A DNA stretch of 64,000 nucleotides from Mycobacterium parmense. Lineage in GTDB: Bacteria > Actinomycetota > Actinomycetes > Mycobacteriales > Mycobacteriaceae. The position numbers were made by a program, and so were the translations under genes. This document shows, piece by piece, positions 1 to 64,000 of this stretch. Within the stretch, counting starts at the first letter, position 1. Each line of letters opens with the position of its first letter. The stretch spans positions 868,001-932,000 of the forward strand of contig NZ_AP022614.1 of the NCBI RefSeq assembly GCF_010730575.1. Direction: 5' to 3'. The notes below the pieces were generated by a model. The model did no database searches, was not told the origin of the DNA, and saw nothing but the letters and a program-made list of their open reading frames with translations.

Positions 1-2
1 TG

Positions 3-233
3 AAACGCAAGGGCGCGACGACGTTCGAGGTGAAGGAAGAAGCCAGCATGCGGTTCTTCGAACGGATGAACCAGCGGCTGGACAACTCGGTGTTCTACAC
101 AGGCGACTGCGCGACGTCGCGGTCGTACTACTTTGCTCCCAGCGGTGAGGCGTCGCTGCTGCGGCCGACCTCCACGCTGAACTCGGTGCGCGAGGGCGCG
201 AACTTCCCGCTCTCCGACTACACGTTCGCCTAG
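3..233 (+). CDS. Flavin-containing (Baeyer-Villiger type) monooxygenase, C-terminal end only
   Basis: The reading frame is open from the window edge to a TAG at 231-233, so only the last 76 residues are visible and the start lies outside. The segment contains NSVFYTGDCATSRSYYF and a LLRPTST stretch, which resemble the C-terminal part of class B flavin monooxygenases that bind FAD and NADPH and insert oxygen into ketones or steroids. The FAD and NADPH motifs would be upstream and cannot be checked. The stop codon overlaps the stop of the convergent DUF202 gene. The family call is moderate; the substrate is unknown. Confidence 0.6.
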   Translation, partial: KRKGATTFEVKEEASMRFFERMNQRLDNSVFYTGDCATSRSYYFAPSGEASLLRPTSTLNSVREGANFPLSDYTFA

Positions 234-562
234 ACCAGCTGGAACACCGCCGTCACCACGACGAGCGTCAGCACGGCCGAGCCGATGACGTGGATGGAGA
301 CGCGGGGGGCCGGCTGCTCGACGGTCGGCTGTTGCCGCAGCGTCCGCTGGCGCCGCACGGCGATCAAGAACGTGCCCAACGCGATCGCACCGGCCAGCGC
401 GGCGGGGACCAGGTGCACCGGCCCGGCCGAGCCGTGCAGATCCCTGATCATCAGCAGGGCGCCGTTGCCCAGGAACGCGAACGACGTCCGCGTCCAGGCC
501 AGCGTCGTGCGCTCCGCCTGACTCCCACGCTCGGCCGGCCCGCCCGTCGTCGCCCGGCTCAA
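230..562 (-). CDS. DUF202 small membrane protein, second of a pair
   Basis: This 110-residue protein carries the DUF202 signature [20 protein letters not shown] followed by two more hydrophobic stretches, so it should be a small inner-membrane protein with about three helices. It starts with TTG at 560-562, which overlaps the TGA of the preceding DUF202 gene in a TTGA arrangement; no other start lies between the overlap and the conserved domain. The pair matches the adjacent DUF202 genes Rv2272-Rv2273 of M. tuberculosis in position and size, from memory. The function of the family is not established; a transport or membrane-integrity role is speculation. Confidence 0.8.
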
Positions 563-939
563 CCCAGCACCGCCTTGGCGATAACCAGCCCCAGCGCGAC
601 GATCGCCACCAGCGTCAGGCCCACCGCGAGGTAGGTCGGCGACGGATGGCGGGGCAGGGGACCGCCGCGGCGCATGGCGCGGTCGGCCTGATGCCAACGC
701 AGCGAACCCATTCCGCTGGTCAGGATCGCCAGCACCGCGAGGCCCACGCCGAGGACGCGGCGCGCGCCGGGGATCGTCAGCTCGGGCACCAGCTGCACCA
801 GGGCCACCGCCGCGGCGAGCAGTCCCAGCGCGGTGCGCTGCCACGCCAGGAAGGTCCGCTCGTTGGCCATGGTGAGCCGGTAGTCGGGCTCATGCTCTTC
901 TGCAGGTACCGCGGCGGTGTTGTCGGCCACGACGCACAT
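559..939 (-). CDS. DUF202 small membrane protein, first of a pair
   Basis: A 126-residue protein with a short acidic N terminus, then the DUF202 core [20 protein letters not shown], and three hydrophobic segments around residues 33-52, 60-78 and 101-122. It is predicted to sit in the cytoplasmic membrane. The ATG at 937-939 was chosen; the ATG at the MANERT motif is a shorter alternative. It is translationally coupled to the second DUF202 gene and diverges from the HAD gene, with only 15 bases between the two start codons. No function can be assigned beyond the family. Confidence 0.8.
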
Positions 940-941
940 CG

Positions 942-947
942 TAGATT
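942..947 (+). promoter_or_regulatory. Predicted -10 box for the HAD gene, leaderless arrangement
   Basis: TAGATT fits the TANNNT -10 pattern and ends seven bases before the GTG at 955. This spacing would place the transcript start at or next to the start codon, as in mycobacterial leaderless mRNAs. It is inferred from sequence only. Confidence 0.5.
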
Positions 948-954
948 CAGGCAC

Positions 955-1653
955 GTGGTCAAGGCGCTGGTGTTCGACGTGCAGGGGACGGCGACGGACT
1001 TCCATTCGACCGTGTGCGACGAGGCGCGGCGCGTCGACGCCGGGCGTCACCCGTCGGTCGACTGGGCCGAGGTGGTGCGCCGCTGGCGCGGAGGCTACTT
1101 CGCGGCGCTCGAGGACGCGCAGCGGCGCGCTCGAGGCTGGGTCTCGGTGCACTCGGTCTACCGCGCCGCGCTGGACACGGTGCTCGACGAGCGCGGCATC
1201 GGATTGTCGGCCGCCGAACGCGACGAACTCACGCTGGCCTGGCGGCGGCTGCGGCCGTGGCCGGACGCGGTGCCCGGGCTGACGCGGCTGAAAACCCGGT
1301 ACACGCTGGCGACGCTGTCGAACGCCGACGTGTCGGCGGTGATCGCCGTCTCCAAGGGGGCGGGGCTGCCCTGGGACGCCGTGTTCGCCGCCGAGATGGC
1401 CGGGGTGTTCAAGCCCGACCCGCGCAGCTACGCGATGGTCGCCACCTACCTGGGTCTCGAACCCGTCGAGATCATGATGGTGGCCAGCCACAAGTACGAC
1501 ATCCGCGCCGCCGGCCGGCTCGGGTTTCGCACCGCGTTCGTGGCGCGCCCGATGGAATTCGGGGCCGGCGGCGACGCCGACGTGACCTACTCGACCGAGT
1601 TCGACCTCAACGCGTCGGACTTCCTCGACCTCGCCGACCAGCTGGGCTGCTAG
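955..1653 (+). CDS. HAD superfamily hydrolase, haloacid dehalogenase type II-like
   Basis: A 232-residue protein beginning with the HAD motif [15 protein letters not shown], where the first Asp is the expected nucleophile. TLSNAD (about residue 120) fits motif II, VFKPDP provides the motif III Lys, and SHKYDIRAA fits the final acidic motif. Type II haloacid dehalogenases hydrolyse 2-haloalkanoic acids through an aspartyl ester. The usual family motif is FDxYGT, and here the tyrosine position is Gln, so true dehalogenase activity is uncertain and another phosphatase-like activity is possible. The GTG start is supported by a -10 box seven bases upstream and by motif I beginning at once. Confidence 0.8.
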
Positions 1654-1672
1654 CGGCGCGACCGCGCACCGG

Positions 1673-2212
1673 TCACGCCCGAACCAGCGCCGGGTCGGGC
1701 TTCTCCGACGACATCGACAGCAGGCCGCGCACGCAGCGCGCGGCCAGCAACCAGTTAGCTGGCCTCTTCATGTCCAGGCCGCCCAACAGCTGCCTGACCA
1801 TGGTCAGCGTGTCGAAGTAAATGCGTTCGCACATAAGGGTTTCGGTGTCGTCAAAGACGAAGTAGGCGGTCATGCGGACCCGGAAGCGGCTGCCCGTCGG
1901 CGGCACCTTGCCCAGGTAGCCGCGGTGGGTGCCCATCAGCCAGAACTCGACGATCACCGCGTCGGCGCTGTGCCGCAGCGCGATGATCTGGTGGTCCTGG
2001 TCGGGAAACGCGGTGCGCGTGTAGGCGTAGTAGCCGCGCACCGCCGCGTCGCCGTCGTGGACGACCATCTGCGGGATCAGCTCGTAGCGCGGGTGCGGGA
2101 ACGTCGACAGCACGTCGTCCCACGCGTGGCGGACCTCGTCGTGGAAGTGGTCGAGCACGATCTTCTCGCGGGCGGCCAGCGCGTCGGGGGAGGGGAACGC
2201 GGGAATGGTCAC
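1673..2212 (-). CDS. SnoaL-like / NTF2-fold polyketide-cyclase-type protein
   Basis: A 179-residue soluble protein with the layout of the NTF2-like SnoaL family: a helical N terminus ([15 protein letters not shown]), then a half-barrel with [17 protein letters not shown] and [12 protein letters not shown], and ending in a short helix. The His/Asp-rich centre is typical of the ligand cavity. It starts at a GTG (2210-2212) with GGAAGG upstream. It is the last gene of a minus-strand group behind CYP124, 66 bases downstream of it, so it may process or bind the same branched-lipid or sterol substrate. The catalytic role is not provable from sequence. Confidence 0.65.
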
Positions 2213-2278
2213 GTTGGTACGCCTTCCGTGAACGAGTAGGGGTGACGGGTGCGCGCCGAATCCGCCGGCGCATGCGCC

Positions 2279-3571
2279 TCAGCGCGGGGGCGTCCAGGCG
2301 ACCGGCAGGCTCTTGATCCCGTGAATGAACTGCGACAGCAGGCGGGCGGGTTCGGCCGTCGCGACGAGATCGGGCACGCAGCGCCGCAATTCGTCGAAGG
2401 CGACCCGGATCTCGCGGCGGGCCAGGTTGGCGCCCAGGCAGAAGTGGGCGCCACCACCGCCGAACCCCAGATGCGGGTTGGGGCTGCGCGCCACGTCGAA
2501 AGCCCAGGGGTTGTCGAACTTCGACTCGTCGCGGTTGGCCGAGGTGTACCACAGCGCGGCCTTGTCCCCGGCGGCCATCGCGGTGCCGTTGAGCTCGAAG
2601 TCGCGGGTCAGGGTGCGGCGCATGTAGATCACCGGGGAGGCCCACCGCACGATCTCCTCGACCGCGGTGGGCGCCAGGCCGTCGAAATCGGACCACCACT
2701 TGTCGCGCTCGGCGGGGTAGCGGGACAGGGCCAGCACCCCGTGGCTGATCGCGTTGCGCGTGGTCTCGTTGCCCGCCACCACCAGCAGGATGAAGAAGGA
2801 CGCGATCTCCGACGACGACAGCCGGTCGCCGTCGACCTCGGCCTCCACCAGGCTGGTGGTCAGGTCGTCGTGGTGATGGACGCGGCGGTCGTCGGCCAGC
2901 GCCGTCGCGTAGGCGCCGATGTCCATCGACACCTTGAGGAACTCGTCGAAGTCGGTGGACAGGTCGGGGTCGCCGAAGCCGAGAATCACGTTGGTCCAGT
3001 GGAAGATCCGCTGGTGGTCCTGCTCGGGGATGCCCATCATGTCGCAGATGACCTGCAGCGGCAGCGGCCCGGCGAGTTCGCTGACCAGATCGGCCGCACC
3101 GTCGGGGTGATTGGCGATCAGCGAGGTGACGAGCCGGTGGGCGCGCTCGCGCACCGACGATTCGATGCGCGCCACCACCTTCGGGGTGAACGCCCGGCTG
3201 ACGATGGAGCGCAGCCGCTGGTGCCGCGGGTCGTCGAGCACGATCATCGAGCCGAAGTACTCGGAGATCTCCGGGTTGTTGTCGCTGATCGTGATGTTGG
3301 GGCTGGAGCTGAAGATCTCCGGGTGGCGGCTGGCGAAGTGGACGTCGTCGTGTCTGGTCAGCGCCCAGTACCCGGTGCCCGGGTCGAAGCCCTCGTACTC
3401 GATCGCGGGCCAGAACGAGATCGGCGCCTCGCGGCGCAACGTGGCGAAGGTGCCGTCGCGCACGTCGTCGTCGAGCGCCCAGAAGTCGAGGGATTCGAGG
3501 TGGATGTCGGCGAGCGGGATCTCGGGCGGGGGTGTCCCGTTGATGCGCGCGGGCTGCGTGGGAGTCGCCAT
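2279..3571 (-). CDS. cyp124: Cytochrome P450 CYP124, methyl-branched lipid omega-hydroxylase
   Basis: A 430-residue cytochrome P450 with the I-helix oxygen-binding motif VVAGNETTRN (about residue 267), the ExxR pair in AVEEIVRWASP, and the heme-ligand loop FGGGGAHFCLGANLA near residue 380. Sequence and length agree closely with M. tuberculosis CYP124A1 (Rv2266), which hydroxylates the terminal methyl of branched lipids and cholesterol-type side chains with electrons from ferredoxin. It lies six bases behind the MmpS-like gene and ahead of the SnoaL-like gene. CYP128 and sulfotransferase genes that sit nearby in M. tuberculosis are not present here. Confidence 0.9.
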   Translation of the reverse strand: MATPTQPARINGTPPPEIPLADIHLESLDFWALDDDVRDGTFATLRREAPISFWPAIEYEGFDPGTGYWALTRHDDVHFASRHPEIFSSSPNITISDNNPEISEYFGSMIVLDDPRHQRLRSIVSRAFTPKVVARIESSVRERAHRLVTSLIANHPDGAADLVSELAGPLPLQVICDMMGIPEQDHQRIFHWTNVILGFGDPDLSTDFDEFLKVSMDIGAYATALADDRRVHHHDDLTTSLVEAEVDGDRLSSSEIASFFILLVVAGNETTRNAISHGVLALSRYPAERDKWWSDFDGLAPTAVEEIVRWASPVIYMRRTLTRDFELNGTAMAAGDKAALWYTSANRDESKFDNPWAFDVARSPNPHLGFGGGGAHFCLGANLARREIRVAFDELRRCVPDLVATAEPARLLSQFIHGIKSLPVAWTPPR

Positions 3572-3577
3572 GTCGGA

Positions 3578-3916
3578 TCAGTGCGTGCAGACGGTCCTGC
3601 CGCCGGCGGCCTGCGCGTCGCTGACGACGTTGCCGTCGACCAGGATCCGGCAGCGCAGCGCGCCGGCCCCCTGGGCGCTGAGGGTGAACACCTCGCCCCC
3701 GAAGCCGGTGAACTGCGTCGACCACGGCAGCGGCGCGTTGACGACGTGCAGCTGGCCCGCGTCGGTCTCATACGAGATGTACTGGGCGACTCCGGGACCG
3801 CTCACCTCGTAGCGGACCTCGGGCATCTGGGGCATCGCGTGCGCCGCGCCACACGCGTTCGCAAAGCCGACACCGACGGCGAGCGCAACCGCGGGCCCGC
3901 GGAGATGAGTGGTCAT
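3578..3916 (-). CDS. Secreted MmpS-like protein
   Basis: A 112-residue protein with a hydrophobic N-terminal signal (VALAVGVGFANACGAAHA) and a beta-rich remainder with YEVSGPGVAQYISYETD, NAPLPWSTQF and a final pair of cysteines around residues 89 and 110. The VxYEVxGxG and LPW elements are those of MmpS transport accessory proteins, which act in the periplasm with MmpL lipid exporters. It is shorter than typical MmpS proteins (about 140 residues), and no mmpL is adjacent. It appears to be first in a transcript with CYP124, six bases away. MmpS-like is my best guess. Confidence 0.65.
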   Translation of the reverse strand: MTTHLRGPAVALAVGVGFANACGAAHAMPQMPEVRYEVSGPGVAQYISYETDAGQLHVVNAPLPWSTQFTGFGGEVFTLSAQGAGALRCRILVDGNVVSDAQAAGGRTVCTH

Positions 3917-3981
3917 GGTTTGTCATCGTGTCACCACAGGCGACGCGACGGAACCCGTTTCGCCGTTGTGCACCCCGCCCT

Positions 3982-3987
3982 TAGTGT
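3982..3987 (+). promoter_or_regulatory. Predicted -10 box before the DapB-like dehydrogenase gene
   Basis: TAGTGT fits TANNNT. It would start a transcript near 3994 with a leader of about 20 bases that contains the GGAAGG ribosome-binding site at 4004-4009. Confidence 0.4.
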
Positions 3988-4014
3988 GGAGCGGGGGCCG
4001 ATCGGAAGGTGAAC

Positions 4015-5100
4015 ATGACGCAGAACGGCTCGAAGCGTGTGGTGGTCTGGGGCACGGGGTTCGTCGGCAAGATGGTGATCGCCGAGATCGTGAAACATCC
4101 GTTGTTCGAGCTGGCGGGCGTCGGTGTCAGCAACCCCGACAAGGTGGGGCGCGACGTCGGCGACATCTGCGGGCTGCCCGAGCCCACCGGCGTGCTCGCG
4201 ACCGACGACGTCGACGCGCTGATCGCACTGAAGCCCGACGCACTGGTGCACTACGGGCCGACCGCGATGCACGCCAAGGACAACATCGCGCTGATCACCC
4301 GCTTCCTGCGGGCCGGCATCGACGTGTGCTCCACGGCGATGACCCCGTGGGTGTGGCCGACGATGCATCTGAACCCGCCGAACTGGATCGCGCCCATCAC
4401 CGAGGCCTGCGAGCTGGGCGAGTCGTCGTGTTTCACCACCGGCATCGACCCCGGCTTCGCCAACGACCTGTTTCCCATGACGCTGATGGGGCTGTGCTCG
4501 GAGGTGCGCCGGGTGCGCGCCTCGGAGCTGCTGGACTACACCAACTACGAAGGCGACTACGAAGTCGAGATGGGCATCGGCCGTGAGCCCGAGTTCACGC
4601 CGATGCTGCAGGACCGCGACATGCTGATCTTCGGCTGGGGCGCCACCGTCCCGATGATCGCCCACGCCGCCGGCATCATGCTCGACGAGATCACCACCAC
4701 CTGGGACAAGTGGGTGACCCCCACCGAGCGCAACTCCGCGCGGGGGGTCATCAAGCCGGGACACGTCGCCGCCGTACGATTCACCATCAACGGAATCTAC
4801 AAGGGCGAGAACAGGATTCAGCTCGAACACGTCAACCGCATCGGCCGCGACGCGGCCCCGGACTGGCCGTCCGGCCACGACGACGACGTCTACCGGGTGG
4901 ACATCGAGGGCACGCCGAGCATCTTCCAGGAGACCGCGTTCCGGTTCACCGACGGCTCGGGTCGCGACGCCGCCGCCGCCGGGTGCCTTTCGACGGGACT
5001 GCGGGCCCTCAACGCCGTCCCCGCCGTCAACGACCTGCCGCCGGGCTGGGTCACCCCGCTCGACCTCCCGCTGATCGCCGGTGCCGGCAACATCCGCTGA
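4015..5100 (+). CDS. NAD(P)-binding dihydrodipicolinate reductase-like oxidoreductase
   Basis: A 361-residue protein with an N-terminal Rossmann motif VVVWGTGFVGKMVI and a DapB-like fold: HYGPTAMHAKDNIALITRFL in the first half and TTGIDPGFANDLF around residue 145. Mycobacteria have several paralogues of this family, usually annotated as dihydrodipicolinate reductase N-terminal domain or NAD(P)H-dependent amine dehydrogenase-like proteins. The true substrate is unknown, and it is not the lysine pathway DapB, which is shorter. The ATG at 4015 has GGAAGG five bases upstream and is preferred to the GTG at 4009. Confidence 0.75.
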   Translation: MTQNGSKRVVVWGTGFVGKMVIAEIVKHPLFELAGVGVSNPDKVGRDVGDICGLPEPTGVLATDDVDALIALKPDALVHYGPTAMHAKDNIALITRFLRAGIDVCSTAMTPWVWPTMHLNPPNWIAPITEACELGESSCFTTGIDPGFANDLFPMTLMGLCSEVRRVRASELLDYTNYEGDYEVEMGIGREPEFTPMLQDRDMLIFGWGATVPMIAHAAGIMLDEITTTWDKWVTPTERNSARGVIKPGHVAAVRFTINGIYKGENRIQLEHVNRIGRDAAPDWPSGHDDDVYRVDIEGTPSIFQETAFRFTDGSGRDAAAAGCLSTGLRALNAVPAVNDLPPGWVTPLDLPLIAGAGNIR

Positions 5101-5161
5101 CCCCCGAACCACAGCGCACGCACAGCGACGGCTGACGCTTGCCATAGGTTTGCGCAGCACA

Positions 5162-5191
5162 ATGACGGCTACGCGGGACGCGGGCGCGTGA
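5162..5191 (+). promoter_or_regulatory. Possible nine-codon upstream ORF before the Hsp70-like gene
   Basis: ATG at 5162 opens a nine-codon frame (MTATRDAGA) that ends at TGA 5189-5191, whose last base is the A of an in-frame ATG for the downstream gene. A TAGGTT -10-like box at 5145-5150 would start a transcript near 5157. The arrangement suggests translational coupling, but it may be chance. Confidence 0.3.
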
Positions 5192-5205
5192 TGCTGAGGA
5201 CGGGG

Positions 5206-6984
5206 ATGGGGCACATGATGGACGGAGCGGGGCCCGCGCTGGGTCTGTCGATCGGCTCGACCAACCTGGCGGCGGTCACCGCCGACGAGGCCATCACCCG
5301 AAAGCCGGTCCTGACGCTGTACCGGCACCGCGCCCCCGAGATCGGCATCCCGGCCGAAAACCCCAACCTCGACGAGCCGGGCCTGGTGATCACCGACTTC
5401 GTGGGCCGCGCCGGGGGCTCGCACGGCGTCGTCACTGCCGACGGCTCGGTGCGGCGCAGCGAGGCGCTGGTCGCCGACGCGCTGCGCGCGCTGGCCTACG
5501 CCGCCACCGGCGGGGTGGCGCTGCCGGGCCGCGTCGCGGTGACCTATCCCGCTCACTGGAAGTCGAAGGCGGTCGACGCGCTGGGCGCCGCCCTGAGCCA
5601 GGTGTCCGAGTGGTCGACGCGGGGGCGGCCGCTGACGCTGATCCCCGACGCCGCCGCGGCCCTGTTCGCCGTGCGCGCCGACCCCGCCATACCCGTGCGC
5701 GGAACCGTGGCGGTGTGTGATTTCGGCGGCGGCGGCAGCAGTATCACGTTCATGGACGCCGCCGGCGAATACCATGCGATGGCCCCGACCGTGCGGCACC
5801 AGGACTTCTGCGGGGACGCCGTCGACCAACTGCTGCTGACCGCCGCGATGGGCGAGATCGCGAGCACCAGCGCGCTGCGGGCGGTCGGCTCGCTGCGCCG
5901 GTTGCGGGCGGGTTGCCGGGTCGCCAAGGAACAGCTGTCCGTCGGCACGGTGGCGACGCTCTCCGGCGAGCCGGGGGCGCGCGGCGAGGTCCGGATCACC
6001 CGCGACCAACTCGACGACGCGATCCGGGCCCCGCTCAACAAGTTCGTCGCCGTGATGGACCAGGCATTGGCGCGCAACGGCATTCGCGACCTGGCGGCCG
6101 TGGTCGCGGTGGGCGGCGGGGCGAACATGCCCGCGGTCACCACCATGCTCTCGCGGCACTTCCAGGTCCCTGTCGTCACTACACCGCGCCCGCACCTGAC
6201 CGCGGCGATCGGCGCCGCGCGGCGTGCGGCCGGCGACGCGTCGGATGCGGGAGTGACCGCCGCCGCGATGGCGGCACCGGTGACCGCGGCCGCGGCCCCG
6301 GCGACCGCGACGGCGGCGGGCATCACGGAGGCGCGGCCGCCCGCGCCCGACACCGTCCAAGCGGCCCCCACCGGTCAGCAGGCCGGGCCGGTGGCCGCGC
6401 TGGCCTGGTCGGCCGCCGAGGACGCACGGTTCAGGTCCGCCGACACGCGCCGCCACCCGGTGGTCGCCGCGAATCCGGACGCGGCAGGGGAGGCGGTGCC
6501 GGAGTCGGAGCCGGAGCAAACCGTGACGCCGAAGCGCCGTTGGTACCGGCTGCCGGCGGTCGCGATCGTGCCCGCGGTGCTGGCCGTGCTGTTCGTGGGC
6601 ATCGCCGCGGCGATCGGCCTGAGTCCCGACGACACGCCGGCGGCGCCGCACCCGAGCACGACCCCCACCGCACCGGCAGGCGGGCCCGCGGCCGAGCCCC
6701 CGAGCCCTACGCCGGAGGCGCCGCCCGCCACCACCAATCCGCCCGCCACCACCGAAGCGCCGAGCACCAGCACCCCGTCTGCGACGCCGCAGGCGGCCCC
6801 GCCCGCCGCGCACCGAGCGCCGCTTACTCCGCGGATTCCACCGGCGAACGAGCTACCGCCGATTCCCGGGATCAACGAGCCCGTCCCCGGGATGGACCGT
6901 GTCAACCAGATCCTGCAGGACATCGAGAGCGGGAACGGCCTCGGCGATATCAGCCAGTTGATCCCACGCTCGTTCGGGCACTGA
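5206..6984 (+). CDS. Hsp70-like actin-fold protein with one membrane helix and Pro/Ala/Thr-rich tail
   Basis: A 592-residue protein, the same length as M. tuberculosis Rv2264c as I recall it. Residues 1-340 form an Hsp70/actin-type ATPase domain: GLSIGSTNLAAV resembles the phosphate-1 loop, VCDFGGGGSSITFMD the phosphate-2 loop and VVAVGGGANMPAVTTML the adenosine motif. A low-complexity Ala/Pro stretch follows, then one hydrophobic helix (VPAVLAVLFVGIAAAIGL, about residues 457-474), a Pro/Thr-rich segment and a short conserved C terminus. No substrate-binding domain of classical DnaK is present. The start at 5206 has GAGGA upstream; 5191 is an alternative. The job is unknown; a membrane-anchored regulator or secretion-linked role is a guess. 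Confidence 0.8.
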   Translation: MGHMMDGAGPALGLSIGSTNLAAVTADEAITRKPVLTLYRHRAPEIGIPAENPNLDEPGLVITDFVGRAGGSHGVVTADGSVRRSEALVADALRALAYAATGGVALPGRVAVTYPAHWKSKAVDALGAALSQVSEWSTRGRPLTLIPDAAAALFAVRADPAIPVRGTVAVCDFGGGGSSITFMDAAGEYHAMAPTVRHQDFCGDAVDQLLLTAAMGEIASTSALRAVGSLRRLRAGCRVAKEQLSVGTVATLSGEPGARGEVRITRDQLDDAIRAPLNKFVAVMDQALARNGIRDLAAVVAVGGGANMPAVTTMLSRHFQVPVVTTPRPHLTAAIGAARRAAGDASDAGVTAAAMAAPVTAAAAPATATAAGITEARPPAPDTVQAAPTGQQAGPVAALAWSAAEDARFRSADTRRHPVVAANPDAAGEAVPESEPEQTVTPKRRWYRLPAVAIVPAVLAVLFVGIAAAIGLSPDDTPAAPHPSTTPTAPAGGPAAEPPSPTPEAPPATTNPPATTEAPSTSTPSATPQAAPPAAHRAPLTPRIPPANELPPIPGINEPVPGMDRVNQILQDIESGNGLGDISQLIPRSFGH

Positions 6985-6987
6985 GCC

Positions 6988-7416
6988 CTAGCGCTTCTCG
7001 CCCTTGTTGTCCTCGCCCGCGGCCTTGGCGAGTTCCCGGTTCAGGGCCTTGTCCTTCTCGATCTGGTCCTTGATCTTCTCGTCGTTCTTGGCCTCCTCGG
7101 CCTGGGACTTCATCTCGGAGTCGGCGCCGTCGGGAACTTCGTACTTGGGGTTCCCGTCCTCGTCCAGCCAGTCGTTGACCGCGGTGCCCGAGACCATGCC
7201 GCCGGAACCCGGCAACACGATGGTCGGCTTGTCCTCGTAGGCCGTCATCATCTCGGCGGCGACTTTCTTGTCGTCCTCGTCGGGCTCGGGCTTTTCCGTG
7301 GGCCGAGACTCCTCGTCGGCAGCGGCCTCGTCCTGGTGGGCCGCGCGGTCGTCTTTTTCGTCCTGACCGGCGGCTTTTCCGACTTCGCCGGCGTCCTCGT
7401 GGTCCTGCACAGTCAT
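6988..7416 (-). CDS. Highly acidic hydrophilic protein of unknown function
   Basis: A 142-residue protein very rich in Glu, Asp and Lys, with no hydrophobic segment and low-complexity charged stretches at both ends. A short ordered-looking core (KPTIVLPGSGGMVSGTAVND, about residues 63-82) is the only part with mixed hydrophobic residues. It starts at ATG 7414-7416 with GGGAG seven bases upstream; the longer in-frame extension to 7485 lacks a good ribosome site. It converges with the Hsp70-like gene, with three bases between stop codons. I do not recognise a domain. It is probably largely disordered. Confidence 0.65.
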   Translation of the reverse strand: MTVQDHEDAGEVGKAAGQDEKDDRAAHQDEAAADEESRPTEKPEPDEDDKKVAAEMMTAYEDKPTIVLPGSGGMVSGTAVNDWLDEDGNPKYEVPDGADSEMKSQAEEAKNDEKIKDQIEKDKALNRELAKAAGEDNKGEKR

Positions 7417-7481
7417 GCGCGTACTCCCTTGCAGTCGCAGGTAGGTCGAGGCATACCCGCGGTCGCAATGTGTCGAAACTC

Positions 7482-8579
7482 TCACGAGGGAGATTGTTCG
7501 CGCTTGACCAGCATCACCAGGGCGAGCGGAATCCGGATCGGTTCCGGCGCGCTTGACAGCCGCGCCGCCACAGCCGCCTGCATGTGGTCGAGGAAGGGCG
7601 ACGCCCGCGGGTCGCGGACCCCGCCGTCCAGGCCGCGCAGCAAGGCGGGCAGGAGCGCGGCCCGCGCGAACGCTGCCCAGTCATCACCGAAAGCCGTTGC
7701 GTCGTCGTCTGATTGGAGCCGTGACCAGAAACGGTCCTCGCCGTTGAAGGTCTCGAGATGGTCGATGGTCAGGCCTTCGAACCGGCCGCTCGGCGCGAAC
7801 GGGGCGCGAAAGTCCTTCTCGCTGCGGGCAACCGAGGGAATGACCATGCGCCGCGCCTCGTCCTTGCCGAGCAGGCCGCTGCGAACCTGGCCGCGCAGCG
7901 CCACCACGATCGCATCGAGCAATGCCGCGAACCCGCACCCGCCGTCCTCGTCGACGGCCATGGTCAACACCACCAGCCGGCCTTCGGGGGCCAGCTCGCG
8001 ACCGCGGAAGGCCACGAAGTTGTGCCAGTCGATGGCGGCCCGGTCGGCGAACGCCGCCCTGGCCGCGTCGTCGTCGCTGCACGCGACGTGCACGTGGTCG
8101 TGCACCTCGCACGGGATCCGGCTCACCCACTGCGTCGCCCACGACGTCCAGCCCAGGTTGACGGTCTTCGACGGCACGATCTGCCCGTAGAACGACCGGC
8201 CGATCGCGGAGGTGAAACTCGCGGCGTCGGCCTGCAGGTAGCTGTCCGGGTCGTCGTCGAGTGTGCCGAACAGGGCCGAGAAGTCGTTCTCCGGCGAGTC
8301 CGTGTGGGTGACCAGGATCGCGTGATCGTGACGGGTGCGGCGGCGCAGCACCGCGATGGCCGCCGACAGCGGCTTCAACGAGTTGTGGCCGGTGGCAGCG
8401 CCGTAGTCGGCGATGACGATGGGCTGCGGGGGTTTGGGCAGGACCACCTGTTCGGCGGCCCGCTCGAACAGCGCGATGGCCGGGGCCAGCCCCGCTGCCT
8501 GCAGCCGCGACGACGCGGTCGATTTCGGCTCGGGGCGGACCACCACACTCGATTCGGGCATCCGGGGCTCACGCCGCAT
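7482..8579 (-). CDS. SAM-dependent carboxyl methyltransferase (SABATH-type)
   Basis: A 365-residue protein whose N-terminal half has the methyltransferase motif IVIADYGAATGHNSLKPL (about residues 54-71) followed by ILVTHTDSPENDFSALFGTL, which matches the DxPxNDFN region of plant-like SABATH carboxyl methyltransferases. SFYGQIVPSKTVNLGWTSWA matches the family's FY-x-R-L-FP-x-x-S-x-x-x-x-HSSYSLHWLS region. These enzymes methylate carboxyl groups of small acids using S-adenosylmethionine. The substrate here is unknown. The ATG at 8579 is supported by a -10 box six bases upstream; MPESSVVV at 8561 is an alternative. Confidence 0.75.
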   Translation of the reverse strand: MRREPRMPESSVVVRPEPKSTASSRLQAAGLAPAIALFERAAEQVVLPKPPQPIVIADYGAATGHNSLKPLSAAIAVLRRRTRHDHAILVTHTDSPENDFSALFGTLDDDPDSYLQADAASFTSAIGRSFYGQIVPSKTVNLGWTSWATQWVSRIPCEVHDHVHVACSDDDAARAAFADRAAIDWHNFVAFRGRELAPEGRLVVLTMAVDEDGGCGFAALLDAIVVALRGQVRSGLLGKDEARRMVIPSVARSEKDFRAPFAPSGRFEGLTIDHLETFNGEDRFWSRLQSDDDATAFGDDWAAFARAALLPALLRGLDGGVRDPRASPFLDHMQAAVAARLSSAPEPIRIPLALVMLVKREQSPS

Positions 8580-8585
8580 GGACCA

Positions 8586-8591
8586 ACGATA
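8586..8591 (-). promoter_or_regulatory. Predicted -10 box for the carboxyl methyltransferase gene, leaderless arrangement
   Basis: On the minus strand the sequence is TATCGT followed by six bases and the ATG. This is the spacing expected for a leaderless mycobacterial transcript. Confidence 0.5.
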
Positions 8592-8690
8592 GTGGCTGCG
8601 GCCGTTATCCGTTCGGCTTCGCGGAGCCGACGCCGGTGACCTGCTCGGACAGCTCCCACGGTCGCCGGCGGGGCGGCCCCACGGCGCGCC

Positions 8691-9314
8691 TCAGTGGCCG
8701 CGGGCCACCCACTCCTCGTAGTGGACGATCTCCTCCCCGACGGTGGTGCTGTCGCCGTGCCCGGTGTGCACGACCGTCTCGCCGGGCAGCTTGCCCAGCC
8801 GTTCGGAGATGGATTGCAGGATGGTCGGGAAGTCCGAGTACGAGCGCCCGGTCGCGCCGGGGCCACCGGAGAACAGGGTGTCGCCGCTGAACACGACGCC
8901 CAGGTCGTGGGAATACCAGCACACCGACCCGGGGGAGTGGCCCGGGGTGTGCAGCGCCCGCAGTTCCGTCCCGCCCACGCGCAGCATCTCGCCGTCGGAG
9001 ACCGAGCGAAAATCGCTGTCGGGGTGGGTCATTCGCCACAGCATCGCGTCGGCCGGGTGCAGCAGCACCGGCGCGTCGAGCGTCTTGCCGAGCTCGGGCG
9101 CTACGGTCACGTGATCGTTGTGGCCATGGGTACACACCACCGCGACCACGTGGCGGCCCGCCGCGGCCTCGACGATCGGCGCCGCATCGTGGGCGGCGTC
9201 GAACACCAGGACGTTGGAGTTGTCGCCGATCAGCCAGATGTTGTTGTCTACTTCCCAACTGCCGCCGTCGAGTTCGAAGGTGCCGTGGGTGACGACGCGG
9301 TCGATGGCCACCAT
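8691..9314 (-). CDS. Metallo-beta-lactamase-fold hydrolase (Rv2260-like)
   Basis: A 207-residue MBL-fold protein with the metal-binding motif THGHNDHVT (HxHxDH), a further His in LHTPGHSPGSVC, the Asp in VFSGDTLF and the last His in VHTGHGDST. The set is that of glyoxalase II-type zinc hydrolases. It overlaps mscR by one base (TGATG), so the two are co-translated; in mycobacteria this neighbour is often proposed to hydrolyse mycothiol thioesters formed after MscR turns over S-formyl or S-nitroso adducts. That pairing is an inference from context. Length agrees with Rv2260. Confidence 0.85.
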   Translation of the reverse strand: MVAIDRVVTHGTFELDGGSWEVDNNIWLIGDNSNVLVFDAAHDAAPIVEAAAGRHVVAVVCTHGHNDHVTVAPELGKTLDAPVLLHPADAMLWRMTHPDSDFRSVSDGEMLRVGGTELRALHTPGHSPGSVCWYSHDLGVVFSGDTLFSGGPGATGRSYSDFPTILQSISERLGKLPGETVVHTGHGDSTTVGEEIVHYEEWVARGH

Positions 9315-10399
9315 CAGAGCATCACCACCGAGCGCAGCACCTTGCCCTCGTGCATCTTGTGGAACGCCTTCTCGACGTCGCCGAGCCCGATGCGCTCGGA
9401 GACGAACTGCTCCAGGGGCAGCCGGCCCTGCAGGTACAGGTCGATCAGGGTGGGAAAGTCGCGTTCGGGCAGGCAGTCGCCGTACCACGACGACTTCAGC
9501 GACCCGCCGTGGCTGAAGAAGTCGACCAGCGGCATGTCCAGGCGCATGTCGGGGGTCGGAACACCCACCAGCACAACGGTTCCCGCGAGGTCGCGGGCGT
9601 AGAAAGCCTGCCGCCACGTCTCGGGGCGCCCGACCGCGTCGATCGCGACGTTGACCCCGAACCCGTCGGTGAGGTCCGCGATGGCCTCGACGACATCGGC
9701 CTGGCGGGCGTTGACGGTGTGGGTGGCGCCGAACCTGCGGGCCCATTCGAGCTTGGTGTCGTCGGTGTCGACGGCGATGATGCGCCGGGCCCCGACCAGC
9801 GCGGCGCCGGCGATCGCGGCGTCGCCCACGCCGCCGCAGCCGATCACCGCCACGGTGTCGTCGCGCGTGACGGCGCCGGTGTTGATCGCCGCGCCGATGC
9901 CGGCCATCACCCCGCAGCCCAGCAGGCCCGCGGCGGCGGGGTCGGCCTCGGGATTCACCTTGGTGCACTGGCCCTGGTGCACCAGCGTCTTGTCGGCGAA
10001 CGCCCCGATGCCCAGGGCGGGCGTGAGTTCCGTGCCGTCGGTCAGCGTCATCTTCTGTTCGGCGTTGAACGTGTCGAAGCACAGGTGGGGCCGGCCGCGC
10101 TTGCACGCCCGGCACTGGCCGCAGACGGCCCGCCAGTTCAGGATCACGAAATCACCCGGCTGCACCGCGGTCACCCCCGGCCCGACCGCCTCGACCGTGC
10201 CCGCGGCCTCGTGGCCGAGCAGGAAGGGGTACTCGTCGTTGATGCCGCCCTCGCGGTAGGTCAGGTCGGTGTGGCAGACCCCGCAGGCGATCACGTCGAC
10301 CACCACTTCGCCCGGGCCGGGGTCCGGGACCACGATGTCGACCAACTCGACGGGTTCGCCCTTCTTGCGTGAAATCACGCCGCGCACTGTCTGACTCAT
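9314..10399 (-). CDS. mscR: Mycothiol-dependent nitrosothiol/formaldehyde reductase, zinc alcohol dehydrogenase family
   Basis: A 361-residue class III-type zinc alcohol dehydrogenase. It has the catalytic-zinc Cys in CGVCHTDL, the His in [10 protein letters not shown], the four-Cys structural-zinc loop [15 protein letters not shown], and the NAD Rossmann motif [15 protein letters not shown] (about residue 194). Its length and motifs match M. tuberculosis Rv2259, mycothiol-dependent S-nitrosomycothiol reductase and formaldehyde dehydrogenase, a cytosolic detoxification enzyme of actinobacteria that use mycothiol instead of glutathione. It is the first gene of the mscR-MBL pair. The ATG at 10399 gives exactly the known length. 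Confidence 0.9.
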
Positions 10400-10463
10400 G
10401 GGCTCCAACCTACTGGCGCTCGCCATACACCGCGCAGCTGCCCGTCCACCCATGCGCCGGGTG

Positions 10464-10469
10464 TAGCGT
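10464..10469 (+). promoter_or_regulatory. Predicted -10 box for the Rv2258c-like methyltransferase gene
   Basis: TAGCGT is followed by eight bases and the GTG at 10478, which is close to leaderless spacing. It is inferred from sequence only. Confidence 0.45.
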
Positions 10470-10477
10470 CGCAAAAC

Positions 10478-11536
10478 GTGACCGGCTCCGAAACCGCCGA
10501 AGAATTCACCGGCCGAATCGCCGGGGCGATCGACAACGCCAGCCTGGCACTGCTGTTGAGCATCGGCCACCAGACAGGTCTGCTGGACACGATGTCCGGC
10601 CTGCCGGCGTCCAGCAGCGCGCAGATCGCCGAGGCCGCCGGCCTCAACGAGCGCTACGTCCGGGAGTGGCTGGCCGGCATGACCACCGGCCGCGTCGTCG
10701 AATACGACCCGAAGGCAAGCACCTACTCGCTGCCCGCCCACCGCGCGGCCGTGCTGACCCGCGCGGCGGGACCCGACAACCTGGCCCTGGTGGCCCTGTT
10801 CTTCCCGCTGCTCGCCGAAGTCGAGCAGAAGATCATCGGATGCTTCCGCGAGGGCGGCGGGTTGCATTACAGCGAATACCCGCGCTTTCACGCGCTGATG
10901 GCCGAGCAGAGCGGCGTCGTGTACGACAACGCGTTGGTCGACGTGGTGCTGCCGCTGGTCGAGGGTCTCGTCGACCGCCTGCGGTCCGGCGTGGAAGTCG
11001 CCGACTTCGGTTGCGGCAGCGGGCACGCGATCAACGTGATGGCACAGGCGTTTCCGGACAGCCGATTCACCGGCATCGACTTCTCCGACGACGCCATTGC
11101 GACCGGCACCCAAGAGGCCGCCGACCTCGGCCTGCGGAACGCGAGCTTCGAGAGCCACAACCTGGCGGAACTGGACAAGTCGGACGCGTACGACGTCATC
11201 ACCGTGTTCGACGCCATCCACGATCAGGCGCAGCCCGCGCGGGTGCTGGAGAACATCTACCGCGCGCTGCGGCCGGGGGGCGTGCTGCTGATGGCCGACA
11301 TCAAGGCGTCGAGCCGGCTCGAGGAGAACGTCGGCGTTCCGATGAGCACCTATCTGTACACGACGTCGCTGATGCACTGCATGACGGTGTCGCTGGCGAT
11401 GGACGGCGCCGGGCTGGGCACCGCCTGGGGCACGCAGCTGGCCACCGCGATGCTGGGCGACGTCGGATTCGACGACGTGCGGGTGGCCGAGGTCGAATCC
11501 GATCCGATCAACAACTACTACATCGCACGAAAGTGA
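10478..11536 (+). CDS. SAM-dependent methyltransferase with winged-helix N terminus (Rv2258c-like)
   Basis: A 352-residue protein. Residues 15-90 form a winged-helix dimerisation domain of the O-methyltransferase type ([20 protein letters not shown]), and residues 165-300 hold a class I methyltransferase domain with motif [18 protein letters not shown] and motif IV-like [12 protein letters not shown]. It matches Rv2258c in size. The fold is that of natural-product O/N-methyltransferases; the acceptor is unknown. The GTG start follows a TAGCGT -10 box. Its TGA overlaps the GTG of the next gene (GTGA), so the two are translated together. Confidence 0.85.
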
Positions 11537-12354
11537 CGGCGGCCCTCGACGCTCTCGAGGACTGGCCGGTCCCGGCCGCGGCCGCCGCCGTGGTCGGGCC
11601 CGGCGGCGTGCTGGCCACCCACGGCGACACCCGGCGGGTGTTCGACCTGGCCTCCGTCACCAAGCCGCTGGTGGCCCGCGCCGTGCACGTCGCCGTCGAG
11701 GAGGGCGTCGTCGAGCTGGACACCGCGGCCGGCCCGCCCGGCTCCACGGTTCGCCATCTGCTCGCGCACGCGTCGGGCCTGGCGATGCATTCCGGCAAGG
11801 TGCTGGCCAAGCCCGGCACCCGGCGGATGTACTCCAACCACGGCTTCGCCGTGCTGGCCGAGAGCGTGCAGCGGGAGTCGGGCATCGCATTCGGCCGCTA
11901 CCTGGCCGAGGCGGTGTGCGAGCCGCTGGGAATGACGACCACCCGCCTCGACGGCGGCGCGGCGGAGGCCGGCTACGGGGCGACGTCGACGGTGGCCGAC
12001 CTGGCGGCGTTCGCGGGGGACCTGCTGCGTCCGGCGACGGTGTCGGCGCAGTTGCACGCCGAGGCGACGACGGTGCAGTTTCCCGGTCTCGACGGTGTGC
12101 TGCCCGGCTATGGGGTGCAGCGGCCCAACGACTGGGGCCTGGGCTTAGAGCTCAGGGACGCCAAATCGCCGCACTGGACGGGCGCGCGCAACTCGTCGCG
12201 CACCTTCGGCCATTTCGGCCAGTCGGGGGGCTTCATCTGGGCGGATCCGGCAGCGGAGCTGGCACTGGTGGTGCTGACCGACCGCGATTTCGGTGACTGG
12301 GCGCGCGAGCGCTGGCCGGCCGTTTCGGACGCCGTGATCCTCGAATACAGCTAG
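11533..12354 (+). CDS. Beta-lactamase/penicillin-binding-like serine hydrolase (Rv2257c-like)
   Basis: A 273-residue member of the class C beta-lactamase / DD-peptidase superfamily. The SxxK motif is SVTK at residues 41-44 and the second-motif Tyr-x-Asn is in RMYSNHGF at about residue 98. The third motif is probably in [10 protein letters not shown]. There is no signal peptide, so it should be cytoplasmic, which argues against a true peptidoglycan enzyme or resistance beta-lactamase; an esterase role is more likely. The GTG start overlaps the preceding stop and yields a length within one residue of Rv2257c. Confidence 0.8.
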
Positions 12355-12497
12355 TTGGAAACGCACACTAGCGCAACAGGGGTATCAAGAGGCACAATAG
12401 ACACGCAAGACTCAAAAACATCAGGAAAAGCATCCCGCTCATCGGGTCCATCAGGTCGTTGGGGAAGACGTCCCTCGTGGAACCGAAGGAGCAGCAG

Positions 12498-13010
12498 ATG
12501 CGTGCGTCGAATCAATTCGCCGACGTGACGACAGGCGTGGTGTATGTGCACGCCTCGCCCGCGGCGGTGTGCCCGCATGTCGAGTGGGCGTTGTCGTCGA
12601 CCCTGGGGGCCAAGGCGAACCTCAACTGGACTCCGCAGCCGGCGATGCCGGGGCAGCTGCGCGCTGTCACCAACTGGGTGGGCCCCGTGGGCACCGGCGC
12701 CCGGTTGGCCAACGCGCTGCGCTCGTGGTCGGTGCTGAGGTTCGAGGTCACCGAGGACCCCAGCCCGGGAGTCGACGGCCAGCGCTACAGCCACACCCCG
12801 CAGCTGGGTCTGTGGAGCGGTGCGATGAGCGCCAACGGCGACATCATGGTCGGCGAGATGCGGCTGCGCGCCATGATGGCGCAGGGGGCCGACACCCTGG
12901 CCGCCGAGCTGGACTCCGTGTTGGGAACGGCGTGGGACGAAGCCCTCGAGGTCTACCGCGACGGCGGCGACGCCGGCGAGCTGACCTGGTTGAGCCGCGG
13001 GGTCGGTTAG
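12498..13010 (+). CDS. DUF3145 family protein (Rv2256c-like)
   Basis: A 170-residue soluble protein of the actinobacterial DUF3145 family, recognisable from VVYVHASPAAVCPHVEWAL near the N terminus, NWTPQPAMPGQLRA and RFEVTEDPSPGVDGQRYSHT. The AAGGAG at 12486-12491 lies six bases before the ATG at 12498, which sets the start. The gene is conserved at this position in mycobacteria behind Rv2257c. The 143-base gap before it suggests its own promoter. No biochemical function is established. Confidence 0.8.
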   Translation: MRASNQFADVTTGVVYVHASPAAVCPHVEWALSSTLGAKANLNWTPQPAMPGQLRAVTNWVGPVGTGARLANALRSWSVLRFEVTEDPSPGVDGQRYSHTPQLGLWSGAMSANGDIMVGEMRLRAMMAQGADTLAAELDSVLGTAWDEALEVYRDGGDAGELTWLSRGVG

Positions 13011-13049
13011 CTTCTGCGGGCGGCCGCTCTCTCCAAGGCATGGGCGACG

Positions 13050-13084
13050 TGGAAATGCGATAGCGCATGCGCTGCCGCATTCCA
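13050..13084. terminator. Strong inverted repeat between convergent genes, likely terminator
   Basis: TGGAAATGCG (13050-13059) pairs with CGCATTCCA (13076-13084), and inside it AGCGC (13062-13066) pairs with GCGCT (13069-13073). This near-continuous stem lies between the convergent DUF3145 and serine hydrolase genes. There is no clear T run, as is common for mycobacterial terminators. Confidence 0.55.
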
Positions 13085-13091
13085 GGTTTGA

Positions 13092-14345
13092 TCAGCGTGC
13101 CGGCTCGACCAACGCCCCGTAGGTGATGGATCGCGATATCCCGCGGATGTCGGGCACCGGGTAAGGGCGGCCGGTCATCGCGTTTCCGGCGTCTTGCTGC
13201 TGGACCATTCCGATGACCACGACGTCGTAGGTCGGGTCGACCCAGAACCACGTTCCGTGCACGCCGCCCCAGAAGAAGCTGCCCGTACCAATTGCACCGC
13301 CGTTGAAATCGGCGTGCCCAGGGTCGAGGACGATGCCGACGCCCATGCCATATCCGACGCCTTCGAATGGCTGGTCGAAACGTACCGGCACGCCTTTGGG
13401 CAGCAGGTTGCTCGTCATCAGAGCAACCGAAGTCGGCGCCAATATCCGGACGTCGTCGAGCACACCGCGATTCGCCAACATCTGCGCGAAGCGCAGGTAG
13501 TCCTGCGCCGTCGAATACAGCCCCGCGATCGAGAGCAGATATGTGGGTTTCTCGCCGGCGGGCGTACCGGCCAAGACCGGAAACGGCGATTGGTCAGCGG
13601 CGAGCCTCAGTTCGAGGTTCTCGTCGAGGGCGTAGCGTGGCGCGATGCGGTCGCGGTCTTCCGGCGCGACGCCAAAGCCGGTGTCTATCATAGTCAATGG
13701 CCCGATAATCCGCCGCTCGAGGAAGGTGTCGAGCGGCTCGCCGGATATCCGCTGGATGATCACCCCTTGAAATTCCTGTTGGAGGCCGTACCGAAACATG
13801 GTGCCGGGCTGTGCTTCCAAAGGCAGCTCCGCCATCTTGGCGATCATGTCCTCGTTCGTACCACTGAATAGGTCGGCGGCGGCGTACATTTCATCCAGCT
13901 TCGGATTGGTGCTGCCCACTGGCGCGCCGAAGGCAAAGCCCGCGCAGGACGCCATCAGGTGACGCATGGTCATCGGGCGATCGAGCGGAACCAGCTTGTC
14001 GTCCTTCAGCACCCGCAAGCCGCCGAATTCGGGGATGAATGTGGTGACCGGATCGTCGAGCTGCCACTGGCCTTGCTCGTAAAGGGTCATCATCGCGACG
14101 GCGATCACCGGCTTCGTCATCGAGGCGATGCGGAAGATGGCGTCTTCCCGCAACGGCGAACGGCTTTCGAGCGACTGGTAGCCGTACGTTCCGAACTTCA
14201 CGAGCTTGCCGTGGCGGGCGACCATCAGGCTGATGCCGACGTAGTGACGGGCGTTGGTCTCCGCCTGCATGGCCTCGTCGAGGCGGTCGAGGCGTTTGGG
14301 GCAGAAGCCGACCGATGCGGGATCAGCCGCAGGCAACGGACTCAT
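13092..14345 (-). CDS. Class C beta-lactamase-related serine hydrolase (esterase EstB type)
   Basis: A 417-residue protein with the SxxK motif SMTK at residues 75-78 in FRIASMTKPV, a second-motif tyrosine in MFRYGLQQEF, and HGTWFWVDP near the C terminus as the third motif. The length and sequence resemble the EstB/LovD-like family VIII esterases rather than resistance enzymes, and there is no signal peptide. These enzymes cleave or transfer short acyl esters. It is the last gene of a four-gene operon, overlapping the upstream lipase by ATGA. Base composition looks less GC-biased than in the neighbouring core genes, suggesting later acquisition. Confidence 0.8.
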   Translation of the reverse strand: MSPLPAADPASVGFCPKRLDRLDEAMQAETNARHYVGISLMVARHGKLVKFGTYGYQSLESRSPLREDAIFRIASMTKPVIAVAMMTLYEQGQWQLDDPVTTFIPEFGGLRVLKDDKLVPLDRPMTMRHLMASCAGFAFGAPVGSTNPKLDEMYAAADLFSGTNEDMIAKMAELPLEAQPGTMFRYGLQQEFQGVIIQRISGEPLDTFLERRIIGPLTMIDTGFGVAPEDRDRIAPRYALDENLELRLAADQSPFPVLAGTPAGEKPTYLLSIAGLYSTAQDYLRFAQMLANRGVLDDVRILAPTSVALMTSNLLPKGVPVRFDQPFEGVGYGMGVGIVLDPGHADFNGGAIGTGSFFWGGVHGTWFWVDPTYDVVVIGMVQQQDAGNAMTGRPYPVPDIRGISRSITYGALVEPAR

Positions 14346-15382
14346 GATGTGCACCTCGCGAAATTGGCAATGTCGCAAGCGGTATCGCGGCTGATGTCGG
14401 GACAGATGACGGGCAGGATCTCGGTGCCATGGACGGTGCCCATGATCTGGCGGCAGCGCGCGGACACGCCGCTGTTCAGTAACAGTCGATAGAAGGCAAT
14501 CCCCTCGTCGCGCAGAGGATCGCACTCGTTGACGCTGATCACCACCGGAGGGAGGCCCCTGACATCGTCGGACTTCGCCATGCCGGGCCAGGCGAGCGCA
14601 TTGCGGGCCCTGAACGCATCGATGCCGTACGCCATGGTGCTGCGGTTTTCCTGCACGAAGATGAAGATCCCCTCGTTCTCGACCGATGAGGGATTCTGCG
14701 GCAGGGGCCACTCCCCGGCGATGAAGGGGCACATCGCGTACAGACCTTGGATCAGACTGTGGTCCCCGTCCCGCTTCAGTTTCATTCCGAGCGCGAGAGT
14801 CAAGTTGCCGCCGCCACTTTCGCCGGCGACGACGATCCGCTGAGGATCGATGCCGAGCGAGCCGGCGCGGGCGTGGACCCACTTGAGGCCTGAGACGCAG
14901 TCGTTCAAGCCGGCGGGAAAGGGAGCTACCTCCGGCGCGGAGGAGGGGTGCACCGAGTTGCGGAAGTCGATCATGGCCACCGCGACGCCGCGGGCGGCGA
15001 TCATGCGGCCCCAGGCCTTGTAGTTGCCGAGGAAGCAGGAGCTGAACTGCATGCGGCCGCCGTGAATGTAGTAGACGCATGGCACGGTCTCGGCGTTGTC
15101 CGGCCGGATGTATTGGATCTTGATGGTGTTCCCGTCGGGCGAAGAGGTGAATGTCTCGGTGCGGACGGTCAGGCCGGCCGACGGCGCGACCTCCTCGCTG
15201 TCCATGGCGTTGAACAGGGCGTTCACGCGGTCTTGCGCGGCCAGGGCTGCCGGCGTGTTCTCCTGCGCGAGCAGTTCCTCCCGGCTCGAGACGTTGGGTT
15301 TGGCCGTCCCCAGATCGATGCCCGCGAAGAATGCCTTGATCCGCGGATCGAGGCGGGGGTCGAGGTCGAGCTTTGAAGTCAC
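14342..15382 (-). CDS. HSL-family alpha/beta hydrolase (esterase/lipase)
   Basis: A 346-residue alpha/beta hydrolase of the hormone-sensitive-lipase family. It shows the oxyanion HGG at residues 107-109, the nucleophile serine in GESGGG at residue 189, a probable acid in NECDPLRDEG and the His in GTVHGTE near the C terminus. It should be a cytosolic carboxylesterase for acyl esters. The GTG start at 15382 overlaps the TGA of the kinase gene in GTGA form and has GGGAGGG eight bases upstream. It is followed by the EstB-type gene with an ATGA overlap, so two hydrolases are made together with the kinase and the FAD oxidase. Confidence 0.85.
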   Translation of the reverse strand: MTSKLDLDPRLDPRIKAFFAGIDLGTAKPNVSSREELLAQENTPAALAAQDRVNALFNAMDSEEVAPSAGLTVRTETFTSSPDGNTIKIQYIRPDNAETVPCVYYIHGGRMQFSSCFLGNYKAWGRMIAARGVAVAMIDFRNSVHPSSAPEVAPFPAGLNDCVSGLKWVHARAGSLGIDPQRIVVAGESGGGNLTLALGMKLKRDGDHSLIQGLYAMCPFIAGEWPLPQNPSSVENEGIFIFVQENRSTMAYGIDAFRARNALAWPGMAKSDDVRGLPPVVISVNECDPLRDEGIAFYRLLLNSGVSARCRQIMGTVHGTEILPVICPDISRDTACDIANFARCTS

Positions 15383-16305
15383 GCGACGTTCCCTCCCGGG
15401 CACAGGACCTGCAGCGCCGCCGGCACCGCGGAGATCTCGGCGGGCAGCGAACACGCGAAGTCGCCGTCGGCGTACACGTTGATGCCAGGGCATTCGACGG
15501 CGACGGACGTCGCGCGCGCCGTGCTCACCTCCTCGAGCTTCACGTGCGTGCCCTTGATCACGGTGGGAAACAGGCGGACCAGCTTCACCCGGGAAGCCTC
15601 GTGCACCATGGTGATGTCGAGCAGGCCGTCCGCGCGATCGGCGCCGGGGCAGATCAGCATCCCGCCGCCGTAGCTGCGTGTGTTGCCGAACGCCGCGAGC
15701 GTGATGTCGGCATCGATCTCACGGGTCCCGTCGAGCACCATCCGGAACGGCAACAGCCGCAGCTGCGACAACTCGGCGAGCATCGCGAGGTAATACCGCA
15801 GCCGTCCGTGCGGCCAGCCCATCCGGTTCGCGCGGTCGGTGACCAGGGAATCGAAGCCCGCGGCCGCCACCGTGCCGAACCATTTCTGCCCGCCGGCGCG
15901 GTCGCGGATGCGGCCCAGGTCGATGGTCTCCGTCCAGCCGTCGGCGACGACGTCCGCGGCGGCCTCGGGATCCTTTGTCGCAATGCCTAATTCGCGCGCG
16001 TGGTCGTTGCCGGTTCCGGCCGGGACGATGCCCAGCGGCACATCGGTGCACGCGAGCACCTGCAGCGCGTTGGAGACGACGCCGTCGCCCCCGGTCGCCA
16101 TCACGGCGTCGGCGCCCTTCTCCAGCGCCGCGGCGACCAGGTGTCGCGCGTCCTGCGCGTCGTCGCCGATGATTTCGATGACCTCCACGCCGCGCCGGTG
16201 CAGCCGCGCGATCGCGAGCTGCGCGGCGCCGACGGCGGCGCCGTGCCCGGAGGCGGGGTTGGTGAGCGCGATCACCTTGCCGACCTCGCGCCGCCGCAGA
16301 CTCAT
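15379..16305 (-). CDS. Diacylglycerol kinase-like lipid kinase (Rv2252-like)
   Basis: A 308-residue protein of the DagK/LCB5 family. ALTNPASGHG is the N-terminal glycine motif, TGGDG at residues 71-75 is the ATP-binding core, and PAGTGND at 95-101 completes the catalytic loop. The relative Rv2252 of M. tuberculosis phosphorylates diacylglycerol to phosphatidic acid and has been linked to phosphatidylinositol mannoside synthesis. It sits second in the operon: its ATG overlaps the stop of the FAD oxidase gene and its stop overlaps the GTG of the lipase gene. It is probably a peripheral membrane enzyme on the cytoplasmic face. Confidence 0.88.
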   Translation of the reverse strand: MSLRRREVGKVIALTNPASGHGAAVGAAQLAIARLHRRGVEVIEIIGDDAQDARHLVAAALEKGADAVMATGGDGVVSNALQVLACTDVPLGIVPAGTGNDHARELGIATKDPEAAADVVADGWTETIDLGRIRDRAGGQKWFGTVAAAGFDSLVTDRANRMGWPHGRLRYYLAMLAELSQLRLLPFRMVLDGTREIDADITLAAFGNTRSYGGGMLICPGADRADGLLDITMVHEASRVKLVRLFPTVIKGTHVKLEEVSTARATSVAVECPGINVYADGDFACSLPAEISAVPAALQVLCPGGNVA

Positions 16306-17921
16306 GGAATCAGCTTGCCCGGGTTGAGGATTCCGGCGGGATCCAGCGTCGCCTTGACCGCACGCAGTACCCGCACCCCGAGCTCGCCCACCTCGTCACC
16401 CATCCACGGCCGGTGGTCGGCGCCGACCGCGTGGTGGTGGGTGATGGTCCCGCCGGCCGCCATGATCGCGTCCGAGGCCGCCTTCTTGGCGGCCCGCCAC
16501 TGCTCGATCGGATTGCCGCGCTGACCGGCGACCACGGTGAAGTACAGCGACGCTCCGGTCGGGTAGACGTGCGAGATGTGGCACATCACCAGCGCCGGCG
16601 TGCCCGACGCGGACAACGCATCGGTGAGTGCCTGGGTGACGGCGGCCTTGAGCGCCGCGATGTTGGACCAGTCGGTGGCGGTCTCGAGGGTCTCGCACAG
16701 GGCTCCCGCCGACAGCAGCGAGTCACGCAGGTACGGCGCGCCGAACCGTCCCCGCTCCCAGGCCCGCGCCGGGCCCTCACCCAGCGACGTCGCGCCGTGC
16801 GACGCCAGCAGCGCGCTGGTCTCGGCCTGCCGGCTTTCGACGTGCTCCTTGGTGCCCTCGAACGTGGTGATGGCCAGACAGCCGCCCGTGATCTGCGTCT
16901 TGCCGATCGCCTCGGTGGTGGCCAGGTTGATCCCGGTCTCGACCTCGTCGGAGAGCCGGATCACGGTCGGGCCGGTGGCGTTCTGGGCGACGGCGCGCAG
17001 GGCCGCGGCCCCGGTCTCGAAGTCGGGGAACGACCAGGCCTCGTGGCGCACGGCGTCGGGGGAGCGGTGCACGCGCAGCCGCACCCGGGTGATGACGCCC
17101 AAAGCGCCCTCCGAGCCGATCAGCAACTGGCGCAGGTCGGGTCCCGCCGCCGATTCCGGTGCGCGGCCCAGGTCCAGCACGCCCACCGGGGTGACGACCC
17201 GCAGGCCGCGGACCATGTCGTTGAACCGCCCGTAACCCGCCGAGTCCTGGCCCGACGACCGCGTCGCGGCGAAGCCGCCGATGGTCGCGTACTCGAAGCT
17301 CTGCGGGAAGTGCCCCAGGGAGAAGCCGTGTTCGCCGAGCAGTCGTTCGGCGTCCGGCCCGGTGACGCCGGCCTCGAAGACCGCCTGGCCCGAGATCCGG
17401 TCGAGCGAGATCAGCCGGGCGAGGCGGCGCAGGTCCAGCGACACCACGGCGCCGAACTCGCCGCGGATGGGGTCGAGACCGCCCACGACGCTGGTGCCGC
17501 CCCCGAACGGGACCACGGCGATACGGTGCTCGGAGCAGTACCGCAGGACGGCGGCGACGGCGTCGTCGTCACCGGGCAGCAGCACCGCGTCGGGCGCGTC
17601 CTGCACGCCGGTGTCGCGGCGCCGCAACAGGTCCAGGGTGGACTTGCCGCCGGCGTGCAGCAGCCGGTCGGCGTCCGCGGTGCGGCAGTACGCGGCGCCG
17701 ACGATGTGGGCCAGCGCGTCGGCGTCCGTCGGCGGCAGGGCCGACGGACGCAGCCGGACCTGCCCCGCCTGCAGCTCGGGCTCGCCCGAATCCTCTACGC
17801 CGACAGCCTGTTTCAACAGCGTGCGGATTCCCTCCGAAAGCGGCTTGGCCGCGGCGGGGTCTCCCCACGCGTTCCACTTCATCGGCGGGAGGAGTTCCTC
17901 GGCGGGTGGCACCGGCGTCAT
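16302..17921 (-). CDS. FAD-linked oxidase, alkyldihydroxyacetonephosphate synthase-like (Rv2251-like)
   Basis: A 539-residue protein with a VAO-type FAD-binding domain: VVPFGGGTSVVGGLD (about residues 136-150) and the second FAD segment FEYATIGGFAATRSSGQDSAGYG. The C terminus has HISHVYPTGASLYF and THHHAVGADHRPWM, the His-rich active site typical of alkyl-DHAP synthases. These enzymes swap an acyl for an alkyl chain to form ether lipids; in mycobacteria that activity has not been demonstrated to my knowledge. It heads a four-gene overlapping operon with the lipid kinase, which fits a glycerolipid role. The ATG is 17 bases from the divergent TetR gene. Confidence 0.85.
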   Translation of the reverse strand: MTPVPPAEELLPPMKWNAWGDPAAAKPLSEGIRTLLKQAVGVEDSGEPELQAGQVRLRPSALPPTDADALAHIVGAAYCRTADADRLLHAGGKSTLDLLRRRDTGVQDAPDAVLLPGDDDAVAAVLRYCSEHRIAVVPFGGGTSVVGGLDPIRGEFGAVVSLDLRRLARLISLDRISGQAVFEAGVTGPDAERLLGEHGFSLGHFPQSFEYATIGGFAATRSSGQDSAGYGRFNDMVRGLRVVTPVGVLDLGRAPESAAGPDLRQLLIGSEGALGVITRVRLRVHRSPDAVRHEAWSFPDFETGAAALRAVAQNATGPTVIRLSDEVETGINLATTEAIGKTQITGGCLAITTFEGTKEHVESRQAETSALLASHGATSLGEGPARAWERGRFGAPYLRDSLLSAGALCETLETATDWSNIAALKAAVTQALTDALSASGTPALVMCHISHVYPTGASLYFTVVAGQRGNPIEQWRAAKKAASDAIMAAGGTITHHHAVGADHRPWMGDEVGELGVRVLRAVKATLDPAGILNPGKLIP

Positions 17922-17925
17922 GCGT

Positions 17926-17932
17926 TACAGTA
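17926..17932. promoter_or_regulatory. Overlapping divergent -10 boxes with a possible TetR operator
   Basis: The plus strand reads TACAGT at 17926-17931, seven bases before the TetR ATG. The minus strand reads TACTGT at 17932-17927, five bases before the FAD oxidase ATG. Only 17 bases separate the two start codons, so both promoters share one -10 region and both transcripts would be leaderless. TTACAG (17925-17930) and CTGTCAA (17942-17948) form an imperfect inverted repeat that could be the TetR site. Confidence 0.5.
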
Positions 17933-17938
17933 TTACAC

Positions 17939-18508
17939 ATGCTGTCAATCAGTAACGCCGCGCCGGACCCCGGTGAGCGGATCCTGGCCGCGGCGGCCAG
18001 TTGCGTGGTCGACTTCGGTGTCGACCGGGTGACCCTGGCCGAGATCGCGCGCCGCGCTGGGGTGAGCAGGCCGACGGTGTATCGCCGGTGGGCGGACACG
18101 AAGTCGATCGTGGCGGCGCTGCTGACGCGGCACGTGATGGGCGCGCTGGACAAGGCGCCGCTGGCCGGGGACGACCGCGAATCGCTGGTGCGGCAGATCG
18201 TCACGGTCGCCGACCTGCTGCGCCGCGACAAACTGGTGATGTCCGTGCTGCACTCGGAGTTGGCGCCCATCTACATCACCGAGCGGCTGGGCTCCAGCCA
18301 GCAGATGCTGATCGACGCGCTCGCCGCGCGGATGCGGGTAGCCCAACGCAGCGGCAGCGTGCGCGCCGGCGACCCGCTGCAGATGGCCACCATGGTGTTG
18401 CTGATCGCCCAGTCGACCATCCAGTCGGCCCAGATCGTCGCGTCGATCCTGGACGCCGGCGCTCTGGCCGACGAACTCGCCCACGCCCTGAACGGATACC
18501 TGTCGTGA
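17939..18508 (+). CDS. TetR-family regulator (Rv2250c-like)
   Basis: A 189-residue regulator, the length I recall for Rv2250c. Residues 9-55 form the TetR DNA-binding domain: ILAAAASCVVDFGVDRVTLA and then the helix-turn-helix IARRAGVSRPTVYRRW. The C-terminal ligand domain is not recognisable. It is cotranscribed with glpD (GTGA overlap) and diverges from the FAD oxidase-kinase operon with overlapping -10 boxes, so it probably controls both sides, perhaps in response to a glycerolipid or acyl signal. The ATG at 17939 is preferred because a -10 box ends seven bases upstream; the longer frame from 17906 would run through that promoter. Confidence 0.85.
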   Translation: MLSISNAAPDPGERILAAAASCVVDFGVDRVTLAEIARRAGVSRPTVYRRWADTKSIVAALLTRHVMGALDKAPLAGDDRESLVRQIVTVADLLRRDKLVMSVLHSELAPIYITERLGSSQQMLIDALAARMRVAQRSGSVRAGDPLQMATMVLLIAQSTIQSAQIVASILDAGALADELAHALNGYLS

Positions 18509-20070
18509 CGCCCCTGGGATCGGGAGCCCTCAACGCCGCGCGCCGCGCGGCCGACCTGACCGCGCTCGGCGACGGTGAGCGGCCCGACGTGCTCGTGATC
18601 GGCGGCGGCATCACCGGGGCCGGCATCGCGCTGGACGCCGCGTCGCGCGGGCTGCGGGTGGCGCTCGTCGAGAAACACGATTTGGCGTTCGGCACCAGCC
18701 GGTGGAGCTCCAAGCTGGTGCACGGCGGGCTGCGCTACCTGGCGAGCGGCAACGTCGCGATCGCCAGGCGCAGCGCCATCGAACGCGGGATCCTGATGTC
18801 GCGCAACGCCCCGCACCTCGTGCGCGCGATGCCTCAACTGGTTCCGCTGCTGCCGTCGATGAGCCGCGCCGACCGCGCCCTGGTCCGGGCGGGGTTCCTC
18901 GCCGGCGACGCGTTGCGGGCGCTCGCGGGCACCTCGCCGGCGACCCTACCGCGGTCGCGCCGGGTGGCGGCACAGCGCGTCGTGCAGATGGTCCCCGCCG
19001 TGCGCCGCGACGGCCTGGCCGGCGGGCTGCTGGCCTACGACGGGCAGCTGATCGACGACGCCCGGCTGGTCACCGCCGTCGCACGCACCGCGGCTCAGCA
19101 CGGCGCCCGCATCCTCACCCACGTGGCGGCGGCGGAGGCCACCGGCACGTCGGCGCGGCTGACCGATCGGCGCACGGGGCAGTCGTTCGACGTCTCCGCC
19201 GCGGCGGTGATCAACGCGACCGGGGTGTGGGCCGCCGAGATCGACGGCGGGCTGCGGCTGCGGCCCAGCCGCGGTACCCACCTGGTGTTCGACGCCGGCG
19301 CCTTCGGCAATCCGACTGCGGCGCTGACCATTCCGATCCCCGGCGAGCTCAACCGGTTCGTGTTCGCCATGCCCGAGCAGCTGGGCCGCGTGTATCTGGG
19401 GCTGACCGACGAAGCCGCGCCCGGCCCCATTCCCGACGTCCCCGAGCCGTCGGGCGAGGAGGTCACCTTCCTGCTGGACACCGTCAACACCGCGCTGGGG
19501 ACCGCGCTCAAGGCGGCCGACGTGATCGGCGCCTACGCGGGCCTGCGGCCGCTGATCGACAGCGGGCAGGGCCGCACCGCGGACGTCTCGCGCGAGCACG
19601 CCGTCGTCGAGTCGGCGTCCGGCGTGATCAGCGTGATCGGCGGCAAGCTGACCGAATACCGCTACATGGCCCAGGACGTCCTGGATCGCGCCGTGGCCCT
19701 GCGACACCTGCGCGCCGGTGACTGCCGGACGCGCAACCTGCCGCTGATCGGCGCGCCGTCCAATCCGGGGCCGGCGTCTCCGGTCCACCAGGGGCCGGTC
19801 GCCGGTCTGCCGGCATCGCTGGTGGCGCGTTACGGCGCGGAGGCGCCGCAGGTGTTCGCGACCGCCACCTGCGAGCGCCCCACCGAACCGGTCGCTGAGG
19901 GCATCGACGTGACCCGGGCGGAGTTCGAATACGCGGTGACCCACGAGTGCGCGCTGGACGTCTCCGATATCTTGGATCGGCGGACCCGCATTGGCCTGGT
20001 GCCACGGGACCGCGAGCGGGTTGTTGCCGTGGCCGCGGAGTTCATGGCACGTTTCGGCTTGCCGGGCTGA
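18505..20070 (+). CDS. glpD: Glycerol-3-phosphate dehydrogenase, FAD-dependent
   Basis: A 521-residue GlpD-type enzyme (GlpD1, Rv2249c-like). The N-terminal FAD motif is VLVIGGGITGAGIALDAA at about residue 30, followed by GTSRWSSKLVHGGLRYL, the GlpD signature. The C-terminal part holds the family's cap domain (EFEYAVTHECALDVSDIL). It oxidises sn-glycerol 3-phosphate to dihydroxyacetone phosphate and passes electrons to the quinone pool at the membrane. The GTG start overlaps the TGA of the TetR gene. Its product is the precursor used by an alkyl-DHAP synthase-like enzyme encoded just across the divergent promoter, which makes the grouping metabolically coherent. Confidence 0.9.
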   Translation: MTPLGSGALNAARRAADLTALGDGERPDVLVIGGGITGAGIALDAASRGLRVALVEKHDLAFGTSRWSSKLVHGGLRYLASGNVAIARRSAIERGILMSRNAPHLVRAMPQLVPLLPSMSRADRALVRAGFLAGDALRALAGTSPATLPRSRRVAAQRVVQMVPAVRRDGLAGGLLAYDGQLIDDARLVTAVARTAAQHGARILTHVAAAEATGTSARLTDRRTGQSFDVSAAAVINATGVWAAEIDGGLRLRPSRGTHLVFDAGAFGNPTAALTIPIPGELNRFVFAMPEQLGRVYLGLTDEAAPGPIPDVPEPSGEEVTFLLDTVNTALGTALKAADVIGAYAGLRPLIDSGQGRTADVSREHAVVESASGVISVIGGKLTEYRYMAQDVLDRAVALRHLRAGDCRTRNLPLIGAPSNPGPASPVHQGPVAGLPASLVARYGAEAPQVFATATCERPTEPVAEGIDVTRAEFEYAVTHECALDVSDILDRRTRIGLVPRDRERVVAVAAEFMARFGLPG

Positions 20071-20164
20071 CGGCGCTACCAGAGGCGGTGCTTGCGGCTG
20101 AGCTGCCGGCACCGGTAAATTCAAGCGGAACTATAGCGTATCGCCTAGACCGAGGACATCTGCC

Positions 20165-20806
20165 ATGACTGCCGACAGCGTTCGAGGTGAACGGGCGGCG
20201 CGCCGGCCAGCGGGCAAAAATCGGGGACGCTTTGATCCCTCTCTTGACGCCGCCATCCTCGAGGCCGCGCTGGAGGGGCTGGGCGAACAGGGCTACGACC
20301 GGATGAGTATGGACGACATCGCGTCGCGTGCGGGTGTTGGCAAGGCCGCGATCTACCGGCGCTGGCCGTCGAAGGCAGCGGTGGTGGCCGATGCGATCGC
20401 GCACTGGCGGCGGGGACACGGACCGGTCGACCCGCCGGATACCGGGAGCCTGCGCGGCGACATCGACGCACTGGTGGACGCGGTGCCGGACTTCGACGAA
20501 GCCGCTCTGAGCACGATCAAGGTGATCATCGGCGCGGCGACGGCGGCAATGCACACTCCCGTCCTCGCGGCGGCGCTGGACGATCTTGTGCTGTGCGTGC
20601 CGCGTCAGATCATCAAGGTGGTCCTCGACCAGGCCGTGGCCCGGGGCGAGATTCCTTCGGGTCACGATTTGACGCTCATACCCGACGCCATCCTGGGCCT
20701 CAACGTCCTGCGAATGATGGCGGGACGACCGATCGATCGCGTCTACGCTCGCCGCGCTCTTGAACAGGTGATGCTTCCGCTCGCGACCCTCAATCGCGTC
20801 GACTAG
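20165..20806 (+). CDS. TetR/AcrR-family regulator
   Basis: A 213-residue regulator with a charged N terminus (RPAGKNRGRFD), a TetR DNA-binding domain at residues 25-75 (DDIASRAGVGKAAIYRRWPS) and a C-terminal domain of the TetR_C type. GAGGA lies eight bases before the ATG at 20165. It is followed by the nitroreductase-like and flavin monooxygenase genes on the same strand. In M. tuberculosis only one unrelated small gene lies between glpD1 and accD6, so this group looks inserted. It most likely represses those two genes, which would fit a xenobiotic-sensing role. The inducer is unknown. Confidence 0.85.
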   Translation: MTADSVRGERAARRPAGKNRGRFDPSLDAAILEAALEGLGEQGYDRMSMDDIASRAGVGKAAIYRRWPSKAAVVADAIAHWRRGHGPVDPPDTGSLRGDIDALVDAVPDFDEAALSTIKVIIGAATAAMHTPVLAAALDDLVLCVPRQIIKVVLDQAVARGEIPSGHDLTLIPDAILGLNVLRMMAGRPIDRVYARRALEQVMLPLATLNRVD

Positions 20807-20937
20807 CGCCCCTGCACGGCGCCGCCGCCGTGAGGCGCTTGCGGGCGCCCACGATCCGTGCCAGTCTGGACACGGAACGGAACCGATGCGTTCCGCGTAC
20901 GATTAACCGGCACACTCCCGGGAAGCGAGGTGGCCGC

Positions 20938-21477
20938 GTGGAGCGTCGCAACCGATTCGTCTTTTTGCTGCGACTGGTACTGGCGGTTCCCGTCGTGGTA
21001 ACCGGCACCGCCGTGGGTCTGTATCTCCTTTTGCTCGGCTTCTCGCCGCTGCTACGGCTGGAGTGGTTCAGCGACAGGATCCGCCGGTTCACCAAGACGG
21101 CGAACCGTCCGATGCGGAGGATCGCCGGAACCCGCCTGGGAATGCTCTACTTCAACCTCGGTGCGCTGCATCACGTCGGACGGCGCAGCGGGCGCAGCTA
21201 TGTGACCCCGCTCAGCGCATACCGGCTCGGCGACGGTTTTGTTTTGGGGGTGGCGTACCCCGAAGTCGATTGGTGCCGCAACGTCCTGGCCGCCGGGAAG
21301 TGCACGCTCACCTGGAACGGGAAAGAGTATGCGCTGGACAGACCCGAGCTTGTACCTGCGGCCGAGGCGATGAAAGCCTATCCGCCCCTGGTGAAGCCGT
21401 TCATCGTCGGCCCGGGAACGAAGACATTCCTGTGGCTGCATCCCACCGATGGGGCCCAATCCAACGAGGGCAAATGA
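20938..21477 (+). CDS. F420-dependent nitroreductase-like (DDN family) protein
   Basis: A 179-residue protein with one N-terminal hydrophobic segment (FVFLLRLVLAVPVVVTGTAV) and then a split-barrel domain: LYFNLGALHHVGRRSGRSYVTPLSAY and VLGVAYPEVDWCRNVLAAGK. The G-R-x-S-G-x-x-Y-x-T-P-L motif is the signature of deazaflavin (F420)-dependent quinone reductases related to Ddn. The membrane anchor is unusual but occurs in some members. The GTG at 20938 has GCGAGG eight bases upstream. It overlaps the monooxygenase gene by ATGA. The family reduces quinones and some nitro drugs with F420H2; the actual substrate here is unknown. Confidence 0.8.
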   Translation: MERRNRFVFLLRLVLAVPVVVTGTAVGLYLLLLGFSPLLRLEWFSDRIRRFTKTANRPMRRIAGTRLGMLYFNLGALHHVGRRSGRSYVTPLSAYRLGDGFVLGVAYPEVDWCRNVLAAGKCTLTWNGKEYALDRPELVPAAEAMKAYPPLVKPFIVGPGTKTFLWLHPTDGAQSNEGK

Positions 21478-23063
21478 GCATGCACGTCACCCGTGTCCCC
21501 GTGCTCATCGTCGGCGCCGGCGTCGGCGGGCTGGCCACGTCGGCGTTGCTTGCCCGGCTCGGGATTCCCTCGCTGCTGGTCGAGAAGCGGCGCGAAGTCT
21601 TCATCTACCCGAAAGCCCGAAACCTGAGCTTCCGCAGCCTGGAGATCCTGCGCGCTCTGGGTTTGAGCGACGAGGTCCACGCCGTCGCCGACGGCGTTTC
21701 CGACATGGTCGTCAAGCCGACGCTGAACAGCGCGCAGGAAGCACCGGCCATCGACATCGACGCCATATTCGCGCCCTTCAGCGAACTGAGTCCCGAGCCG
21801 CCCGCACAGTATTGCCCGCAAAGCAAGCTGGAGCCCATGCTGCTGGCCGAAACCCGCAGGCGGGGCAGCGAGGTTCGCTACGGTACGGAGTTGTCGTCAT
21901 TCGAGCAAGACGGTGCCGGGGTGACGGTCATTGTGCGCGAACAGGATTCAGGAGAGACCGAGACCGTGCGCGCCGACTATCTCGTCGCCGCGGACGGGGT
22001 GCGCAGCCCGATCCGGGAATCACTGGGCGTGACCACCTCCGGATACGGCGCGCTGCCGATTTATGTCGTCTTCGTCTATTTCAAGGCACCGTGGCGGAAG
22101 TTCGTCCCGAACCTGGGCGACGGGGACGGCGTGCAAGTCAAAAACGCCGAGGTGGACGGGATTTTCCTGGTGGTGGAGGGTGACGTTGGCATGTTCATCA
22201 CCACCTACCTGCCGGATAAGGGTGAGACCGCGGCGCAATTCACCCCGGAACGTTGCGCCGAGCTGCTCACCCAGGCCGTCGGCGAGCAGATCGAAATGCA
22301 GATCATCGAAGTGGCGTCCTGGCAACCATACGAGCGGGTGGCCGACCAATTCCAGTGCGGGCGAGTCTTTCTCGTCGGCGACGCCGCCCACACCATGCCG
22401 CCGTTCAAGGCCGGCGGAGCCAACACGGCCATCCAGAGCGCAGACAACCTGGCCTGGAAGCTTGCCGCCGTTTTGAACGGCCAGGCCAATCCGACACTTC
22501 TGAGCACCTACCACATCGAGCGGCACCCGGTCGGGCGCTTCAATGCGCGCCAGTCCCTCACCGGGCCGGTGGTTGACTTACTCCCGTTGGGGCAGGACCG
22601 GCCGCAATTGCCAGTCGAAGAAGAGCGCTCGATGTTCTCCCTGCTCATCGGGTACCAGTACCGGTCGGCGGCCGTCGTGGGCGACGAGCCTGCGGGGCAC
22701 CCGGACACTGTTCAGCTCGTGGAGCAGTTGTGCGCTCAACCCGGCACCCGGGTACCGCACGTGTGGGTAGAGCAAGGCGGGCAACGTGTTTCGACGCTCG
22801 ACCTGCTGGGTCCCGGGTTCACCGTGCTCAGCGGGAACGAACAATGGCGCGGCGTCGTGGAATCGGTGTCGGCTGCTCTCGGCGTCCCGGTCACCATGCG
22901 CTGCATCGTCGACGATGCGTGGGCCAAGGTGACCCGATTGGCACATGATGGCGCGCTACTGATCCGCCCGGACGATTTCGTTGGTTGGCGCGCCGAAGAA
23001 CTCCCCGTTGACCCCGAAGGCGAACTGCATCAAGCGTTGTCGGCCATCCTTGGGCGCAGCTGA
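21474..23063 (+). CDS. FAD-dependent aromatic-ring monooxygenase (PheA/TfdB family)
   Basis: A 529-residue class A flavoprotein monooxygenase. The N-terminal FAD motif is VLIVGAGVGGLATSALLARL, DYLVAADGVRSPIRE is the DG motif, and RVFLVGDAAHTMPPFKAGGA is the GD motif. The last 150 residues correspond to the thioredoxin-like domain of phenol hydroxylase-type enzymes. It hydroxylates an aromatic or polyketide-like ring with NAD(P)H and oxygen; relatives include antibiotic-inactivating enzymes and polyketide hydroxylases, and I cannot say which applies. The ATG at 21474 overlaps the previous stop; 21480 is an alternative. It forms an operon with the F420-type reductase. Confidence 0.85.
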   Translation: MSMHVTRVPVLIVGAGVGGLATSALLARLGIPSLLVEKRREVFIYPKARNLSFRSLEILRALGLSDEVHAVADGVSDMVVKPTLNSAQEAPAIDIDAIFAPFSELSPEPPAQYCPQSKLEPMLLAETRRRGSEVRYGTELSSFEQDGAGVTVIVREQDSGETETVRADYLVAADGVRSPIRESLGVTTSGYGALPIYVVFVYFKAPWRKFVPNLGDGDGVQVKNAEVDGIFLVVEGDVGMFITTYLPDKGETAAQFTPERCAELLTQAVGEQIEMQIIEVASWQPYERVADQFQCGRVFLVGDAAHTMPPFKAGGANTAIQSADNLAWKLAAVLNGQANPTLLSTYHIERHPVGRFNARQSLTGPVVDLLPLGQDRPQLPVEEERSMFSLLIGYQYRSAAVVGDEPAGHPDTVQLVEQLCAQPGTRVPHVWVEQGGQRVSTLDLLGPGFTVLSGNEQWRGVVESVSAALGVPVTMRCIVDDAWAKVTRLAHDGALLIRPDDFVGWRAEELPVDPEGELHQALSAILGRS

Positions 23064-23077
23064 GCGGGCGTAACGGC

Positions 23078-23107
23078 ACGGCGAATCTGGTCGCGATTTT
23101 TCGCCGT
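23078..23107. terminator. Inverted repeat between convergent genes, likely bidirectional terminator
   Basis: ACGGCGAA (23078-23085) pairs perfectly with TTCGCCGT (23100-23107) across a 14-base loop. It lies between the stops of the convergent flavin monooxygenase and accD6 genes. A TTTT run is embedded on the plus strand. Confidence 0.5.
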
Positions 23108-23133
23108 GACAGTACGCTCGCGGGCTAAGCGGT

Positions 23134-24555
23134 CTACAGCGGGATGTTCTTGTGCCGCCCGCGGCGCGCCGGCGCCTGCGCCAGCGCCTCGGTGAGCTTG
23201 CTGCGGGTGTGCGCGGGGTCGATCTTCTCGTCGACCACGCCGATCTCGATGGCGCTGTCCACACCGCCGGCGATCCGCTCGTGCTCGGCGGCCAGCTCGT
23301 CGTGCAGCGCCTCGCGCTCGTGCTCGGGTGCGGCGGCCAGCTTCTTCTTGTGCAGGATGCCGACGGCGGCCTTGGCGCCCATCACGGCGACCTCGGCGTC
23401 CGGCCACGCGAACACCTTGGTCGCGTTCAGCGACCGGGAGTTCATCGCGATGTAGGCCCCGCCGTAGGTCTTCCGGGTGACCAGCGTGACCCGCGGAACG
23501 GTGCTCTCGCCGAACGCGTGCAGCAGCTTGGCGCCGCGGCGCACGACGCCGCCCCACTCCTGGTCGACACCCGGCAGGTAACCGGGAACGTCGACCACCA
23601 CGATCAGCGGGATGCCGAACGCGTCGCAGAGGCGCACGAAACGGGCGGCCTTCTCGGCGGATTCGGAGTTCAGGCAGCCGCCCAGGCGCAGCGGGTTGTT
23701 GGCCAGGACGCCGACGGTGCGGCCGGACAGCCGGCCCAGCCCGACCACCATCGACGGCGCCCAGCTGGCCTGGAACTCGTCGAACGGGGCGTCCTTGTCG
23801 AGGATCGCGGTCACGATCGGGTGCACGTCGTAGGCGCGCCGCGCCGATTCCGGCAGCAGCGCGTGGATGTCGGTGTCACCGGCCTCGGCCTTGCTGCGGT
23901 CGAAATGCCCCTGCTGGCAGAACAATCCGACCAGCCGGCGCCCGCGCGCGTAGGCGTCGAGCTCGTCGTCGGCGACGATGTGGCACACCCCGGACTTCTT
24001 GTGGTGGGTTTCGGGGCCACCCAGCGAGGCCATGTCGACGTCCTCGCCGGTGACGCTGCGCACCACGTCGGGCCCGGTGACGAACACCCGGCTCTCCGGC
24101 GCCATCACGATGACGTCGGTGAGCGCCGGCCCGTACGCGGCGCCGCCGGCGGCGAAGCCGACGACCACCGAGACCTGCGGGATGTAGCCGGACGCGCGAA
24201 TCATGGCTTCGAACACCGTTCCGACGGCGTGCAGGGCCTTGACCCCTTCGGCGAGCCGGGCCCCGCCGGAGTGCCAGATGCCCACGATCGGGCTCTGCTC
24301 CTCGATGGCCGTGTCGTAGGCGTTGACGATGTGCTTGCAGCCCTCGGTGCCCATGGCGCCGCCCATGACGGTGCCGTCCGTGCAGAAGGCGATGGTGCGC
24401 ACGCCATTGACGGTCCCCGCCGCGGCAAGCACGCCCGAGCGATCACGCTCGTGCAGGAGATCCACGGTGCCTTCGTCGAAGAAGTTGCTCAGGCGCAACA
24501 AGGGGTCACGCGGGTCGAGCGACTCGCCAACCGACTCGGGGGCCATGATTGTCAT
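23134..24555 (-). CDS. accD6: Acetyl/propionyl-CoA carboxylase carboxyltransferase beta subunit AccD6
   Basis: A 473-residue carboxyltransferase, exactly the length of M. tuberculosis AccD6. SGGARLAEGVKAL and GFAAGGAAYGPALTD form the N-terminal half-site, and GYLPGVDQEWGGVVRRGAKL with KTYGGAYIAMNSRSL the biotin-dependent C-terminal half. With an AccA biotin subunit it carboxylates acetyl-CoA to malonyl-CoA, feeding FAS-II and mycolate synthesis. It is the last gene of the FAS-II operon, 40 bases behind kasB. GGAGA lies seven bases before the ATG at 24555, which fixes the start against the longer frame. Confidence 0.93.
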   Translation of the reverse strand: MTIMAPESVGESLDPRDPLLRLSNFFDEGTVDLLHERDRSGVLAAAGTVNGVRTIAFCTDGTVMGGAMGTEGCKHIVNAYDTAIEEQSPIVGIWHSGGARLAEGVKALHAVGTVFEAMIRASGYIPQVSVVVGFAAGGAAYGPALTDVIVMAPESRVFVTGPDVVRSVTGEDVDMASLGGPETHHKKSGVCHIVADDELDAYARGRRLVGLFCQQGHFDRSKAEAGDTDIHALLPESARRAYDVHPIVTAILDKDAPFDEFQASWAPSMVVGLGRLSGRTVGVLANNPLRLGGCLNSESAEKAARFVRLCDAFGIPLIVVVDVPGYLPGVDQEWGGVVRRGAKLLHAFGESTVPRVTLVTRKTYGGAYIAMNSRSLNATKVFAWPDAEVAVMGAKAAVGILHKKKLAAAPEHEREALHDELAAEHERIAGGVDSAIEIGVVDEKIDPAHTRSKLTEALAQAPARRGRHKNIPL

Positions 24556-24595
24556 CGCAGATCTCCTGTTCGAGGGTGCTCCGGGGTCCAGCGGG

Positions 24596-25849
24596 TCAGT
24601 ACCGCCCGAAGGTGAGCGCCACGTTGTGCCCACCGAACCCGAACGAGTTGTTGATCGCGTAGTCGTACTTGCCGGGCCGCGGCTTGCCGGCCACCACGTC
24701 CAGATCGATTTCCGGATCGAGGTTTTGCAGGTTCAGTGTCGGCGGGACGACCTGGTCGCGCAGCGCGAGCACGGTCAGGATCGACTCGACCGCGCCCACC
24801 GCGCCGACCGAGTGACCCAGCGCCGCCTTGGGTGCGTACACCGCCGGCTTGTTGCTGCCCAAAGCGTTGTTGATCGCCCGGCTCTCGGCCAGGTCACCCA
24901 CCGACGTCCCGGTCGCGTGCGCATTGATGTGGTGAATGTCGCCCGGGGTCAAGCCCGCCAACTGGATCGCCCGGGTCATCGCGTGCCCGGCGCGTTCACC
25001 GTTGGGGTCCGGGGCAACCATGTGGTAGCCGTCCGAGGTGATGCTGGCGCCCATCAGCCGCGCGAGGATGTTGGCCCCGCGAGCCTTGGCGTGCTCCTCG
25101 GTCTCGATCACCATCAGCGCACCGGCCTCGCCGAAGACGAAGCCCGTGCGGTCCCTGTCGAACGGGCGGCAGGCGCCTTCGGGGTCGTCGTTCTTGGTGG
25201 ACATCACGATGCGCATCTGGGCGAAGGCCGCGATGGGCACCGCTTCGATCCTGGTCTCGACGCCGCCGCAGATGGCGATGTCGGCCTCACCGAAGACGAT
25301 GTTGCGCCACGCCTGGGCGATGCCCTCGGAACCGGATGCGCACGCCGACACCGGCGTGATGACGCCTGCCTTGGCGTGGCGTTCCAGCCCCACCGCCGCC
25401 GAGGCGCCGTTGGGCATGTACTTCTGCACCCCGAGCGGCGAGACGGCCTTCATGCCTCGCTGACGCATGTCGTCGTAGCTGAAGACCATCTCCTCCGACG
25501 AGCCCATCCCGGTGCCGATGGAAACCATCAGCCTGTTGTTGTCGACCTCGGGCGAACCTGCGCTCTCCCAGACCCGCCGTCCCAAGATGGTCGACATCCT
25601 TTGCAGGTAACCCGTCCGTCGCAGCTCGACGCGCGTCAGCTGCGTGTCGAACTCCTCGAGGAGGTGCCCACCGATGCGCACCGGCAGGTCGAATTCCTCG
25701 ACGAACGGGTCCTCCAGCTTGCGAATTCCACTTCGGCTGTCAAGCAACAACTTCCAGGTGTTCTCGACGTCGGTGGCCAGCGCGGTCGTCATGGCGACGC
25801 CAGTGACGACCACATTCGGGAGCGTCTTCCCGGTAACCAGCTCTGTCAT
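24596..25849 (-). CDS. kasB: Beta-ketoacyl-ACP synthase KasB
   Basis: A 417-residue FAS-II condensing enzyme. The catalytic Cys lies in [15 protein letters not shown], the two His in [11 protein letters not shown] and [11 protein letters not shown], and the glycine-rich end [10 protein letters not shown] is the malonyl-site loop. KasB performs the last elongations of the meromycolate chain on AcpM. It is about two thirds identical by eye to KasA next door, reflecting an old tandem duplication. The start is the ATG at 25849, 25 bases after the kasA stop; the AAGGAAGG before it is unusually distant (about 18 bases), and the M. tuberculosis entry has a longer N terminus. Confidence 0.93.
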
Positions 25850-25874
25850 GGGTCTTGCGAACGTTCCTTCCTTG

Positions 25875-27125
25875 CTAGTAGCGCCCAAATGCGAGCGCCA
25901 CATTGTGGCCGCCGAAACCGAACGAGTTGTTGATTGCGTAACGATATTCGCCGTAACGAGGTTCGCCCGCGACAACATCGAGATCGATCTCGGGGTCCGG
26001 TGTTTCGTAATTCAATGTCGGTGGTATGACGCCGTCCCGAAGGGTCAACACCGTGAGTACCGATTCCAGCGCCCCGACCGCGCCGATGGAGTGGCCCAGC
26101 GCCGACTTCGGCGCGTAGACCGCGGCCTGCTCGCAACCGGCGACCCGGATGGCGTTGGCCTCCGCGGTGTCACCGATCGGTGTCGCCGTCCCGTGAGCGT
26201 TGACGTGGTCGATGTCCTTGGCGGACAAGCCCGCCAGTTCCAGCGCACGCGTCATCGCGCGGCCGGCCCGCACACCGTCCGCCGCCGGGGCCACCATGTG
26301 GAACGCGTCCGAGGTGATGCCGGCGCCGAGCAGGCGGGCCAGTGGCTTGGCGCCGCGGGCCTTGGCGTGCTCCTCGGTCTCGATCAGCATGAGCGCCCCG
26401 GCCTCGCCGAACACGAAGCCGTCGCGGTCCTTGTCGAACGGCCGCGACGCGCGCTCGGGCTCGTCGTTGCGGGTCGACATGGCCCGCATCATCGAGAACG
26501 CCGCGATGGGCAGCGCCTCGATGGGGCCCTCGACGCCGCCGCACACGGCGACGTCGGCGTCACCCATGACGATCTGACGCCACGCGTGGGCGATGGCCTC
26601 CGAGCCCGACGAGCACGCCGACACCGGGGTCATCACCCCGGCACGCGCGCCCAGCGCGAGGCCGACGACCGCGGCGGCCCCGTTCGGCATGATCATCTGA
26701 ACGGCGAGCGGCGACACCTTACGGGGGCCGCCCTCGTTCATCAGGTCATAGCTCTCGATGACCCGCTCGGCGCCGCCCAGCCCGGTTCCGACCACGACGG
26801 CGAACCGGTCCGGGTCGACCTCCGGGCTGCCGGCGGTCTCCCACAGCTGGCCGCTGAGCAACTTGCCCATCCGCTGGACGTACGACATGCGCCGCAGGTC
26901 CAGCCGCCCCATGTGGTTGTCGACCGGCTCCTTGAGGTGTCCGCCGATCTTGACGGGGAGGTCCCACTTGGTGATGTAGTCGTCTTCGAGGACGTGGATG
27001 CCGCTCTCGCCGGCCAGCAAACCCTTCCACGTGCTCTCGATGTCCGGCGCGACCGATGTCGTTGCCGTGACGGCGGTTACCACAACGCTGGGGTAACCGC
27101 CATTAGCAGTGGAAGGCTTGGTCAC
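25875..27125 (-). CDS. kasA: Beta-ketoacyl-ACP synthase KasA
   Basis: A 416-residue condensing enzyme, the same length as M. tuberculosis KasA. The catalytic Cys is in [17 protein letters not shown] (about residue 171) and the catalytic histidines in [11 protein letters not shown] and [11 protein letters not shown]. It carries out early elongation of meromycolate precursors from malonyl-AcpM and is essential and a drug target in M. tuberculosis. The GTG start at 27125 overlaps the acpM stop in GTGA form, so acpM and kasA are translationally coupled. Confidence 0.95.
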
Positions 27126-27469
27126 TTGCTGTCCGCTTCCATCCTCGCCTTGACATTGGCAACGGCCTCGGGGTTCTCCGACTCCAGCTTGGCGCGCAGC
27201 GCAGCGGCGGCCTCGGGGTCTTCTTCCTCGAGCTTCTGGATGTAGGAGACGACGTCACCGACGGTGCGCAGCCCGGCGAGGTCCTCGTCGGGGATCTTCA
27301 CGCCGTACTTGTCCTCGGTCTGGACGGCGATCTCGACCATCGACAGCGAGTCGATGTCCAGGTCGTCGACGAACGACTTCTCCGGGGTGACCTCGGAGGG
27401 CTCGATACCGGTGACCTCTTCGATGATCTCGGCGATACCGGCGATGATTTCTTCCTGAGTTACAGGCAC
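27122..27469 (-). CDS. acpM: Meromycolate extension acyl carrier protein AcpM
   Basis: A 115-residue acidic acyl carrier protein, the length of M. tuberculosis Acp[12 protein letters not shown] carries the phosphopantetheine-attachment Ser at residue 41. After the usual 80-residue carrier fold there is the mycobacterial C-terminal extension ([20 protein letters not shown]), which is predicted flexible. It shuttles growing meromycolate chains among FAS-II enzymes. The start is a GTG at 27469 with GAAGGGAAG about six bases upstream. It lies 86 bases behind fabD. Confidence 0.95.
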
Positions 27470-27555
27470 GGCGTGCTTCCCTTCGTGATTGATGTGCTAT
27501 TCGTACAGATGTGGCGTATCTGGTTGTGCGGCATTACAACTGGACGGGGCGGTCT

Positions 27556-28467
27556 CTACAGTTCCGCCAGCCCGTCCAGATCTGCGGGTGATTTGACGGC
27601 ATGCGCCGGCACCCCCCGAAGTTCGCGTTTGGCGATACCGGTGAGAGTGCCCGCGGGCGGGAACTCCACGATCGCCGTAACCCCCCTGTCGCGCATCGTC
27701 GCCGTGCACAGGTCCCAGCGCACCGGCCGGGTCAGCTGCGCGACCAGCGAGTCCATCGCCGCGGCGGCGGACGTGACGGGCTTGCCGTCGTAGTTGGACA
27801 GCAGCGTCGCGGTGGGCTCGGCCGTGGCGACGGCGGCCGCCGCGGCGGCGTAGCGGTCCAGGGCCGGGGCCATGTACTTGGTGTGGAACGCGCCGGCCAC
27901 GCCCAGGGCGCGCACCCGCGCCTTGGCCGGCGGGTCCTCGGCGAGCTTCTCCAGCGCGGCCAGCGGGCCCGCGGCGACGATCTGGCCGGGGGCGTTGCGG
28001 TTGGCGGGGAAGAGGTCCAGCTGCTCGAGGCGGTTCAGCACGTCGGCCTCGTCGCCGCCGAGCACCGCGCTCATGCCGGTCGGTTCGACGGCGCAGGCCT
28101 TGGCCATCTCGGCGCCGCGGGTGGCGGCCAGTGAGACGGCGTCGTCGGCGTCGATCACCCCGGCGATCGCGTAGGCCGCGATCTCGCCGACGGAGTGGCC
28201 GGCCACGATCAGCTCCTGCGGGGAGCCGAGCAGGCCGCGTTGCGTGAGTTCGCGGTGGGCGAGCAGCGTCGCCGCCACCACCAGCGGCTGGGTGACCGCG
28301 GTGTCGGTGATCTCGTCGGCCGACGCGGTGGTGCCCAGGCGTACGAGGTCGAGGCCGCTGACCTTGGACCACGTCGCGAGCTGGTCCGCGGCACCGGGCA
28401 GCTCGAGCCACGGGGAGAGCATCCCCTCGGTCTGTGAGCCCTGTCCGGGCGCGAGTAATGCGATCAC
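27556..28467 (-). CDS. fabD: Malonyl-CoA:ACP transacylase FabD
   Basis: A 303-residue malonyl-CoA:ACP transacylase. LLAPGQGSQTEGML is the N-terminal oxyanion motif and the nucleophile is Ser92 in VAGHSVGEIAAY; AFHTKYMAP contains the catalytic His. It charges AcpM with malonate for KasA and KasB. It is the first gene of the FAS-II operon. The start is a GTG at 28465-28467; an ATG two bases upstream is out of frame. An inverted repeat that fits the MabR operator lies about 67-87 bases upstream. Confidence 0.93.
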   Translation of the reverse strand: MIALLAPGQGSQTEGMLSPWLELPGAADQLATWSKVSGLDLVRLGTTASADEITDTAVTQPLVVAATLLAHRELTQRGLLGSPQELIVAGHSVGEIAAYAIAGVIDADDAVSLAATRGAEMAKACAVEPTGMSAVLGGDEADVLNRLEQLDLFPANRNAPGQIVAAGPLAALEKLAEDPPAKARVRALGVAGAFHTKYMAPALDRYAAAAAAVATAEPTATLLSNYDGKPVTSAAAAMDSLVAQLTRPVRWDLCTATMRDRGVTAIVEFPPAGTLTGIAKRELRGVPAHAVKSPADLDGLAEL

Positions 28468-28533
28468 ATGTCTAAGAGAACACTGTGGAAACGGTTTTGG
28501 CGGGTGTATCAGATTATGAACCTCGTCTTAGTC

Positions 28534-28554
28534 TTTTGTGAACACCTTACAAAA
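28534..28554. promoter_or_regulatory. Inverted repeat upstream of fabD, likely MabR operator
   Basis: TTTTGT (28534-28539), nine bases, then ACAAAA (28549-28554) make a perfect 6+6 inverted repeat. I recall this repeat from published work as the MabR site before fabD. It lies between the mabR stop and the fabD start in the expected place. Confidence 0.8.
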
Positions 28555-28604
28555 CCGCTCGGTAAGCTACGTGTTCGATACCGTCCCGCGACTTGTGGCT
28601 TGGG

Positions 28605-29933
28605 TCACTGCGGTCCATTGTGGCTCATCGCGGGGCCCTTGAGCGGCAGCGGAACGGCCGGCCTGGCTGTGCCCGCGACACCCGAAGGGCTGGTGGGGTA
28701 ATTCAGCTGGCCAACGGTCGCGGCGATGCGCAGCACATACGCGTCGCGGGGGTCGGTGGGGTCCCGTCCGGTGAAGTCGGTGATGCGCTTGAGCCGGTAG
28801 CGGACGGTGTTTGGATGAACGAACAACTTCCTGGCACAGGCCTCAATTGCGCCGCCACAATCTAAGTAAGCGTCCAGGGTCTCGATCAGCGTGGGCCCGG
28901 CGTCGGCCATGGGTCCCATCACGTCGGTGTGCAGAGCCACGATCGCCGACGCGTCGCCCATCAGGGCGCGCTCGGGAAGCAGCTCTCGCGCCGCGACGGG
29001 GCGGGGAGCGCCGCGCCAGCCGGCCACGGCATTCATGCCGGAGATGGCCTCGCTGGCGCTGTGGTAAGCCGCGGTCAGCATGGGCGCGGTGGGCCCGATC
29101 ACCACCGGCCCGTCGGAGAACGCCTGCAGCAGGTCGGCCAGGAACTTGTCGGTGGGCGTCAGCTGGCCGGAGACGATCGCGACCAGCCAGGTTCCATGCA
29201 CGTCGGTGAGCGCGGCGCGGCCGTGGCGGACGGCGATGTCGCGGACGCGCTGCATGGCCCGCTGGCTGTCGCCGTGGCCCGTCGAGCCGTCGCGGCCGGG
29301 CGCGGGCGTGCCGACCACCACCGTCGCCGGCGACGTGGTGTCCCAGCTCAGCGCGGCGGCCCGGGACAACAGCTCGGGTCCGGTGTCGCCGCGCACCACG
29401 GCGTCGACCACGCTGGCCTCCATCCGGCTGTCCCAGCTGCCGCGCGCCTCCGCGGCGTCCGCATAGGCGGAGGCGGCGGTGAACGCCAGGTCGCGGCTGT
29501 ACTTGAGGATGCCGACCGTCAGCGCGGTCAGCTGTTCCTCGGAGCGGGCCACCAGCGGCACGACCTCTTCGAAGAAGTCCATCGTGACGCGCACCATGTC
29601 GACGCTGTGGCGCAGCGCGATGCGGCGCTGCAGCTCCTGGGGCACCAGTTCGTAGGCCTGCGCGGTGTAGCTGACATTGCTGTGCGGGTCGTGCATCCAC
29701 TCGACGAAGTTCACGACCGTCGTCTGCACCACCAGCGCCACGCTGGCCCGCTGGGATGCCTCCAGCTCGGAGAAGAACGGCAACCGCTCCTGCATGGCGG
29801 TGACGGCCTCGGTGGCCAGGCGCCCGGAGTACTGCTTGAGACGGCGCAGCAGTGATTCCGGCACGGCGTCAAGGAGTTCCAGCGGGGACCGGGGGTGCTT
29901 GGCGAACGGGCCGGCGAAGGGGTTGTCATTCAC
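28605..29933 (-). CDS. mabR: MabR, transcriptional regulator of the FAS-II operon (PucR/CdaR type)
   Basis: A 442-residue regulator. The C-terminal part has the CdaR/PucR helix-turn-helix (ETLDAYLDCGGAIEACARKL, then HPNTVRYRLKRITDFTG, about residues 355-395), and the N-terminal 350 residues are a GGDEF-like/RsbR-like sensory region without a clear ligand motif. It corresponds to M. tuberculosis Rv2242, which binds upstream of fabD and is modulated by acyl-CoAs. It is directly upstream of the operon it controls. The C terminus is about 28 residues longer than I recall for M. tuberculosis. The GTG start follows a -10 box at leaderless distance. Confidence 0.88.
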   Translation of the reverse strand: MNDNPFAGPFAKHPRSPLELLDAVPESLLRRLKQYSGRLATEAVTAMQERLPFFSELEASQRASVALVVQTTVVNFVEWMHDPHSNVSYTAQAYELVPQELQRRIALRHSVDMVRVTMDFFEEVVPLVARSEEQLTALTVGILKYSRDLAFTAASAYADAAEARGSWDSRMEASVVDAVVRGDTGPELLSRAAALSWDTTSPATVVVGTPAPGRDGSTGHGDSQRAMQRVRDIAVRHGRAALTDVHGTWLVAIVSGQLTPTDKFLADLLQAFSDGPVVIGPTAPMLTAAYHSASEAISGMNAVAGWRGAPRPVAARELLPERALMGDASAIVALHTDVMGPMADAGPTLIETLDAYLDCGGAIEACARKLFVHPNTVRYRLKRITDFTGRDPTDPRDAYVLRIAATVGQLNYPTSPSGVAGTARPAVPLPLKGPAMSHNGPQ

Positions 29934-29939
29934 GTCTAA

Positions 29940-29945
29940 AACCTA
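29940..29945 (-). promoter_or_regulatory. Predicted -10 box for mabR, leaderless arrangement
   Basis: On the minus strand TAGGTT is followed by six bases and the GTG start of mabR, which would put the transcript start on the first base of the gene. Confidence 0.5.
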
Positions 29946-30015
29946 CGCCTGTTTTATGGATGTTCCCACCAAATGGGGTTGCGCGCCGTCGGCCAGCTGT
30001 CGCCCACCTGTCGCC

Positions 30016-30069
30016 GAGTGTGCGGCTGGCCGCACCCTCGGCCGCGAGTGTGCGGCCAGCCGCACCCTC
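30016..30069. repeat. Two tandem 24-base hairpin repeats, 30-base period
   Basis: Copies at 30016-30039 and 30046-30069 share GAGTGTGCGGC and GCCGCACCCTC around a two-base centre (TG or CA). Each copy folds on itself, because GAGTGTGCGGC pairs with GCCGCACCCTC with one mismatch. They start 26 bases after the aceE stop and lie upstream of mabR, so they may end the aceE transcript. They may also belong to a dispersed mycobacterial hairpin family. Confidence 0.7.
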
Positions 30070-30094
30070 GGCGGAAGGGGATCCGCGGCCGAGC

Positions 30095-32884
30095 TCAGGC
30101 CACGCCCGGATCGGAGGTCTGCTCGGGGGCGGCCTGGACGTCGTCGATCCGGTACTGGCGGGCGGCCGCGACGGGCACCGACGGATCGATCTCGCCGTCG
30201 CGGGCCAGCGCCTCGAGCACCGCCACCACCTGGGACTCGGCGTCGGTGTTGAAGTAGCGGCGCGCCGCGGGCCGGGTGTCGGAGAACCCGAAGCCGTCGG
30301 TCCCCAGCGTGACGTAGGTGCCCGGCACCCACGGCCGGATCTGCTCGGGGACGGCCCGCATCCAGTCCGACACCGCGATCACCGGCCCGGTGGCCTTCGA
30401 GAGGGCCTGCGTCACGTAGGCGACGCCGGCCTGTCGATCCGGGTGGCGCAGCTGCGCCTTCTGGACTGCCAGGCCGTCGCGGTTGAGCTCGCCCCAGCTG
30501 GTCACCGACCACACGTCGGCGGCCACGTCCCACTCGGCGGCCAGCATCTCGGCGGCCTTTAGCGCCGACGGCATCGCCACCCCGGACGCCAGGATCTGCG
30601 CCGTGCTGGCGCGCTGCTCGGTCGCGGCGCGATACCGGTAGATGCCCCGCAGCAGGCCCTCGGGATCGAAGTTCTCCGGCTCGGGCGGCTGCACGTAGGG
30701 CTCGTTGTAGACGGTGATGTAGAAGAACACGTTCTCCGGGTTTTCGCCGAACATCCGCGCCAGGCCGCTCTCCACGATGTAGGCGATCTCGAACGCGAAC
30801 GCCGGGTCGTAGGCGACCACCGCAGGGTTGGTCGCCGCGAGCAGCGGTGAGTGGCCGTCGGCGTGTTGCAGGCCCTCGCCGGTCAGCGTGGTGCGCCCCG
30901 CGGTCGCGCCCAGCAGGAAGCCGCGCGCCATCTGGTCGGCGGCGGCCCACAGGCCGTCGCCGGTGCGCTGGAAACCGAACATCGAATAGAAGATGTAGAT
31001 GGGGATCATCGGCTCGTTGTGCGTCGCGTACGACGTGCCGGCCGCGGTGAACGAGCCCACCGACCCGGCCTCGTTGATGCCCTCGTGCAGGATCTGGCCG
31101 ACTTCGCTCTCCTTGTAGGCCAGCATCAGGTCGGCGTCGACGGCCGTGTACAGCTGGCCCAGCCGGTTGTAGATCTTCAGCGACGGGAACCACGAGTCCA
31201 TGCCGAACGTGCGCGCCTCGTCGGGAATGATCGGCACGATGCGAGGCCCGACCTCTTTGTCCCGCATGACTTCTTTGAACGTGCGCACGGTCGCCATGGT
31301 GGTGGCGACCTCCTGGTGCCCGGAGCCCTTCTTCAGCGGCGCGTAGATGTCCCGGGCCGGCAGCTTCAGCGCCTTGGCCTTGGTCCGGCGCTCGGGCACG
31401 AAGCCGCCCAGGGTGCGGCGGCGGTCCAGCATGTAGCGGATCTCCGGGGCGTCCGAACCGGGGTGGTAGTAGGGGGGCAGGTAGGGGTCCTTCTCCAGCT
31501 CGGCGTCGCTGATCGGGATCCGCATCGAGTCACGGAAGGCCTTGAGGTCTTCCAGCGCAAGCTTTTTCATCTGGTGGGTGGCGTTGCGGCCCTGGAAGTG
31601 CGCACCCAGCGAGTAGCCCTTGATGGTCTTGGCCAGGATCACCGTCGGCTGGCCCTTGTGGTCGACGGCCGCGCGGTAGGCCGCATACACCTTGCGGTAG
31701 TCGTGCCCGCCGCGCTTGAGGTTCCAGATCTCCGAGTCGGTCATCTGCTCGACCAGCGCCTTGGTGCGCGGGTCGCGCCCGAAGAAATGGTCGCGCACGT
31801 AGGCCCCGTCGTTGGCCTTATAGGTCTGGTAGTCGCCGTCGGGGGTGCTGTTCATCAGGTTGACCAGGGCGCCGTCGCGGTCGGCGTGCAACAGCGCATC
31901 CCACTCGCGGCCCCACACCACCTTGATGACGTTCCAGCCCGCGCCGCGGAAGAACGACTCCAGCTCCTGGATGATCTTGCCGTTGCCGCGGACCGGCCCG
32001 TCGAGGCGCTGCAGGTTGCAATTGATGACGAAGGTCAGGTTGTCCAGGCCCTCGAGCGCCCCGACGTGCGCCAGGCCGCGGCTCTCCGGCTCGTCCATCT
32101 CGCCGTCGCCCAAGAAGCACCACACATGCTGGTCGGAGGTGTCCCTGATGCCGCGGTCGTGCAGGTAGTGGTTGAACCGCGCCTGGTAGATGGCGTTGAG
32201 CGGCCCCAGACCCATGGACACGGTGGGGAACTCCCAGAAGTCGGGCATCAGCCGCGGGTGCGGGTACGACGGCAGCCCGCCCGCGGCGTGACTGTGCTCC
32301 TGGCGGAAGCCGTCGAGCCGGTCCTGGCTGAGCCGGCCCTCCAGGAAGGCGCGGGCGTAGATGCCCGGGGAAGCGTGCCCCTGAATGAACACCTGGTCCC
32401 CGCCGCCGGGATGCGACTTGCCGCGGAAAAAGTGGTTGAAGCCCACCTCGTAGAGCGCCGCCGACGAGGCGTAGGTCGAAATGTGGCCGCCCACACCGAC
32501 TCCCGGGCGCTGGGCGCGATGCACCATGATGGCCGCGTTCCACCGGATCCACGCCCGGAAGCGACGTTCGACGTCCTCGTCCCCGGGGAACCAGGGTTCG
32601 AGCTCGGTCGGGATCGTGTTGACGTAATCCGTCGACGTCAGCGACGGGATGGCCACCCGCTGTTCGCCGGCGCGTTCGAGCAGCCGCAACATCAGGTAGC
32701 GCGCCCGCGCCGGTCCTGAGCGCTCCAGCAACTCGTCGAAGGACTCCAGCCATTCCGAGGTCTCCTCGGGGTCGATGTCGGGCAGATAGGACGCGACACC
32801 TTCGCGGATCACCCGCACGCGGTCGGGTTCCATTGCGCCGCCGGACGTTTTGGCAAGGTCGTGGCGCGCGAACTCGGTGGTCAA
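30095..32884 (-). CDS. aceE: Pyruvate dehydrogenase E1 component AceE
   Basis: A 929-residue homodimeric-type E1, similar over its whole length to M. tuberculosis AceE (Rv2241). [20 protein letters not shown] and the thiamine diphosphate motif [14 protein letters not shown] (GDG...) are clear in the first third; [12 protein letters not shown] and the [11 protein letters not shown] region lie in the second half. It decarboxylates pyruvate and transfers the acetyl group to the E2 lipoyl arm, giving acetyl-CoA. The start is a TTG at 32882-32884 with AGGAG seven bases upstream; the homologue begins at the same residue. It sits ahead of mabR on the same strand, with tandem hairpins between them. 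Confidence 0.95.
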
Positions 32885-33032
32885 GTCACTACTCCTGCGG
32901 TTGGCTGAAGCTGGTCTCCCTATCGTGCCGCACGGGTGTGCCCGACGGATAGCCGCCGTCCGGTCGTCGCGGGCGGTTCACCCGCCGAACGCCGACTCGG
33001 CGCGTACCGAAACACCCGAAATTGCCAACCGG

Positions 33033-33038
33033 TAACGT
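33033..33038 (+). promoter_or_regulatory. Predicted -10 box for the lipoprotein gene
   Basis: TAACGT is followed by eight bases and the GTG at 33047. The spacing fits a leaderless or nearly leaderless transcript and supports that start over the upstream in-frame GTG. Confidence 0.4.
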
Positions 33039-33046
33039 CAGCAGCC

Positions 33047-33622
33047 GTGCTCAACGGAAGGCGTCTTGCGGCAGCGTCGTCCCGGCGTGGCGCCCTGACC
33101 GTGGGCTGTGTCGCCGCGGCGCTGATGGGGATCGTGGGGTGCACCACCGTCACCAACGGCACGGCCACCCCCGACACGAACCTGGCGCCGGCCTACCGCC
33201 AGTCGGTCTCGGCGTCGGTGTCCGCCTCGTCGGCGACCTCGAGCATCCGGGAGTCGCAGCGGCAGCAGTCCCTGACGACACGCGCGGTGCGCTCGTCGTG
33301 CGAATCGCTGGCCAACACCAGCAAGGACGCGATCGACAAGGTCAACGCCTTCGTCGGGGCGTTCAACTCGGGCGGCAACACCGGCCCCACCGAGGGCCCG
33401 GCCATCGACGCGCTGAACAACAGCGCCACCACGGTGCTCAACAGCTTCAGCGACGCACTGTCGTCGCAGCTGAAGGACGCGTTCAACGCCTACGCGGACG
33501 CCGCGCACGCGGTGGCCAACGCCATTGGCACGCACTCGCAGACGTCGGAGTTCAACCGGCGGGTGGACCAGCTCAACGACACGAAGACCAAGGCGCTCAA
33601 GCTGTGCCTGGCGTCCTTCTGA
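33047..33622 (+). CDS. Putative exported lipoprotein (Rv2240c-like)
   Basis: A 191-residue protein with a charged N terminus, a hydrophobic stretch ([16 protein letters not shown]) that ends in a lipobox-like IVGC, and then a Thr/Ser-rich, helix-rich domain. The Cys at about residue 29 would be the lipidated residue. The mature part contains [20 protein letters not shown] and a matching C-terminal Cys, suggesting a disulfide. It corresponds in place to Rv2240c. The start is uncertain because the frame stays open back to 32936; the GTG at 33047 gives a proper signal peptide. The function is unknown. It diverges from aceE across about 160 bases. Confidence 0.7.
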
Positions 33623-33659
33623 AGGCTTGGGTGTGGACCGCGTGACGGCTGTGCGACGA

Positions 33660-33665
33660 TAATCT
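33660..33665 (+). promoter_or_regulatory. Predicted -10 box before the DUF3052-ahpE pair
   Basis: TAATCT fits TANNNT. It is followed by a leader of about 33 bases with a strong AAGGAGG at 33691-33697. Confidence 0.45.
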
Positions 33666-33704
33666 TCATCGCATAGCGCGCGGATGGTTTAAGGAGGCTC
33701 CACG

Positions 33705-34127
33705 GTGGTCGCGGCGGATCACGCCCCGAGCTACGCTCGCAAGCTGGGCATCCAACGGGACCAACTCGTTCAAGAGTGGGGCTGGGACGAAGACACCGAC
33801 GACGACATCCGCGCTGCGGTCGAGGAGGCGTGCGGCGGTGACTTGCTCGACGAGGATACCGACGAGGTCATCGACGTCGTGCTGCTGTGGTGGCGCGACG
33901 GGGACGGCGACCTGGTGGACACCTTGATGGACGCGATCAGCGCGCTGGCCGAAGACGGCGTGATCTGGGTGCTGACCCCCAAGACCGGCAAGCCCGGTCA
34001 CGTGCTGCCGGCCGAGATCGCCGAAGCGGCCCCCACGGCGGGGCTGATGCCCACCTCGTCGGTGAACCTCGGCGACTGGGCCGCCAGCCGGCTGGTCCAA
34101 CCGAAGTCGCGCGCCGGGAAGCGTTGA
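33705..34127 (+). CDS. DUF3052 family protein (Rv2239c-like)
   Basis: A 140-residue acidic protein. YARKLGIQRDQLVQEWGWDE and VIDVVLLWWRDGDGDLVDTL are the DUF3052 hallmarks; the end contains VNLGDWAASRLVQ. It has no hydrophobic or signal segment. AAGGAGG seven bases before the GTG at 33705 marks the start. Its TGA shares one base with the ATG of ahpE, so both proteins are made from one transcript, an arrangement conserved in mycobacteria. No function has been established for the family. Confidence 0.85.
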   Translation: MVAADHAPSYARKLGIQRDQLVQEWGWDEDTDDDIRAAVEEACGGDLLDEDTDEVIDVVLLWWRDGDGDLVDTLMDAISALAEDGVIWVLTPKTGKPGHVLPAEIAEAAPTAGLMPTSSVNLGDWAASRLVQPKSRAGKR

Positions 34128-34588
34128 TGCTTTCCGTCGGCACCACGGCTCCGGACTTCACCCTGCGCGACCAGAACCAGCAGCGCGTCACGCTCAGCGC
34201 CTACCGGGGCGCCAAGAACGTCCTGCTGGTGTTCTTCCCGCTGGCGTTCACCGGCATCTGCCAGGGTGAGCTGGACCTGCTGCGCGACCACCTGCCCGAA
34301 TTCGAGAACGACGACAGTGCGGCGCTGGCGATCTCCGTGGGCCCGCCGCCCACGCACAAGATCTGGTCGCTGGAGAGCGGGTTCACGTTCCCGGTGCTGT
34401 CGGACTTCTGGCCGCACGGCGAGGTCAGCCAGGCCTACGGCGTGTTCAACGCCGACGCCGGTTACTCCAATCGCGGAACCTTCGTGGTCGACCGGTCCGG
34501 GGTCATCCGGTTCGCCGAGATGAAACAGCCCGGCGAGTCGCGCCAACAGCGGCTGTGGAGCGAGGCGCTGACGGCTCTGCGGGCCTGA
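34127..34588 (+). CDS. ahpE: One-cysteine peroxiredoxin AhpE
   Basis: A 153-residue thioredoxin-fold peroxiredoxin, the same length as M. tuberculosis AhpE (Rv2238c). The peroxidatic Cys45 is in PLAFTGICQGEL, with Thr42 as the conserved PxxxT/SxxC threonine, and the conserved Arg probably lies in the YSNRGTF segment. No resolving Cys is visible, so it is a 1-Cys type that reduces peroxides and peroxynitrite and is regenerated by mycothiol or mycoredoxin. It is coupled to the DUF3052 gene by a one-base overlap. Confidence 0.92.
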   Translation: MLSVGTTAPDFTLRDQNQQRVTLSAYRGAKNVLLVFFPLAFTGICQGELDLLRDHLPEFENDDSAALAISVGPPPTHKIWSLESGFTFPVLSDFWPHGEVSQAYGVFNADAGYSNRGTFVVDRSGVIRFAEMKQPGESRQQRLWSEALTALRA

Positions 34589-34637
34589 AGTTTTGGGTTC
34601 CGGCGGTCCCAGCGTGTAGCCTGCGGCGCGGGCAACA

Positions 34638-34712
34638 GGGCGCGTAGCTCAGTGGTAGAGCTCTGGTTTTACACACCAGCGGTCGGCGGTTCGATACCGT
34701 CCGCGCCCACCA
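34638..34712 (+). tRNA. tRNA-Val, anticodon TAC
   Basis: A full cloverleaf is visible: acceptor GGGCGCG (34638-34644) pairs with CGCGCCC (34702-34708), the D arm GCTC..GAGC, the anticodon stem CTGGT/ACCAG around loop TTTACAC with anticodon TAC, and the T arm with GGTTCGATACC. The discriminator A is followed by an encoded CCA at 34710-34712. TAC reads GTA valine codons. It is placed between ahpE and the epoxide hydrolase gene. Confidence 0.95.
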
Positions 34713-34797
34713 GCGCCGTCTTGGGCAGGCCGTGTGGCACGCTCGGGGCGTGGACGAGCACGCCGATTTTCAGCAGCGCAGCCGCGGGGCACATTCC

Positions 34798-35916
34798 GTG
34801 AGGCCTTTCCGCATCGACGTTCCCGACGCCGACCTCGACGATCTGCGGTCGCGGCTGGCGCGCACCCGCTGGCCGGAGGCCGAGTGCGTGGACGACTGGA
34901 GCCAGGGCATGCCGCTGGCCTACGCCCGCGAGCTGGCCGGGTATTGGGCCGACGGGTACGACTGGCGCTCGCGTGAGGCGGCGCTGAACCGCTTCGACCA
35001 GTTCGTCACCGAAATCGACGGCCTGGACTTTCATTTCGTGCATCACCGCTCGCCGCACGAGGACGCCTTCCCCCTGCTGATCACCCACGGCTGGCCGGGC
35101 TCGATCGTGGAGTTTCACAAGGTGATCGAGCCGCTGACCAACCCGGCGTCCGGGCGCGCCGAGGACGCCTTCCACGTCGTCTGCCCGTCGCTGCCGGGGT
35201 ATGGATTCTCCGGTAAGCCCACCCGCACCGGGTGGGGCGTGGAACGCATCGCCGACGCGTGGGAGACGCTGATGCTGCGGCTGGGCTACGAGCGCTACGG
35301 CGCCCAGGGCGGCGACTGGGGTGCGGCCGTCACCACCCAGATCGGACGAAATCGCGGGCACTGCGCGGCGATTCACCTGAACATGCCGATCGGTCGTCCC
35401 ACCAAGGAGTCGCTGGCCAATCCGAGCGAGGAGGAGAAGGCGGCGCTGGCCGCGCTGGCCGAGCATCGCAAGTGGGGCACCGGCTACTCCAAGGAGCAGT
35501 CCACCCGGCCGCAGACCCTGGGCTACGGGCTGGCCGATTCACCCGTGGGCCAGATGGCGTGGATCGTCGAGAAGTTCTGGGCCTGGATGGATTGCGACGG
35601 CCATCCCGAGAACGTGCTGAGCAAAGACGAACTGCTCGACAACGTGATGGTGTACTGGGTGACCGGCACCGGCGCGTCCTCGGCCCGCCTGTACTGGGAG
35701 AGCTTCGCGGTGTGGGGCGACATGGGCCGGGTCGAGTTGCCCACCGGCGTGGCGGCCTTCCCCGGCGAGGTGCTGGGCGCCCCGCGGTCGTGGTGCGAGC
35801 CCGTCTACAACATCACGCACTGGACCGCGATGCCGCGCGGCGGGCACTTCGCCGCCTTCGAGCAGCCCGACCTGTACGTCGGCGACGTCCGGCAGTTCTT
35901 CGCGACCGTCCGCTGA
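34798..35916 (+). CDS. Epoxide hydrolase (microsomal-type, EHN domain plus alpha/beta hydrolase)
   Basis: A protein of about 372 residues starting with the epoxide hydrolase N-terminal domain (RPFRIDVPDADLDDLRSRLA) and continuing in an alpha/beta hydrolase fold. HGWPGS gives the oxyanion hole, the nucleophile Asp is in AQGGDWGAAV, and the catalytic His is in PRGGHFAAFEQP. It converts an epoxide to a diol through a covalent ester. The start is uncertain: GTG 34798 opens exactly at the domain, but GTG 34750 in the same frame adds 16 residues and is equally spaced from a G-rich site. The natural substrate is unknown. Confidence 0.85.
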   Translation: MRPFRIDVPDADLDDLRSRLARTRWPEAECVDDWSQGMPLAYARELAGYWADGYDWRSREAALNRFDQFVTEIDGLDFHFVHHRSPHEDAFPLLITHGWPGSIVEFHKVIEPLTNPASGRAEDAFHVVCPSLPGYGFSGKPTRTGWGVERIADAWETLMLRLGYERYGAQGGDWGAAVTTQIGRNRGHCAAIHLNMPIGRPTKESLANPSEEEKAALAALAEHRKWGTGYSKEQSTRPQTLGYGLADSPVGQMAWIVEKFWAWMDCDGHPENVLSKDELLDNVMVYWVTGTGASSARLYWESFAVWGDMGRVELPTGVAAFPGEVLGAPRSWCEPVYNITHWTAMPRGGHFAAFEQPDLYVGDVRQFFATVR

Positions 35917-36078
35917 ACCCGCGCCGAGACGATCCGCCGGCCGCGTCGCGCGGGAGATCGCATGTCCCACAGGTGCGCCGCGGCCGGGTTGAGCAGGTCG
36001 GCGACCCGGTTCGGGGGCCGCCTCATCGCGGGCGTCGCCTCACGAAATCGAGTGAACCACGTATGAGACGCTGCCGGA

Positions 36079-37023
36079 ATGCTTCCGACGCGGACCCGGA
36101 TGGCCGGCGTGGTCGCCGGCTACCTGGCCGACGTCGCGGTGGCCGACCCGCAAAAGGGCCACCCCGTGGCGCTGTTCGGGCGGGCCGCGGCCGAACTGGA
36201 ACGGCTGACCTACCGCGACGACAGGCTGGCGGGCGCGACGCATGTAGGGCTCTTGGTCGGGACGGTGAGCCTGCTCGGTGTGGCGGTGCAGCGGGCCGCC
36301 GGCCGCGGCGGGCGGCCCGGATCGATCGCGGCCACCGCGGCGGCGACGTGGGTGGCGCTGGGGGGCACCTCGCTGGCGCGCACCGGCCTGCGGATGGCGG
36401 AGCTGCTGGAGCGCGGCGATGTCGAGGCCGCACGCCGGCTGCTGCCGTCGCTGTGCGGCCGCGATCCGGCCCATCTCGACGGCGCGGGCCTGACCCGCGC
36501 CGCGCTGGAGTCGGTCGCGGAGAACACCTCAGACGCCCAGGTCGCACCCGTGCTCTGGGCGGCCGCGGGCGGCGTGCCCGCCGTGCTGGCCTACCGCGCC
36601 ATCAACACCCTGGATTCGATGGTTGGCCACCGATCACCCCGCTATCTTCGATTCGGTTGGGCCGCAGCAAGATTGGACGACACGGCCAATTATCTGGCCG
36701 CGCGGGCAACCGCGGCGCTGGTGGTGGCTGCGGCCCCGCTCGTCGGCGGCTCCGCGTCGGGCGCGGTGCGGGCCTGGCGCCGCGACGCCGGCGACCACCC
36801 GAGCCCGAACGCCGGCGTGGTCGAGGCGGCCTTCGCCGGGGCGCTGGGCGTGCGGCTCGGCGGGCCCACCCGGTACCGTCACGGGCTGCAGATCCGGCCG
36901 ACGCTGGGCGACGGCCGGGCACCGCAGGAAAAGGACCTGCGCCGCGCGGTGACGCTGTCCCGGCTGGTGCAGGCCGGCGCCGTCGCGGGCGCCTGGGTCC
37001 TGGCCTACCGGCGGCGGCCGTAG
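36079..37023 (+). CDS. cobD: Adenosylcobinamide-phosphate synthase CobD/CbiB
   Basis: A 314-residue membrane protein. GYLADVAVADPQKGHPVALFG is the CbiB signature near the N terminus, and VAENTSDAQVAPVLWAAAGG and YRAINTLDSMVGHRSPRYLRFGW's core motifs follow at about residues 155-185. It joins the aminopropanol arm to adenosylcobyric acid in B12 synthesis, at the cytoplasmic membrane. Several hydrophobic helices are visible. Length is one residue off M. tuberculosis CobD (Rv2236c). Its 3' end overlaps the convergent SURF1 gene by 19 bases. The 162 bases before it hold no recognisable B12 riboswitch. Confidence 0.9.
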   Translation: MLPTRTRMAGVVAGYLADVAVADPQKGHPVALFGRAAAELERLTYRDDRLAGATHVGLLVGTVSLLGVAVQRAAGRGGRPGSIAATAAATWVALGGTSLARTGLRMAELLERGDVEAARRLLPSLCGRDPAHLDGAGLTRAALESVAENTSDAQVAPVLWAAAGGVPAVLAYRAINTLDSMVGHRSPRYLRFGWAAARLDDTANYLAARATAALVVAAAPLVGGSASGAVRAWRRDAGDHPSPNAGVVEAAFAGALGVRLGGPTRYRHGLQIRPTLGDGRAPQEKDLRRAVTLSRLVQAGAVAGAWVLAYRRRP

Positions 37024-37853
37024 CGATCGGCGAGCTTGGCCTCGACGGTCTTGGGGGCCGGCGATTTCTCCCCCGGCTCCCCGGGCTCCCCGGCCGGCGG
37101 CGGCGGCTCCGGCCGTTCGGCGCGGCGCGCCCTGATCTCTGAGTACGCGAAGTAGCCCAGCCCGATCGGCGCCAGGATGCCGAACGCGATCCACTGGATG
37201 CCGTAGGACAAGAACGGCCCGGCGTCGAGCTGCGGCACCCCGGGGACGCCGAGCCCGCCGGGCTGGTCGGGGACCAGCTGCAGATACGACCCGGCCAGGG
37301 GCACCTTGGTCAACGCCGCGATCTGTGCGGTGTCGATCGAATACACCTGCTCGGCCCCCTCCCCGACGAACGGGTCCTTGCCGGGGACGGCGGGCTGGGA
37401 ATCGCGCAGCCGCGCGGTGATGGTCACCGTCTCGGCGGGCGGGCGGGGGATGGGCGGCACGTGCGACCCGCCTTCGGGTCGCACGTACCCGCGGTCGACC
37501 AGGACGGTGGGGCCGCCGTCGACGACGAACGGGGTCAGCACCTCGAACGCGGGCTTGGACTCGACCACCCGCAGCCGGGCGAGCACCGCGACGTCGGGCA
37601 GATAGTGCCCGCTGGCCGTCACCCGGCGCCACTGCGCCTCGGGTGCAGACGAGTCCTGATGCGGCAGAAGCGTTGTCAGCGGCACCGGCGGGGTGTTGAG
37701 GGACGTCTCGATCTGCTGGTTCTCCCGCGACGTCCGGCTGTGCTTACCCAGCTGCCAGGGGGCGAGCACCATGAAGCACAGGTAGGTGAAGGCGATCACC
37801 ACCAACGCCAGCACGATCCAGCCGGGGCGCAGCAGGAAAGCCAAGCGGCGCAT
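37005..37853 (-). CDS. SURF1-family membrane protein (Rv2235-like)
   Basis: A 282-residue SURF1 protein with an N-terminal helix (FLLRPGWIVLALVVIAFTYL), a large periplasmic domain with GHYLPDVAVLARLRVV and TVLVDRGYVRP, and a second helix (SYGIQWIAFGILAPIGLGYF). The topology is the classic two-helix SURF1 layout. SURF1 aids heme delivery to cytochrome c oxidase. The C terminus is a Pro-rich tail that ends on KLADRYGRRR. The ATG at 37853 overlaps the ptpA stop (TGATG); an in-frame GTG at 37856 overlaps it too. It should be cotranscribed with ptpA and ptkA. Confidence 0.88.
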   Translation of the reverse strand: MRRLAFLLRPGWIVLALVVIAFTYLCFMVLAPWQLGKHSRTSRENQQIETSLNTPPVPLTTLLPHQDSSAPEAQWRRVTASGHYLPDVAVLARLRVVESKPAFEVLTPFVVDGGPTVLVDRGYVRPEGGSHVPPIPRPPAETVTITARLRDSQPAVPGKDPFVGEGAEQVYSIDTAQIAALTKVPLAGSYLQLVPDQPGGLGVPGVPQLDAGPFLSYGIQWIAFGILAPIGLGYFAYSEIRARRAERPEPPPPAGEPGEPGEKSPAPKTVEAKLADRYGRRR

Positions 37854-38356
37854 CACGGCGATCCGTTCTCCGCCAGGCGTTCGTCGACCCAGGCGTGCAG
37901 GCCGGGCAGGGACGCCTCGATGACGGTGTAGACGCGTTCGAAGTCCTCGGGTCCGCCGTAGTAGGGGTCGTCGACGTCCGGGGTGTGCGCGCCCGTGCGG
38001 GGGTCGAAGGACCGCAGCATGCGGAGCCGGTCGTCGTCGACGCCGAGGTGGCGCAGCATCCGGGCGTGATTGCGGTCGAGGGCCACCACCAGGTCGGCCG
38101 CCAGGTGGTCGTCGTCGACCTGGGCGGCGCGGTGGTCGGTGGGGTAGCCGTGGACGCGCAGCACGTGCCCGGCCCGGGCGTCGGCACCCTCACCGACGTG
38201 CCAGTTGCCGGTGCCCGCGCTGGTCACCCGCACCGCGCCGGCCAGGCCGCGGCGGCGCAGCTGGTCGGCGAACATCTTCTCGGCCATCACCGAACGGCAG
38301 ATGTTGCCCGTGCAGACGAACGTGACGTGCAGCCGGTCAGGCTCCCGCTCAGACAC
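37853..38356 (-). CDS. ptpA: Low-molecular-weight protein tyrosine phosphatase PtpA
   Basis: A 167-residue low-molecular-weight phosphatase. The P-loop CTGNICRS occupies residues 15-22, with Cys15 as nucleophile and Arg21 as anion binder; the general-acid Asp is in DVDDPYYGG at about residue 130. The enzyme is a secreted effector in M. tuberculosis that dephosphorylates host proteins and blocks phagosome acidification; whether it serves that role in this species is not known from sequence. It overlaps ptkA by eight bases, so kinase and phosphatase are coexpressed. The start is a GTG at 38356. Confidence 0.93.
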   Translation of the reverse strand: MSEREPDRLHVTFVCTGNICRSVMAEKMFADQLRRRGLAGAVRVTSAGTGNWHVGEGADARAGHVLRVHGYPTDHRAAQVDDDHLAADLVVALDRNHARMLRHLGVDDDRLRMLRSFDPRTGAHTPDVDDPYYGGPEDFERVYTVIEASLPGLHAWVDERLAENGSP

Positions 38357-38999
38357 CCAGCGCCTCCCGCAACTCGTCGATGGTCGCGGCGTGCGTCACG
38401 CCGTCGGGGCCGGCCCCGTCGGCGAAGTCCGCCCGCCCGTAGCCCCACCCGACCACCACGGTGTCGATGCCGTGGGCGGCCGCGCCGTGCACGTCGTGGC
38501 TGCGGTCGCCGACCATCAGCACCCGCTCGGGCAGCGGTCGCAACGCCGCGAGGGCGTGCGCCAGCACCTCCTCCTTCGTCTTGCGGGAGCCGTCGGGACT
38601 GGCCCCGGCGATGACCTCGAAATACCCGTCGAGGCCGAAATGGGCGAGGATGCGCCGCGCCGTCTGCTCCAGCTTGGACGTCGCCACGGCCAGCCGGACG
38701 CCCGCGCCGCGCAGGTCGGCCAGGAGCTGCTCGATGCCGTCGAAGAGCGTGTTCATGGCCCAGCCGCGGCTGCCGTACTCGGCCCGGAAGGCGGCGATCG
38801 CCTGCTCGGCGTCCTCGTCGAGCATCGCGCGGAACGTGTCGTCCATCGGCGGGCCGACGATCCGCGCGACCAGATCGCCCTCGGGCACCGGGGCGCCGAT
38901 GTGGCCGAGCGCGTGCAAGAAGCTGGCCACGATGCCCTCGGCGGAGTCGGTCAGCGTGCCGTCGAGGTCGAAGATCACCAGCTGCGGGGGCCCTGTCAC
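38349..38999 (-). CDS. ptkA: Protein tyrosine kinase PtkA (HAD fold)
   Basis: A HAD-family protein of 216 residues from GTG 38999. Motif I is VIFDLDGTLTDSA, motif II is VATSKLEQTA and motif IV is VLMVGDRSHDV. M. tuberculosis PtkA (Rv2232) is 291 residues with an N-terminal disordered domain of about 80 residues and phosphorylates PtpA. Here that domain is missing or reduced: even the longest frame (GTG 39068) adds only 23 residues. The tyrosine in VGWGYGRADF near the C terminus, thought to be the autophosphorylation site, is kept. The 39068 start would lie in the cobC -10 region, so 38999 is preferred. Confidence 0.8.
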   Translation of the reverse strand: MTGPPQLVIFDLDGTLTDSAEGIVASFLHALGHIGAPVPEGDLVARIVGPPMDDTFRAMLDEDAEQAIAAFRAEYGSRGWAMNTLFDGIEQLLADLRGAGVRLAVATSKLEQTARRILAHFGLDGYFEVIAGASPDGSRKTKEEVLAHALAALRPLPERVLMVGDRSHDVHGAAAHGIDTVVVGWGYGRADFADGAGPDGVTHAATIDELREALGV

Positions 39000-39068
39000 G
39001 TCACCATTGTCCTGGATCGCCGGGTCGCGGTGTGACGGTGCTGCTGCCGCGCCCTCCGGGGGGCCCAC

Positions 39069-39074
39069 TACTGT
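39069..39074 (+). promoter_or_regulatory. Predicted -10 box for cobC, leaderless arrangement
   Basis: TACTGT is followed by seven bases and the ATG at 39082, the spacing of a leaderless transcript. Confidence 0.5.
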
Positions 39075-39081
39075 TTCACGG

Positions 39082-40113
39082 ATGGCGAGTCTGAACCTGA
39101 GCCCGCCTGCGACGTCGCGCTATCACGGGGACGAGGCCGTCGCACCCGGGATGCTGGATTTCGCCGTCAACGTCCGTCACGCGCAACCGCCGGAGTGGCT
39201 GGTGCGGAGACTGGCCGCGCGGCTGCCCGACCTCGCGCGCTACCCCGGGGCGCAGGACGAGCAACGGGCACGGGACGCGGTCGCGGCGCGACACGGCCGC
39301 ACCCGCGAGGAGGTGCTGCCGCTGGCCGGCGCGGCCGAAGGCTTCGCGTTGCTGCGCAACCTGCGCCCGGCGCGGGCGGCGATCGTCGCGCCGGCGTTCA
39401 CCGAGCCCGCCGCGGCGCTGACCGCGGCCGGGGTGCCCGTGCACCACGTCGTGCTGGAACCGCCGTTCGGCCTGCGCGACATCCGTGTGCCCGACGACGC
39501 CGACCTCGTCGTGGTGGGCAACCCGACCAACCCCACCTCGGTGCTGCACACCCGCGAGCAACTGCTGGCGCTGCGCCGGCCGGGTCGGATCCTGGTGGTC
39601 GACGAGGCGTTCGCCGATTCGGTGCCCGGTGAGCCGGGGTCGCTGGCCGCCGACCCGATGCCCGACGTGCTGGTGTTGCGCAGCCTGACCAAGACGTGGG
39701 CGCTGGCCGGGTTGCGGGTGGGTTACGCCCTGGGTTCACCGGAGTTGTTGGCGCGGTTGACCTCTGCGCGCGCGCACTGGCCGCTCGGGACGCTGCAGCT
39801 GGCGGCGATCGGCGCGTGCTGCGAGCCGCAGGCCGTCGGCGACGCGGCGGCCGACGCCGAACGGTTGGCGGCGTTGCGTGCCGAGATGGCGGCCGGCCTC
39901 ACCGCGGCGGGCGCCGAGGTGGTCGACGGCCGGGCCCCGTTCGTGCTCTTCCGCGCCCCGGAGGCGGTACTGATCCGCACGAGGTTGCACGACAGAGGTA
40001 TTGCGATTCGCCGGTGCGACACGTTCGTCGGGCTCGACGAAAGTTACCTGCGGGCGGCGGTGCGCGCAGAGTGGCCGCTGCTGGCCCAGGTGATCGCGGA
40101 GGTGCGGCGATGA
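39082..40113 (+). CDS. cobC: Threonine-phosphate decarboxylase-like PLP enzyme CobC
   Basis: A 343-residue fold-type I aminotransferase relative. [16 protein letters not shown] is the CobC-type start, [12 protein letters not shown] binds the substrate, [17 protein letters not shown] carries the PLP-ring Asp and [19 protein letters not shown] has the Schiff-base Lys. In B12 synthesis such enzymes make the aminopropanol phosphate linker, which CobD uses; cobD is encoded 2 kb away. It starts a four-gene plus-strand operon with 4-base overlaps. An alternative reading is a histidinol-phosphate aminotransferase-like enzyme. The length is close to Rv2231c (364). Confidence 0.87.
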
Positions 40114-41258
40114 GCGTGCGGCTGGCCGACGTCATCGAGGTGCTCGAGGAGGCCTACCCGCCGGGCCTGGCCCAGTCGTGGGATTCGGTGGGCCTGGTGT
40201 GCGGCGATCCCGACGACGCGCTGGACTCGGTGACCGTCGCGGTCGACGCGACGCCCGCGGTGGTCGACGAGGTTCCCGACGGCGGGCTGCTGCTGGCGCA
40301 CCACCCGTTGTTGCTGCGTGGCGTCGACACGGTGGCGGCCAGCACGCCCAAGGGCGCGCTCGTGCACCGCCTGATCCGGACGGGGCGTTCGCTGTTCACC
40401 GCGCACACCAACGCCGACTCCGCGGCGCCGGGCGTCTCCGACGCGCTGGCCGGGGTCCTCGGCCTCACCGTCGAGGGCGCTCTCGAGCCGGCGAGCGCCC
40501 CGGCGGACTTCGACAAGTGGGTGATCTACGTGCCCCGGGAGAACTCAGAAGCCGTGCAGGCGGCCGTCTTCGAAGCGGGCGCCGGCAACATCGGGGACTA
40601 TTCGCACTGCAGCTGGACCGTCAGCGGCACGGGGCAGTTCCTGCCGCACGAGGGCGCGGCGCCGGCGATTGGCAGCGTCGGGACCGTCGAGCGGGTGGCC
40701 GAGGACCGGTTCGAGGTCATCGCGCCGGCGCGGGCGCGGGCGGCGGTGCTGGCGGCCATGCGCGCCGCGCACCCCTACGAGGAACCCGCGTTCGACATCC
40801 TCGAACTGGTGCCGCCGCCGAGCGGTGCGGGACTGGGCCGCGTCGGAACCCTGACCAAGCCGGAACCGTTGCGCGCCTTCGTATCCCGTGTGCACGCCGC
40901 GTTGCCGCCGACGTCGTGGGGAGTGCGTGCGTCGGGCGACCCGGATATGCCGGTGACCAGGGTGGCCGTGTGCGGCGGCGCGGGGGACTCGCTGCTGGCC
41001 GCCGTCGCGCGCGCCGGGGTGCAGGCGTACGTCACCGCCGACCTGCGGCACCATCCGGCCGACGAGCACCGCCGCGCCTCGCCGGTGGCGCTGATCGACG
41101 TCGCGCATTGGGCGAGCGAATTCCCGTGGTGCGCACAGGCCGCCGACCTGCTGCGGTCGCGTTTCGGCGCGTCGCTACCGGTGCGGGTGTGCGACGTCCG
41201 CACCGACCCGTGGAACATGTCGGACCGTGGCGGCGACGCCGGGAGGGACGAATCTTGA
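40110..41258 (+). CDS. NIF3-family dinuclear metal-binding protein (Rv2230c-like)
   Basis: A 382-residue NIF3/YbgI family member. [14 protein letters not shown] and [18 protein letters not shown] give the metal-ligand histidines and acidic residues, and the domain is interrupted by a PII-like insert (about residues 130-240, [15 protein letters not shown] to [14 protein letters not shown]), as in the longer members. [12 protein letters not shown] and [11 protein letters not shown] close the active site. NIF3 proteins form toroidal hexamers; a role as GTP cyclohydrolase-like or metallochaperone enzyme has been suggested but is unsettled. Its ATG overlaps the cobC stop. Confidence 0.88.
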
Positions 41259-41992
41259 AAGCCGATGTGGCGCAGCAGGTATCGCTGCTGGAGTTGTCGA
41301 AGCTGGACGCCGAGCTGTCCCGCGTCGCCCACCGGGCGACGCACCTGCCGCAGCAGGAGGAGTGCGAGCGGCTGCAGGCGGAGCAGGCCGCCGCCGTCGA
41401 CCGGTTGGCGGCGGTCCGGATCGCGCTGGAGGACATCGACGCCCAGGTGTCCAAGTTGGAGGCCGAGATCGAGTCGGTGCGCCGGCGCGAGGATCGCGAC
41501 CGGTCCCTGCTGCAGTCCGGAGCGACGGACGCCAAGCAACTGGCGGATCTGCAGCATGAGCTGGAGACGCTGCTGCGCCGCCAGAGCAGCCTGGAGGACT
41601 CCCTGCTGGACGTCATGGAGCGCCGGGAGGAGCTGCAGAATCAGCTCGATTCGCACAGCGGGGCGGTCGAGTCGCTGCAGGCCGAGCTGGCCGCCGCCCG
41701 GCAGGCCCTCGCCGCCGCCGTCGCCGAGATCGACCAGACCCGCCAAATTCATGCGTCGCGACGCGAGACACTGAGCGCGACACTGGATCCCGCGCTATCG
41801 GCACTGTACGAAAGGCAGCGGGCCGGGGGCGGGGCGGGGGCCGCGCAGTTGCTCGGACGCCGGTGCGGCGCCTGCCGCCTCGAGATCGACCGCGGGGAAC
41901 TCGCGCGGATCTCGGCTGCCGCCGACGACGACGTGGTGCGGTGCCCGGAGTGCGGTGCGATCCTGTTGCGGGTCAAGGGCGTCGAGCAGTGA
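41255..41992 (+). CDS. Coiled-coil protein with C4 zinc ribbon (Rv2229c-like)
   Basis: A 245-residue protein. Residues 8-185 are almost entirely coiled coil with heptad-like Leu and charged repeats ([20 protein letters not shown]). The last 45 residues hold a zinc ribbon: CGACRLEI and CPECGAILL supply four Cys. It resembles the CT398/YbbK-type zinc-ribbon family and M. tuberculosis Rv2229c, the same length. It starts at a TTG (41255) overlapping the TGA of the NIF3 gene, with GGGAGGG upstream. A nucleic acid-binding or FlgN-like chaperone role has been proposed elsewhere; function here is unknown. Confidence 0.88.
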
Positions 41993-43092
41993 AGGTGGTG
42001 ATCGAGGCCGACGGCGGATCCCGCGGCAATCCCGGGCCGGCCGGATACGGCGCCGTGGTGCTCAGCGATGACCGGTCGAACGTGCTCGCGGAGGCCAAGC
42101 AGGCGATCGGCCGGGCGACCAACAACGTCGCCGAATACCGCGGCCTGATCGCCGGATTGGACGACGCCCTGCAACTGGGCGCCACCGAGGCGGCGGTCTT
42201 CCTGGACTCCAAGCTGCTGGTGGAGCAGATGTCGGGCCGGTGGAAGGTCAAGCACCCGGACCTGATCGAACTGCACTCGCAGGCCCGCAAGCTGGCAGCG
42301 AGATTCGACCGCATCACCTACACCTGGATCCCGCGCGCCCGCAATTCGCATGCCGACCGGTTGGCCAACGAGGCGATGGACGCGGCCGCCGGCGACCCCG
42401 CCGGCGAGGCCACTTCGCTCGGGCAATCCGACAAGGCCGCGGCGCAGCCCCTCACGGCGCCCGCCTGGACCGGCGCCCGCGGCACGCCGACCAGACTGTT
42501 GCTGCTGCGGCACGGGCAGACCGAAATGTCGGCGCAGCGTCGCTACTCCGGGCGCGGCAACCCGGCCCTCAGCGACATCGGCCGCCGCCAGGCCGACGCC
42601 GCGGCGCGGTATCTGGCGCAGCGCGGCGGGATCGCGGCGGTGATCTCCTCGCCGCTGCGACGCGCCTACGACACCGCCGGGGCGGCGGCCGGGGCGCTGG
42701 GCCTGGACGTCACCGTCGACGACGATCTGATCGAGACCGACTTCGGGTCCTGGGACGGGCTGACGTTCGCCGAGGCCGCCGAGCGTGACCCCGAACTGCA
42801 CACCCGCTGGCTGCGCGACACCGGCGCCGAGCCGCCCGGCGGTGAGAGCTTCGACGCGGTGCTCGAGCGGGTGCTGCGGGCGCGGGAGCGCATCATCGGC
42901 ACCCACCAGGGGACGACCGTGCTGGTGGTCTCGCACGTGACGCCGATCAAGATGCTGCTGCGGCTCGCGCTGGACGCCGGGCCCAGCATCCAGTACCGGC
43001 TGCACCTGGACCTCGCGTCGTTGAGCATCGCGGAGTTCTACCCCGACGGCGCGTCGTCGGTGCGCCTGGTCAACCAGACCAGCTATCTCTAG
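41989..43092 (+). CDS. Bifunctional RNase H type I and phosphoglycerate mutase-like phosphatase (Rv2228c-like)
   Basis: A 367-residue fusion. Residues 1-140 form RNase HI: the DEDD residues are in EADGGSRGNPG, TNNVAEYRGL, VFLDSKLLVEQM and NSHADRLANEA. Residues 165-367 form a histidine phosphatase domain: LLLLRHGQTEMS contains the RHG motif, and VVSHVTPIKML the second His. The fusion is known in mycobacteria: RNase H removes RNA from hybrids, and the second domain has acid or alpha-ribazole phosphatase (CobC-like) activity, which fits B12 neighbours. GTG 41989 overlaps the previous TGA. Confidence 0.92.
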   Translation: MKVVIEADGGSRGNPGPAGYGAVVLSDDRSNVLAEAKQAIGRATNNVAEYRGLIAGLDDALQLGATEAAVFLDSKLLVEQMSGRWKVKHPDLIELHSQARKLAARFDRITYTWIPRARNSHADRLANEAMDAAAGDPAGEATSLGQSDKAAAQPLTAPAWTGARGTPTRLLLLRHGQTEMSAQRRYSGRGNPALSDIGRRQADAAARYLAQRGGIAAVISSPLRRAYDTAGAAAGALGLDVTVDDDLIETDFGSWDGLTFAEAAERDPELHTRWLRDTGAEPPGGESFDAVLERVLRARERIIGTHQGTTVLVVSHVTPIKMLLRLALDAGPSIQYRLHLDLASLSIAEFYPDGASSVRLVNQTSYL

Positions 43093-43140
43093 CGGCTGCT
43101 CACGTCCGGCGCGACCTTCCTTTCTCGGCGAGCCGCGGGA

Positions 43141-43335
43141 TCAGCGCGACAGCGTGATGGCGCGCTCCGGGCAGTTCTGCTCGGCGGTGACGGCCTGGGC
43201 TTCGAGGTCGCCGGAGACGCCGGTGACCCGCACGACGCTGTGGCCGACCTCGTCGGCGTCGAAGACGTCGGGTGCCAACGTGTAGCAGCGCCCGTGCCCG
43301 GTGCAGCGTTCGTCGTCGACCGAGACGCGGATCAT
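43141..43335 (-). CDS. Short [3Fe-4S] ferredoxin
   Basis: A 64-residue ferredoxin. ERCTGHGRCYTLAP supplies two Cys (CxxHGxC) and NCPERAI a third, so the cluster is probably [3Fe-4S], typical of P450 partners. It directly follows the P450 gene with an ATGA overlap, so it is the likely electron donor of that P450. A separate ferredoxin reductase is needed and none is encoded nearby. Confidence 0.9.
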   Translation of the reverse strand: MIRVSVDDERCTGHGRCYTLAPDVFDADEVGHSVVRVTGVSGDLEAQAVTAEQNCPERAITLSR

Positions 43336-44501
43336 GACGGCGCGAACACCAGTGGCAGCGATTCGACCGACCGCAGCGCGGCGGTATAGGTCAGCTGCGC
43401 GCCCGGCTTGATCTCGTAATCCGGTATGCGGCGGTGGAATTCGCGCAACGCGACCTTCAGCTCCATACGCGCCAGATGTGACCCCAGGCAGCGGTGCGGG
43501 CCTGCGCCGAACGCGCGGTGCCGGTTCGGGTTGCGGGCGAAGTCGACCGACTCGGGTTCGGCGAACTCCGCCGGATCGGTGTTGGCCGCACCGAGCAGCG
43601 GGCTGACTCGTTCGCCCTTGCTGATCGGGCATCCACCCACCTCGACGTCCTGCGTGGCGATGCGTGCCACGCCGGGGACCGGGGTCTCCCAGCGCAGCAG
43701 CTCCTCGACGGCGCCGGGCAGGATGTCGGGCTCTTCGACGAGCTGGTGGCGGTGGTCGGGATGGGTTGCCAGGAAGACGAAGAAGCAGTCGAGCGAATCG
43801 GTGACGGTGTCCAGCCCGGCGATCAGGAACAAAAAGCAGACGTCGAGCAACTCCTCGCGCGACAACGGCCGGCCGGCCACCTCCGCGGCGATCATCGCCG
43901 AGAGCACGTCGTCGCGGGGGCTGGCGATGTGCTCGTCGATGGCACGCTCGAAGTAGTCGTAGATCTGTTGCGCCACCGCGGCGGTGGACTCGTGGCGGCG
44001 GTCGTAGCCGGAGTCGCCCTGCGGGCGGATCACCCCGTCCTTCCACACCAGGAACCGGTCGAGGTCCTCGATCGGCAGGCCCAGCAACTGCAGGAAGACG
44101 GTGCACGGCAACGGAACCGCGAACTCCTCGTGGAAGTCGCATTCGCCCCGGCCGGCGAAGCGGTCGATCATCTCGTTGACGAGCTCGGTGACCCGCGGCT
44201 CGCGCCGGGCCATCTCCCGGGGGGTGAACAGCGGGTCGAGAATGCGGCGGTACTTCGCGTGCTCCGGCGGGTCGATCTGCAGCGGGATCAGCGGCCGCAC
44301 GTTGCCCAGGTCGACGGCGTCCATGTTCGACGAGAACAGCTCGGTGCGTTTGAGCGCCATCTCGATGTCGGCGAGACGGCTGAGGACCACCGCCTGCGGC
44401 GACCGGAACACCGGGGTCGACTCGCGCAGCGCCCGGTACATCGGCTGCGGCTGCGCGATGCCCGTGATCGCCTGGTCGACGAACCCGTCGGTTTCTGTCA
44501 T
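43332..44501 (-). CDS. Cytochrome P450 with adjacent ferredoxin
   Basis: A 389-residue P450. LFLIAGLDTVTDSLD (about residue 230) is the I-helix motif, EELLRWETPVPGVAR provides the ExxR and its surroundings, and FGAGPHRCLGSHLARME gives the heme Cys near residue 338. The I-helix has AGLDTVT in place of AGxET. I cannot place it in a named CYP family with confidence; it is different from CYP124 in this window. It is coupled to the ferredoxin gene and sits between the RNase H gene and a cupin regulator. The substrate is unknown. Confidence 0.88.
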   Translation of the reverse strand: MTETDGFVDQAITGIAQPQPMYRALRESTPVFRSPQAVVLSRLADIEMALKRTELFSSNMDAVDLGNVRPLIPLQIDPPEHAKYRRILDPLFTPREMARREPRVTELVNEMIDRFAGRGECDFHEEFAVPLPCTVFLQLLGLPIEDLDRFLVWKDGVIRPQGDSGYDRRHESTAAVAQQIYDYFERAIDEHIASPRDDVLSAMIAAEVAGRPLSREELLDVCFLFLIAGLDTVTDSLDCFFVFLATHPDHRHQLVEEPDILPGAVEELLRWETPVPGVARIATQDVEVGGCPISKGERVSPLLGAANTDPAEFAEPESVDFARNPNRHRAFGAGPHRCLGSHLARMELKVALREFHRRIPDYEIKPGAQLTYTAALRSVESLPLVFAPS

Positions 44502-44549
44502 TGGGTCAGACTGGCACCAACCTGCCCCTCGGGCAATGGCCGGATTTAC

Positions 44550-45128
44550 TCAGGCGTGCAGATGCAGCCGTTCGCCGTGCGGGCCGAAGATCATGATGGC
44601 CTCCACGGGACCGTCCACCACGCCGAACCAGTGCGGCGTCCAGGTGGAGAACTCGACCGCCTCCCCGGGGTCGATGGTGAAGTCGCGGTCGCCGAGTACC
44701 AGTCGCATCCGGCCCGCCAGGACGTACATCCAGTCCTGGCCCTCGTGCACGGGCAGCTCCGCCGGAGGCCTGCGCCGCCGGGCGCTGACCCGCACCTTGA
44801 ACGCGTGCAACCCATCCGCGGGCCCCTGGCGCGTGAGCGGCCAGAAGGTGACGCCGTGGTGGGTGTGCGCACGACCGCGCACTCGGGGATCGCGATCCTC
44901 GTCGGCCTGCAGCAGATCGTCGGTGCTCACCGAGAGGGCGGCGGCCAGCCGCGGCAGATGGTCGAGCGCGAGCCGGCGTTTCCCGGACTCCAGCCTGCTG
45001 AGCGTCGAGACATCGATCCCGGCGCGGTCGCCGACCTCCTGCAGCGTCATGCCCCGCTGCAGGCGCAGCCGGCGCAGGCGGCCGCGCACCCGGTGGTCGA
45101 ACGATTCGTCCGTCGTTTTTGCCTGCAT
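44550..45128 (-). CDS. XRE-cupin transcriptional regulator
   Basis: A 192-residue regulator with an N-terminal XRE helix-turn-helix (GMTLQEVGDRAGIDVSTLSRL, about residues 26-46) and a C-terminal cupin domain at about 105-190 (VHEGQDWMYVLAGRMRLVLG with a later HWFGVVDGP). Such proteins use the cupin as a small-molecule or metal sensor. It diverges from the methyltransferase gene, with about 50 bases and three TGGCAA motifs between them, and lies 48 bases from the P450 gene, which runs in the same direction downstream. It likely represses itself and its neighbours. The ligand is unknown. Confidence 0.85.
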   Translation of the reverse strand: MQAKTTDESFDHRVRGRLRRLRLQRGMTLQEVGDRAGIDVSTLSRLESGKRRLALDHLPRLAAALSVSTDDLLQADEDRDPRVRGRAHTHHGVTFWPLTRQGPADGLHAFKVRVSARRRRPPAELPVHEGQDWMYVLAGRMRLVLGDRDFTIDPGEAVEFSTWTPHWFGVVDGPVEAIMIFGPHGERLHLHA

Positions 45129-45166
45129 GGCAAGTCAGCTTGGCAAATGGCCATGCTGGTTGGCAA
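45127..45166. promoter_or_regulatory. Three TGGCAA motifs between divergent regulator and methyltransferase genes
   Basis: ATGGCAA (45127-45133), TTGGCAA (45140-45146) and TTGGCAA (45160-45166) lie in direct orientation. The last two are exactly 20 bases apart, about two DNA turns. They could be operator half-sites of the XRE-cupin protein; the reverse complement TTGCCA also resembles a -35 box. Confidence 0.4.
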
Positions 45167-45175
45167 CCTCGCGGT

Positions 45176-45808
45176 ATGAACACTTCTTGCCTACCCGAGG
45201 ACGCCGGCCGTTTCTGGGAAGAGCGGTACCGCTCGTCCGCCCAGGTGTGGAGCGGGCGGGTCAACGCCCGCCTGGCCGAGGTGGCCGCGGAGCTGCCGGC
45301 CGGCCGGGCGCTCGACCTGGGCTGCGGCGAGGGCGCTGACGCGCTCTGGCTCGCCGAACGTGGCTGGCGGGTGACGGCGGTCGACGTCTCGGCCACCGCG
45401 CTGCACCGCGCGAAGGACGCAGCTTCCCGGCGAAACCTGCTGGACCGCATCGACTTCGAGCGTCACGACCTCAACGAGACCTTCCCGCAGGGCCCCTTCG
45501 ACCTGGTGTCGGCCCAGTACCTGCACTCACCGGCCCGGCTGGAACGCGAGGGCGTACTGCGGCGGGCAGCCGACCAGGTGAGCCCGGGTGGCGTGCTGCT
45601 GATCGTCGACCACGGCGAGGCCCCGCCCTGGGCCGAGCGTCACGACCACAGCTTTCCCAGCGTCGAGGACGTGCTCGCCGGTCTGCGGCTGGAGCCCGCC
45701 GGCTGGACCACGGTGCGCGCCGAGCGGGCCGCGCGGGACGCGATCGGGCCCGGCGGCGAGGCCGGCGTGCTGCTCGACAACGTGCTCGTCGTCCGGCGAA
45801 ACGGTTAA
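45176..45808 (+). CDS. SAM-dependent class I methyltransferase
   Basis: A 210-residue methyltransferase. WEERYRSSAQVWSGRVN is an N-terminal lead typical of TehB/tellurite-like and thiopurine-type families, and ALDLGCGEGADALWLAERGW at about residue 43 is the SAM motif I; VTAVDVSATAL is motif II. The C-terminal half is divergent. It may detoxify a small nucleophile or toxic metalloid, or methylate a metabolite. It is divergent from the XRE-cupin gene, which fits an inducible response. The ATG at 45176 is the first in-frame start with a full domain; the GTG-like frame upstream to 45119 would run through the shared promoter. Confidence 0.78.
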   Translation: MNTSCLPEDAGRFWEERYRSSAQVWSGRVNARLAEVAAELPAGRALDLGCGEGADALWLAERGWRVTAVDVSATALHRAKDAASRRNLLDRIDFERHDLNETFPQGPFDLVSAQYLHSPARLEREGVLRRAADQVSPGGVLLIVDHGEAPPWAERHDHSFPSVEDVLAGLRLEPAGWTTVRAERAARDAIGPGGEAGVLLDNVLVVRRNG

Positions 45809-45815
45809 CCCCGCC

Positions 45816-46523
45816 TCACGCCGCGTCGTGGAAGATGATCCCCAGCGCGTAGCGCTCGCCCGACCGGACGGCCGACACGCCATGGCGCACGGGCGAGGCG
45901 GACCAGCCCCGCGCCGAGCGCACCGGTCGCTCTCGCGTGGTGAACACGTAACCGTGCCCCTGCGGCAATTGCGTTGCGGTACCCCGCGACTGGGCGCGGA
46001 ATCGTCGTTCGACGAGCAGGAACTCGCCGCCGGTGTAGCTCGCCGGGTCGCTCAGGTTGATAACCACCTGCAGGGGAAACACCAAGTCTCCGTAGAGGTC
46101 TTGGTGCAGGGCGTTCCAGTCTCCGGCGCCGTACCTGAGCATCAGCGCGGTCGAGCGGGTCTGGCCGGCGGCGTGACACGCCGCCAGCCAGTCGTCGAAC
46201 CGGTCCGGCCAGGGCGCGTCGCGGCCGAGCTTGCCCCACCAGTCGCGCGCTATCGGCAGCAGCCTCGGGTACAGCGCCTGCTTGAGCGGTTCGATCGGCT
46301 CCGGGTAGGGCGCGCGGAAGTAGCGGTACTGCCCGGAACCGTAGCGGCGCGGCGCCATGTCGATGGTCGAGCGGAACAGCGAGTCCCGGGCGTAGAGCGT
46401 GCGCAGCCGCGTGGCCTCGGCGGGCGTGATCAGCTGCGGCAACAACGCCCCGCCGTACTCGCCGAGTTCGGCGGCGACGCCGTCCCAATCGCCGGAGGCC
46501 ACGCGCTTCTCCCACCGCGACAT
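45816..46523 (-). CDS. 2-oxoglutarate/Fe(II)-dependent dioxygenase
   Basis: A 235-residue double-stranded beta-helix protein of the 2OG-Fe(II) oxygenase family. The iron ligands are His140 and Asp142 in NALHQDLYGD and His214 in VRHGVSAVRSGERY, with Arg224 or Arg220 as the 2-oxoglutarate binder. The N-terminal region GGALLPQLITPAEATRL is typical of such enzymes in mycobacteria. Its place before rnpB and the length fit M. tuberculosis Rv2227, from memory only. The substrate is unknown; protein or nucleic acid hydroxylation are both possible. It converges with the methyltransferase gene. Confidence 0.75.
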   Translation of the reverse strand: MSRWEKRVASGDWDGVAAELGEYGGALLPQLITPAEATRLRTLYARDSLFRSTIDMAPRRYGSGQYRYFRAPYPEPIEPLKQALYPRLLPIARDWWGKLGRDAPWPDRFDDWLAACHAAGQTRSTALMLRYGAGDWNALHQDLYGDLVFPLQVVINLSDPASYTGGEFLLVERRFRAQSRGTATQLPQGHGYVFTTRERPVRSARGWSASPVRHGVSAVRSGERYALGIIFHDAA

Positions 46524-46629
46524 CGACGTCCTCCCGTGTCGTGATCTGCCGCGTCCACCCTAGGCTGCCGGGGGCGTCGGGCGCCGAACCCGCTGGCCCG
46601 GGATCTGCCCGGCGAGTACCGTAGTGGGT

Positions 46630-47040
<411 letters not shown>

Positions 47041-47051
47041 CCCTCCGGGCG

Positions 47052-48584
47052 TCAGTGTCCCGCCTTGCGCACCGATTTCGCGAGGTTGCGCAGCGCGTCG
47101 TCGAGTTGCTGACGGCACCTCTCGGCCAGGTCGGCCTCGCGCTGGTAGAGCAGGCCGTAGGTAAAGGTGTCCTCGCCGGCGGCGTACGCGGTCTGCGCCT
47201 CGTGGCTGAGGTGGTCGCGGCTGACCACGCTGTCCTGGTGGTCGCCGAGCAGCGACTGGATCACCTTGGCCTGGTCGGACACCTTGGCGGCGCCGGTGGC
47301 CGCCGCGGTGTAGCGAAGGCGTTTGGCGCCCTTGCGGATCCGGTGGATCGCCTCGTCGCGGTGGTGCTCGTCGCCCGGCTGGTCCTGCGCGACGCGGGCG
47401 GCGGCCTTGGCCGCCTTGCGAACCTTGCGGTATGCGGATTCGATTGTCACCGGCGCATGTTCGGTGTCCGTGGCACTTCCCGGGACCTGGGCCGCGATGT
47501 CCTCGAGGGCGTCCAGCAGCCGGAAGTATCGCTGCGAGCGCATGGCGACCAGCGAACGGCGCAGGCCCGTCTGGTAGCGGCGCTGCGCGCCGCCCACGAG
47601 ACGCTCGCGGACGCGCCCGCGCACCAGCTCCGGTGCGAGGCCGTCGAGCTGTCGCTCATAGCGCTCCGCGAGCACCTCGGCGTCGCGCGCGATGCCCAAG
47701 ACCGCCGCCAGCTCGCGCAGTTCGTCGAGAACCCACTCGCTGCCCGGCAGCCCGTAAGACTCCTGGTAGTCGCGCAGCAAGCTGCGCAACTTGCGGGTGG
47801 TCACCCGCATCTGGTGCACGGAGTCGAAGGCGTCGGCGCGCACGGCGCGATCCCACACCAGCATCTCCCCGATCTGCTCGGCCACGGCCCGCTGCAGCGG
47901 GTGCTCGGCCGGCTGGGTCCCGTCGGGCTGCGGCGGCGCGCCCAGCGCGCGGGCCAGCTTCGAAGCGTGACCGGCGGGGGCGGCGCCGGCATCGAGGAGC
48001 CGATTGCTCAGCCGGTTCAACAACTCGGTGTCGGCGCCCGCGGCCTCGGTGAGCTCCAGCTCCCACTCGCGCCACTCCTGTTGCGCCGGTGGCGAGCCGG
48101 TGTCGTCCGCGGCGGCCGCCGACCACGCGGTGACGTGGTCGTTGCTGAATTCCGCCACCGGGGTTCCCTCGGCGTTGTAAAGCACCTGGCTCTCGCGTTG
48201 GGTGCTGATCCGCGCGACCGGCTCCAACGGTTTGTCGCGGACGATCGCCAAGACGATGTCCACCAACTCCTGCGGCACCGCGTCGTGGCTGCCCGACGCG
48301 CTCAGCGGTGCGTGCACCTCGGTGCGGGCGTCGGGTCCGGCCGGCAGCTTCAGGTGCCAGCCCGCGTCGTGGCCGCCGGTGCGGCGCCGCAAAGTGACCT
48401 TGTTGCGGGCGAGGTCCTGCGCCGGGGTGTCGAAATACGTCGCGTCCAGCGCCTGCATCGGCGACTTCTCGACGCGGGCCACCGCGGCGATGCCATCGAA
48501 GGACGGGGACACCGTGGACTCGACGACGTCGAACTTGCGCTCCACCTCGAGATGGCGTGAGGTTTTGGGCGCTTTAGCAGGCAT
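47052..48584 (-). CDS. CYTH and CHAD domain protein (Rv2226-like)
   Basis: A 510-residue protein. Residues 10-215 form a CYTH triphosphate tunnel domain beginning with LEVERKFDV (ExExK) and continuing with VTLRRRTGG and HLKLPAG. Residues 240-500 form a CHAD domain of helical repeats with conserved His and charged residues: VHQMRVTTRKLRSLLRDY and IHRIRKGAKRLRYTAA. CHAD domains bind polyphosphate and CYTH domains hydrolyse triphosphates, so a role in polyphosphate or inorganic phosphate handling is likely. The ATG at 48584 has GGAG about six bases upstream. It converges with rnpB. Confidence 0.9.
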   Translation of the reverse strand: MPAKAPKTSRHLEVERKFDVVESTVSPSFDGIAAVARVEKSPMQALDATYFDTPAQDLARNKVTLRRRTGGHDAGWHLKLPAGPDARTEVHAPLSASGSHDAVPQELVDIVLAIVRDKPLEPVARISTQRESQVLYNAEGTPVAEFSNDHVTAWSAAAADDTGSPPAQQEWREWELELTEAAGADTELLNRLSNRLLDAGAAPAGHASKLARALGAPPQPDGTQPAEHPLQRAVAEQIGEMLVWDRAVRADAFDSVHQMRVTTRKLRSLLRDYQESYGLPGSEWVLDELRELAAVLGIARDAEVLAERYERQLDGLAPELVRGRVRERLVGGAQRRYQTGLRRSLVAMRSQRYFRLLDALEDIAAQVPGSATDTEHAPVTIESAYRKVRKAAKAAARVAQDQPGDEHHRDEAIHRIRKGAKRLRYTAAATGAAKVSDQAKVIQSLLGDHQDSVVSRDHLSHEAQTAYAAGEDTFTYGLLYQREADLAERCRQQLDDALRNLAKSVRKAGH

Positions 48585-48715
48585 GTTCGGCTCCGTTGAG
48601 GCGCGTCGCCGCGGCCTTGAAAGTCGTGGTCGGTAGTTGATGGGCACCCATAGCGTGCCATATCCGGGCTGAGCGGCCGCCGGTGCTCGGCGGCCGGCCG
48701 CCACCGGTTCGACAC

Positions 48716-49939
48716 CTAGCCGCCGTCGTCCGGCGGGATCAGATGCATGGCCAGCCCCTGCAGCGCACGGATCGTCTGAATCTCGCCGTCGCGGAACGGA
48801 CGCCCGTCCGGGGCCAGCAGGTCGTGAAACCAGACCGGCGGCATCGCGGGGTCCGGGTGATCCCACGAGTCCCACGGGAAATAGGTCTGCGTCTTACCGG
48901 CGACCAGGCCCCAGTTGAACGCGGCGACGTTGTGGCTCTTGGCAATCGGCAGGACGTCCTCGACGGTGCTGCCGAGGGTGCGCGCCAGGTACTCGGTGCA
49001 CAGGATGGGGCGGCCGAGCGGGGCGAGCGCGGCGATGCGGCTCTCGAATTCGCCGGGCTCGGCGTAGCAGTGGAAGCTGATCACGTCGGAGTTGGTGAGC
49101 TGGAAGTCGCTGATCACGCTGCGCTGCCCGGGATCCGCCCACTCGCCCTGCCACACGCCGCTGGTCAGCGGCTGGGAAGGGTCGACGGAACGCGCCCAGC
49201 CGAACACCTGCGGGAGCAGGTCCGCGACCACCCGCACCTTGTCGGGCCGCTCGACCGCGCTGTAGTGCCTCGAGGGGTTGTCGGGCTCGTTCCACAGGTC
49301 CCAGCCCAAAACCCGTTCGTCGTTGCGGAATTGGCCGAGGACGCCCGTGACGTAATCCCGCAGGACGCGGGCGTAGCCGCCGTCGTCGAGGCGGTGAGCT
49401 CCCGGGCTCTGCACCCAGCCGGAGTTGTGCACCCCGGGCCTCGGTGCCCGCTGCGGGCCGGACTCGGGGAAGGGGTCCCAGCAGGAGTCGAACAGGACGA
49501 ACAGCGGCCTGATGGCGTGGCCCGCGGCGATGTCGACGAACTGCGCGAGCCGGCCTTGGAACGCGCGATGGTCCTGCGCCCAGAGGAGGTCGTGCAGGAA
49601 CACGCGGATGGCGTTGAACCCGTTGCGGCGGGCCCAGCCCAGTTCGGTGTCGATGCGCCGGGGGTCGAAGGTGTCGGCCTGGAACATCTCGAGCTGGTTG
49701 ATCGCGCTGGACACAATGAAGTTGGCGCCCACCAGCCAGCCCTGCCGCTCATACCAACGGTTGGCGCGCTCGGGCGACCACTGGCCGGCGTCGGGCGAGG
49801 TGCGGGGCGGCTCCGCGGCCGCCCGGGGTGTGCGGTTCACTGCGACGGCTCCCGCCAGGAGCAGCGACTTGAGCACCGATCGGCGGTGCACGAGCCGGGA
49901 TCTGGTCAACAGAGTGATCGGTACAATCCTGTCACACAA
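48716..49939 (-). CDS. Tat-exported glycoside hydrolase, family 5-like
   Basis: A protein of up to 407 residues. A twin-arginine signal (VHRRSVLKSLLLAGAVAV) precedes a (beta/alpha)8 cellulase-like domain: VLGWDLWNEPDNPS holds the acid/base Glu, and ILCTEYLARTLGS the nucleophile Glu, as in GH5 enzymes. The polysaccharide could be cellulose, mannan or a host/environment glycan; this is not settled. The start is uncertain: the frame is open from GTG 49939, but the Tat motif needs only the GTG at LVHRRS or a TTG just before it. It follows panB on the same strand at a distance of over 200 bases. Confidence 0.75.
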   Translation of the reverse strand: MCDRIVPITLLTRSRLVHRRSVLKSLLLAGAVAVNRTPRAAAEPPRTSPDAGQWSPERANRWYERQGWLVGANFIVSSAINQLEMFQADTFDPRRIDTELGWARRNGFNAIRVFLHDLLWAQDHRAFQGRLAQFVDIAAGHAIRPLFVLFDSCWDPFPESGPQRAPRPGVHNSGWVQSPGAHRLDDGGYARVLRDYVTGVLGQFRNDERVLGWDLWNEPDNPSRHYSAVERPDKVRVVADLLPQVFGWARSVDPSQPLTSGVWQGEWADPGQRSVISDFQLTNSDVISFHCYAEPGEFESRIAALAPLGRPILCTEYLARTLGSTVEDVLPIAKSHNVAAFNWGLVAGKTQTYFPWDSWDHPDPAMPPVWFHDLLAPDGRPFRDGEIQTIRALQGLAMHLIPPDDGG

Positions 49940-50161
49940 AGGGTTTCGGCGACTTGCGGAGTCGTTACGCGGGGTGTACCGCGGCTCTCGGGTGACTCCG
50001 CAGCGACAGGTTCGACGTTACACGCCCGTAGGAGCCTTCGGCCACGCCCCGGGGGCGAATCGCCCCGACGGTGGGCTTTTCGCTTGGCGGCCTGCGGGTT
50101 TCCCGCGGGCTGCCCCCCGGGGGTCAGAATGGTCGGCTGGCCCGGGCGCGCGCGCAGCGCC
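49940..50161. other. 222-base gap between panB and the glycosidase, with a G/C stem
   Basis: GGGGCG (50052-50057) pairs with CGCCCC (50061-50066) and may be part of a terminator for panB, lying about 100 bases after its stop. Nothing else stands out; the stretch near 49970-50030 is rich in CGnnnCG but has no supported ORF, RNA motif or repeat. Confidence 0.4.
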
Positions 50162-51007
50162 TCAGAAGCAGTGCTCCTCGGCGGGGAAGCTGCCGTCGGA
50201 CACTTCCGCGGCGTATTGCCTTGCCGCGCGGCCCAACTCGCCGCCGATGTCGGCGAAGCGCTTGACGAAGCGGGCGGCCTTGCCGCCGCTCATGCCGGCC
50301 ATGTCCTGCCATACCAGGACCTGGGCGTCGCAGTTGGGGCCGGCCCCGATCCCGATGGTGGGGATGGTCAGCTTGCCGGTGATCTGGGTGGCCAGTTCGG
50401 CCGGCACCATCTCCATCACGACACTGAAGGCGCCGGCCTCGGCGACGGCGATCGCGTCGGCGATGGTCTGCTCGGCGGCGTCGCCGCGGCCCTGCACCCG
50501 GAAGCCGCCCAGGTTGTTCACGCTCTGCGGGGTGAAGCCGATGTGGGCCATCACCGGGATGCCCGCCGCGGACAGGCAGGCGATCTGCTCGGCGACCCGC
50601 TCGCCGCCCTCGAGCTTGACGGCGTGCGCCCCGCCCTCCTTCATGAACCGGGTGGCGGCGGCCAGCGCCGCGGCCGGCCCCGCCTCGTAGCTGCCGAACG
50701 GGAGGTCGGCGACCACCAGGGCGTGCCGGGCGCCCCGTGCCACACCGCGCACCAGCGGGACCAGCTCGTCGATCGAGACGGGCACCGTGGTGTCGTAGCC
50801 GTAGACGACGTTGGCGGCCGAGTCACCGACGAGCAACACCGGGATCCCGGCGTCGTCGAAGATGCGGGCGGTCGAATAGTCGTAGGCGGTGAGCATCGCC
50901 CACTTGTGCCCTTCGGCCTTCATCCGTTGCAGGTGATGCGTGCGAATCTTGGTGAGAGGCTTGGCGTCCCCGGGTGCGCTTGCACCGTAAACATTCTGCT
51001 CAGACAT
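50162..51007 (-). CDS. panB: 3-methyl-2-oxobutanoate hydroxymethyltransferase PanB
   Basis: A 281-residue PanB, identical in length to M. tuberculosis. [18 protein letters not shown] and [19 protein letters not shown] are conserved, with metal and substrate ligands in [14 protein letters not shown] and [13 protein letters not shown]. It makes ketopantoate from 2-oxoisovalerate and methylene-tetrahydrofolate, the first step towards pantothenate and CoA. The ATG at 51007 has GAGGA about five bases upstream; a longer frame to 51019 adds a few weakly supported codons. Divergent from the wax ester synthase gene. Confidence 0.95.
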
Positions 51008-51141
51008 CGTTGTCCTCAAATATGGTCCGGTCGATCCTCGTGGCCCTGGATTGGTTCCTGCGGGTCCCCGGGTTCGTCTGACCCGCCCATTCTGCCATCT
51101 CTTGCGCGCAGACGCACCGCCGAGGCGGTGTGAGACATACC

Positions 51142-52542
51142 ATGCTGCGCATGCACCGGCTCAGCGGACTCGACGCGAGCTTCCTGTACCTGGAGACGTC
51201 CGAGCAGCCCATGCACGTCTGCTCGATCATCGAGCTGGACACGTCGACCATGCCCGGCGGCTATGACTTCGCAAGGCTGCGCGACGCCCTGGCGTCGCGC
51301 ATCACGGCGATGCCCGAGTTCCGCGAGAGGCTGGCCGACAGCCCGTTGAACCTCGACCATCCCGTCTGGGTGGACGACGACCGGTTCGACATCGACCGAC
51401 ACCTGCATCGCATCGACCTGCCGTCACCGGGCGGTCGCGCCGAGATGTCGGAGATCTGCGGCCACATCGCCTCGCTCCCGCTGGACCGGCGCCGCCCGCT
51501 CTGGGAGATGTGGGTGATCGAGGGCGTGGCGGGCACCGACTGCCACGGCGACGGCCGGATCGGGGTGATGACCAAGGTGCACCACGCCGGCGTCGACGGC
51601 GTGACGGGCGCCAACCTGATGTCGCGGCTGTGCACCACCGAAGCCGACGCTCCCGCACCGGATCCGGTGGACGGCGTCGGGGGTGCCAGCGGCTGGCGGA
51701 TCGCCGCCGGCGGGCTGGTCAGGTTCGCCACCCGCCCGCTGCACCTGGCCAACGTGGTGCCCGACACCGCCTCATCGGTGCTCGCGACGCTGCGGCGGGC
51801 CCGCGACGGGGTGACCATGGCACGCCCGTTCTCGGCGCCGCAAACGGTGTTCAACGCCCGGATCAGCAGCCGCCGCACCATCGCCTACGCCCAACTGGAG
51901 CTCGACGACATCAAGGCGGTGAAGAACCACTTCGGGGTCAAGCTCAACGACGTGGTCATGGCCCTGGTGTCGGGGGCGCTGCGCCAGTACCTGGCCGAGC
52001 GCAACGCACTGCCGGACGCCTCGCTGGTGGCGTCGGTGCCGGTCTCGGTGCACGGCAGGTCCGATCGCCCCGGCCGCAACCAGATCACCGCCATGTTCTC
52101 CAGCCTGAACACCCAGATTGCCGACCCGGCGCACCGCCTCAGGGCGATAGCTCAGGCGAATTCCGTTGCCAAACAGCATAGTTCGGCCATCGCCGCCACC
52201 TTGCTGCAGGACTGGTCGCAGTTCGCCGCGCCGGCGGTCTTCGGTGTCGCGATGCGCCTCTACGCCAGGAGCCGGCTGACCGACGGCGCACCGGTGCACA
52301 ACCTGGTGGTCTCCAACGTGCCGGGCCCCCAGGTGCCGCTGTACCTGCTGGGCTGCGAGGTCAAGGCGATGTACCCGCTGGGGCCGATCTTCCACGGATC
52401 CGGTCTCAACGTCACCGCGATGTCGCTCGAGGGCAAACTCGACCTCGGCCTCATCTCGTGCCCCGAGTTGCTGCCGGATCTGTGGGAGCTGGCCGACGAG
52501 TTCCGCGTCGGTATGGAGGAACTGTTGGCGGCCGTGAAGTGA
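51142..52542 (+). CDS. Wax ester synthase / diacylglycerol acyltransferase (WS/DGAT family)
   Basis: A 466-residue protein with the family's active-site motif HHAGVDG (HHxxxDG) at about residue 152, following [22 protein letters not shown] is the typical WS/DGAT N terminus, and [14 protein letters not shown] and [15 protein letters not shown] complete the conserved set. These enzymes esterify diacylglycerol or fatty alcohol with acyl-CoA, making storage triacylglycerol or wax ester. Mycobacteria carry many copies; this resembles Rv2285 but cannot be assigned. Starts at 51130, 51142 and 51151 are all possible. Divergent from panB. Confidence 0.88.
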
Positions 52543-52593
52543 CGGGCGGCGGCGGCGGTTAATCAAGATCTCAGGTTGGCTCTGGCAGCATAG

Positions 52594-54156
52594 GTGGGCA
52601 TGGGGTTGTATCGCCGCGACAAGATCGCGCGCACGCTGCTGACCTGGACGGCAATCGGTGCCGTGGCGCTCGTTGCGGCCGGCTGCCTCCGCGTCGTCGG
52701 CGGGCGCGCCGTCATGGCCGGGCCCAAACTCGGCCAACCGGTGGAGTGGACGCCGTGCCGGTCGGCCAACCCGAAGGTCAAGATCCCGGGTGGCGCGATG
52801 TGCGGCAAGCTGGCCGTGCCGGTGGACTACAACGACCTCGGCGGCGAGGTGGCGGTGCTGGCGATGATCCGGTTCCCTGCCACCGGCGACAAGATCGGTT
52901 CGCTGGTGATCAATCCCGGCGGACCCGGCGAGTCGGGCATCGACGCGGCCCTCGGCGTCGTGCAGACGCTGCCCAAGCGGGTCCGTGAGCGCTTCGACCT
53001 GGTGGGCTTCGACCCCCGCGGGGTGGGATCGTCGCGCCCGGCGCTGTGGTGCAACTCCGACGCCGACAACGACCGGCTGCGCACCGAGCCGGACGTCGAC
53101 TACAGCCCGGCGGGTGTGGCCCACATCGAGGACGAAACCAAGGACTTCGTCGGCCGTTGTGTGGACAAGATGGGCAAGAACTTCCTGGCCAACGTCGGGA
53201 CGGTCAACGTCGCCCGCGACCTCGACGCCATCCGTACGGCGCTGGGCGACGACAAGCTGACCTACCTCGGCTACTCCTACGGCACCAGGATCGGCTCGGC
53301 CTACGCGGAGGCGTACCCGCAGAACGTGCGGGCGATGATCCTCGACGGCGCCGTCGACCCCAACGCCGACCCCATCGAGGCGGATCTGCGCCAGGCCAAG
53401 GGATTTCAGGACGCCTTCAACGACTATGCCGCCGACTGCGCCAAGCAGCCGACGTGCCCGCTGGGCACCGACCCGGCCAAGGCCGTCGACGTCTACCACA
53501 GCCTGGTGGACCCGATGGTCGACCCGGACAACCCGATGATCGGCAGGCCGGTGCCCACCAAGGACCCGCGCGGCCTGAGCTACAGCGACGCCGTCGTGGG
53601 CACCATCATGGCGCTGTACTCGCCGACCCTGTGGCACCACCTGACCGACGGCCTGAGCGAACTGGTCGACCATCACGGCGACACGTTGCTGGCGCTGGCC
53701 GACATGTACATGCGCCGAGACCCGCACGGCCACTACTCGAACGCCACCGACGCCCGGGTGGCCATCAACTGCGTCGACCAGCCGCCGATCACCGACCGCG
53801 CCAAGGTGATCGACGAGGATCGCCGCTCGCGCGAGATCGCGCCGTTCATGAGCTACGGCAAGTTCACCGGTGACGCCCCGTTGGGCACCTGCGCGTTCTG
53901 GCCGGTGCCGCCGACGAGCAAGCCGCACACCATCTCCGCCCCCGGTCTGGCGCCTACCGTGGTGGTGTCGACCACCCACGACCCGGCGACTCCGTACAAG
54001 GCCGGGGTGGACCTGGCCAACGAGTTGCGCAGCTCCCTGCTCACCTTCGACGGCACCCAGCACACCGTGGTGTTCCAGGGCGACAGTTGCATCGACAACT
54101 ACGTGACCGCCTATCTGGTGGGCGGCTCGACGCCGCCCAGCGGCGCGAAGTGCTGA
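52594..54156 (+). CDS. caeA: Cell-envelope serine protease/carboxylesterase CaeA (Hip1)
   Basis: A 520-residue lipoprotein-type alpha/beta hydrolase, the same length as M. tuberculosis CaeA/Hip1 (Rv2224c). The N-terminal signal ends with the lipobox-like LVAAGC at about residue 31. The nucleophile is the Ser in YLGYSYGTRIGSAY (Ser228 by alignment), with the Asp in TTHDPATPY and His in DGTQHTVV (aligned to Asp463 and His490). It sits in the cell wall, where the enzyme cleaves GroEL2 and modulates host responses in M. tuberculosis. The GTG at 52594 matches the known N terminus. A paralogue follows 170 bases on. Confidence 0.93.
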   Translation: MGMGLYRRDKIARTLLTWTAIGAVALVAAGCLRVVGGRAVMAGPKLGQPVEWTPCRSANPKVKIPGGAMCGKLAVPVDYNDLGGEVAVLAMIRFPATGDKIGSLVINPGGPGESGIDAALGVVQTLPKRVRERFDLVGFDPRGVGSSRPALWCNSDADNDRLRTEPDVDYSPAGVAHIEDETKDFVGRCVDKMGKNFLANVGTVNVARDLDAIRTALGDDKLTYLGYSYGTRIGSAYAEAYPQNVRAMILDGAVDPNADPIEADLRQAKGFQDAFNDYAADCAKQPTCPLGTDPAKAVDVYHSLVDPMVDPDNPMIGRPVPTKDPRGLSYSDAVVGTIMALYSPTLWHHLTDGLSELVDHHGDTLLALADMYMRRDPHGHYSNATDARVAINCVDQPPITDRAKVIDEDRRSREIAPFMSYGKFTGDAPLGTCAFWPVPPTSKPHTISAPGLAPTVVVSTTHDPATPYKAGVDLANELRSSLLTFDGTQHTVVFQGDSCIDNYVTAYLVGGSTPPSGAKC

Positions 54157-54326
54157 GCCCGGTGACGGTGGGACCCCCGGAGTGCGACGAGGTGGCGGCG
54201 GCTCCCACCTGCCGGGGGGCCGGCAATCAGGCTGCGCGCGTTACCTTCTGACGCCGCACCGACAACGCGGGCTCGAGACCAAGGCGTAACCGTTTCGCGC
54301 TGCCACGGGTATGCGGGGCTGCAACG

Positions 54327-55886
54327 ATGACTGCCATGCCGCGCCTGAGACCGTTGAGTTCGGCGCTGTTGTCGTTGGGGTTGCTGGTCGGTGGGCAGGT
54401 GCCGCAGGCCGTCGCGACCCCGGAAGCGGGCGCGGGCCAGACACCGGGACCGACTCCGCCCGCGGCCGCAGCGTTGCAGAGTTGGGGTGACTGCGGCCAA
54501 TTCCTCACCGACCCCGGCGGCATCCCCGCCGGCGCGCAATGCTCGACCGTGTCCGTCCCGGTCGACTACGACAACCCGGGCGGGGCGCAGGCCAAGCTGG
54601 CGGTGATCCGCGTCCGCGCGACCGGCCGCCGGCTCGGCTCGCTGCTGATCAACCCGGGTGGCCCCGGGGCGTCCGCGGTCGACATGGTGGCCGGGATGTC
54701 GTCGGACATGGAGAACACCGACATCCGGCGCAACTTCGATCTGGTCGGCTTCGACCCGCGCGGGGTGGGTCACTCGACCCCCTCGCTGCGGTGCCGCACG
54801 GACGCCGAGTTCGACGCCTACCGGCGCGAGCCGATGGTCGATTACAGCCCCGCCGGTGTGGCGCACATCGAGTCGCTCTACCGGCAGCTGGCCCAGCAAT
54901 GCGTCAACCGGATGGGCACCCCCTTCCTGGCCAACGTCGGCACCGCGTCCGCCGCGCGGGACATGGACGCCGTGCGCGCGGCGCTGGGCGAGAACCAGAT
55001 CAACTACCTCGGCTACAGCTACGGCACCGAGCTGGGGACGGTTTACCTCGAGCACTTCGGCAACCACGTCCGCACGATGGTGCTCGACGGCGCCATCGAC
55101 CCGACGGTCGACCCCGTGCGCGAGAACATCGAGCAGATGGCGGGATTTCAGACCGCCTTCAACGACTACGCCGCCGACTGCGCCCGCTCACCGGGCTGCC
55201 CGCTGGGCACCAATCCCGCGCAGTTCGTCGCCCGCTATCACGCCCTGGTCGATCCGCTGGTCACCCGGCCCGGCCGGACCTCGGATCCGCGTGGCCTGAG
55301 CTACGCCGACGCGACGACCGGCACCATCAACGCGCTTTACACTCCGCAACATTGGAAATACCTGACCAGCGGTCTGCTCGGGCTGCAGCGCGGCACCGAC
55401 GCCGGCGACCTGCTGGCGCTGGCCGACGACTACGACGGCCGCGACCGCAACGGCCACTACGACAACGACCAGGACGCCTTCAACGCGATCCGCTGCGTGG
55501 ACGCGCCGACCCCGACGGACTCGGCCAGCTGGGTCGCCGCCGACCAGCGGATCCGCCAGGCCGCGCCGTTCCTGAGCTACGGGCCGTTCACCGGCAGCGC
55601 CCCCCGCGACCTGTGCGCGCTGTGGCCGGTGCCGCCGACGTCGGCGCCGCACACCGCGCAGGCCGCGGCGCCGGGCAAGGTCGTCGTCGTCTCCACCACG
55701 CACGACCCGGCCACCCCCTACCAGTCGGGGGTGAACCTGGCCCGCCAGCTCGGCGGCCCGTTGATCACCTACGACGGGACGCAGCACACGGCGGTGTTCA
55801 ACGGCAACCAGTGCGTGGACACCGCGGTGGTGCGCTACCTGGTCCTCGGCGCGCTGCCGCCCGCGGGCTACCGATGCCGGTCCTAA
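54327..55886 (+). CDS. Secreted CaeA paralogue, alpha/beta hydrolase (Rv2223c-like)
   Basis: A 519-residue secreted alpha/beta hydrolase, similar to the adjacent caeA over its whole length. It has a type I signal (LSSALLSLGLLVGGQVPQAVA), not a lipobox. The nucleophile Ser is in YLGYSYGTELGTVY, the Asp in STTHDPATPY and the His in DGTQHTAVF. The C-terminal CVDTAVVRYLV resembles tripeptidyl aminopeptidases. It is probably the exported partner of caeA created by tandem duplication. The start could be ATG 54327 or 54336. The function of Rv2223c-type proteins is not known. Confidence 0.85.
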   Translation: MTAMPRLRPLSSALLSLGLLVGGQVPQAVATPEAGAGQTPGPTPPAAAALQSWGDCGQFLTDPGGIPAGAQCSTVSVPVDYDNPGGAQAKLAVIRVRATGRRLGSLLINPGGPGASAVDMVAGMSSDMENTDIRRNFDLVGFDPRGVGHSTPSLRCRTDAEFDAYRREPMVDYSPAGVAHIESLYRQLAQQCVNRMGTPFLANVGTASAARDMDAVRAALGENQINYLGYSYGTELGTVYLEHFGNHVRTMVLDGAIDPTVDPVRENIEQMAGFQTAFNDYAADCARSPGCPLGTNPAQFVARYHALVDPLVTRPGRTSDPRGLSYADATTGTINALYTPQHWKYLTSGLLGLQRGTDAGDLLALADDYDGRDRNGHYDNDQDAFNAIRCVDAPTPTDSASWVAADQRIRQAAPFLSYGPFTGSAPRDLCALWPVPPTSAPHTAQAAAPGKVVVVSTTHDPATPYQSGVNLARQLGGPLITYDGTQHTAVFNGNQCVDTAVVRYLVLGALPPAGYRCRS

Positions 55887-55938
55887 CCGCTTTGACCACC
55901 TTGTTTGCAATGTTCGCAACGGTTGTGAACCGGCTTCG

Positions 55939-55970
55939 GTAACACAGAATTAACACCGATTGCATACTGT
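55939..55970 (+). promoter_or_regulatory. Predicted glnA2 promoter with a GlnR-like AC-n9-AC pair
   Basis: GTAAC (55939-55943), six bases, TTAAC (55950-55954) fits the GlnR-type AC-n9-AC pattern (AC at 55942-55943 and 55953-55954). TACTGT at 55965-55970 is a -10 box seven bases before the glnA2 ATG, leaving no leader. Control by GlnR is a hypothesis. Confidence 0.45.
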
Positions 55971-55977
55971 TCGGGTT

Positions 55978-57318
55978 ATGGATCGACAGAAGGAATTCGT
56001 CCTGCGCACGCTGGAGGAACGGGACATCCGCTTCGTACGGCTCTGGTTCACAGATGTGCTCGGTTTCCTCAAGTCGGTCGCGATCGCCCCCGCCGAACTC
56101 GAAGGCGCGTTCGAGGAGGGCATCGGCTTCGACGGGTCCTCGATCGAGGGCTTCGCGCGGGTCTCGGAGTCCGACACGGTGGCCAATCCCGACCCCTCGA
56201 CCTTCCAGGTGCTGCCGTGGGCCACCGGCTCCGGCCACCACCACTCGGCGCGGATGTTCTGCGACATCACCATGCCGGACGGCTCGCCGTCGTGGGCCGA
56301 CCCGCGCCATGTGCTGCGTCGCCAGCTGCAGAAGGCTAACGACCTCGGATTCTCCTGCTACGTGCATCCCGAAATCGAATTCTTCCTGCTCAAGCCCGGG
56401 CCCGACGGCGGCGCCGAGCCGGTGCCCGTCGACAGCGCCGGCTATTTCGACCAGGCGGTGCACGACTCGGCGTCGAACTTCCGCCGCCACGCGATCGAAG
56501 CCCTGGAGTTCATGGGCATCTCGGTGGAGTTCAGCCACCACGAGGGCGCGCCCGGCCAGCAGGAGATCGACCTGCGATTCGCCGACGCGCTGTCGATGGC
56601 CGACAACGTGATGACGTTCCGCTACGTCATCAAGGAGGTCGCGATCGAGAACGGTGCCCGGGCGTCGTTCATGCCCAAGCCGTTCGGCCAGCACCCCGGC
56701 TCGGCCATGCACACGCACATGAGCCTGTTCGAGGGTGACGTCAACGCCTTCCACAGCGCCGACGACCCGCTGCAGCTGTCGGACGTGGGCAAGTCCTTCA
56801 TCGCCGGGATCCTCGAGCACGCCTCCGAGATCAGCGCCGTCACCAACCAGTGGGTCAACTCCTACAAGCGCCTGGTGGTCGGCGGGGAGGCGCCCACCGC
56901 CGCCTCGTGGGGTGCGGCCAACCGGTCCGCGCTGGTGCGGGTGCCGATGTACACGCCCCACAAGACGTCGTCGCGGCGCATCGAGGTGCGCAGCCCCGAC
57001 TCGGCGTGCAACCCGTATCTGGCCTTTGCCGTGCTGCTGGCCGCCGGGCTGCGCGGGGTGGAGAAGGGCTACGTGCTGGGGCCGCAGGCCGAGGACAACG
57101 TCTGGGACCTCACCCCCGAGGAGCGCCTGGCGATGGGCTACCGCGAACTGCCGACCAGTCTCGACAGCGCGCTGAAGGCGATGGAGGCCTCCGAGCTGGT
57201 CGCCGAGACGTTGGGGGAGCACGTTTTCGACTTCTTCCTGCGCAACAAGCGCACCGAGTGGGCGAACTACCGCAGCCACGTCACGCCCTACGAGCTGAGC
57301 ACCTACCTGTCGCTGTAA
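55978..57318 (+). CDS. glnA2: Type I glutamine synthetase GlnA2
   Basis: A 446-residue glutamine synthetase, the same length as M. tuberculosis GlnA2 (Rv2222c). IGFDGSSIEGFARVSESD is the N-terminal signature, EIEFFLLKP and HHEGAPGQQEIDLRF carry metal and glutamate ligands, and FMPKPFGQHPGSAMHTHMSL lies near the ATP site. The adenylylation-loop region with a Tyr near NPYLAFAVLLAAGLRG is not the classic NLYDLPPE, consistent with GlnA2 not being a standard adenylylation target. Its physiological substrate is debated. It precedes glnE in the same direction; glnA1 is not in the window. Confidence 0.95.
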   Translation: MDRQKEFVLRTLEERDIRFVRLWFTDVLGFLKSVAIAPAELEGAFEEGIGFDGSSIEGFARVSESDTVANPDPSTFQVLPWATGSGHHHSARMFCDITMPDGSPSWADPRHVLRRQLQKANDLGFSCYVHPEIEFFLLKPGPDGGAEPVPVDSAGYFDQAVHDSASNFRRHAIEALEFMGISVEFSHHEGAPGQQEIDLRFADALSMADNVMTFRYVIKEVAIENGARASFMPKPFGQHPGSAMHTHMSLFEGDVNAFHSADDPLQLSDVGKSFIAGILEHASEISAVTNQWVNSYKRLVVGGEAPTAASWGAANRSALVRVPMYTPHKTSSRRIEVRSPDSACNPYLAFAVLLAAGLRGVEKGYVLGPQAEDNVWDLTPEERLAMGYRELPTSLDSALKAMEASELVAETLGEHVFDFFLRNKRTEWANYRSHVTPYELSTYLSL

Positions 57319-57362
57319 CCGACACCGCTCGACGCCTGGTCCGGACGATCGGCGGGTTGCGC

Positions 57363-57368
57363 TACGGT
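57363..57368 (+). promoter_or_regulatory. Predicted -10 box for glnE
   Basis: TACGGT is followed by seven bases and the GTG at 57376 (two codons inside the listed CDS), the leaderless spacing. This supports 57376 as an alternative start. Confidence 0.4.
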
Positions 57369-57369
57369 C

Positions 57370-60366
57370 GTGGTCGTGACCAGACCCGCGACGCAGCGCC
57401 CACGTTTGCCCAGCGTCGGCCGGCTCGGTCTGGTCGACCCCCCCGCGGGCGAACGCCTTTCCCAGCTGGGCTGGTCCGGCCGTGACGACCAGGCGCACGT
57501 CGACCTGCTGTGGTCCTTGTCGCGCGCACCCGATCCAGACGCCGCGCTGCGGGCCCTGGTGCGGCTGTCGGAGAATCCCGACACCAAGTGGGACGAGCTC
57601 AACGCGGCCCTGCTGACCGAACGCCCGTTGCGCGGGCGGCTGTTCAGCGTCCTCGGGTCGTCGCTGGCGCTGGGCGATCACCTGGTCGCCAACCCGCAGT
57701 CCTGGAAGCTGTTGCGCGGCAAGCTCACTCTGCCTTCGCGGGACGAACTGCGTTCGGTGTTCACCGACTGTGTCGAGCAGTCGCTGGCCGGACCGGGCTC
57801 GGCGCTGACGCGGCTGCGGGTGCTCTACCGCGACCAGCTCCTTGTCCTGGCCGCGCTCGATTTGGCCGCGACGGTCGAGGACGAGCCGGTGCTGCCGTTC
57901 ACCGTGGTCGGCGCCCACCTGTCGGACCTGGCGGACGCGGCGCTGGGTGCCGCGCTGCGGGTGGCCGAGGTCAGCGTATGCGGCGACCGGACTCCGCCCC
58001 GCCTGGCGGTCATCGCGATGGGCAAATGCGGTGCCCGCGAACTGAATTACGTCAGCGACGTCGACGTCATCTTCGTGGCGGAGAACGCCGACGCGCTGAG
58101 CGCCCGCGTCGCCGGGGAGATGATGCAGGTGGCTTCGGCCGCGTTCTTCGAGGTCGATGCGGGCCTTCGGCCGGAGGGGCGCAGCGGCGAGCTGGTCCGC
58201 ACGGTCGAGTCGCACGTCGCCTACTACCAGCGCTGGGCCAAGACGTGGGAGTTCCAGGCGTTGCTCAAGGCCCGGGTGGCGGTCGGCGACGCCGAGCTCG
58301 GCCAGCGCTACCTCGCGGCGTTGATGCCGATGGTGTGGATCGCCTGCGAACGCGAGGATTTCGTGGTCGAGGTCCAGGCGATGCGCCGGCGGGTCGAGCA
58401 GCTGGTGCCCGCCGACGTCCGCGCCCGCGAAATCAAGCTCGGCAGTGGGGGATTGCGCGACGTGGAGTTCGCCGTGCAGCTGCTGCAGCTGGTGCACGGC
58501 CGCAGCGACGAGTCGCTGCACGTGGCGTCGACGGTCGACGCGCTGGCGGCGCTGGGCGCCGGCGGCTACGTCGGCCGCGAGGACACCGCCAACCTGACCG
58601 CCTCCTATGAGTTCCTGCGGCTGCTCGAGCACCGGCTGCAGCTGCAGCGCCTCAAGCGAACCCATCTGCTGCCGGAGGCCGACGACGAGGAGGCGGTGCG
58701 CTGGCTGGCGCGCGCGGCCCACATCCGCCCGGACGGCCGGCACGACGCCGCCGGGGTGCTGCGCCGCGAGCTCAAGCACCAGAACGTGCGGGTGTCGCAG
58801 CTGCACGCCAAGCTCTTCTACCAGCCGCTGCTGGAGTCGATCGGCCCCACCGGCCTGGAGATCCGGCACGGCATGACGCCCGGGGCCGCCGAGCGGCAGC
58901 TGGCCGCGCTGGGCTACGAGGGGCCGCAGACCGCGCTCAAGCACATGTCGGCGCTGGTCAACCAGAGCGGCAGGCGCGGGCGCGTGCAGTCGGTGCTGCT
59001 GCCGCGTCTGCTGAACTGGATGTCGTATGCGCCGGACCCCGACGGCGGGCTGCTGGCCTACCGGCGGCTGTCCGAGGCGCTGGCGGGGGAGAGCTGGTAT
59101 CTGGCCACGCTGCGCGACAAGCCCGCGGTGGCCAAGCGACTCATGCACGTACTCGGGACGTCGGCGTACGTGCCGGACCTGCTGATGCGCGCGCCGCGGG
59201 TGATACAGAGCTACGGCGACGGCCCGGCCGGTCCCAAGCTGCTCGAAACCGAACCCGGCGCCGTGGCGCGCGCGCTGGTCACGTCGGCGAGCCGCTATCA
59301 GGACCCGGTACGCGCCATCGCCGCTGCGCGCGCGTTGCGCCGCCGCGAGCTGGCCCGCATCGGCTCGGCCGACCTGCTCGGCATGCTCTACGTCACCGAC
59401 GTGTGCAAGGCGCTGACGTCGGTGTGGGTGGCCGTGCTGCAGGCCGCGCTCGAGGCGATGATCCGGGTCAACCTGCCCGACGATGGCACCTCGAAGGGCA
59501 AGGCGCCTGCGGCCATCGCGGTGATCGGCATGGGCCGGCTGGGCGGCGCCGAGCTGGGCTACGGCTCGGACGCCGACGTCCTGTTCGTGTGCGAGCCGAA
59601 CCCCGGCGTCGAGGATTCCGTGGCCATCCGCTGGTCGACCACCGTCGCCGAGCAGGTGCGCACGCTGCTGGGTACCCCGAGCGTCGATCCGCCGCTGGAG
59701 GTCGACGCCAACCTGCGGCCCGAGGGCCGCAACGGTCCGCTGGTCCGCACGCTGGGCGCGTACGCCGCCTACTACGCGCAGTGGGCGCAGCCGTGGGAGG
59801 TGCAGGCACTGCTGCGCGCGCACGCGGTCGCCGGCGACGCGGACCTGGGCGAGCGGTTCATGCTGATGGCCGACAAGACGCGCTACCCGCCCGACGGCAT
59901 CTCGGCCGACACCGTGCGCGAGATCCGCCGCATGAAGGCTCGCGTCGAGTCGGAGCGACTGCCGCGCGGCGCCGACCCCAACACTCACACCAAGCTGGGA
60001 CGCGGGGGACTGGCCGACGTCGAATGGACCGTGCAGCTGCTGCAGCTGCGGCACGCGCACGAGATCCCGGCGCTGCACAACACGTCGACCCTGGAGTCGC
60101 TGGACGCGATCGCCGCGGCGGGACTGGCCGCCGACGACGAGGTGGAGCTGTTGCGCCACGCGTGGCTGACCGCGACGCGGGCCCGCAACGCGCTGGTGCT
60201 GGTCCGCGGCAAAGCCACCGACCAGCTGCCGGGCCCGGGCCGCCAGCTCAACGCCGTCGCGGTGGCGGCGGGTTGGCACAGCGACGACGGCAGCGAGTTC
60301 CTGGACAACTATCTGCGGGTGACGCGGCGAGCGAAAGCGGTGGTGCGCAAGGTGTTCGGAAGTTGA
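57370..60366 (+). CDS. glnE: Glutamine synthetase adenylyltransferase GlnE
   Basis: A 998-residue bifunctional enzyme. The first half has the deadenylylation nucleotidyltransferase motif [18 protein letters not shown] (about residue 217), and the second half the adenylylation copy [20 protein letters not shown] (about residue 718). [10 protein letters not shown] and [14 protein letters not shown] are the matching third motifs. It adds and removes AMP on glutamine synthetase in response to nitrogen. It is about four residues longer than M. tuberculosis GlnE, mainly through an insertion near [13 protein letters not shown] 57370 follows the homologue; 57376 has a leaderless -10 box. Confidence 0.95.
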
Positions 60367-60392
60367 GTCACGAGGCTCGCGGGTTGAACGCC

Positions 60393-61007
60393 ATGTTCGA
60401 GGTGCTCAGCGCGGCCGAGGCCGACCGGGTGACGGCTCTGTACGCTCCACTGGCCGACGCCGTCCGGGAACTCGTCGATGCCACCATCCGCACCGAGGTG
60501 GACGACGAGGTCGTCGCCGAAGCCCGGTCCGCGATCGAGGCGGTCACCCGGTCGTTGCGGCAACGCACCCGGCCGGTCGGCGTCAGCTACCGCGTCGACG
60601 GGCGGGCGTTGCCGCTGGGCAACGCCGCGGTGGGCGTCTGCAACCCGATCGCCCCGCCGGTCGTCGTCCACCACGAGGGCGGCGGCCGCTGCCGGAGCGA
60701 GTTCGTGCTGGGCGCCCCGTACGAGGGGCCACCCGGCCTGGTGCACGGCGGCGTCAGCGCGCTGGTGCTCGACCACATGCTCGGCGAGGCGGCCAGCGAA
60801 GGGCTGGCCAAGCCGCGTTTCACCGGGACCATCACGGTGAAGTACCTGCGCGGCACGCCGCTGGGCCCGCTGCGCTGCGACGCCTGGATCGAGCGCAAGC
60901 AGGGCGTGAAAGTCTTTGCCCGCGGCACCATCTCGGACTCCGCCGGCGTCACCGTCGAAGCGGACGGAGTGTTCATCGAGCCGGCGTGGGCGCGGGAAGC
61001 GCAATGA
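60393..61007 (+). CDS. PaaI-type acyl-CoA thioesterase
   Basis: A 204-residue protein with a hotdog fold in the second half: GPPGLVHGGVSALVLDHMLG is the hotdog signature, where the Asp-His motif sits, and TITVKYLRGTPLGPLRCDAWI completes the core. The first 80 residues are helical. It should hydrolyse a medium or aryl acyl-CoA. It may start instead at TTG 60363, which overlaps the glnE TGA and would give 214 residues by translational coupling; ATG 60393 has no clear ribosome site. It shares ATGA overlap with the LLM gene that follows. Confidence 0.75.
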   Translation: MFEVLSAAEADRVTALYAPLADAVRELVDATIRTEVDDEVVAEARSAIEAVTRSLRQRTRPVGVSYRVDGRALPLGNAAVGVCNPIAPPVVVHHEGGGRCRSEFVLGAPYEGPPGLVHGGVSALVLDHMLGEAASEGLAKPRFTGTITVKYLRGTPLGPLRCDAWIERKQGVKVFARGTISDSAGVTVEADGVFIEPAWAREAQ

Positions 61008-61864
61008 GGTTCTACGTCAGCACCGCATTCCTGAACACGCGCGAGACCATCGAAATCGCCCGGGCCGCAGACGAGCTCGGCTACGACGGCGTCGGTATAC
61101 CGGACCACGTGGTGAACCTGGAGACCCTGGACACGCCGTACCCGTACACCAAAGACGGTCAGCGTCGTTGGCAGCCGTTCACCGACTGGCCCGACCCGTG
61201 GGTGCTGGTCGGCGCGATGGCTCAGGTCACGTCGAGGCTGCGCTTCGTCACCACCGTCTACATTCCCGGCATGCGCAACCCGTACTCGACGGCGAAAGCC
61301 ATTGGCACGGCGGCGGTTCTGGCGTCGGGCCGGGTGGAGCTGGGCATCGGCGTGGGCTGGTGCCGCGAGGAATTCGCGCTGATGGGGGAGCGCTTCGACG
61401 CCCGCGGAAGGCGAACCGACGAGATCGTCGCGCTGATGAAGGCGTTGTGGCAGCCGGGCTGGACGGAATTCGAAGGCGAGTTCTACCGGGCCCCGCGCCT
61501 GGAGATGCAGCCGACGCCGCCGCCGATACCGGTGTACGTCGGCGGCCTCAGCGACGCCGCGCTGCGCCGCGCCGCCCGCAACGACGGCTGGATCGGTGAC
61601 CTGATCACGACCGACCGCGCGATCGAGGCCGTCGGCCGCTTGCGGGAGCTGCGGGCCGAAAATGGCTTGTCCTTCGACGATTTCACCGTTTTGACGCCCT
61701 TGACCGACGCGTTCACCGCCGCGGATTATCGCCGTGCCGCCGACGCCGGCATCTCGGGCATCATCACCATGCCGTGGTTGTTCTATTCAGGGTCCGACGC
61801 CTCGCTGGCCGACAAGATCGACGGCATGCGACGGTTCCGCAAAGACCTGGGGCTCGATGACTGA
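61004..61864 (+). CDS. LLM-class (luciferase-like, F420-dependent) oxidoreductase
   Basis: A 286-residue TIM-barrel protein. FYVSTAFLNTRETIEIARAA and ELGYDGVGIPDH are the N-terminal barrel motifs, and SGRVELGIGVGWCREEFALMG is the LLM-class signature. PIPVYVGGLSDAALRRAARN and DGWIGD lie in the cofactor site. The family uses F420 or FMN; F420 is likely in mycobacteria. The ATG overlaps the thioesterase TGA, so the pair is coexpressed, suggesting a small lipid or xenobiotic degradation role. It converges with the quinone reductase gene. The substrate is unknown. Confidence 0.85.
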   Translation: MRFYVSTAFLNTRETIEIARAADELGYDGVGIPDHVVNLETLDTPYPYTKDGQRRWQPFTDWPDPWVLVGAMAQVTSRLRFVTTVYIPGMRNPYSTAKAIGTAAVLASGRVELGIGVGWCREEFALMGERFDARGRRTDEIVALMKALWQPGWTEFEGEFYRAPRLEMQPTPPPIPVYVGGLSDAALRRAARNDGWIGDLITTDRAIEAVGRLRELRAENGLSFDDFTVLTPLTDAFTAADYRRAADAGISGIITMPWLFYSGSDASLADKIDGMRRFRKDLGLDD

Positions 61865-61902
61865 GGCGGATCTCGCTGCCTCCTGTGCTTGCCGAATCGG
61901 CT

Positions 61903-62916
61903 TCAGCGCAGCCGGATGACCAACTTGCCGACGTGCTTGCCGTCGCGCAGCCGCTCGAACGCGGAGTTGGCCTGTGCGAAGTCGAACACGTCGTCGATGA
62001 CCGGGACGAGGCCCGTGGTGGCCACGGCGCGGACGAGATCCTCCAGGTCGGCCCGGTCGCCTACGGTGATGCTGCGCGTCGTCGCGCCGCTGCCCTTCAG
62101 GAGGAAATAGTCGACGCCCGGGTTGTCTTGGCTGAGGAAGCCGATCAGCGTCACCTCCTTGTTCACGCCGACCGCCCGCAGTGACTGCTCGATGGTGGCC
62201 GGGCCGCCGACTTCGACGACGCGGTCGACGCCTCGACCTCCCGTCGCCTCGCGCACCTGGTCGCCCCAGTTCGGGTTGCTGCGGTAGTTGATGACCTCGT
62301 CGGCGCCCAGGGCCCGCAGCTTCTCCGCCTTCCGCGGGCTGGAGGTCGTCGCGATGACGCGGGCGCCGAACACCTTTGCCAGCTGCAGCGCGAAGATCGA
62401 CACCCCGCCCGAACCGAGGGTCAGCACCGTCTGGCCCGCCCGGACCGGTGTGGGTCCACCCAGCGCATTCCACGCGGTGACCCCGGCGCACGGCAGGGTC
62501 GACGCCTGCTCGTCGGAGATCGCCGCGGGTATGCCGACGACCGCCTCCTGCGACACCACCTTGTATTCGGCGAGCCACCCGTCCTGCCCGCTGCCGTAGC
62601 TGTCGGAGTTCGCGGTGGCCGGCATCGGGCCGCCGAACCACCGGGGGTGGAAGGCGCTGACGACCCGGTCGCCCGGCCGGAAGGTTTGAACGCCCTCACC
62701 GACCTCGACGACTTCGGCCGCGGCGTCGCTGCACGGCACCAGACCCTTCCTGGCCTCGCGCACATAGCGGCCCAGCGGGATGGCGATGTCCCGGTAGTTC
62801 AGCGAGACGGCCTTGATGGCGAGCAGTAGCTCTCCACGCTGCGGTGACGGGACCGGCTCGTCGTGCAGTCGTAACCCGTCGAGCCCATCGTCGCCATCGA
62901 ACCGGTAGACGTGCAT
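61903..62916 (-). CDS. Zinc-independent quinone/alcohol dehydrogenase-like reductase (MDR superfamily)
   Basis: A 337-residue medium-chain dehydrogenase/reductase. VLTLGSGGVSIFALQLAKVF is the NAD(P) Rossmann motif at about residue 163, and SLNYRDIAIPLGRYV and ALGADEVINYRSNPNWG are typical of zinc-less quinone oxidoreductase-like members. The structural-zinc Cys cluster is absent. It reduces a quinone or enone with NADPH. It follows the TetR gene by 41 bases in the same transcript. AAAGGA eight bases before ATG 62916 marks the start. Confidence 0.85.
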   Translation of the reverse strand: MHVYRFDGDDGLDGLRLHDEPVPSPQRGELLLAIKAVSLNYRDIAIPLGRYVREARKGLVPCSDAAAEVVEVGEGVQTFRPGDRVVSAFHPRWFGGPMPATANSDSYGSGQDGWLAEYKVVSQEAVVGIPAAISDEQASTLPCAGVTAWNALGGPTPVRAGQTVLTLGSGGVSIFALQLAKVFGARVIATTSSPRKAEKLRALGADEVINYRSNPNWGDQVREATGGRGVDRVVEVGGPATIEQSLRAVGVNKEVTLIGFLSQDNPGVDYFLLKGSGATTRSITVGDRADLEDLVRAVATTGLVPVIDDVFDFAQANSAFERLRDGKHVGKLVIRLR

Positions 62917-62957
62917 GATCGAGATCCTTTCTGTCGGTGCGAATGCGGCAGAGGCTC

Positions 62958-63551
62958 TTACGCTGGTTCGGTCGATCGCGCGGGTACCTCGAGCACCCTC
63001 TCGATGGCGTTGGGTATGTTCTCGACGGCGTTGGGGCCGCCGAGGGCCAACCGCATGAGATAGCCGGGCAGCACGCACAACAACAGGTCGGCCAGGGCGG
63101 TCGGGTCGAGCCGGCCGTCGTCTTGGCGGTGCGCGCCGGCGCTCAGCTTGGCGAAGGCGGTGGCGATGGCGTTGCGCAGGTGCGCGGCCAGCGTCGGGTT
63201 GCGCAGGGCTTCCGACCAGACCAGCAGGGCGATCGCGGCGAATCCGTCCTCGCCATGGCGCAGGGTGACGAAGTCGATCGCGGCCGCAATGGCTGCCTGC
63301 GGGCTCGCGCCGTCGTCGATGGACCTGCCGATGACGGCGACGACCTGCTCGAGGTTGTCGGCGGCGATCGCCTCGATGACCGCGTCCTTGCTGGGGAAGT
63401 AGCGATACACCGCGCCGGAGGACATTCCCGCCTCCGCGACCAGGTCGTGCATCGAGGCGGCGTGAAATCCGTTGCGGATGAAGCAGCGCCGCGCGGCCGC
63501 CATGATGTGCGCGCGCCGTTGCGCGCGGTATTCGGGCGTGACTTTCGGCAT
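62958..63551 (-). CDS. TetR-family regulator of the quinone reductase gene
   Basis: A 197-residue regulator. Residues 10-60 form the TetR DNA-binding domain (RCFIRNGFHAASMHDLVAEA, then GMSSGAVYRYFPSKDAVIEA), followed by a C-terminal ligand domain. The ATG at 63551 is preferred; the longer frame to 63596 would start inside the inverted repeat and lack a ribosome site. The gene is cotranscribed with the quinone reductase and diverges from the CMD-like gene, with two similar inverted repeats between them that likely are its operators. Inducers of this subgroup include quinones and lipids; the actual one is unknown. Confidence 0.87.
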   Translation of the reverse strand: MPKVTPEYRAQRRAHIMAAARRCFIRNGFHAASMHDLVAEAGMSSGAVYRYFPSKDAVIEAIAADNLEQVVAVIGRSIDDGASPQAAIAAAIDFVTLRHGEDGFAAIALLVWSEALRNPTLAAHLRNAIATAFAKLSAGAHRQDDGRLDPTALADLLLCVLPGYLMRLALGGPNAVENIPNAIERVLEVPARSTEPA

Positions 63552-63565
63552 GTGCGCCACCCTAG

Positions 63566-63635
63566 CATAAAAAACACGAACGTTCGCGTTTGACATCCGA
63601 ACCGGGCGGGCGCATCATAAAAACGTGGACGTTCG
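63566..63635. promoter_or_regulatory. Duplicated operator-like sequences between divergent TetR and CMD-like genes
   Basis: Site 1 contains the perfect 10-base palindrome CGAACGTTCG (63577-63586), extended to 63572-63591 with one mismatch pair. Site 2 contains AACGT-GG-ACGTT (63622-63633). Both are preceded by CATAAAAA and end in ACGTTCG, and they begin about 50 bases apart (63566 and 63616). They are the best candidates for the TetR operators and overlap likely promoters on both sides. Confidence 0.6.
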
Positions 63636-63680
63636 TTCGCGGATCCGATCCCTCGACGTAGCGGAGGAGATGAACAAGAG

Positions 63681-64000
63681 ATGACCGAAACCACCGACTT
63701 CGGCACCTTCGGCCGGTTCGTGGAAACGCCGGTCGACCAGATGAACCCCGACATGAAGCGGGCCTACGAGTTCACCCGCGGGTTGCGGGGGCTGGTGCCC
63801 GGCCCGCACAAGATCTGGCTGGCCAACCCGACCCTGTCGACCACCATCGTGCCGACCGGTGCCTATTTCCAGCAACACTCCACCCTGACCAAGGCCGAGA
63901 TCGAAATCACCACCGTCCTGGTCACCGCGCAATGGCGCAGCGCGTATGCCACTTACGAGCACGAAATCATCGCCGAGCGCGACGGCCACCTCGACCCGCG
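63681..64000 (+). CDS. Carboxymuconolactone decarboxylase-like (AhpD-fold) protein, 5' part only
   Basis: The frame runs off the window end, with 106 codons visible. RAYEFTRGLRGLVPGPHKIWLA, then STLTKAEIEITTVLVTAQWR and YATYEHEIIAERDG resemble the CMD/AhpD family, where a central Ex3TLxxA region and a later HxxxA motif line the active site; here the usual CxxC is not seen in the visible part. GGAGG at 63663-63667 is somewhat far from the ATG (13 bases). A four-codon ATG-TGA frame at 63670-63684 overlaps the start. It is divergent from the TetR gene and so probably regulated by it. Confidence 0.7.
   Translation, partial: MTETTDFGTFGRFVETPVDQMNPDMKRAYEFTRGLRGLVPGPHKIWLANPTLSTTIVPTGAYFQQHSTLTKAEIEITTVLVTAQWRSAYATYEHEIIAERDGHLDP

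Follow-up and report, generated by a model that had tools for sequence, protein, structure and literature searches.

A conserved 39-bp block holding two divergent start codons, a pseudo-symmetrical -10 element and a probable TetR operator in Mycobacterium parmense

Divergent operons and their start codons

Within the window (the whole 64,000-nucleotide stretch of Mycobacterium parmense DNA analyzed here), two divergent two-gene operons part between positions 17921 and 17939. The leftward operon, on the minus strand, begins with a gene for an FAD-linked oxidase of 539 amino acids (16302 to 17921) that carries the Pfam domains FAD_binding_4 and FAD-oxidase_C. In the PDB, it is matched best by two alkyldihydroxyacetonephosphate synthases, 2uuu (E = 1.4e-92) and 4bby (E = 1.4e-70); by sequence, the closest kin of this putative enzyme is alkyl-dihydroxyacetone phosphate (alkyl-DHAP) synthase. 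It is followed by a diacylglycerol/lipid kinase gene of the YegS/Rv2252/BmrU family (15379 to 16305), whose product matches the NCBIfam diacylglycerol kinase model PRK11914 with an E value of 3e-166 and 552 bits, exceeding the cut-off of 302. The rightward operon, on the plus strand, opens with tetR (17939 to 18508), which encodes a putative repressor of 189 amino acids with a TetR_N domain (PF00440, E = 4.9e-12) at residues 15 to 61; the named relatives of this protein are mostly from Mycobacterium, at identities of up to 87%. Behind it lies a gene for a glpD-like glycerol-3-phosphate dehydrogenase (18505 to 20070, from a probable GTG start), with a Pfam DAO domain (E = 2.5e-48) and a DAO_C domain and a match to NCBIfam PRK12266 (E = 2.3e-74) that, at 251 bits, falls under the cut-off of 360. 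Both operons contain a 4-base translational overlap, GTGA at 18505-18508 between the tetR stop and the probable glpD GTG, and ATGA at 16302-16305 between the oxidase and kinase genes. A second TetR-family gene (TetR_N and TetR_C_11) is found downstream of glpD on the same strand, at 20165-20806.

The two start codons leave an intergenic gap of 17 bases (17922-17938), flanked by CAT at 17919-17921, the ATG of the oxidase gene on the minus strand, and by ATG at 17939-17941, that of tetR on the plus strand; measured from codon to codon, they are 18 bp apart. A candidate -10 element for tetR-glpD, TACAGT with CGT before it, occupies 17926-17931 on the plus strand and fits TANNNT, with the ATG 7 bases on. 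The candidate for the oxidase-kinase operon is TACTGT at 17927-17932 on the minus strand, with the ATG 5 bases on. Together they form TACAGTA/TACTGTA at 17926-17932, a pseudo-symmetrical -10 that reads TANNNT on either strand. A preliminary description of this DNA had given the 17-base gap, the two hexamers and their near-leaderless distances of 7 and 5 bases, all of which the coordinates bear out, but had put the overlap of the hexamers at six bases, where it is five (17927-17931).

Mycobacterial promoters are reported to require TANNNT and no conserved -35 element, and those of M. tuberculosis to have CGN upstream of the -10 (PMC3898074); for leaderless translation in mycobacteria an RTG codon at the mRNA 5' end is reported as both necessary and sufficient (PMC4633059). 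On both strands here, the RTG codon sits where +1 would be expected for a leaderless gene. The base upstream of the oxidase start, read on the coding strand, is C in all 139 distinct loci compared, and a pyrimidine precedes the tetR ATG position in 126 of them; the -1 preference described for M. tuberculosis resembles the bases that precede both starts here (PMC3898074). Scanning 17800-18100 with a sigma-70-type -10/-35 consensus gave no promoter-like site, a blank that is no argument against TANNNT promoters. TTGACA on the minus strand (17948-17943), a conceivable -35 element, was rejected, as it lies just 10 bases from TACTGT.

Conservation of the block within and beyond the genus

Column counts over the 139 distinct loci delimit a conserved block at 17919-17957, within which lie the two start codons, the common -10 and the probable operator described below. 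In most of its columns, the commonest base reaches 94-100%, with looser columns at 17938 (62%), 17942 (65%), 17949-17951 (81-89%) and 17956 (73%); outside the block, conservation drops to 40-88% at 17911-17918 and to 37-65% at 17958-17970. The loci were anchored on TTACAGTAT, a 9-mer that occurs exactly once in 170 of 172 loci (exceptions L168 and L171), so columns 17925-17933 are invariant by construction. The flank beyond the inverted repeat, 17922-17924, stands at 94-100%.

The bare pattern CAY-N4-TANNNTA-N6-RTG occurs at one place in the 5.95-Mb genome, at this locus, against six for the backwards control, and is therefore not rarer than chance. Conservation of the block is far above chance: GTTACAGTATTAC is present in 223 of 248 genus genomes, compared to one of 248 for the reversed control, and the 31-bp motif TTACAGTATTACANNTGNTGTCANNNNGTAA is found with up to three mismatches in 237 of the 248, with none for its control. 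Conservation of the shared core among close relatives, on which the preliminary description had staked its reading, is thus what these genomes show. The 39-bp block is kept across mycobacteria and is recognizable in other genera of the family. Two loci look degraded: that of M. leprae TN (L171), where the exact core is absent and a diverged version alone is present, and that of M. tilburgii (L173), where the operator is kept and the oxidase frame is interrupted by stops.

The oxidase start codon is equally fixed in place, being ATG in 138 of the 139 distinct loci and GTG in the remaining one. From this codon, the frame is open and leads to a conserved W..WG motif in 137 of the 139 (exceptions L170 and L173), and the N-terminus between the two takes ten different lengths. 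Because a fixed, in-frame codon persists despite this variation in length, the comparison supports 17921 as the likely genuine start of the oxidase. The single change from ATG to GTG is compatible with leaderless translation, since a 5' RTG is reported to suffice (PMC4633059).

Beyond the genus, a looser operator-related pattern was found in 150 of 301 family genomes, belonging to 17 of 31 genera, with one genome matched by the control. Twenty out-of-genus loci were sampled, and 19 of these carry the operator, whole or as its left arm. In 14 of the 20, the fixed ATG opens a frame for an oxidase homologue, with none found in that frame at L202, L210, L211, L214, L216 and L218. Among the 19 loci with the operator, the plus-strand TANNNT is retained in every one, the codon at the oxidase position is ATG in 18, and bases 17927 and 17931, which serve both strands as -11 A and -7 T, are kept throughout. 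The first T of the minus-strand -10 (the complement of 17932) is retained in five and changed in 14; it is fixed by construction in the 139 loci and, among the genus genomes listed, is changed in G028, G196 and G200. With that T kept in so few loci of other genera, the fully symmetrical heptamer appears to be mainly a mycobacterial trait. A locus labeled Rhodococcus sp. HNM0569 (L166) has a Mycobacterium-like arrangement, with an oxidase protein 74% identical over 484 residues, and g24 loci L181, L182, L189 and L198 resemble it in arrangement.

A probable operator centered on the tetR start codon

The probable TetR operator is the inverted repeat TTACNGNNTKACA-N5-TGTMANNCNGTAA (17925-17955), whose axis at 17940 is the middle base of the tetR start codon. 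A TTACAG...CTGTCAA repeat had been proposed earlier as a TetR site lying over both promoters; the candidate operator does cover both, and the repeat itself extends further than was then described. It overlaps the putative promoter of tetR itself, with the left arm lying over the shared -10. Here, 9 of 13 arm positions pair, a degree of pairing matched by 128 of 5,000 shuffles, and as a palindrome in a single sequence it is only modest; in genus g23, 11 of the 13 positions pair. The operator consensus, with up to three mismatches allowed, is found at one place in the entire genome, so the regulator looks local. Site and tetR are concordant in 246 of 248 genomes (236 with both and 10 with neither), which is weak evidence because both lie at one locus.

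The right arm falls within tetR codons and is constrained as DNA, synonymous positions included. Codon 3 of tetR is TCA in 138 of the 139 loci, whereas TCA is used for one of the 84 serines encoded by the four cluster genes. Codon 5 is AGT in 117 loci, CGT in 19, GGT in two and AAT in one, so that its third base is T in all 139. For comparison, the third base is fully fixed in 3 of 85 other well-conserved four- or six-fold codons; this comparison used distinct loci only (33 of the 59 loci with the HTH at the same offset). Two g23 loci, L212 and L213, have their first in-frame tetR start 96 and 68 nt, respectively, past the left end of the operator; the right arm there falls outside the gene and is nonetheless conserved. 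The tetR ATG is also found 3 nt later in some loci (e.g., L058 and L064), with the spacing of the arms unchanged.

Control of the two operons

We propose that the block is probably a compact bidirectional leaderless promoter that is repressed by TetR in both directions at once. From the observed geometry and conservation, the DNA-level constraint in tetR, the fixed start codons and the single genomic site, we infer the following course of events in this species. RNA polymerase would load in either orientation on the one shared -10 (TACAGTA/TACTGTA), and transcription would begin at the A of either ATG or within about a base of it; the two leaderless mRNAs would then start 18 bp apart. TetR would bind the inverted repeat centered on its own start codon, and because the left arm lies over the shared -10, binding would block polymerase both ways; an operator that covers the shared core thus predicts joint repression. 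A ligand, perhaps a glycerolipid or acyl intermediate, could release TetR, whereupon the oxidase-lipid kinase and tetR-glpD operons would be switched on jointly. In E. coli, bidirectional promoters have transcription start sites about 10 to 23 bp apart, with 18 bp the commonest spacing, and at acrA/acrR both RNAs are under repression by the TetR-family autorepressor AcrR (PMC12825309). A more far-reaching reading sees a 39-bp minimal divergon, with two leaderless starts, a symmetrical -10 and a TetR operator in the same DNA, in which one binding event would set both operons and couple the supply and use of DHAP in ether/glycerolipid synthesis; for this, we hold the chances to be evenly balanced.

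Published expression data offer supportive but thin evidence for joint control. In BCG overexpressing InbR, log2 changes of +2.28 for glpD1, +2.11 for Rv2250c, +2.16 for Rv2251 and +2.20 for Rv2252 are given in the single published table found to include all four (PMC4564863, Table 2). Both arms therefore rose together in BCG, more than 4-fold, where orthologues are taken by gene name and order. InbR is another TetR protein, and the same table gives no InbR peak for the four-gene cluster, includes accD6 and Rv2248 beside the cluster among the genes that rise and leaves the INH column empty for all four genes (PMC4564863, Table 2). Under NO, Rv2250c and the flavoprotein gene Rv2250A are both up, and at low pH Rv2250c alone is visible (PMC10178195, Table 1). 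Several further papers name just one arm in their main text.

The preliminary description had read the overlapping promoters as a possible built-in switch that chooses either glycerol-3-phosphate oxidation or glycerolipid synthesis, on the reasoning that a single DNA copy could not be transcribed from both starts at once and that expression of one operon would shut off the other. The -10 elements do overlap, and at E. coli bidirectional promoters strong activation one way can repress the other (PMC12825309). However, such a switch would require polymerases to compete strongly, and at all five E. coli promoters tested basal transcription was too low for any competition (PMC12825309); no activator site was found in the consensus scan of 17800-18100, the one scan that was made; an operator placed over the shared core predicts repression of both sides together; and the joint rise of the two arms in BCG argues against their opposition (PMC4564863). 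Since the oxidase is nearest to alkyl-DHAP synthase, both arms would involve DHAP and would not have to work in opposition. We therefore regard an orientation switch as distinctly unlikely and do not favor that part of the earlier reading.

It is also rather unlikely that the block is only a TetR site whose -10 is used at most by tetR, with the oxidase operon starting elsewhere or from a weaker element. The operator by itself accounts for constraint to either side of that codon in tetR, and outside the genus the first T of the minus-strand hexamer is lost in 14 of 19 loci where the plus-strand TANNNT is kept in all. On the other hand, the oxidase start keeps a constant distance, as ATG or GTG, in all 139 genus loci and is ATG in 18 of the 19 beyond the genus, the -11 A and -7 T common to both strands survive in every one of those 19, and the flank at 17922-17924, outside the repeat, is well conserved. 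That TetR acts as an activator, or that the site belongs to another regulator, is highly improbable. Binding of TetR to the site is a prediction from sequence, which leaves some room for this; on the other side, a protein bound to this site would lie on the -10 and obstruct polymerase, the site is located at the regulator's own start, and divergent TetR genes within 200 bp of a neighbor generally regulate that neighbor (PMC4482099). The concordance of site and gene across genomes points the same way, weakly, given the single locus.

Three known systems come closest to the arrangement proposed here. PacrA/acrR of E. coli, from the work on bidirectional promoters by Warman, Grainger and colleagues, likewise has one -10 on both strands and likewise lies between divergent protein genes, one of them of the TetR family; the spacing of its start sites would be shared, at 18 bp, if both genes here are leaderless (PMC12825309). 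In contrast to PacrA/acrR, both mRNAs here would be leaderless, there is no -35 match, and the axis of the operator is the start codon of the regulator. In M. tuberculosis and BCG, Rv2249c-Rv2252 has the same kinds of genes in the same order and orientation: glpD1, the TetR gene Rv2250c, the flavoprotein gene Rv2251 and the diacylglycerol kinase gene Rv2252 (PMC4564863, Table 2). Gene names and order make these the probable orthologues. For Rv2250c, an upstream palindromic motif had already been listed in 2015 (E = 2.4e-11); it fell short of the threshold set by its authors, who placed it in a less significant class (PMC4482099). The pair prpD (Rv1130)/Rv1129c also sets a divergent metabolic gene against a regulator gene, each of them mapped as leaderless and upregulated in starvation (PMC3898074), but the regulator Rv1129c is PrpR and not, as here, a TetR protein (PMC6906086). 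Closely juxtaposed divergent promoters have been called common in M. tuberculosis (PMC3898074).

Bidirectional promoters and leaderless genes are thus already known as kinds. New, so far as the literature found shows, is an anatomy in which both starts, a shared -10 and an operator lie in one block conserved across the genus; in that literature, no title describes a leaderless bidirectional promoter in mycobacteria, and no title or abstract carries a tag of these genes. The bidirectional promoters dissected in E. coli serve leadered genes and have -35 elements. If our reading is right, this would be the first leaderless bidirectional promoter to be described as such, as far as the literature found allows us to say. 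The locus would be an extremely short natural case, with promoter, both start codons and operator within a fragment of about 40 bp, and would provide an operator and a target set for a conserved, uncharacterized mycobacterial TetR protein (Rv2250c-like). It predicts joint, not opposed, control of glycerol-3-phosphate oxidation and an operon that resembles one for lipid synthesis.

The divergent TANNNTA/RTG pattern was searched for in the same genome at three spacings in all, and over these a class of such promoters is not shown. Besides the pattern at this locus, CAY-N5-TANNNTA-N5-RTG occurs at one place (L222), where no ORF of at least 80 amino acids starts on either side, with eight places for its control. 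CAY-N5-TANNNTA-N6-RTG also occurs at one place (L223), again with eight for the control, and two ORFs start there. Its plus-strand ORF is without a Pfam match and runs over a DUF2470 gene on the opposite strand, and L223 was therefore not counted as a divergent pair. At positions 1501-1524 of L223, TANNNTA lies at leaderless distance from the GTG that starts a gene for a LytR-CpsA-Psr protein, and the ORF opposite is probably not a gene.
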